This document shows, one piece after another, positions 1 to 23,724 of a DNA stretch of 23,724 nucleotides. The position numbers were made by a program, and so were the translations under genes. Under the pieces are notes generated by a model. The model was not told where the DNA came from, did not search any database, and worked only from the letters and a program-made list of their open reading frames with translations. How positions within the stretch are numbered: position 1 is the first letter of the stretch; every line of letters begins with the position of its first letter. Source of the stretch: a virus; the IMG/VR virus record IMGVR_UViG_3300037493_004234, positions 1 to 23,724 of that record; one strand, written 5' to 3'.

Positions 1-478
1 CTTTTGTCTTATTGGCCTGTATCAGAGCTTTCTCGTCATCGAACTTAACACCACTCGGAGTCTCAACTTTACGCCCAAGCTCACCTGCGTCAGCCATAGC
101 TTTCAAAAAAGGATCGCAGCCACCTGTATGACGCTTCTTCTCTTTTTTCTTGTTCAGCTTATGAGTCAGGTCCTGAAATTCGACTGTGAGTACGGGAGTG
201 GCATCCTCTGGCGCATCTATAGAGTAGGACTTTATAATAAACGGTCCCAATGGAACTGCATCGTCAGTAAAACCTAGAATGAAATAAATTTCCCTATTCT
301 TAATGAACAAACCTGAATCCATATAACGAAAGTCTTTATCCATTATAGACATAGAGCCGTCAGCAGCTTTTCCTTCACGAAAAGTTATCGAAACATTGTT
401 GACATCTCTCAGAACAGAATCAGATAGCTCTAAACCCTGAAGCCAGATAGAACACACGCCCTCTCTAGGAAACTTCAC
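1..478 (-). CDS. Baseplate hub protein (late control D / gp27-like), N-terminal part
   Basis: This reading frame starts at GTG (478..476), whose bases overlap the TGA stop of the LysM gene (GTGA), and stays open to the window edge, giving 159 residues. The protein begins MKFPREGVCSIWLQGLEL and contains the pattern of hub proteins: a short conserved statement of the field ('VNNVSITFREG'), a strand-rich domain, and a 'VEFQDLTHKLNKKK' segment where P2 gpD/T4 gp27-type hubs carry their first domain boundary. Such proteins form the central ring under the tail tube and hold the spike. The family call rests on both the pattern and the position directly after a LysM protein, the gpX-gpD order known from contractile tails. 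The C-terminal part lies outside the window, so fusion to a spike or lysozyme domain cannot be judged. Confidence 0.72.
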   Translation of the reverse strand, partial: MKFPREGVCSIWLQGLELSDSVLRDVNNVSITFREGKAADGSMSIMDKDFRYMDSGLFIKNREIYFILGFTDDAVPLGPFIIKSYSIDAPEDATPVLTVEFQDLTHKLNKKKEKKRHTGGCDPFLKAMADAGELGRKVETPSGVKFDDEKALIQANKTK

Positions 479-774
479 GTCAACACCGCCATTGACTTAG
501 GAGGAATGACAATAGAAACACCTGAAGTGAGGGTGAGCGGAAAGAAGATACTCACATTCGCGTCAGCTATCACATACCACTTCCTCGCATCCCCGTATTC
601 CCGATAGGCAATAGACTCAAAGGTATCTCCAGCCTTCGTCACGTATACGCGAGAACCAGCTCGAAGTGGCGCAGATGTTCTTCTTATCTTATGGATGTTT
701 GCAATATTCCCGTCAGAATCCTCTATCTGCTGAGTATCAGAAAAGCGATAACGAGATGTTTGGTGAACTGTCAT
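475..774 (-). CDS. LysM-domain baseplate/tail protein (gpX / gp53-like)
   Basis: A 99-aa protein whose residues about 40-92 form a single LysM domain: 'GSRVYVTKAGDTFESIAYREYG', then 'WYVIADAN' and the closing 'GVSIVIP'. In contractile phages and related injection systems, small LysM proteins of this size (P2 gpX, T4 gp53 C-terminus, Afp7/Pvc7 types) sit in the inner baseplate, joining tube and hub, rather than degrading peptidoglycan. The ATG overlaps the end of the 181-aa gene upstream (stop inside 771-773), and its own stop overlaps the hub GTG, so the three genes are likely translationally coupled. The first 38 residues are polar and show no signal peptide, as expected for a structural protein. 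Confidence 0.85.
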   Translation of the reverse strand: MTVHQTSRYRFSDTQQIEDSDGNIANIHKIRRTSAPLRAGSRVYVTKAGDTFESIAYREYGDARKWYVIADANVSIFFPLTLTSGVSIVIPPKSMAVLT

Positions 775-1316
775 AGAATCACCCTTTCGGAGTAATTATT
801 TCTCATCTCTATCAAGTATCGCCTTGTTTCCTCTACTCCAACATAAATGGTCTTTAAGGAAATATCTACAGTTGCACGAATAGGAGTCAAATCTCTATTG
901 TGCATGGTCTCTTTAATAGAGACATTCGTACACACAACATCCCAAGACCGCTCCCCAACCACAAGAACAAGTCTAGCGGGAGAAGTCCAACGAGCGCCCG
1001 CATCGAGGGCTAGTGCAATATCTGGAGTGATCAAACTCTGGAAGAAGGAAATATCAGGAACAATTCCCTCCACCATGAATCGCTCTGTAGCATCTAGCAG
1101 GAAGGAAAAGCTCAAGTCATTCCCAGGAGAATTCTTATAGATAGCGGTCGGAAGAAAAGAACCTGGAGGAGTGAGGAGGTTATATTCGGCCCCTAAATTC
1201 TGGTTCAGTTCTCCGAAATTGTACTTGAAGTCATACTGCTCCGAGATAGTCCCATCAAGAATTTTGAAGATGCAACACTTGACTACGTTTCCAGAACCCG
1301 AGAGATATTTCGCCAT
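771..1316 (-). CDS. Baseplate / tail tube-associated structural protein, 181 aa
   Basis: It lies between the tape measure and the LysM gene. A strong Shine-Dalgarno (GGGAGGATTGA) precedes its ATG, ten bases after the tape measure stop. The sequence is strand-rich without membrane segments. Its C-terminal half ('WDVVCTNVSIKETMHNRDLTPIRATVDISLKTI') resembles the regular beta fold of tube-like tail proteins such as gpU, gp48 and gp54, where the phrase about a 'local' force term ending in 'RATVDISL' recurs in phage and injection-system baseplate proteins that precede LysM proteins. In the known order of such clusters this is the tube initiator or an inner baseplate component. The exact role is inference from position; the structural nature is fairly secure. 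Confidence 0.6.
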   Translation of the reverse strand: MAKYLSGSGNVVKCCIFKILDGTISEQYDFKYNFGELNQNLGAEYNLLTPPGSFLPTAIYKNSPGNDLSFSFLLDATERFMVEGIVPDISFFQSLITPDIALALDAGARWTSPARLVLVVGERSWDVVCTNVSIKETMHNRDLTPIRATVDISLKTIYVGVEETRRYLIEMRNNYSERVIL

Positions 1317-1326
1317 TCAATCCTCC

Positions 1327-4083
1327 CTACGGTGTCATATACAACTCAGCGTACTTATTGAAAACCTTTGGGAGATTTTTCTGGAGATGCTTCTCTAGCA
1401 CCTGCGCCAACGTCATAGAATCTGTTATCCCGCTACCGTCGATCTTAACCTCGACAGTTATATTCTGAGTAAAGTCTGGTTTTTCTGGGCCTTTCCACCC
1501 CTCGGAGGATTTACGAGAACTATCCTGTAGCTCTTTCAATCTCGCTCTATTTCTAACAGTATCTGTAATTCGAGCTAACTCCTGCGTTGTTCCCATCGAC
1601 TGATTAAAGGTTACTTCATTATCACTTAAGCTACTAGTATCAATTCCAAACCTATTCTCAAGCATAGCCCTAGCAGCATTCGCCATAGCCGCGGAGCTTC
1701 CTGTAAGATCGGCCTTAGCCATTCCTTCATCAAAAAAACCTGTGTTACCCATGTCTTGCTTTGAAAGAAGAACTCCTTTATTAAACTCGTCTAAACTAAT
1801 TTGCTTAGTAAGGAACTCCCAATAAAGACCCACTTGCGTAGCAGATCTTCTCAGAAAAGCACTTATTACCTCGGAAGTGTTGAAGACAAGCACCTTAATC
1901 CTGGATACCACGTTTACAGCGCCATCCCAGAAGGCATCCTTAGTCATAAATGAAGCCAACGCAGCAACGCCAACTAAGAGCCAACCAAGCGGGCCAGCAG
2001 CAGCCGCAGCACTCAATGCGAAAGTGATTAGACCCTTAGCAGCGAGCACAGCCGAAGATGCGAGAACCATAAACTTCGCTGCGACGATAACTCCTACTAA
2101 CCAGCCTAACCATTCCATACCCGTTCCGAGTCTCTTCATATCCCGTATTCCACCCTTGCCAACCCATAACTCAAGAATATTTTCCATGGCAGTAAATAGC
2201 CCCACAAATGGGCGCGTAATAATATATACCACAGCACCTAGCGGAATAAGGGCCTGTTGCACACCTCGAATAACACCCGAGAAGAACTGCTTTAGTAAAT
2301 ACTTCGCTTGTAAAATCCTTCCTACAAGTCCCAGAAGACCTTTCTTTTCAAGCTTATCATATAAAGCTTTGTTGGTTCCGGTTCCTGTCCAAAACTCTAA
2401 TACACCTCGTGTAACAAGAGAGATGTTATCGAAAAGTCTTTTTAGACGACTGAATACCGACTCCGTACTCGTCCCCATAACGCTCGTGAAACTTTTATAG
2501 GCTACATATAATAGTACAAACGCTCCGGCCAAAACCGCAAAGTTAAGCATAGCTGCTTTCGTGGCAGCGCTAAACACAAACATACCCTTCGCAGCAGCGA
2601 GAGTCCCCACTCCTGTACCTGTCAACGCGGGTATGATGAAAGAGAGAAGCATAGCTAATCCGCCAAGAGGAAGGAGAACCGCTGCGCTAGCAGCAAATAA
2701 ACCTGTTAAAGCAACCGCAGTGTAAGCTATCGCACTTGCTACAGCAGGATTCTCTTTCAAAAAGTCAGAGAAGCGAAGCATCAACTCAGTGAACTTCTGG
2801 AGGATTGGAGATAATGCCTTTACTAATGAATCACCAAATGAAATCTTGATTTGTGCGGCAGCAGCGGCAAACTTCTTCTCGATGCCTCCGGGAGTCTCTT
2901 CGATAATCCTCCTGGCTCTTTCGGCATAGCCGATGGACTTCTCCATCTCGTCTCTCATCAACACAAATGCGTCCTTGGCAGACTTTCCGGACCGAATATA
3001 ATTTTGGAACGCAGCTAGTGCGGAAGATCCCATCTTCCTAAACAATATCTCAGAAATTTTGAAGAACTCTATGTCTCCCTCGGTTTTCCGTATATCTTGC
3101 AGCCTATCTAAGAGAGTAATTAAATTATTACTGTAATTCTTTAAGTTGCCCTGATCGTCAAAGAAATTGACCTGCAACTTCTGCGCTGCTTGAATGAACT
3201 GCTTGGCCTCATAATCAATATCGCCGGATAGCATGGCCTGCTGGAAAGTAAGCCCTTTCTTTTCAGCATACGACTTAACCTGCCAACCTACCTTATTCAT
3301 CATTCTAACTAATTCTGTTGTCTGTCTTGCTGCATCCGCTGGGCGCAAAAACGTTCTCAACACGCCCATGGCAGCTCCAGCCTCGGATAAGGATATGTTA
3401 CCAATAGAGGTAAGGTCTCTCATAGAATGCAGTAATTGTGGAAGATCCTTGAACTCCACTGCTGACACGTTTGCAAGCTTGATAAGCTTGTCAGCAGTAG
3501 ATCCCATAGTTTCACCCTTGCGCTGAAATGCCTTATACCAACCCATTAACGTTCTTGCTGCCTCTTCCTCTCCGATCTGACCTTGTGTCGCAGTCATAAA
3601 ATTGAGGAGTGGCTTTATACCTTTTCGAGACTCTTCTAGATCACCGAAGTCTGCGGCTAGACGAGTGAACGCTTTCGTACCCTCAACAGGATCAAACATT
3701 GTCCCGCGAGTCATGTTCAACATCTCTTCGCGTAGCTCTACCATTTTACTCTTAGAGACATCGATAACAACTCGCATAGCACCCAGTGCGTTTTCAAACT
3801 CTTTCGCGGCGTTGTAGGAAGGCTTCAAGAACCCGCCAACCATAGCAGCACTAGCAGCGGCAGCAGCTGCACCAACCATGGTAGCAGCCATTCCGATACC
3901 CTGGAGAGATCGTTGGAGGTTGCGAGTGAGGTTGTCTACCGCTTTGTTCGCACCCAACGCCTGCTTTCTAATGCCTATGAGAGCTCGCTCGGCTTGGCTG
4001 GCCCCGGAAACTGCTTGACGAGCATCGACGACAACGCGGATACCCATCAAGAGCTGTCCACCAATAAGTCCTGCTAGACTCAT
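1327..4083 (-). CDS. Tail tape measure protein
   Basis: A 918-aa protein, the largest in the window, placed directly after the frameshifted tail chaperone, which is the standard position of tape measures. Residues about 1-100 are Ala/Gly-rich and helical, 100-400 match the conserved core of the TP901/PhageMin_Tail group ('FENALGAMRVVID' and a long run on attachment and counting of helices), and there are strongly hydrophobic stretches at about 448-485, 500-530 and 658-712 that may insert into or cross the host membrane during DNA entry. With the usual 1.5 angstrom per residue, the tail would be about 140 nm long. Its ATG overlaps the stop of the frameshift product (ATGA), which couples the two. 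No lysozyme or peptidase motif is seen. Confidence 0.93.
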   Translation of the reverse strand: MSLAGLIGGQLLMGIRVVVDARQAVSGASQAERALIGIRKQALGANKAVDNLTRNLQRSLQGIGMAATMVGAAAAAASAAMVGGFLKPSYNAAKEFENALGAMRVVIDVSKSKMVELREEMLNMTRGTMFDPVEGTKAFTRLAADFGDLEESRKGIKPLLNFMTATQGQIGEEEAARTLMGWYKAFQRKGETMGSTADKLIKLANVSAVEFKDLPQLLHSMRDLTSIGNISLSEAGAAMGVLRTFLRPADAARQTTELVRMMNKVGWQVKSYAEKKGLTFQQAMLSGDIDYEAKQFIQAAQKLQVNFFDDQGNLKNYSNNLITLLDRLQDIRKTEGDIEFFKISEILFRKMGSSALAAFQNYIRSGKSAKDAFVLMRDEMEKSIGYAERARRIIEETPGGIEKKFAAAAAQIKISFGDSLVKALSPILQKFTELMLRFSDFLKENPAVASAIAYTAVALTGLFAASAAVLLPLGGLAMLLSFIIPALTGTGVGTLAAAKGMFVFSAATKAAMLNFAVLAGAFVLLYVAYKSFTSVMGTSTESVFSRLKRLFDNISLVTRGVLEFWTGTGTNKALYDKLEKKGLLGLVGRILQAKYLLKQFFSGVIRGVQQALIPLGAVVYIITRPFVGLFTAMENILELWVGKGGIRDMKRLGTGMEWLGWLVGVIVAAKFMVLASSAVLAAKGLITFALSAAAAAGPLGWLLVGVAALASFMTKDAFWDGAVNVVSRIKVLVFNTSEVISAFLRRSATQVGLYWEFLTKQISLDEFNKGVLLSKQDMGNTGFFDEGMAKADLTGSSAAMANAARAMLENRFGIDTSSLSDNEVTFNQSMGTTQELARITDTVRNRARLKELQDSSRKSSEGWKGPEKPDFTQNITVEVKIDGSGITDSMTLAQVLEKHLQKNLPKVFNKYAELYMTP

Positions 4084-5011
4084 GTACCCTTACCTCTCTC
4101 TAGGTCTTTTATTATCATCTCAACGTATTCTAACCGTCGAGAGGAGGGAAGTCTAAGAATTTCAGGTTCGCTCCAATGATAGTTTGAAGCGATTACGTGA
4201 GTCTCAAATCTTAGGTTTTCTAGGCAGACCTCTTTTTGCGCCCCGATCCCCCGAAAAAAGAAGCGATATCCGCATGTGCCTCGAATTCCCTATCGCACTT
4301 ATCGCAAGAAACGGTCTTCCACATCCGCATACCTGGGTAATCATACTGGATGATTTCAAGTAGGGTTTGACGATCCCTCGAACGCATCTTCTTGACTTGA
4401 GTCCTATCCACCGCAGTCATATCCCCAACTTGCTTGATACTCGCACAGAGCAACGCATCAATTTGGTCAGCCATATTATCGATGTCTCCAGATAACTCCT
4501 GAACCTTACCTGTAACAAATTTGAGGATACCGTTCTTATGCCAGATCGTGTTTCCGTTGACAACCTGAGGAATACCAATCTCAAGTTCAAAGGGAACTTC
4601 GCAGGACTTATCTTCCGGCCATTCAACTACCTCAAGACTATCAAGGTTTCCCTCTTCTTCGTAAACAACGCCGCATCGAGGACAAGAACCCGCGATAACA
4701 AGATCATTTTTTCCACTCAACTGGTGGATTTTAGCGAAAATGAAGTCTCTGTCCATTCCATACATCTTCTGGACGATAGAAACGTCAATCAGCGCATCTG
4801 GATTCTTCTTGCGAGGAACAACCCCTTCAATCTCTTGGATACAACGAGCGAGAATATTAGAGGTACACTTAGAAGCGTTCTTGCTAGACTTTTTCCCGGA
4901 TAGGAGATGATCGTCTGTCCCAGTTAGTTCATCAATGAAGACTTTTCGATAACGAGCGCCATCAATCTCTAAACCAACTGGAAGGGTGATTGAATCGGAG
5001 GCTTCGGACAT
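4080..5011 (-). CDS. Tail assembly chaperone, -1 frameshift product (gpG-T type fusion)
   Basis: Slipping back one base after codon 253 at T TTT TTC (4259..4253) opens a second frame of 57 codons that runs to TGA at 4082..4080, overlapping the tape measure ATG. The added part contains 'HVIASNYHWSEPEILRLPSS' followed by 'RRLEYVEMIIKDLERGKG', which reads as a genuine protein: amphipathic helix, no rare runs, and a pattern (Trp-Ser-x-x-Glu-Ile-Leu-x-Leu-Pro) seen in short ORFs that follow this chaperone elsewhere. The extension has no usable start codon of its own apart from one late ATG, so expression by frameshifting is the simplest account. Tail chaperones of lambda and many myophages are made this way in two lengths. 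The total is 310 aa. Frequency of shifting cannot be judged. Confidence 0.78.
4220..5011 (-). CDS. Tail assembly chaperone, unshifted form (T4 gp26/gp51-like baseplate family)
   Basis: The 263-aa in-frame product starts at an ATG preceded by AGGAGAAACACC. It carries two Cys pairs, C110/C113 ('CPRCG') and C236/C239 ('CDKCD'), which should make one zinc ribbon. The family with this architecture (T4 baseplate protein domain, found between tail tube and tape measure) acts as the tail assembly chaperone in many contractile-tailed phages. The last ten residues follow a run of six T and then G/C-rich codons, and the ORF ends in a basic tail. Length, zinc ribbon and position between tube and tape measure all agree. 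The same message is also decoded with a -1 shift into a 310-aa form (see 4080-5011). Confidence 0.8.
   Translation of the reverse strand: MSEASDSITLPVGLEIDGARYRKVFIDELTGTDDHLLSGKKSSKNASKCTSNILARCIQEIEGVVPRKKNPDALIDVSIVQKMYGMDRDFIFAKIHQLSGKNDLVIAGSCPRCGVVYEEEGNLDSLEVVEWPEDKSCEVPFELEIGIPQVVNGNTIWHKNGILKFVTGKVQELSGDIDNMADQIDALLCASIKQVGDMTAVDRTQVKKMRSRDRQTLLEIIQYDYPGMRMWKTVSCDKCDREFEAHADIASFFGGSGRKKRSA
4253..4259 (-). promoter_or_regulatory. Programmed -1 ribosomal frameshift site (T TTT TTC)
   Basis: On the coding strand the heptamer T TTT TTC is in the correct register (codons TCT-TTT-TTC of the chaperone), matching X XXY YYZ. Slippage moves reading into the open -1 frame described at 4080-5011. 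A second, weaker candidate, C AAA AAG (4238..4232), lies fifteen codons-bases further on and gives nearly the same product. No clear pseudoknot follows; the sequence after the site is G-rich. Confidence 0.75.
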
Positions 5012-5087
5012 GGTGTTTCTCCTTTTGTGTCAGAATCATATCTAACCTTTAGGAGAGCTTAACCAACTTGGAGGGAGAAATCCAGTA

Positions 5088-5555
5088 TCAATCGAGCTTT
5101 TCGTAAACCCAACCTTCATTGGCGAGAACGAGTGTCTCAACATCAACTTCATTTCCGTTAGCATCGAGATCACCATGCTTAAGTGACTTCGGCCAACAGC
5201 GTTCAACAGTCCACTTCTTCACGTCATTTCCTGATTTGTCTCTCAGGTAAACAACGACGGTCTTTCGAAACTCATCGTTTGGCGGCTGATAGCCATCCGA
5301 ACGACTAGAATCGAAAATCTGTTGACGCCAGTTCACGAAGTCCTCGTCATGAGAGATGCCTCGCTCGAAGGTGATATCGCCAAACTTCGTCTGACCCGGA
5401 AGGTGGTGAGGAGTCTCATTCTCCCCGCCTTCTCGGTACTCGATGTCCTCAGTGGTCTCTTCGAAGCCACTGACTTTGGAGAAACCGGCCCGAGTGAATC
5501 CCTCGATGTCCACTCGGAACTTGAAATTACGATAGGGATCTTGCCAAGTAGCCAT
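5088..5555 (-). CDS. Tail tube protein (T4 gp19-like)
   Basis: A 155-aa protein with an ideal ribosome site (AAGGAGG, seven bases before ATG). It carries the hallmark of the T4 gp19 tail tube family: N-terminal 'YRNFKFRVDIEGF', then 'AGFSKVSGFEETTEDIEYREG', then 'FGDITFERG' and, near the end, 'RCWPKSLKHGDLDANGNEVD' and a hydrophobic closing strand. These subunits stack as hexamers to form the inner tube, through which DNA passes. Length is typical for the family (140-170 aa). It follows the sheath gene with a 14-bp gap, the normal arrangement. Confidence 0.95.
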   Translation of the reverse strand: MATWQDPYRNFKFRVDIEGFTRAGFSKVSGFEETTEDIEYREGGENETPHHLPGQTKFGDITFERGISHDEDFVNWRQQIFDSSRSDGYQPPNDEFRKTVVVYLRDKSGNDVKKWTVERCWPKSLKHGDLDANGNEVDVETLVLANEGWVYEKLD

Positions 5556-5569
5556 CAGCTACCTCCTTA

Positions 5570-8047
5570 TCACTCGGTTACGTCCGCGCCAGCGGTATAC
5601 TGCGCGAACTGGAATTCGATGAACTCGCCTGGCTTCTGAGGAGCGATACCAACTTTACCGATGATGTATCCGTTGTTGATGTCCGCTTGGTCCATCACGC
5701 CGTCAGTGACTCCAACTAGGACGTAGAAAGCCTCTTCCTCGATAGCCGAGGGGAAAGCGCCAGCTTTGAGATACGTCTTCAAGAAGGCAGTGATTCGACT
5801 CTTCAGCGACTTCCAAGTCTTGTGATCGTTGTTCCTGAACACTGCCCAACGAGTTCCATCGACAATCGACTTCTGGAAGAACTGGAACTGGCCACGAGTA
5901 TTGGTGTACCGGAAATTCTGGCTGGCAGAAGCATCCAGAGTACGAGCACCCCAAACGGTCACTGGGGAGGTCTTCGTGAACTTCCGAATGACGTTGATAT
6001 GAGCATCATTCATCAAGCCATGCTCGGTGTTCGTATAGACATCCACGACATCCAGAGCGGAGACGAGCGTTCCGTAGTCTCCCTCTCCCGCCGCTGCTTG
6101 CCACGGACCACCGTTCGGAGCGGGCATGTTGTCGACTCTCGAACGAAGACCCATCAGAGCGCCCATGCCACGGAGGCTGCGCTTCGGAGAGCTGCCCACG
6201 CCGATGGGGTCGAACACCTTGATGCCACCTGCGTACAGGTCAGCATAGGAGCTGTTCACGCCGAGGGTGGACTCGCGGAAGGCAACCGCCTGAGCAGCGG
6301 TATACCCGGTAGGAACGTAGCCGTAGTATTTGAACCACAGTCTGTTTTTCGCATACAGAGCAGAGGCATGAGTTACCGCAGGAAGATCGCTGATCTGCGT
6401 GCCGACAGTAGCGAAGGGGAGAAGCTCGTTCTCCGTGTCCATCGCGTAGATACCCGTCTTGCCAGTCGAAGTTCCAACCCAGTCAGCAGTTGCGATGGCG
6501 GCAGTCTCATCCGTGCCACCTGTGAAAGCAATCAAGGTAGCGATGTCGGGAAGGTCAGCGCCAAGACCGCAACCGGCTTGCAAGTTCGTAGCGTACACGT
6601 AGGCGGAACCCAGGATTTCATCGTTCAGAACGGTCTCGACGTAGTTCGCAGCAGTCTCATTCATCGAAAGTCCCGAATGAACTTCGACAGAAACGCCGTC
6701 TAGGAAGACCTCCAGCGAGAATTCACAGGACTCAATCGTTGTGACCGCAGCGACATACGGATGAACGAACGTGCTCGTGATGTCCACGACGAAAGAAACA
6801 GTGGAACCGGAAACAGAGGTGGTCACCTTCTCGACGACCACGTACTCCGTGTTGGTTCCATCCGTAATCTTCAGCACCGAACCCGGATTGATTCCTCTCG
6901 GGCTAACGATGTGGAAGTGGTTGTCACTCGCCGTGATAGCGGAGAAGAGGTCGAGGTTGGCCCCAACGGACGGATGGAAAGGAGTCTGCGTGATGGAAGC
7001 AGTCAAACGGTTTCCGTACACACCGGGGTTTTTCGTTCCGCGATAACCCGACTCGAGCTTCAGCGCGTTGAATGTGGCACCAGCGGCAGTTCCTGTAATC
7101 ACCTCAACTTGGAATCCAAACGGGGTGAGTCCGGTACTCGTGACATCGAAATCCAACTCGGATGAAACACCCGTAGTCGGAGAGTAGATGGTGGCTGACC
7201 CATCGTCATTCAGTGTGACAAGAGCAGTGGTAGAAGCTTGAACGCGAGTCCTCAATTCAGCATTGGTCACCGCACGAATATTTCCGACGTTCGAACCCGT
7301 GTTGACTGTCGTACCGGAAGTCATTCCAAGCTCAGTCAGGCAGTTCGACGAAGACTCGAATTTGACGCTGCCAGAAGAACCACGGGTATCCGTATAGACA
7401 GCGACTTCATCCGAATCAACAAGCTCAGCATGCCCACCGTAAAGCACGGCATTGATTTCTGCGGCAGTCGTAGCAGCAGTCGTAGCGCCTGCGGTAAAGG
7501 TGATCCGCTGAATAGCTCCACCATCGATGGCCACATCCAGATACTTCGTGTTCATCAAGGTGTAGGTAGCACCCGTGCCGCGACGATCTGTAGTCGTAGC
7601 GGTGAATGTCACAGTGGCGTCACCTGCGTTGTCCACATCCAGAACAATCGTCTTGCCGGAAGTCTCCAGGTTGAACGGACCGACATAGGTGACATGAGAA
7701 GCAGAAGTAGCAGCGACACCTTCAGTCAGGAAGGTCTTCGAAGCGATACCACCTGCAAACGAGGTCTTAACATCGAGGTTCGTGTAGTGCGCCTGGCGAA
7801 TCGTAATCAGCTCAAAGCCACCTTCATCGAAGAATGCTTTGGCTTCATAGGCCATGTCACTACGGGTTTCGAAGTTCCCGAAGATCTTTTTCCAGGCATC
7901 GAAACTTCTTGCACGGGTTGGAATTCCTACTGGCCCCTTCTCAGTAATCCCGATAAGGCAACCGTACCCCAAAGAAGCGGCCTTTACTGGCCCATCTTGT
8001 GAGGAAACTTCTGTTCCGTAAACATCTGGAAACGAATAGCGTCCCAT
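5570..8047 (-). CDS. Contractile tail sheath protein, unusually large
   Basis: An 825-aa protein with AAGGAGTG before the ATG. The N-terminus ('LGYGCLIGITEKGPVGIP') and the C-terminal third ('NVIRKFTKTSPVTVWGARTL' and, at the end, 'GKVGIAPQKPGEFIEFQFAQ') are the signatures of phage tail sheaths; the C-terminal arm is the part that links neighbouring subunits. Most sheaths have 390-660 residues. Here the middle, roughly residues 110-430, is rich in Thr, Ser, Gly and Val with repeated short strands, so it is probably an inserted set of surface domains on the outside of the sheath. The next gene downstream is the tube. The function is secure, the extent of the inserted domains is an estimate. 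Confidence 0.95.
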   Translation of the reverse strand: MGRYSFPDVYGTEVSSQDGPVKAASLGYGCLIGITEKGPVGIPTRARSFDAWKKIFGNFETRSDMAYEAKAFFDEGGFELITIRQAHYTNLDVKTSFAGGIASKTFLTEGVAATSASHVTYVGPFNLETSGKTIVLDVDNAGDATVTFTATTTDRRGTGATYTLMNTKYLDVAIDGGAIQRITFTAGATTAATTAAEINAVLYGGHAELVDSDEVAVYTDTRGSSGSVKFESSSNCLTELGMTSGTTVNTGSNVGNIRAVTNAELRTRVQASTTALVTLNDDGSATIYSPTTGVSSELDFDVTSTGLTPFGFQVEVITGTAAGATFNALKLESGYRGTKNPGVYGNRLTASITQTPFHPSVGANLDLFSAITASDNHFHIVSPRGINPGSVLKITDGTNTEYVVVEKVTTSVSGSTVSFVVDITSTFVHPYVAAVTTIESCEFSLEVFLDGVSVEVHSGLSMNETAANYVETVLNDEILGSAYVYATNLQAGCGLGADLPDIATLIAFTGGTDETAAIATADWVGTSTGKTGIYAMDTENELLPFATVGTQISDLPAVTHASALYAKNRLWFKYYGYVPTGYTAAQAVAFRESTLGVNSSYADLYAGGIKVFDPIGVGSSPKRSLRGMGALMGLRSRVDNMPAPNGGPWQAAAGEGDYGTLVSALDVVDVYTNTEHGLMNDAHINVIRKFTKTSPVTVWGARTLDASASQNFRYTNTRGQFQFFQKSIVDGTRWAVFRNNDHKTWKSLKSRITAFLKTYLKAGAFPSAIEEEAFYVLVGVTDGVMDQADINNGYIIGKVGIAPQKPGEFIEFQFAQYTAGADVTE

Positions 8048-8082
8048 CGTTTCACTCCTTCGCGCAAAGCGCTTGTTGTGAC

Positions 8083-8766
8083 TTAGTCATCCACTCTTCT
8101 CACGACTGTTGAATCAAACTCAAAAGTGACATCCTCTGTTGAAACAGAACTCTCGTATGAATCTACCTCAAATTCGAGGTCTGTAACAACTTTGACTCTT
8201 GAAGTATCTGTCTCTTCTACCAGAGACAAATAAGCAAGAACAGATAGCGTCAAGGACTTGTGATAAATCCTCTCGTCTATATCATCTTCGTCCGCATTTA
8301 CAACTCCACCATCCCACATAAGCCAAACTGTAATATCTTCGTTGTCGATATTCTTAACAGTTAGGTAATCTCGAATCTTTGTGGTTCGAAGAATTGCTTC
8401 GAAAACGAGGTCTCTGTCCTCCGAAACGCGCTTCCTGTGCCACGTACTCAGAGCATACATAATCCGAAAAGCGATAGGCCTCGGACGAGTCACCATCTCT
8501 GGAGGCGTGGTGTTCATGTCCAGCGACAGGTCTTCATCCTCGTCATCGTCACAGTGCTGCATGTCCCTGAAATCAGGAGTCATCGAAGCAAACTGGACAG
8601 TAATCGACGGGAAGGTTCGCTCCGTAGTCTCTTCTGGGTCAGGAACCTCCACGAAAACCTCTACAGGAGTAGAAGCTGCGGGAGAACCTGTCATGATCGT
8701 CAACCCCGAATATTTAGCAGCCAAGGCAGCATCGATCAGCTTCAATGTTGTGGCTTTTGTGCTCAT
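8083..8766 (-). CDS. Neck/tail-terminator-like protein, 227 aa
   Basis: The ATG overlaps the TGA of the gene before it (ATGA), and no Shine-Dalgarno precedes it, so it probably depends on coupling. The protein has an acidic loop at about residues 75-83 ('DDDEDED'), a central 'AFRIMYALSTWHRKRVSEDR' helix and strands, and a negative C-terminus. It is the last gene before the sheath. In myophages this place is held by the tail terminator or sheath-stabilising protein (T4 gp15/gp3, P2 gpR-like), and small mixed alpha/beta proteins with a 'measure the range' fold of this length fit. No motif is firmly recognised; the assignment is by position. Confidence 0.5.
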   Translation of the reverse strand: MSTKATTLKLIDAALAAKYSGLTIMTGSPAASTPVEVFVEVPDPEETTERTFPSITVQFASMTPDFRDMQHCDDDEDEDLSLDMNTTPPEMVTRPRPIAFRIMYALSTWHRKRVSEDRDLVFEAILRTTKIRDYLTVKNIDNEDITVWLMWDGGVVNADEDDIDERIYHKSLTLSVLAYLSLVEETDTSRVKVVTDLEFEVDSYESSVSTEDVTFEFDSTVVRRVDD

Positions 8767-9287
8767 TTTGACGAGGGAATCATTGCGGTAAGGAGGTAAT
8801 CCATCGACTGCAACGCCTTGAAAGCCTCCATAGAGTCAATCTCTTCCATGACTGGCCTCCATAAAGGACGTTCAGGCATCCGTTTCGTCCCGTACTCATG
8901 GTAGAAGGCAAGCTGTTGATAGGAAATATCCCTGTCATCCACATTGCCTTCCGGCCACACGGTCAACTCTGCAAAGTGTTTCCACTTCCTCTTTACATCT
9001 GAAGTGATGCTATTTGCATACTTCATGGAGTCAATCAGTATCTCTTCTCTCCCGCCTTTTTTATAAATCGTAATCTTACTAAGCTTCGGCCAGTTTAAAT
9101 CCTGCTTCATTATGTGGTTCTTCACAGAATACGCAATTTGATGACCTAACCTTTCTAGATCATCAACCACGTCATCCATAAGCAAGTCACTGGACAGGTA
9201 GCGGACACCGTTGGCAAAACGATCCCAGTCACCATAGAAGATGAAATCGAAATTCTTTCCTCTTCTCGATGTTCCGGTAGTTCTCAT
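8763..9287 (-). CDS. Virion morphogenesis / tail completion protein (HK97 gp10 or Mu gpG-like)
   Basis: A 174-aa protein linked by ATGA overlaps at both ends. Its C-terminal part has 'AFYHEYGTKRMPERPLWRPV', which is the hallmark phrase of the HK97 gp10 / phage virion morphogenesis families (an aromatic-Glu-[FY]-Gly-Thr followed by 'MP-RP-[FL]-RP'). Members act at the head-tail joint or complete the tail tube. The N-terminal half has a long helix ('DDVVDDLERLGHQIAYSVKN') as usual in this fold. Context between the head-closure candidate and the terminator candidate supports it. Confidence 0.78.
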   Translation of the reverse strand: MRTTGTSRRGKNFDFIFYGDWDRFANGVRYLSSDLLMDDVVDDLERLGHQIAYSVKNHIMKQDLNWPKLSKITIYKKGGREEILIDSMKYANSITSDVKRKWKHFAELTVWPEGNVDDRDISYQQLAFYHEYGTKRMPERPLWRPVMEEIDSMEAFKALQSMDYLLTAMIPSSK

Positions 9288-9709
9288 GGATCTCTGTGAC
9301 CTTCAACGGTTGTGGCTAGAACAACGATAATCAGAAAGTGGGTGGACACCTGTCCAGTAGCTTGCACTTTCTCGATTTTGTACCTACGGTTGAACCACTC
9401 CATCTCACCTTCTACAGAACCCCATTCCCCTTCAGCTACTCCAGGAAACTTGCGAATCATCTCTTTTCTGGAGAAAAGGAAGGCGACATCGTACCTCTCG
9501 CCGTTTCCTATCACAGTGAGCTGTTCGGGGGTTGGCTTGTGGATAGCGCGACCGAGAAGGGTTACAGGAGTTCCGAAGGTCTTCGTTCGTTGCTTGTAGA
9601 GGTCAACAGCGCCAGTAACATACGGATAATACCTAACAGAAGAACCCCTAAAATAGGTCAGGAGCTGGTCTATCCTTCTATCGATACCATCCTCTGTCCT
9701 GTTCGTCAT
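9284..9709 (-). CDS. Head-closure / stopper-like neck protein, 141 aa
   Basis: This gene starts within the end of the previous gene (ATGA) and ends within the start of the next. The product is mostly beta with 'GAVDLYKQRTKTFGTPVTLL', 'YDVAFLFSRKEM' and 'WFNRRYKIEKVQATGQ', a layout of a compact barrel typical of head-closure proteins (SPP1 gp16, HK97 gp9, P22 gp10 head). The phrase 'F-x-R-R-Y-K-I' followed by a short strand-rich end is common in this group. These proteins close the connector after packaging and receive the tail. Identification leans on context. Confidence 0.58.
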   Translation of the reverse strand: MTNRTEDGIDRRIDQLLTYFRGSSVRYYPYVTGAVDLYKQRTKTFGTPVTLLGRAIHKPTPEQLTVIGNGERYDVAFLFSRKEMIRKFPGVAEGEWGSVEGEMEWFNRRYKIEKVQATGQVSTHFLIIVVLATTVEGHRDP

Positions 9710-10479
9710 ACAACTTCTGCTCTCACTGTGGCACTAGTTGAGTACAACTCATTTCTATCATAGGTCTTAACGCGATAGTAAGAATACCCCAGAGGTCGAC
9801 CCTCATCAGTATAATCAACCGTGTGGTTGTCTACTATCGTGGCGATTAGGACTTCTGTAGCCATCGACAAAGTAGTTCCTCGATAGACTTCATAACGAGA
9901 GAACGTCTCGTCATAAAGAACCGTCCAGGCAATGTCGACATTCGTACCATCAGCCATGACAGAGACAGTCACAGCTTCAGGACCGTCGTCTAGGACACGT
10001 CCCTTCCACCCACCATTTGTGAGCGAGACTCTCTTTAGAAAGCCCACCTGTATCTCGGCAGCAGTAGACGTTCCGCCCTGCTGTTCGAGTTCATTGTCGT
10101 ACTCATCTTGAAGGTCACGAGCTAACCGCAACCACGTTTCCGCTGGAGAAGAAGATGCTGCGGGATACTCCACATGCAAATCAGGGACTTGTATCCGCGT
10201 AAAATCGGGCTCGGTAGCAGCAGAACCGGACTCATCCTCCTCCAGAGCGACCGAGGCACGAACGTGGCACATCTCGATGGTCGCCAGCTTGACAGCTAGG
10301 AAGACCCTGTTCGCAGGAACAGTCGAAATGTCCGCGTAAGTTACCCCGTAGTCGCTCCCAAGCTTCTGAATTGCGAACTCTATTGCATCAGAGTAATACT
10401 CATCCTCGAAGATTCTCGTCTCTCCGTAATCAGCTACTCTTCGTCGAACCTTGTCTGTGACTTGCGATAGAGTTGCCAC
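9706..10479 (-). CDS. Head-tail connector adaptor with C-terminal fibronectin III-like domain
   Basis: The start is GTG, eight bases after GGAG that lies in the final codons of the preceding gene. Residues 1-135 are helical ('MATLSQVTDKVRRRVADYGE', 'YYSDAIEFAIQKL', 'WLRLARDLQDEYDNELEQQ') and fit the adaptor family (SPP1 gp15, HK97 gp6, P22 gp4) that binds the portal. Residues about 168-257 form a separate beta domain with 'VDIAWTVLYDETFSRYEVYR' and 'GYSYYRVKTYDRNELYSTSA', the classical pattern of a fibronectin type III fold. The two parts are joined by a short Gly/Ser region. The fusion places an Ig-like decoration at the neck, where it could bind host surface or stabilise the joint. The adaptor part is inferred from length and place; the FN3 part is clear. 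Confidence 0.7.
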   Translation of the reverse strand: MATLSQVTDKVRRRVADYGETRIFEDEYYSDAIEFAIQKLGSDYGVTYADISTVPANRVFLAVKLATIEMCHVRASVALEEDESGSAATEPDFTRIQVPDLHVEYPAASSSPAETWLRLARDLQDEYDNELEQQGGTSTAAEIQVGFLKRVSLTNGGWKGRVLDDGPEAVTVSVMADGTNVDIAWTVLYDETFSRYEVYRGTTLSMATEVLIATIVDNHTVDYTDEGRPLGYSYYRVKTYDRNELYSTSATVRAEVV

Positions 10480-10483
10480 TCAG

Positions 10484-10825
10484 TTACTCCACGAGGTCAT
10501 GCATCCGAAGATGCTCGATGACCTCTTTGGCATCCGTAATTGTCTTGCCCTGCCGCAAAGTAATCCACTTGCCAACAAACTTCTTGCAAGTCTTCTTTGC
10601 GCGAGTCGTAACCAAACCCTCCGCGATAGCAACAGGAATGGCTACCTTGATGTCCTTCTCAGCAACTTTCGCGATCACAGGAGCCATCGTTTTCGGAATG
10701 ACGATCTCAGGTTCTGGCTCAGGAATTTCTTCCTGTAGGTCATCATCATAATCCATCGGAGTTTCATATTCATCAGCAACTGCAACTGGTTGATCGAGTG
10801 TCAATGATCTTCTCCTACGTGTCAT
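10484..10825 (-). CDS. Small capsid-linked protein of unknown function, 113 aa
   Basis: The ATG is preceded by GAGGAGTTTTAA. The N-terminal half is charged and Pro/Glu-rich ('EEIPEPEPEIVIPK'), likely disordered. The C-terminal half has 'KKFVGKWITLRQGKTITDAK' followed by 'EVIEHLRMHDLVE'. Small proteins with this shape ('G-K-W-x-x-L-x-x-G-K' then a short helix with 'hL') commonly sit just behind the major capsid gene in phages, but their job is not known to me. Here a strong hairpin (10846-10883) separates it from the capsid gene, so its dose may be lower than capsid. The protein may be a head or neck accessory component. Confidence 0.6.
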   Translation of the reverse strand: MTRRRRSLTLDQPVAVADEYETPMDYDDDLQEEIPEPEPEIVIPKTMAPVIAKVAEKDIKVAIPVAIAEGLVTTRAKKTCKKFVGKWITLRQGKTITDAKEVIEHLRMHDLVE

Positions 10826-10845
10826 TTAAAACTCCTCTGGATTAA

Positions 10846-10883
10846 CCCCGAAGGGGAGGCAATGGGTAACCTCCCCTTCGGGG
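10846..10883. other. Perfect 14-bp inverted repeat between capsid and next gene
   Basis: CCCCGAAGGGGAGG (10846-10859) pairs perfectly with 10870-10883 across a 10-base loop, directly after the capsid stop. Each arm can also fold on itself (CCCC-GAA-GGGG). No run of T follows on the minus strand, so it is not a classical terminator; it may slow transcription or protect the 3' end of the capsid message. Confidence 0.7.
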
Positions 10884-10897
10884 AATCGCCTACAAGA

Positions 10898-11860
10898 TCA
10901 GATACTGATGAGCTTCACGATGAAGTCGTCTTCGAGGATGCCAGCACCCATGATCGAGTACCAAGCAAGTCCATGACGACGACCGTAGTCAACGCGCTCA
11001 CTCTGACGAAGCTCGACGGGCAGTGCAGTCGCTTTGCCGAACGCGCTATCCGAGAACAGGAGAGATTCGTAGGTGTCTGCGTTAGACGTGCCACCTGTGG
11101 CCTGATCAACCATCGCAGCGAGGTAACCCGGATCAGCAGTGCTACAAGCACCGTTGCGGCAATGCGTGGTGCCGACGAAGATCACGTCTTCCCAGCGACC
11201 GAGTTCGCCATTGAACAGAGCGCGAGTACCGGCGTAGTTCTGAGCGGAAACCCAGTCGGGGTCGCGCTTCAGATAAGCAGCCTGGTGAGGATGCAGGAAG
11301 CAAACGTAGAAGTCGCCCATGAACTTCGGGGCGTTCTTCGTCTGGAGCACTTCCACACCCTGACGAATCATCTCAACGTCGAAGTAGTCTACGCCACTCT
11401 GCATGAGGGCGGCTGTCGCGCGATTACCAGCGAACACGGACTGCGAAGCGCCAGCGATGGTGTCTCGGAGCATGATGTCGTTGGTCTGAGCGTAGTTGCG
11501 CCCGAGCAGAAGGGACGACTCAGCCAACACGTCGTCACGAGAAACCTGGAGAAGCTTCTCGGACACGCCGATGGCCTTGCCGTACTCCGTCACGGAGATT
11601 GCACTCTGCGAAGCGGAGATGTTGGTCTCGACCAGCGCCACGTTCTCCGTGAGCGCGCCGCCAGCGGAGAGGTTGTTGTACCGAGTCATCGTGATCGTCT
11701 GGCCAGGCATGGCAGACAGCTCGGTCTTCTTCACTGCGAACTCTTCGAAGCGCATGATGCCCATGGCTTCATGGAGGATGTCCATCGAGTAGACATCCAT
11801 AATCGCCTGCGGCAGAGCCACATAGGAACCGACTGTTGATACACCAGCATAGGTCGCCAT
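10898..11860 (-). CDS. Major capsid protein (N4-gp56-like)
   Basis: A 320-aa protein with AGGAGG seven bases before the ATG. The central and C-terminal parts match the N4-gp56 major capsid group: 'YVALPQAIMDVYSMDILHEA' near the start, 'ENVALVETNISASQSAISVT', then 'NGELGRWEDVIFVGTTHC' and a late 'YGRRHGLAWYSIMGAGI'. The length is at the lower end for this group, and there is no N-terminal delta-domain region, agreeing with the separate scaffold gene upstream. The protein forms the icosahedral shell with the HK97 fold. High expression is supported by the nearby promoter (12874-12902) and strong ribosome site. Confidence 0.92.
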   Translation of the reverse strand: MATYAGVSTVGSYVALPQAIMDVYSMDILHEAMGIMRFEEFAVKKTELSAMPGQTITMTRYNNLSAGGALTENVALVETNISASQSAISVTEYGKAIGVSEKLLQVSRDDVLAESSLLLGRNYAQTNDIMLRDTIAGASQSVFAGNRATAALMQSGVDYFDVEMIRQGVEVLQTKNAPKFMGDFYVCFLHPHQAAYLKRDPDWVSAQNYAGTRALFNGELGRWEDVIFVGTTHCRNGACSTADPGYLAAMVDQATGGTSNADTYESLLFSDSAFGKATALPVELRQSERVDYGRRHGLAWYSIMGAGILEDDFIVKLISI

Positions 11861-11879
11861 TTAAATCCTCCTGAAACTA

Positions 11880-12617
11880 TTAGGCTTCATTAGCCTTTTG
11901 AAGTGCCTCTGTCATCAACTGCTGACGACGTTTTTCGTACTCTGCACCCTTAAGAGAGGCGATAGCTTCCCTATTCTGAGCAGTAATGACCGCAGCCGGA
12001 CCTGCGCTGGTAGCTGCGTTTGGAGCGAGAGGGCCTGGAAGGGTGGCTTGAAAAGCTCTTAGTGCTTCTGCTTTAGCTTCCTCAACCAACTGCTTTTCAC
12101 GAACCGCTGTTTTCGTAACGGCTGCATCAATCTCGGCTTCGCTTGAACCTGAAATAAGCTCCTCGAGCTTAATCCCGCTCTCCCTGATCGCCTTCTCTCG
12201 GTAAGCCTTCAGCTCGAACTCCCGAATTTTGGCGGCAGCGATGTTAGCGGTTTCTTCGATGGCCCTTTGAAGCTTGAGATTGTTCTCTCGCAGGTCTTGC
12301 AGCTCTTTCGATACTTGCTCAGACTCAGTTGCTTTCCCACTCCGAAGAGTATCCAAATCCTTCTGTGATGTGGTCAATTTCTCCTCCAGCTCTTTCATTT
12401 GTTTTTCAACAGCATCCTTAGCTTTAGAAAGTTCTTCAACCTTCCCGTAAACCTTGGATTTTTCATCTGAACGAGCCTTTTCGAGAAGAGAACTAACCTG
12501 TGAGTCAGTAAAGACTTTCTCGCTGTGGGCTGCTGTCGAGTCTACGTGAGAGGTAGTATCGGATGTCTGTCCTTGTGGGACTTGCTGTGTCGGCTTTGTT
12601 TCTATGTTTTCGCTCAT
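11880..12617 (-). CDS. Scaffolding protein, coiled-coil (DUF4355-like)
   Basis: The frame can start at a GTG further up (12632), but GGAGGG stands just four bases before the ATG at 12617, making the 245-aa form likelier. The central part, about residues 50-150, is a long Lys/Glu-rich coiled coil ('VYGKVEELSKAKDAVEKQMK', 'KELQDLRENNLKLQRAIEET'), and the last third is Ala/Glu-rich with a basic C-terminal helix ('YEKRRQQLMTEALQKAN') as seen in scaffolds that bind the capsid. It lies directly upstream of the capsid gene in transcript order, the standard place. A virion protease is not visible nearby, so the scaffold may leave by other means. Confidence 0.8.
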   Translation of the reverse strand: MSENIETKPTQQVPQGQTSDTTSHVDSTAAHSEKVFTDSQVSSLLEKARSDEKSKVYGKVEELSKAKDAVEKQMKELEEKLTTSQKDLDTLRSGKATESEQVSKELQDLRENNLKLQRAIEETANIAAAKIREFELKAYREKAIRESGIKLEELISGSSEAEIDAAVTKTAVREKQLVEEAKAEALRAFQATLPGPLAPNAATSAGPAAVITAQNREAIASLKGAEYEKRRQQLMTEALQKANEA

Positions 12618-12645
12618 ATGCCCTCCAGGCACTCAGACCACCCGA

Positions 12646-12840
12646 TTACGCCAGGCGTGGATCGGAAGAGGTCGTCTTGTTCCCGTCGACGGTTCCCGGA
12701 TTCGCGATCACTTTCGGAGTTCCAACTTTGCCCGTGTCGCGCTGACCCTTCGAAAAGGGAAACTTCACGTTACTGCCACGACCCATGTCGGTCTGACCGT
12801 CGTTGCCCGCTGGAACGCTCCCTGCTGAATTCGTACTCAT
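12646..12840 (-). CDS. Small polar protein, 64 aa, unknown
   Basis: A strong ribosome site (AGGAGG, five bases before ATG) and position inside the operon argue that this short frame is real. The product is Gly/Ser/Asn/Pro-rich with scattered Lys and no helix-forming run, probably disordered. It is the first gene after the promoter at 12874-12902, and its stop lies 28 bases before the scaffold ATG. No family is recognised. It could be a small head accessory or a leader whose translation favours the scaffold gene. Confidence 0.55.
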   Translation of the reverse strand: MSTNSAGSVPAGNDGQTDMGRGSNVKFPFSKGQRDTGKVGTPKVIANPGTVDGNKTTSSDPRLA

Positions 12841-12873
12841 GTTTTCCTCCTGATAGGTTGTTTCACTCTTTAC

Positions 12874-12902
12874 AGTATCCGTAGAGTAGCTCGAACAGTC
12901 AA
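12874..12902 (-). promoter_or_regulatory. Sigma70-like promoter before scaffold/capsid genes
   Basis: On the minus strand TTGACT (12902..12897) is followed by 17 bases and GATACT (12879..12874). This fits five and four of six consensus bases with ideal spacing. It lies in the 126-bp gap after the portal gene and would start the message about 25 bases before the 64-aa gene's ribosome site. Confidence 0.5.
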
Positions 12903-12966
12903 GTTACTCGTTACGAACTGTTGACTCTTTATTGGTATACCGGAAGAAAGCTTTTGGCAAGGAAGG

Positions 12967-14598
12967 TTATTCGTCGTCGGAAGATTCTGCTTCTTTATTT
13001 TCTGCTGGTTCCTTTGTTGGCTTAGCTCCTGAAGCTTTATCAACAATGTTTTTATCTATTTTCTCGCCGCGAGTTTCGTTTGAACCACCGCGAGTATCGT
13101 TCTGCCCTTGGCGTCTCGCATAATCGAATCCAATCCTGGACTCCAGATCATCCTCTAAGTCCTCGCGTGCTTCTTCGATGACCTTATTGGCTTCCGCCTG
13201 GGAATAACCCATGGCTTCAAGCTCAATACGTCTCGTAGTTAAGCCGAGAGCAAGTTTCTCTCTGGTTACTGCGAGATTCCTCGTCATATCCTGCGGAAGT
13301 GGGTCAGGGAATACCACTTCATTTCGGTATTTATTGCCGTTCAACTTAGAGAATTTAGCGCCAAACTTCGGGTCAGCAACCTCCAAATACTTAAGGATAA
13401 GTCTATTAATGAGACGAAGACCCATCCCATAAACCTGGACCTTTACGTCCCTCTTCTGGAGCATGGGGAGATACTGCATCTGGAGAGCAACTCCTGAAGG
13501 AGAAGTCACTGACTTTTCAGCTCCGAGAATCTGATCTGGCGTATTCGACAACTCTAGAATAGCAGCCTTGAGCATGTTCCAGTGGGCACTCGCAGCGGCA
13601 AGGTCTCCCTTGAGCTCAAGGTTCTCCACCTTCGCGCCTTCTGGTAGTGCCCAAGTGCGATTAGCACCTTTCTCCAAATCCTTCAGTTTCGCACCGTAAA
13701 TTACAGTCTGGGGAGAAGCGTGGTAGTTAATAATATCTGAAATATCAGTGGCTTTCTCATTTAACTCCCTATTCAAGTCCATGATGTCCACCAAATCAGA
13801 CATCCCGTAGTATTCACCTGTGAGTGGATAGTTGGGAATATGGACAATAGGAATCTCGCCAAGAGGGTTTATGACCTCTTTAACGAACTCTTTATTCTCA
13901 TAGTAGCGAATTTTTGCGGGTTCAAGGACGTTTCCAAGGGGGTCGATTTTCGCAGAAATCCACTCTTCCACCTTCAAAACCATGTCAACAGAGGTCATAG
14001 CCCCAAGGTCTCGCCGCAGGAAAGGGGTCTTCTGGGCAACTTTATCCTGGTAGGTCGGAGTAATCACAATCGCTCGCGTCACCTTCTTGCGATCAACGCC
14101 GAACGGACCTCCGAATTCTGGGAAGACAAGGTGGCTCGGGATGATGTCCACACGAGCATAGGGGTCTTCCAGTGGATCTGACATCTCCCAAGAAACTCTA
14201 GCGAACACGTCCCCTGTGATTCCTCCCTGCTGACCAGCTTCGAGACACCACAACTGCTTGTTGTTCTTTCTCCAGGTCTCCTCGAGAGCGATGCGAACGA
14301 AGTCTCGCTCATCTTTCTCGTCGACATCGGTCTCGGGGTTGTCAGGAATGACGACATCGAAACCCTTGGAGAATGCGAAGTCTGTATGCAAGTCTACAAT
14401 CTTCCTTGCATAATTCATCGTAATCACTGGATCGCCTGGATCGCGAGCGTACGACCAGTGCTTACCTAGATAATACAACCAGCATTGCCTATAAAACGAC
14501 ATTCGCCGTGCGTGAGTTCTATTGAGGTCATCTTGAAAGAAAACCTCAAAAGCATCTGACAATGCTACAGTAACCGTTGGGCTTAATCCTGACGCCAT
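12967..14598 (-). CDS. Portal protein (SPP1 gp6-like)
   Basis: A 543-aa protein with AGGAGAATACG before the ATG. The N-terminal region has 'RQCWLYYLGKHWSY' and 'ITMNYARKIVDLHTDFAFSK', then 'GEIPIVHIPNYPLTGEYYG' with 'SDLVDIMDLNRELNEKATDI', then 'HASPQTVIYGA' and 'AEKSVTSPSGVALQMQYLP', an order of phrases found in phage portals of the SPP1-like group. The C-terminal 70 residues are charged and disordered. The dodecameric ring sits at one head vertex and drives DNA through with the terminase. It is flanked by terminase and scaffold/capsid, as expected. Confidence 0.93.
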   Translation of the reverse strand: MASGLSPTVTVALSDAFEVFFQDDLNRTHARRMSFYRQCWLYYLGKHWSYARDPGDPVITMNYARKIVDLHTDFAFSKGFDVVIPDNPETDVDEKDERDFVRIALEETWRKNNKQLWCLEAGQQGGITGDVFARVSWEMSDPLEDPYARVDIIPSHLVFPEFGGPFGVDRKKVTRAIVITPTYQDKVAQKTPFLRRDLGAMTSVDMVLKVEEWISAKIDPLGNVLEPAKIRYYENKEFVKEVINPLGEIPIVHIPNYPLTGEYYGMSDLVDIMDLNRELNEKATDISDIINYHASPQTVIYGAKLKDLEKGANRTWALPEGAKVENLELKGDLAAASAHWNMLKAAILELSNTPDQILGAEKSVTSPSGVALQMQYLPMLQKRDVKVQVYGMGLRLINRLILKYLEVADPKFGAKFSKLNGNKYRNEVVFPDPLPQDMTRNLAVTREKLALGLTTRRIELEAMGYSQAEANKVIEEAREDLEDDLESRIGFDYARRQGQNDTRGGSNETRGEKIDKNIVDKASGAKPTKEPAENKEAESSDDE

Positions 14599-14706
14599 CG
14601 TATTCTCCTGTTAGCGCGTTATCCTGTGTATCAAGCCGTCATTGCGCCTCTATCTCTTTTACCCCATTACCAAGGTTCTGCCTAACTACAGAAGTGAGAT
14701 GGCACC

Positions 14707-16491
14707 CTATGAATCCCACCTACCACTATGACTCGAACGAGGCTTTCTAGGAAGGCGTTCTTGACCCATAGTCTTAGCATAAAGTCCACTCGCTGACTTT
14801 AAATTGTTGGCAGATTCCCACCTGGATTGACGACCTATGAAGGGGTTTACAGTCTCCTCAATATCCAGTGTGCCTTGAACATTCACAGCCCAGCATAACA
14901 TCATCAATGAATCTGGGTAGTCGTCGTGTGCATCATCTACATCCTTAGACTTATGCACAACAAGAGTCTGCCCTCTCCACTCTTTTTCCAGATCGTGCAT
15001 CTGACTTACGAATTTCTGCCACTTCAAAAGTCGTGTGGCAAGTCGACCAGCTGGAAAGGTCAACCTCTTTGAACTCAACTCCTGAAAGAGTACCTTGTAG
15101 CCAATGTCTTTAGACTGAGATGTAAAGATAAAGGGCTCTACTTGTATGTTTTTGTGGTCTAAATCCGCAGCAAGACGAGAGTAGATTGGATCACCCTTTC
15201 CAGTGGCATCGATGATGATCCTAGAAAGCTTATAGTTGTTCAAAAATGACAAAATCTGAGGATGCTGAGCTTCATGATCGTCACCGTGAAGCTCCAACCA
15301 GTTCAAAACATGAAGAGGGTATCTAGGAGCATCGCCGATCTGAATAGGCATGCCGTAAAAAGCGTGCCCAACGGTGATAACAGTGGAGTTCCTGCGCCCT
15401 ACGTCGATAGCTGCCACTACGTCATCTGTGTAAACATCGTGTGGGACAACATTCGGAGGTCTTTTAAACTCAATCGCCCTCTTGCTCCTCCCTTTTCCCA
15501 CATCTATGAACAGAGAAGCATTCGATTCCTTGATTCCACACTCGTCAAAAAGATCTGGGTTGATGAACATACCGCGATCAAGCAGCCAATGAAGCCGATA
15601 CTTCATCTTGAAATCGTCGGAATCCTCTCCAAGACGAATCTTTTCCTTCTCTATGTATTTACGATAGCGATCATTGTACTTCTGGCAAACAGTATAATCG
15701 TACTCATAATGTCTTCTGTATCGAGAACGAATCGAGCCGTCGTTCACATCCGTCCTCTTATTTCGACGACATGCCTCGTAAAAATCTGATTTTACACGAT
15801 TACACGTCCCGATTTTCACTAAAGTGCCAGCCACAGCAGCCGCCATTGGGTGAATCGACGCTCTTATTTTGCTGGAAGAGATGTCTTGAGCTTCCTCTAG
15901 GAGGATTAGATGGTAGGTCTTCCCTTCAATTTTGGATTGTGGCGAGGCAGTTCCGCAGTCGACGAACGACCCGTTCGGCAAAACCATGTTTTCCCGCCGA
16001 CTCGTGAGGTCGATGTTCACATCTGGGTCGAGAAGGGCTACTTTCGTCTCGTCTGAGTACATACGAGTCTTCATTCGCCCCCACATAATTCCCGCCTGCT
16101 CGTAATTCGGAGCGTAGATACCTATCCAAACCCCTTTGCTGAACTTCTTTATTCTTCGATCATCCAAAAACTTGGCGAGAGTAGGCAAAAGCACCATGCA
16201 CCCGCACACAACGATGGAAACAGTCTCTGTTTTTCCGCCCTGTCTGGAGAACAACGCCGTCACTTCCTCCGCATCCTCGGAAAGAAGTGAGTAAATGATT
16301 CTCCAGCCGAACTCTAGCTCGTATGGATACAGCTCTACTCCGGTCATCTCTTGGGCATACAGCATGACCATATCGGCCAGCTTCGAAAGCTCGTCCTTCG
16401 TCAGCTCTCTGTTAGGGATGCCCTTGACACTGTCCAGAACCTGCGCGTCGTAGTTTGGTATTTTGTCTTGTGTCTTTGTCGTGTCTTTCAT
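14707..16491 (-). CDS. terL: Terminase large subunit (ATPase-nuclease)
   Basis: A 594-aa protein. The ATPase part has Walker A 'SRQGGKT' at residues 82-88, Walker B 'HLILLEEAQD' at about 194-203 and a coupling motif 'KIGTCNR' near 226-232. The nuclease part has the RNase H-like acidic positions D363 ('AAIDVGRR'), D428 ('RIIIDATGKG') and an Asp cluster at 523-527 ('AHDDYPDS'). It cuts the concatemer and pumps DNA into the head with the portal. The C-terminal 40 residues are basic and polar. No Shine-Dalgarno precedes the chosen ATG, and a terminator stands only 30 bases upstream, so how it is expressed is unclear. No small terminase is recognised; the 225-aa gene next door does not look like one. 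Confidence 0.95.
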   Translation of the reverse strand: MKDTTKTQDKIPNYDAQVLDSVKGIPNRELTKDELSKLADMVMLYAQEMTGVELYPYELEFGWRIIYSLLSEDAEEVTALFSRQGGKTETVSIVVCGCMVLLPTLAKFLDDRRIKKFSKGVWIGIYAPNYEQAGIMWGRMKTRMYSDETKVALLDPDVNIDLTSRRENMVLPNGSFVDCGTASPQSKIEGKTYHLILLEEAQDISSSKIRASIHPMAAAVAGTLVKIGTCNRVKSDFYEACRRNKRTDVNDGSIRSRYRRHYEYDYTVCQKYNDRYRKYIEKEKIRLGEDSDDFKMKYRLHWLLDRGMFINPDLFDECGIKESNASLFIDVGKGRSKRAIEFKRPPNVVPHDVYTDDVVAAIDVGRRNSTVITVGHAFYGMPIQIGDAPRYPLHVLNWLELHGDDHEAQHPQILSFLNNYKLSRIIIDATGKGDPIYSRLAADLDHKNIQVEPFIFTSQSKDIGYKVLFQELSSKRLTFPAGRLATRLLKWQKFVSQMHDLEKEWRGQTLVVHKSKDVDDAHDDYPDSLMMLCWAVNVQGTLDIEETVNPFIGRQSRWESANNLKSASGLYAKTMGQERLPRKPRSSHSGRWDS

Positions 16492-16520
16492 GAAAGATAA
16501 CTTAACACAAAACTGACAAG

Positions 16521-16565
16521 AAAAAACCCCTGTAATTAGCAGGAGCTAACCACAGAGGTTTTTAA
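16521..16565. terminator. Strong Rho-independent terminator, usable on both strands
   Basis: 16525-16540 and 16545-16560 pair over 16 bases with three G-U pairs and a four-base loop, flanked by A6 on one side and T5 on the other, so both strands end in a T-run. On the minus strand it would stop reading from the 225-aa gene just before the terminase ATG. Confidence 0.8.
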
Positions 16566-16599
16566 AGGAAGGAAAGAAGAGGAAAAGGGACAGGTCTAA

Positions 16600-17277
16600 T
16601 TAGTTCTGCGTCACAGTCCATTCGCCGTCAACTTTAGTAACAGCGCTCTCTGCATCACTCTCATTCATGCCCAACGTCTTCGCATGATCAAGCGCACGCT
16701 TCTTGCTGGAGAAGGCTCGCACCTCTACTGCTGTGCCTCCATCTTCCGTGAAGCTCTCGAAGTTCAACTCCATGCTCTCGCAATCATCCTCGGGCAGCAA
16801 CCCCTTGAAGGAAGTCGAACGCGGCTTGGTCTCCGTTCCCTCCTCACGAGGTTTTCGCGGAGTTCGCTCTTTCGCCACCTTCGCAACCTTCGGTGCGCGT
16901 TGCTTCTTCTCCTCGACAAACCCAACCCGCAACACGTTCATGTCCCCTACCACCGACTCCTTATCGAGATAGATGCGCCTCCCGGAGGCGAGATCCCGCA
17001 ACGTCGCGTCAAACCGCTTCTTCTGCGTGGTCCACGTCCATGCGACACTCCCGTCCGCACACAGCAAATGCTCGGACTTCGTCCGCTCCGGTGTTCCCTC
17101 CAAGAACTTCACGAAGACCACTCCCATCGGAATTTGCGACTCCCGGAAATTCTTCTGGAGAATCTCCCCGTTGTGTGGGTTCGTCACCGCCCACGTCACA
17201 AACCGCTCGGTGGAAGCAGCTTTCACTACAGGTGTCTCTTCGACTTTCTCTTCGGTTTTCTCTTGTGTCATTGTCAT
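16600..17277 (-). CDS. Unknown phage protein with K/R-rich linker, 225 aa
   Basis: It can start at either of two in-frame ATGs; the second (17271) stands at better distance from AGGAG. Residues about 24-125 look like one folded domain ('ERFVTWAVTNPHNGEILQKN', 'RRIYLDKESVVGDMNVLRVG'). Residues 127-158 are a basic Lys/Arg/Pro linker ('KQRAPKVAKVAKERTPRKPR') that could touch nucleic acid. The end, about 168-225, is a small acidic domain with a 'KKRALDHAKTLGMNESDA' helix and 'KVDGEWTV' strand. No family is recognised. It is separated from the terminase by a terminator and from the methyltransferase upstream by only 34 bases, so it belongs with the accessory block. Confidence 0.65.
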   Translation of the reverse strand: MTMTQEKTEEKVEETPVVKAASTERFVTWAVTNPHNGEILQKNFRESQIPMGVVFVKFLEGTPERTKSEHLLCADGSVAWTWTTQKKRFDATLRDLASGRRIYLDKESVVGDMNVLRVGFVEEKKQRAPKVAKVAKERTPRKPREEGTETKPRSTSFKGLLPEDDCESMELNFESFTEDGGTAVEVRAFSSKKRALDHAKTLGMNESDAESAVTKVDGEWTVTQN

Positions 17278-17311
17278 CTCTCCTACTGTGTCTTTGTTGT
17301 GTCTACGTTAA

Positions 17312-18016
17312 CTAGATCCGATTAAAGTCCTCATACTCAAGATATGTCCCGAACATATTTGGATTCCAGTGGTTGCTATTCGCAAACACGAACTCCCCAG
17401 TGCCCTTGCAGTGATACCCCTGGATGCTCCAAACGTAGAACCCGATCTTCTCGAAATACTTCGACAGCCGCTCGTAGTCGGCCCTGGAATGAATCTCCAC
17501 CATGACGATGGATGTCTTGCTCAGATCCATGTTCTCAATGATGTCGACCTCCGCACCCTCCGTGTCCACCTTTACAATGTCGAACTCTCCGACTATCTCT
17601 CTTGGGTGAATGGTCGGAACAACACGCTCCTCCACATCGTCCGTGCTCGCGTGCGAAAAACCGTTCCCAGAAGTATGAAAACGATCTTTGTTCACCTTGA
17701 TCGTCAACTCCTCACTCGTGCTCACGGCAAAGTGTCGCGCTTCGATCATAGGGTATGATGAAGTGTTCTTCATCAAACAGTCGAACACCTCCTTCACCGG
17801 CTCGTAAGACCTCACACAACTCCCTGGAAAGCGTGTCACCGCCCACAACGCAAACGCCCCAACGTTCCCACCGATGTCCAAAATGGACAGATTGACCCCA
17901 CCAAGAAAACAATCATACCCTCCTCGGATGAACACCTCGTCCACCACACACTCCCCACCATCAGGAACGAAAAACACCTGCTCCATCCCAGCGCCCTGTG
18001 CAATTACCTTTTTCAT
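17312..18016 (-). CDS. FkbM-family SAM-dependent methyltransferase
   Basis: A 234-aa protein with an excellent ribosome site (GAGGTGAT). Motif I of the Rossmann fold is 'ILDIGGNVGAFAL' at residues 45-57, the acidic second strand end is E72 ('RSYEPVKEVFDCLMKN'), and 'DIVKVDTEGAEVDIIENM' at 146-163 with a following 'VMVEIHS' is the FkbM signature. FkbM enzymes O-methylate small molecules, sugars and glycans. In a phage, possible targets are host surface sugars, virion glycans or a capsule, but nothing here fixes the substrate. No glycosyltransferase lies nearby. The C-terminal part ends in Asn/Tyr-rich sequence and seems complete. Length fits the compact members. Confidence 0.9.
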   Translation of the reverse strand: MKKVIAQGAGMEQVFFVPDGGECVVDEVFIRGGYDCFLGGVNLSILDIGGNVGAFALWAVTRFPGSCVRSYEPVKEVFDCLMKNTSSYPMIEARHFAVSTSEELTIKVNKDRFHTSGNGFSHASTDDVEERVVPTIHPREIVGEFDIVKVDTEGAEVDIIENMDLSKTSIVMVEIHSRADYERLSKYFEKIGFYVWSIQGYHCKGTGEFVFANSNHWNPNMFGTYLEYEDFNRI

Positions 18017-18034
18017 ATCACCTCTTTTGTTTGC

Positions 18035-18051
18035 AACCTATCAGATAGGTT
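18035..18051. other. Dyad symmetry in leader of the methyltransferase gene
   Basis: AACCTAT and ATAGGTT pair perfectly across CAG, about 18 bases before the methyltransferase ATG and close to its ribosome site. No T-run follows, so a regulator site or a small leader hairpin is more likely than a terminator. Confidence 0.4.
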
Positions 18052-18085
18052 GATGTTTGCAGTGTCATTATGTTGGATGCTGTGC

Positions 18086-18114
18086 GTTATTGCTAGCAGC
18101 AAATTAAGGCTCAA
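18086..18114 (-). promoter_or_regulatory. Possible promoter for methyltransferase and 225-aa gene
   Basis: TTGAGC (18114..18109), 17 bases, AATAAC (18091..18086) match the sigma70 consensus at four of six bases each, in the 113-bp gap after the lipoprotein gene. The match is weak, but position and spacing are right. Confidence 0.25.
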
Positions 18115-18129
18115 CACAAAAGAACAGGC

Positions 18130-18969
18130 TCATTTCACACAGATGGTGTTGTACTCGACAGTGTTGAGTTTCAAACCCACCTCTGGAAACTTCTTCACCT
18201 CCTCATCCTTAGAAAGGAACCACACCTCGTGCCGGTTCAACCCTAAATCTGGGACAGAGGAAGTAATGATTTCCTCTGGTCCATCCCCAACCCCACCGTG
18301 CAAAAATCGCTTCCCTCGACACCTATCCTCATCGTAAATGCCGTGCGGATAGCCGTTCCTACAATGACTATAACCATAAGTGGATTGGTCATACTCACAC
18401 CCAGGCTCGAACAACCCATCGCAGTTATCCACCAACGTCCGCACCTCTGGAGAAGTGGGCACCCGCATCCCAAGATTCTTGCACCGCATCTCAATCAGAT
18501 AATACATAGCCTTCTCAGGAATATCCTCAACATAGCCAAACAACTCCCAACACAACCCAGTCCGATCATCACACCAAAGATGCAACAAAGGCGCACTCTC
18601 TGAAACACTCTCACTAGCAGAGTCAGAAACACTCTCCGATGCGGAAGATGTCTCAGTGATGGTCCCACTGGAAGATGTGTCCACTGAAGTAGAAACCGAG
18701 CCGCTCCCAGTGTCTACCACTCCAGTCCCAGTTTCATCAACACTGCCACTCCCATCACCCCAACCACTACCACTATCAACAGTCTCGTTGGCACTATCAA
18801 CATCACTGCAATCTGTACTATCACTCCCAGGATCAACGAAATAACCAGACTCACTGCAACTGTCTCCCTCAACCAACTCCCCAGTCTCCATATCTACTCC
18901 CGCAGGGTCCACTATCAACGAACAACCAAAACCCACTAACACGAAAATCAGCGGAAATACCCATCTCAT
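18130..18969 (-). CDS. Secreted lipoprotein with Ser/Thr/Asp/Gly linker and Cys-rich Lcl/DUF1566-like domain
   Basis: A 279-aa protein with a strong ribosome site (AGGAGGTG). The N-terminus has a single Arg, a hydrophobic run and a lipobox-like 'VGFGC' with Cys16 as the likely lipid-bearing residue. Residues about 45-126 are a low-complexity linker of Asp, Ser, Thr, Gly and Glu. The C-terminal domain, 128-279, holds many Cys (positions 133, 140, 163, 183, 191, 203, 217, 277) and 'RCKNLGMRVPTSPEVRTLVD', which resembles the 'C-x-N-L-x-x-R-x-P-T-x-x-E-L-R-x-L-I' core of Lcl/DUF1566 domains. Such linkers and domains are common in lipoproteins of Myxococcota and related groups, and suggest host origin. 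It may alter the cell surface, for instance to block a second phage. This role is conjecture; family match is by eye. Confidence 0.72.
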   Translation of the reverse strand: MRWVFPLIFVLVGFGCSLIVDPAGVDMETGELVEGDSCSESGYFVDPGSDSTDCSDVDSANETVDSGSGWGDGSGSVDETGTGVVDTGSGSVSTSVDTSSSGTITETSSASESVSDSASESVSESAPLLHLWCDDRTGLCWELFGYVEDIPEKAMYYLIEMRCKNLGMRVPTSPEVRTLVDNCDGLFEPGCEYDQSTYGYSHCRNGYPHGIYDEDRCRGKRFLHGGVGDGPEEIITSSVPDLGLNRHEVWFLSKDEEVKKFPEVGLKLNTVEYNTICVK

Positions 18970-19008
18970 CGCAACACCTCCTGCTAGAGAAACACCTTGA
19001 CACTACAA

Positions 19009-19272
19009 CTATGCAGTGCGTTCTACCCTTATCCTATATGAAGTACCATCCTCCATAAACACAACTATGGAATCCGGTACTGCCTCACTCCTCTCCACAT
19101 ACTTAATCCTCGTCTTTACCCTCTTCAACTCCATCTCCGCTAAATTCATCTCCTCCGTCCAACTAGCTCCTGGAAAACTACAGTTACACCACTTGCTAAA
19201 TCCCTCCCACAACAACTGGAGAACCTCCACCACGTCAGGCCGCACCACCGTGGGTACAATCGTGTTCCTCAT
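19009..19272 (-). CDS. Unknown small protein, 87 aa
   Basis: The frame is open from a TTG at 19293, but GAGAGGAG lies seven bases before the ATG at 19272, so the 87-aa form is preferred. The product begins MRNTIVPTVVRPDVVEVLQL, has Trp and Cys in a central segment ('FSKWCNCSFPGASWTEEMNL'), then a charged helix and two closing strands ('DSIVVFMEDGTSYRIRVERT'). It lies 39 bases before the lipoprotein gene and shares direction, so the two may be one transcript from the promoter at 19529-19537. No family is recognised. Confidence 0.55.
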   Translation of the reverse strand: MRNTIVPTVVRPDVVEVLQLLWEGFSKWCNCSFPGASWTEEMNLAEMELKRVKTRIKYVERSEAVPDSIVVFMEDGTSYRIRVERTA

Positions 19273-19285
19273 CTCATAACTCCTC

Positions 19286-19522
19286 TCACCCAAAAGCTCG
19301 CTTTATCAACCCCCACCACCCACGTAAACCTAACCCAATACCCATCGCCCGCCTGTTCCACCGCAACACCGTCCCACCTCGTACCATCGCGTGGGTCCCC
19401 CCACGCACCATCCCGTCCCCACAAACCGCCCGCACACCGCTATCTATCACCTGCAACTTCCGCTGCAATATCACCAACCTCCCCACACTCGCTCTGCTAA
19501 AATATTTGTTTTTTATTTTCAT
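19286..19522 (-). CDS. Possible small basic protein, 78 aa, maybe leaderless
   Basis: The ATG lies only seven bases after an extended -10 box, near the expected transcription start, and has no Shine-Dalgarno, so it would be a leaderless message. The product is Arg/Gly-rich, with 'MVRGGT' twice a few residues apart and a closing 'LGLRGWWGLIKRAFG'. It shares its end with the upstream TTG of the next gene. The composition is skewed like its neighbour on the coding strand (G-rich), which can keep frames open by chance. It may be a real basic peptide or a non-translated leader. Confidence 0.3.
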   Translation of the reverse strand: MKIKNKYFSRASVGRLVILQRKLQVIDSGVRAVCGDGMVRGGTHAMVRGGTVLRWNRRAMGIGLGLRGWWGLIKRAFG

Positions 19523-19528
19523 GAGTCA

Positions 19529-19537
19529 ATTATATCA
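19529..19537 (-). promoter_or_regulatory. Extended -10 promoter (TGATATAAT)
   Basis: TGA-TATAAT on the minus strand is a perfect extended -10 element in an AT-rich stretch, with no good -35. It would start transcription at about 19522 and serve the 87-aa gene, lipoprotein and perhaps methyltransferase. Confidence 0.5.
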
Positions 19538-19947
19538 GAGGCTTTTAATAAATAAATGTTTAATTCGAGGCTCATATATCAAAATTTTGTATCGGGATGT
19601 CAAACCTCGTTTGCACTCCGGTATGCGTCAGTGCCCAAGAGTGACTATTCCTACCCACGACCATCGGGCCGCGTCGGATTACGGTCAGACTGTAATTCGG
19701 GTGGTCTGCGACCGGAGGCCCAGAGCTTGCCTGGCGAGCCTAGCGTGCCCAGGACTGCCCGTTCCGAGGGAAGGCAAGGGGTGATTGAGGCAAGCGCTGC
19801 AAGCGCCTTGGATTGGAAGATGGTGCCCTACAATCGATCTCACGTTGGCATGAATAGTGCTTACAGAGGATAGTGTGGCTTGAGCGAGATCTAGCGTGCC
19901 TGTGGGTGGACGTTCTATTGATGGTAAGTACTAGGACATAGGGGAGA
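19538..19947. other. Gene-poor segment with stem-loops, unexplained
   Basis: No frame here has a convincing protein or ribosome site; the overlapping open frames on both strands are low in quality. The first 60 bases are AT-rich, the rest G-rich on the plus strand. A stem CGGTCAGAC (19682-19690) pairs with 19704-19714 allowing a two-base bulge, CCTGG (19730-19734) pairs with CCAGG (19748-19752), and GCAAGCGC occurs twice in a row near 19791-19806. CTAGCGTGC occurs at 19740-19748 and 19891-19899. It could hold a structured RNA or regulatory sites, but I recognise none. Confidence 0.5.
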
Positions 19948-20172
19948 TCAGAACGCGGACTCAGCACACCACGGAGTAGCATACAGGGGATTATTCTTAT
20001 TCAATCGCCGCAAGAATAGCTGCGCATCGATTAACCTTTGTTCGCTTGGATAGGTGTAGACCCATCTACAGGTTACATAGTCAATTTCGTACTTGACACC
20101 GAAGTGCTTTTCACATTTAGCAGCATCATCAAAACAGCATACCATATGCACTCTATTCTTTGGGTAGGTCAT
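19948..20172 (-). CDS. Unknown small protein, 74 aa
   Basis: It begins MTYPKNRVHMVCCFDDAAKC and has 'VTCRWVYTYPSEQRLIDAQL' in the middle, with five Cys in 74 residues, so a metal site is possible. A weak ribosome site (GGCGGT) precedes the ATG. It is the last of the small-gene series, 13 bases after the 116-aa gene upstream. No terminator is visible behind it. No family is recognised. Confidence 0.5.
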   Translation of the reverse strand: MTYPKNRVHMVCCFDDAAKCEKHFGVKYEIDYVTCRWVYTYPSEQRLIDAQLFLRRLNKNNPLYATPWCAESAF

Positions 20173-20185
20173 TCTTTACCGCCTT

Positions 20186-20536
20186 TCATATGTAGGTACA
20201 AACCTCAGCGGTAGCTGAGCAGTAAAAACACGTTGTGTATGTATTATGGTCGTTTTCTGATAATCTACCCTCTACAGTAACCTTGATACTAACGTCATAT
20301 TTAGTATCGCTGTACTCGCCTTTCATGATATGTGCTCGCGCTACTCGGAAGCTTGTAATAATGGGCAGCTTTATTCCCTTGGATAAGGCCCATACCTTTT
20401 CCCATCCTACTATCTCACCTGTTACACAGTATGCCTTGCCGATAGCAGCTAACCTCACCACTCGCCTTTGATCGTCACTAGGGGAGATGGCTAGGACGGG
20501 CTCGCAATCGTAAACTTCATTCGTCCTAGTCTTCAT
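20186..20536 (-). CDS. Unknown protein, 116 aa
   Basis: The ATG overlaps the TGA of the signal-peptide gene (ATGA), which implies coupling. It has a strand-rich layout: 'YDCEPVLAISPSDDQRRVVR', 'KAYCVTGEIVGWEKVWALSK', and a close with 'YTTCFYCSATAEVC' holding three Cys, a possible metal or disulfide site. No membrane segment is present. No family is recognised. The next gene follows after 13 bases. Confidence 0.55.
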   Translation of the reverse strand: MKTRTNEVYDCEPVLAISPSDDQRRVVRLAAIGKAYCVTGEIVGWEKVWALSKGIKLPIITSFRVARAHIMKGEYSDTKYDVSIKVTVEGRLSENDHNTYTTCFYCSATAEVCTYI

Positions 20537-20883
20537 TCTATCACCCCGCTTTTACATTCTGCCAAGCTACCGCATTGAAAGGCACAATCGTTGCCACTCC
20601 ACGCATGGGCAAATGCTCGACTGCATGCAATCCCTCCCATATATGGGTACCTTTCCCATATGACTCTTTGTTGCGCCGCTGTAAGGCTTGTGCGTAGCTT
20701 GGCGAGCATATCGAACGCTGCCCCTATCTCCGTGCAGTCTGTATCCGTAGCACCCTGGTCTATCAGGGAATTTATCCTTCGCGCCGCTTCCCTTGCATGC
20801 TGGAAAGCGCTTGCATTGCTTGCCATTGCGCTGCCCGCAAATGCGAGTAGCACGGTTAGTGTGATTGTGAAAATGAAGTTCAT
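20533..20883 (-). CDS. Exported small protein with signal peptide, 116 aa
   Basis: It starts inside the end of the 96-aa gene (ATGA), with AGGTGAC in front. Residues 1-21 form a hydrophobic signal with a clear cleavage site, A19-M20-A21 before Ser22, though without the usual positive charge at the start. The mature part has a helix ('AFQHAREAARRINSLIDQGA') and four Cys, 'CTEIGAAFDMLAKLRTSL', 'GGIACSRAFAHAWSG', 'CAFQCGSLAEC', which could form disulfides in the periplasm. It would act outside the cytoplasm, for example in surface exclusion or host lysis control, but nothing fixes this. Confidence 0.6.
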   Translation of the reverse strand: MNFIFTITLTVLLAFAGSAMASNASAFQHAREAARRINSLIDQGATDTDCTEIGAAFDMLAKLRTSLTAAQQRVIWERYPYMGGIACSRAFAHAWSGNDCAFQCGSLAECKSGVIE

Positions 20884-21170
20884 TTGTCACCTGCTCCCTT
20901 AGATAGTCGCAATGCTACACCGGAAAGACTAGCGATCAGCCCTAGAATATGCGCAATTGATTGTTCGATGTCGTCTGAATCAAAAGACGAGCACTCGATT
21001 GACTTTGTGTACTTCTCAACGGCACCCTCAAACAAGGTGCAATCAATATAGTATTGCAATTCATTAAACGCTGTAGGGCATTGCGTCAAAGTGTAAGCAA
21101 CCACTAACTCCACGAATCGAGTGATCTCACCTGGTTCCAACAAATGATCTGAAATCAACGGTATGCACAT
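20880..21170 (-). CDS. Unknown small protein, 96 aa
   Basis: AGAGGAAC precedes the ATG. The protein is acidic and helical, begins MCIPLISDHLLEPGEITRFV, and has 'SIECSSFDSDDIEQSIAHIL' near its end followed by a 'GLIASLSGVALRLSKGAG' hydrophobic helix that may be a weak membrane anchor. Its stop overlaps the ATG of the exported protein, so the two are probably made together. No family is recognised. Confidence 0.55.
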   Translation of the reverse strand: MCIPLISDHLLEPGEITRFVELVVAYTLTQCPTAFNELQYYIDCTLFEGAVEKYTKSIECSSFDSDDIEQSIAHILGLIASLSGVALRLSKGAGDK

Positions 21171-21185
21171 TTTTGTTCCTCTTTC

Positions 21186-21521
21186 TTAGAATAAATTGGC
21201 TTTTTGTCTAGCAATATCGCGTTGAACAATGACCAAGTGCGCCTGCAATCTCGCGATATGCTCCGACATTGTGTCAAGCTCCCCTAGTCTTTCCTCTATT
21301 TCATCCTGTGGGCGGGGAGTGCAGAAAGAGTCAATCGTAGGCAAGCAAGAGTCAAGCCATTTAGCCCTATTATTATCAAAAGACTCGCCGGAAATAGACG
21401 CGTTAAAATACGTGTGGACAAGTGCCATATACGGCACATCTCCACCAAGAATTGCAAGCTTTATTGCGAATCGTATTTCTTCGCGTTCATAATCCCTATC
21501 ATCCGAATCGGTCATAGGCAT
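21186..21521 (-). CDS. Unknown helical protein, 111 aa
   Basis: The frame extends further up to 21611, but that part overlaps a terminator, while AAGAGGGAC lies seven bases before the ATG at 21521. The product begins MPMTDSDDRDYEREEIRFAI, has a middle with 'YFNASISGESFDNNRAKWLD', and ends in a long helix 'LGELDTMSEHIARLQAHLVI' with a basic tail, probably a coiled coil. It starts a group of five genes after a terminator, so a promoter may lie near 21522-21587. No family is recognised. Confidence 0.55.
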   Translation of the reverse strand: MPMTDSDDRDYEREEIRFAIKLAILGGDVPYMALVHTYFNASISGESFDNNRAKWLDSCLPTIDSFCTPRPQDEIEERLGELDTMSEHIARLQAHLVIVQRDIARQKANLF

Positions 21522-21587
21522 TTTGTCCCTCTTTCTGCGAGTGTTATTTCTCGCTTTTTCAATACCGCAAAATATTTTGTGGCATTG

Positions 21588-21617
21588 AAAAAACGGCCAG
21601 TTTAAAGGCACTGGCCA
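21588..21617 (-). terminator. Rho-independent terminator after the 208-aa gene
   Basis: GGCCAGT (21595-21601) pairs with ACTGGCC (21610-21616) over an eight-base loop; on the minus strand the stem is followed by G and six T. It stops reading from the 208-aa gene upstream and lies 67 bases before the 111-aa gene. Confidence 0.75.
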
Positions 21618-21674
21618 GCCTATTTAAAACGGTGTCAAGCAATCGCACGCATAGTCGATGCCTGCCGCTTCAAA

Positions 21675-22301
21675 TCATGCGTTCTGCTGCACTGGTCCAT
21701 GCACTTCGGCGTTCTGAGCCAACAATGCCGCTTGCGCCAAGCGCTGCATCTTGGCCAATTCGCGGGCATGGAAGTTGGGTCCGACCATGCCCATGGTCCC
21801 ATAGTAATGAGCCTCACTCGTCCTCGTGTACCTACTCGCCCCCTCGGGCACGATTTCGGCCACTTTGACATCTGCCACGTAAGCGTTAGACATGCCCGGC
21901 GTCCCGCCCTTGAGTTGCAAATCGATCGCCCTGCCGTAACGCACTGCGGCCTTTCCGTCACTGGTCCATCTCGCCACGATCCTACCCAAGGGACTATCCG
22001 CCAACACTGCGGAGATATACTTGCGGCTTGCGGCTTGGCAAGTCGTGAACACGGTCCCATCGGTATCGACGCACGTGTAATTGACGTACCCATCGGGCAG
22101 GGCCTTGGGTGTCTCGATCTTGGCGATTGACTTCGGCGCATCACTGGAAAGAGCGAGGGACGTGTTAGGCTCGATCGTCTCGTTTTCCTCGGTAGCTTCG
22201 ACCGGGACAAGGGACGAAATCACGGGCTTTACCTTGGTTGACTTAGCGGGCTTTGTGACTTTGCTGGTCGACTCGGTAGCCTTGTTGAAACGCTTCGACA
22301 T
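21675..22301 (-). CDS. Unknown protein, 208 aa, with basic disordered N-terminus
   Basis: AAGGAAAGTG stands nine bases before the ATG. The first 70 residues are rich in Lys, Ser, Thr, Pro and Glu ('MSKRFNKATESTSKVTKPAK', 'VPVEATEENETIEPNTS') and look disordered. Residues about 90-165 form a compact beta domain ('NYTCVDTDGTVFTTCQAASR', 'IVARWTSDGKAAVRYGRAID', 'NAYVADVKVAEIVPEG'). The end is Ala/Gln-rich ('LAKMQRLAQAALLAQNAEVH'). It might be a DNA-binding or virion accessory protein; no family is recognised. A hairpin (22322-22342) lies just before its ribosome site and a terminator follows it. Confidence 0.6.
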   Translation of the reverse strand: MSKRFNKATESTSKVTKPAKSTKVKPVISSLVPVEATEENETIEPNTSLALSSDAPKSIAKIETPKALPDGYVNYTCVDTDGTVFTTCQAASRKYISAVLADSPLGRIVARWTSDGKAAVRYGRAIDLQLKGGTPGMSNAYVADVKVAEIVPEGASRYTRTSEAHYYGTMGMVGPNFHARELAKMQRLAQAALLAQNAEVHGPVQQNA

Positions 22302-22321
22302 GGTTCACTTTCCTTTTCTGG

Positions 22322-22342
22322 TAGCGGTTTATTTTTCCGCTA
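22322..22342. other. Leader hairpin of the 208-aa gene
   Basis: TAGCGG (22322-22327) pairs with CCGCTA (22337-22342) over a nine-base loop. On the minus strand it ends about 20 bases before the ATG of the 208-aa gene, near its Shine-Dalgarno, so it could affect translation; on the plus strand it is followed by T6. Confidence 0.35.
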
Positions 22343-22370
22343 ACCTTTTTTCGAGCTTAATTGCCCGCGC

Positions 22371-22399
22371 TTTCCTAAGACCGCGAAAGTCTTAGGAAA
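22371..22399. other. 11-bp hairpin after the 102-aa gene
   Basis: TTTCCTAAGAC pairs perfectly with GTCTTAGGAAA across a seven-base loop, eleven bases after the 102-aa gene. No T-run follows on the minus strand, so it may protect or weaken the message rather than end it. Confidence 0.55.
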
Positions 22400-22409
22400 A
22401 AACGAGAAA

Positions 22410-22718
22410 TTAAACGAACACTGGAATGTCTATCGTCAATCCATGCCAAGTAGAAATACTTGGGCCGCCACAAGTCAAAGGCGAGTAGGCTTTGACCAGC
22501 TTGTCAACGCTCGCCTTTAGGTCGTAGCCTTCGGGCCTACTGTCTACTGGCGAAACCTCAAATTCCACTTGCAAATTCCCGTACTGGAAACCGAGCCTTG
22601 CAAGCTTGACACCGGGCTCGTGCTTTTCCAGATAGGACGCAAGCTCGTAACCGAACAGTTCGAACTGTGCGCGGAGCGTAGCACGAGCGGCAAGAATGTT
22701 TTTTTCTTCTGTTCTCAT
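22410..22718 (-). CDS. Unknown protein, 102 aa
   Basis: The ATG shares a base with the stop of the gene before (TAATG), a typical coupling arrangement. It begins MRTEEKNILAARATLRAQFE, then 'ELASYLEKHEPGVKLARLGF', 'GNLQVEFEVSPVDSRPEGYD' and a final 'STWHGLTIDIPVFV'. It looks like a compact alpha/beta domain without membrane or Cys features. No family is recognised. Confidence 0.6.
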   Translation of the reverse strand: MRTEEKNILAARATLRAQFELFGYELASYLEKHEPGVKLARLGFQYGNLQVEFEVSPVDSRPEGYDLKASVDKLVKAYSPLTCGGPSISTWHGLTIDIPVFV

Positions 22719-22912
22719 TAGAGCACCATCTCAATTTGCGAAAACTCGTAACCTTGGCTTGCCCGGTCATAGGCCGAGCAAGCTACCAGCGCGCCGTTCA
22801 CGGTATTGATTTCGTTTTCCAAGTAGTCTTCCACTTCTTTGAGCGCACCGGAATGGCGCACAAACGTTAGATCGGCTTTAAGGTTTCCAAGGCGGTTTTT
22901 GAGTTCTTCCAT
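22718..22912 (-). CDS. Unknown small protein, 64 aa
   Basis: The open frame reaches up to a TTG at 22966, but AAGGAGATTGTC immediately before the ATG at 22912 makes the 64-aa form clearly better. It begins MEELKNRLGNLKADLTFVRH, an amphipathic helix that may be a short coiled coil, and ends 'DRASQGYEFSQIEMVL'. Its stop overlaps the next start (TAATG). No family is recognised. Confidence 0.6.
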   Translation of the reverse strand: MEELKNRLGNLKADLTFVRHSGALKEVEDYLENEINTVNGALVACSAYDRASQGYEFSQIEMVL

Positions 22913-22955
22913 GACAATCTCCTTTTGTTTGATGCGTGTTATTTCGCACCGTTGT

Positions 22956-23090
22956 TTACTTAACAACGAACACTAGGGACATAGAACCATCTTTGCCCCG
23001 CATAATCTCAACCAATGTGTGAGTAGCGCCTAACGGGTTCGCGTGAATCCATTGAAAGGCTTTTTCTACTGAGGAAAATACTACGGTCAT
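22956..23090 (-). CDS. Small protein, 44 aa, first gene of the right-hand series
   Basis: The frame ATG at 23090 to TAA at 22958..22956 encodes MTVVFSSVEKAFQWIHANPL and ends with 'GSMSLVFVVK'. An AGAAGGA ribosome site lies nine bases before the ATG, and a promoter-like pair lies 55 bases further up. The 44-bp gap to the next start and the same direction support an operon. The shape suggests a short helix followed by two strands; no family is recognised. Confidence 0.55.
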   Translation of the reverse strand: MTVVFSSVEKAFQWIHANPLGATHTLVEIMRGKDGSMSLVFVVK

Positions 23091-23409
23091 AATCTGCGTT
23101 CCTTCTGTTTGCGGCGGGTGTTTGTTCCCGTCTCGAGAGGATAGGTTTAAGGCTCTTTTGATTTGGCGTCAAGAAAAAATGTGAACGTCAACAAAAATAA
23201 ATTTAGCTCGTCCAAATTCATAAATGTTTCGCATAGTTAGTGAGGCCGGGAATGTTTGACAAAATCGAGCGTAGCTCTTTTACGTGCTTTTTCTCGCCGC
23301 AAAAAAGAACGCGAAGAACGAAACTATTTCATAACCTAGCGAAATCATTTAAATAAAAGTTTAGAGGGGAAACAAAGAAGAATCATAATCCTCCAGCTAT
23401 CTGTTTTCA
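23091..23409. other. AT-rich intergenic region
   Basis: This stretch holds the putative promoter above and several A- or T-runs, but no frame with a ribosome site. It may contain control sites for the small-gene series. Nothing else is seen. Confidence 0.5.
23144..23172 (-). promoter_or_regulatory. Putative promoter for the right-hand gene series
   Basis: TTGACG (23172..23167), 17 bases, TAAACC (23149..23144) on the minus strand, some 55 bases before the first small gene. The -35 is good, the -10 poor. A second TTGACG lies 19 bases upstream (23191..23186), which may be another -35 or a repeated regulator site. Confidence 0.35.
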
Positions 23410-23589
23410 TTATGCTTTTCTCATATGCGATTTTCGGAATGATGGAAACAATAGGCAACCATGGAAGAATCGAAACGAGCGTAAAACCGCGCTAGCGAAC
23501 GTTTCAAGGCTACCCACTAGGGTCATAGGCTCAAGGGTCAAGAATCGAATAGCGGGCATGCCAAGCACGCTAGGATGAAAAGCGCTCAT
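23410..23589 (-). CDS. Possible ORF, 59 aa, continuing from the terminal repeat
   Basis: ATG at 23589 to TAA at 23412..23410 gives a product that begins MSAFHPSVLGMPAIRFLTLE and ends with 'FPSFRKSHMRKA'. GGAAAG lies nine bases before the ATG. The same frame stays open upward into the repeat array and to the window edge, where it encodes a decapeptide repeat. It could be the end of a repeat-containing protein, a small gene or chance. Composition is Phe- and Leu-rich and recognised by no family. Confidence 0.22.
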   Translation of the reverse strand: MSAFHPSVLGMPAIRFLTLEPMTLVGSLETFASAVLRSFRFFHGCLLFPSFRKSHMRKA

Positions 23590-23605
23590 ATAGGGCCACT
23601 TTCCA

Positions 23606-23724
23606 GCGCTCTGCGCTCTGCGCTCTGCGATAGCTGCGCTCTGCGCTCTGCGCTCTGCGATAGCTGCGCTCTGCGCTCTGCGCTCTGCGCTCTGCGCTCT
23701 GCGCTCTGCGCTCTGCGATAGCTG
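23606..23724. repeat. Tandem array of GCGCTCT units with GCGATAGCT spacers
   Basis: From 23606 the plus strand reads three GCGCTCT, one GCGATAGCT, three GCGCTCT, one GCGATAGCT, seven GCGCTCT, one GCGATAGCT, and leaves the window inside the next unit. The first two blocks are 30-bp higher-order units. All copies are identical, so the array expanded recently or is under active turnover. Function is unknown; iterons, a slippage-prone coding repeat, or an assembly edge are possible. Confidence 0.9.

Follow-up and report, generated by a model that had tools for sequence, protein, structure and literature searches.

As judged from comparison of its sequence with those of relatives, an uncultured phage with a contractile tail very probably carries a programmed −1 ribosomal frameshift site in its tail assembly chaperone gene. 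We analyzed a virus record from IMG/VR that is 23,724 bases long, referred to here as the window; all features of the chaperone locus lie on its minus strand (Table 1). The chaperone gene sits between a gp19-type tail tube gene and a tape measure gene, where two open reading frames (ORFs) overlap.

A sequence-only reading of the window had proposed such a frameshift, and its description of the site proved accurate. A T_TTT_TTC heptamer is in register at codons 252 and 253 of the chaperone ORF (positions 4259–4253), its first T being the last base of the TCT codon before them. The −1 frame is open from 5′ of the heptamer through 57 more codons to a TGA (4082–4080) that overlaps the tape measure ATG (4083–4081), and the conceptual fused product after a −1 slip is 310 aa, reading ADIASFF|RGIGAQK at the junction. 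The extension was also said to have no usable start, and this holds: the sole ATG, GTG or TTG inside it is an ATG at 4118, which would leave 12 codons. The frameshift itself is further supported by the comparative data below; what the reading missed was the wider family picture.

Judged by its profile match, the chaperone is a member of Pfam family PF12322 (T4_baseplate), the family of T4 gp26 and gp51. The match scores 26.5 bits over residues 41–253, above the gathering cut-off of 24.5. The score against PF10109 (Phage_TAC_7; E/41/14), which contains the phage P2 E and Mu 41 chaperones, is 16.0 bits. Since this is below the cut-off of 25, kinship with the P2 and Mu chaperones is a lead only.

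Taken singly, the window sequence is weak evidence and only mildly unusual. An in-frame XXXYYYZ falls within the last 24 codons in 27% of synonymous shuffles of the gene, and TTTTTTC does so in 16%; an open run of 57 codons arises in 2.3% of mononucleotide shuffles. The frameshift case rises above chance because the site is conserved in relatives.

Table 1. Features of the chaperone locus and adjacent tail genes, in window coordinates
Feature	Position	Strand	Basis
Tail tape measure protein, 918 aa; ATG overlaps −1 frame stop	1327..4083	−	PF10145, phrog_28
−1 frame extension, 57 codons + TGA	4080..4253	−	Sequence; similar to C-terminal ends of chaperones fused in frame
Tail assembly chaperone, 0-frame product (short form), 263 aa, ATG to TAG	4220..5011	−	ORF + PF12322
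0-frame tail of short form past slip site (GGSGRKKRSA, TAG), overlaps −1 frame	4220..4252	−	Sequence
Slippery heptamer T_TTT_TTC, codons 252–253 of 0 frame	4253..4259	−	Sequence; identical in 12/12 distinct lineage sequences
Second CxxC pair (C236, C239) of chaperone	4295..4306	−	Sequence; two Cys kept in lineage
First CxxC pair (C110, C113) of chaperone	4673..4684	−	Sequence; invariant in alignments
Tail tube protein (gp19-like), 155 aa	5088..5555	−	PF06841, 133.9 bits
Tail sheath protein, 825 aa	5570..8047	−	phrog_23, phrog_17610

The slip site and both frames are conserved in the phage lineage

When viral contigs were scanned with one protein at a time, neither the chaperone nor the tube protein returned relatives, and an alignment of distant chaperones contained no usable conserved stretch. 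The major capsid protein as query yielded 26 relatives, of which 13 include the chaperone gene. These 13 contigs hold two pairs of identical copies and, together with the window, give 12 distinct sequences. The other 11 chaperones are 37–46% identical to that of the window.

The sequence-only reading had suggested checking homologues for the heptamer and for both frames; each is conserved. An in-phase xxT_TTT_TTC occurs in all 13 contigs besides the window (12/12 distinct sequences when the window is included), and in each contig the −1 frame encodes a homologous extension of 56–65 aa, with the common core HxxAxxYGWTExxILRLPxxRR. The two Phe codons of the slip site are TTT and then TTC in every distinct sequence. 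Elsewhere in the same 12 genes Phe is encoded by 76 TTT and 46 TTC codons, and other invariant residues, Trp excepted, are each spread over 2–6 codons. TTTTTTC is the longest invariant block of the lineage DNA alignment. With the slip site kept in every close relative found, we take it to be a real recoding site of a known kind.

Past the heptamer, the 0-frame tail is 8–10 codons in most relatives and zero in two (L156 and L157), where a TAA stop follows the heptamer directly. The −1 stop adjoins or overlaps the tape measure start throughout the lineage. When the extensions of L148 and L150 were compared beyond the overlap, 22 synonymous and 7 non-synonymous differences were found in 43 codons, indicating that the −1 frame is under purifying selection at the protein level.

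We also considered signals that could assist slippage. The lineage alignment gave no consensus structure, and no conserved RNA structure was predicted 3′ of the slip site. Single-sequence folds near the site were unremarkable, and a wider stretch of 143 nt had a z score of −2.3. Inspection by eye revealed no upstream stimulator. A dnaX-like reverse case, in which slippery sites within in-frame fused chaperones would yield the short form, was rejected, as such sites are not conserved.

Alternative explanations

Three other readings could account for the overlapping frames. The same fused protein would be made if RNA polymerase added a U on the run of six Ts, which is present at the site in every lineage member. 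However, six Ts are short for bacterial transcription slippage, the run is never longer than six in the 12 sequences, and the final C and the codon phase are fixed. This pattern fits tandem tRNA slippage on X_XXY_YYZ better, leaving transcriptional slippage improbable. Even less probable is independent translation of the extension as a small gene of its own, through coupling or re-initiation past the chaperone stop. Genes of this kind with their own ATG do exist in other contractile systems (for example, L098, with a score of 51.9 bits to the domain DUF6760), and in L144 and L151 of the lineage the 0-frame stop is closely followed by an ATG in the −1 frame, from which a short product of its own could be made in those two. 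Possible starts are scattered through other lineage members, but four of the 12 sequences (the window, L159, L160, and L156) have no ATG, GTG or TTG before the conserved extension core. Moreover, a separate gene would leave the fixed TTT TTC codons, and the in-frame fusions found elsewhere, unexplained. The sequence-only reading had named homologues with a self-starting extension gene as evidence that would count against a frameshift; standalone genes were seen only in distant contractile systems. The third reading is a sequencing or assembly error that has broken up a gene fused in frame. A miscount between T6 and T7 would produce the pattern seen here, and the fused form is usual at contractile-tail loci of chromosomes. 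Nonetheless, the same heptamer and frame relation recur in 13 other, independently named contigs, and the neighboring long ORFs of the window are intact. We regard this explanation as already refuted.

A fourth alternative accepts the frameshift and concerns function: the protein may be mainly a baseplate-hub assembly chaperone, as T4 gp51 is annotated, rather than a chaperone of the tape measure and tube. Both T4 gp26 and gp51, which are PF12322 proteins, are listed as hub assembly chaperones (PMC3004832). Against this, the gene described here lies between the tail tube and tape measure genes, the usual place of tail assembly chaperones. In addition, a 2022 study of T4-like phages by Vladimirov et al. 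names tail assembly chaperone genes in its title and, judging from that title, proposes a mechanism other than frameshifting. We consider a main role in the hub unlikely, although it carries more weight than the three readings above. The preferred reading is a programmed −1 frameshift in a gene for a tail assembly chaperone.

Other systems carry the extension as a domain fused in frame

Using the tube protein as query, we collected 54 viral loci and 80 loci from bacterial or archaeal chromosomes. Chaperone and extension are joined in a single conventional ORF at 35 loci, and most of these ORFs encode about 260–340 aa. When the 310-aa fusion of the window was compared with single-ORF proteins in bacterial genomes, the best match was L088 (E = 8e-24), in an alignment that crosses the junction. 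The 57-residue extension alone matched the C-termini of in-frame fused chaperones, with a best E value of 7e-10.

Against the Pfam domain of unknown function DUF6760 (PF20546), the window extension scores 14.4 bits, below the gathering cut-off of 27. Two of its homologues exceed the cut-off, the extension of L143 (30.0) and the in-frame C-terminus of L088 (29.7), as does the separate L098 gene. Because the L143 and L088 homologues pass, we describe the window extension as related to DUF6760, and not as a member by its own score.

A structural model of L088 (pLDDT 95) has a long helix running from the junction (residues 245–271), followed by two more helices. The viral models closest to it are those of T4-like baseplate hub assembly proteins, with E values down to about 1e-17. 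Among solved structures, where no credible sequence match was found and the best Foldseek E value in the PDB was 0.15, VIA-align gave weak matches. The first was 3fgx, an uncharacterized protein (Z = 4.4), and the second was the HK97 tail assembly chaperone 2ob9, with a Z of only 3.9 over 88 residues.

Further modes of decoding among PF12322 chaperones

A group of 55 loci, mainly from actinobacterial phages and prophages but also including SP-15 and GXN1, have a chaperone that stops a few codons past an in-frame TTT. The base after this TTT is C in every case, and the loci that were inspected have their downstream open frame in +1. For 22 loci, the domain profile finds its best match in the +1-frame extension, with E below 1. 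A +1 shift from UUU to UUC fits the sequences of these +1-frame loci. In SP-15 and its relative LIS04 the sequence is TTT TTT with C or A as the next base, and for these two a shift of −2 would also be possible.

The chaperones of Streptomyces BRock-like phages, Bacillus SP-15, and Streptococcus GXN1 are PF12322 proteins with about 20–25% identity. As in the window, the extension lies in another frame and is joined at the homologous Phe codon. They differ in that this frame is +1, to be reached at TTT C or TTT TTT by shifting +1 or −2; in Streptomyces phage BRock the site reads CTG TTT CGC. The PF12322 gene of the Agrobacterium jumbo phage Atu_ph07 ends CAT TTT TTC GCA TGA and has an open −1 frame with the extension, so a −1 site is also present far outside the lineage of the window.

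T4 has two genes of this family: gp26 (208 aa) scores 215.6 bits, and gp51 (249 aa) scores 177.5 bits over residues 1–201. When the C-terminus of gp51 was compared with the extension profile, the hhalign probability was 81.5, while the best of 100 column-permuted controls reached 4.0. HMMER detected no match between gp51 and the extension profile, and the likeness is found only by profile-profile comparison. From this match, T4 appears to make its short and long forms from two separate genes, without the frameshift proposed for the window.

In the core-domain tree, clades correspond to modes of decoding. The window lineage forms a single clade (support 100/100), and the in-frame group is one side of a branch (86/90); the deep relations are not settled by this tree. 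Family members seem to arrive at the same two-domain chaperone by different routes: a −1 shift in the window lineage; a shift of +1 or −2 at the homologous codon in actinophages, SP-15, and GXN1; fusion in frame in chromosomal contractile-tail loci; separate genes; and, in T4, a second, longer gene. We lean, with some reserve, toward a single family composed of a gp26/gp51 core and a DUF6760-like domain, with the junction at the same Phe codon and an expression mode that has switched among at least four forms (slipping by −1; shifting by +1 or −2; a fused ORF or separate genes; and gene duplication in T4). If this is true, T4, the usual exception to tail-chaperone frameshifting, is one solution inside a frameshifting family.

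Proposed mechanism

In our model, most ribosomes would stay in the 0 frame and make the 263-aa chaperone. A minority, possibly a few percent or more, would slip back one base as two tRNA-Phe re-pair on T_TTT_TTC, and would terminate 57 codons later to give a long form of 310 aa whose added C-terminal domain is predicted to be helical. If the roles are as described for lambda G/GT (PMC5009743), the shared chaperone part may coat the tape measure protein and the added domain of the long form may recruit tail-tube subunits. By analogy with lambda, slip frequency would set the short-to-long ratio. We infer both protein products and their ratio.

Comparison with known tail chaperones

The P2 tail chaperone (gpE/E′) slips at a T-run. 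Frameshifts of −1, −2, or +1 in tail chaperone genes are well documented, T4 being the stated exception, and contractile-tailed phages are among the known cases, with a −2 shift in Mu and higher-efficiency shifting in P2 (PMC5009743). The arrangement in the window resembles that of lambda gpG/gpGT, in which the chaperone gene also lies between the major tail protein and tape measure genes and a −1 slip near its 3′ end, in overlapping frames, yields a minor longer form (PMC5009743). In contrast to lambda, the window phage has a contractile tail and a chaperone from the family of T4 gp26 that carries two CxxC pairs and a DUF6760-related extension; we detected no sequence relation between the two systems. 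A 2025 report describes a conserved −1 shift, argued from conservation, in the tail chaperone of Vandenendeviridae and Andersonviridae (phage Adele; PMC12846349). The shift in the contractile Vandenendeviridae resembles that of the window in occurring at a T-run before the tape measure gene, but the Adele motif is GTTTTT (PMC12846349).

Our literature search, which covered Vladimirov et al. 2022 by its title, returned no description of a frameshift in a PF12322 gene and no mention of DUF6760. Tail-chaperone frameshifting as a kind is already known from lambda G/GT and P2. The family-level decoding pattern merits a short comparative study. The site described here adds a clean −1 recoding site to a chaperone family whose best-known member, T4 gp26/gp51, does without frameshifting, and it suggests that DUF6760 may serve tail chaperones as an extension domain. 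Why a fixed short-to-long ratio is needed could be addressed by experiment, given that in-frame, split, duplicated, and frameshifted versions all exist in nature.

The sequence-only reading had also remarked that ordinary ORF calling misses such decoding. The long form is lost in this way in GenBank entries of relatives: the extension is left out in pSt2308 and LIS04, and it is entered as a separate hypothetical gene in BRock, LuckySocke, SP-15, and Atu_ph07.

Probable frameshift contexts in related tail chaperones

At the 3′ ends of PF12322 chaperone genes from actinobacterial phages and prophages (compared loci L002-L059, L087, L100, L110, and L121), an in-frame TTT followed by C is invariant, and the extension is carried in the +1 frame. 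In the GenBank records inspected, this extension is either unannotated or listed as a separate hypothetical gene. From these sequences, the actinobacterial chaperones likely form a +1 (or -2) frameshift family.

The PF12322 gene of the jumbo Agrobacterium phage Atu_ph07 ends in CAT TTT TTC GCA TGA, where the -1 frame is open. The domain in this frame appears related to the extension domain; the annotation assigns the downstream part to a separate hypothetical protein. By sequence comparison, T4 gp51 looks like a paralogue of gp26 that bears the same C-terminal extension domain, which other phages would seem to reach by frameshifting.

The window chaperone itself appears internally duplicated, with a helical part plus a CxxC pair occurring twice. 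Its second half also aligned with the first half of compared locus L118.

Other features of the window

A Pfam search with the 279-aa protein returned no match. The FkbM-type methyltransferase gene lies near where the module of structural genes ends.

Positions of features in the window and in compared phages
Feature	Location	Details
PF12322 chaperone	window 4220-5011	
PF12322 gene end and open -1 frame, Atu_ph07	L180:2250-2510	
T4 gene 51	L167:4480-5229	
FkbM-type methyltransferase gene	window 17312-18016	PF05050, 39.2 bits
279-aa protein	window 18130-18969	lipoprotein-like start; long Ser/Thr/Gly-rich stretch
Tandem repeat	window 23606-23724, extreme contig end	7-base unit GCGCTCT, 15 copies; 30-base unit, 4 copies
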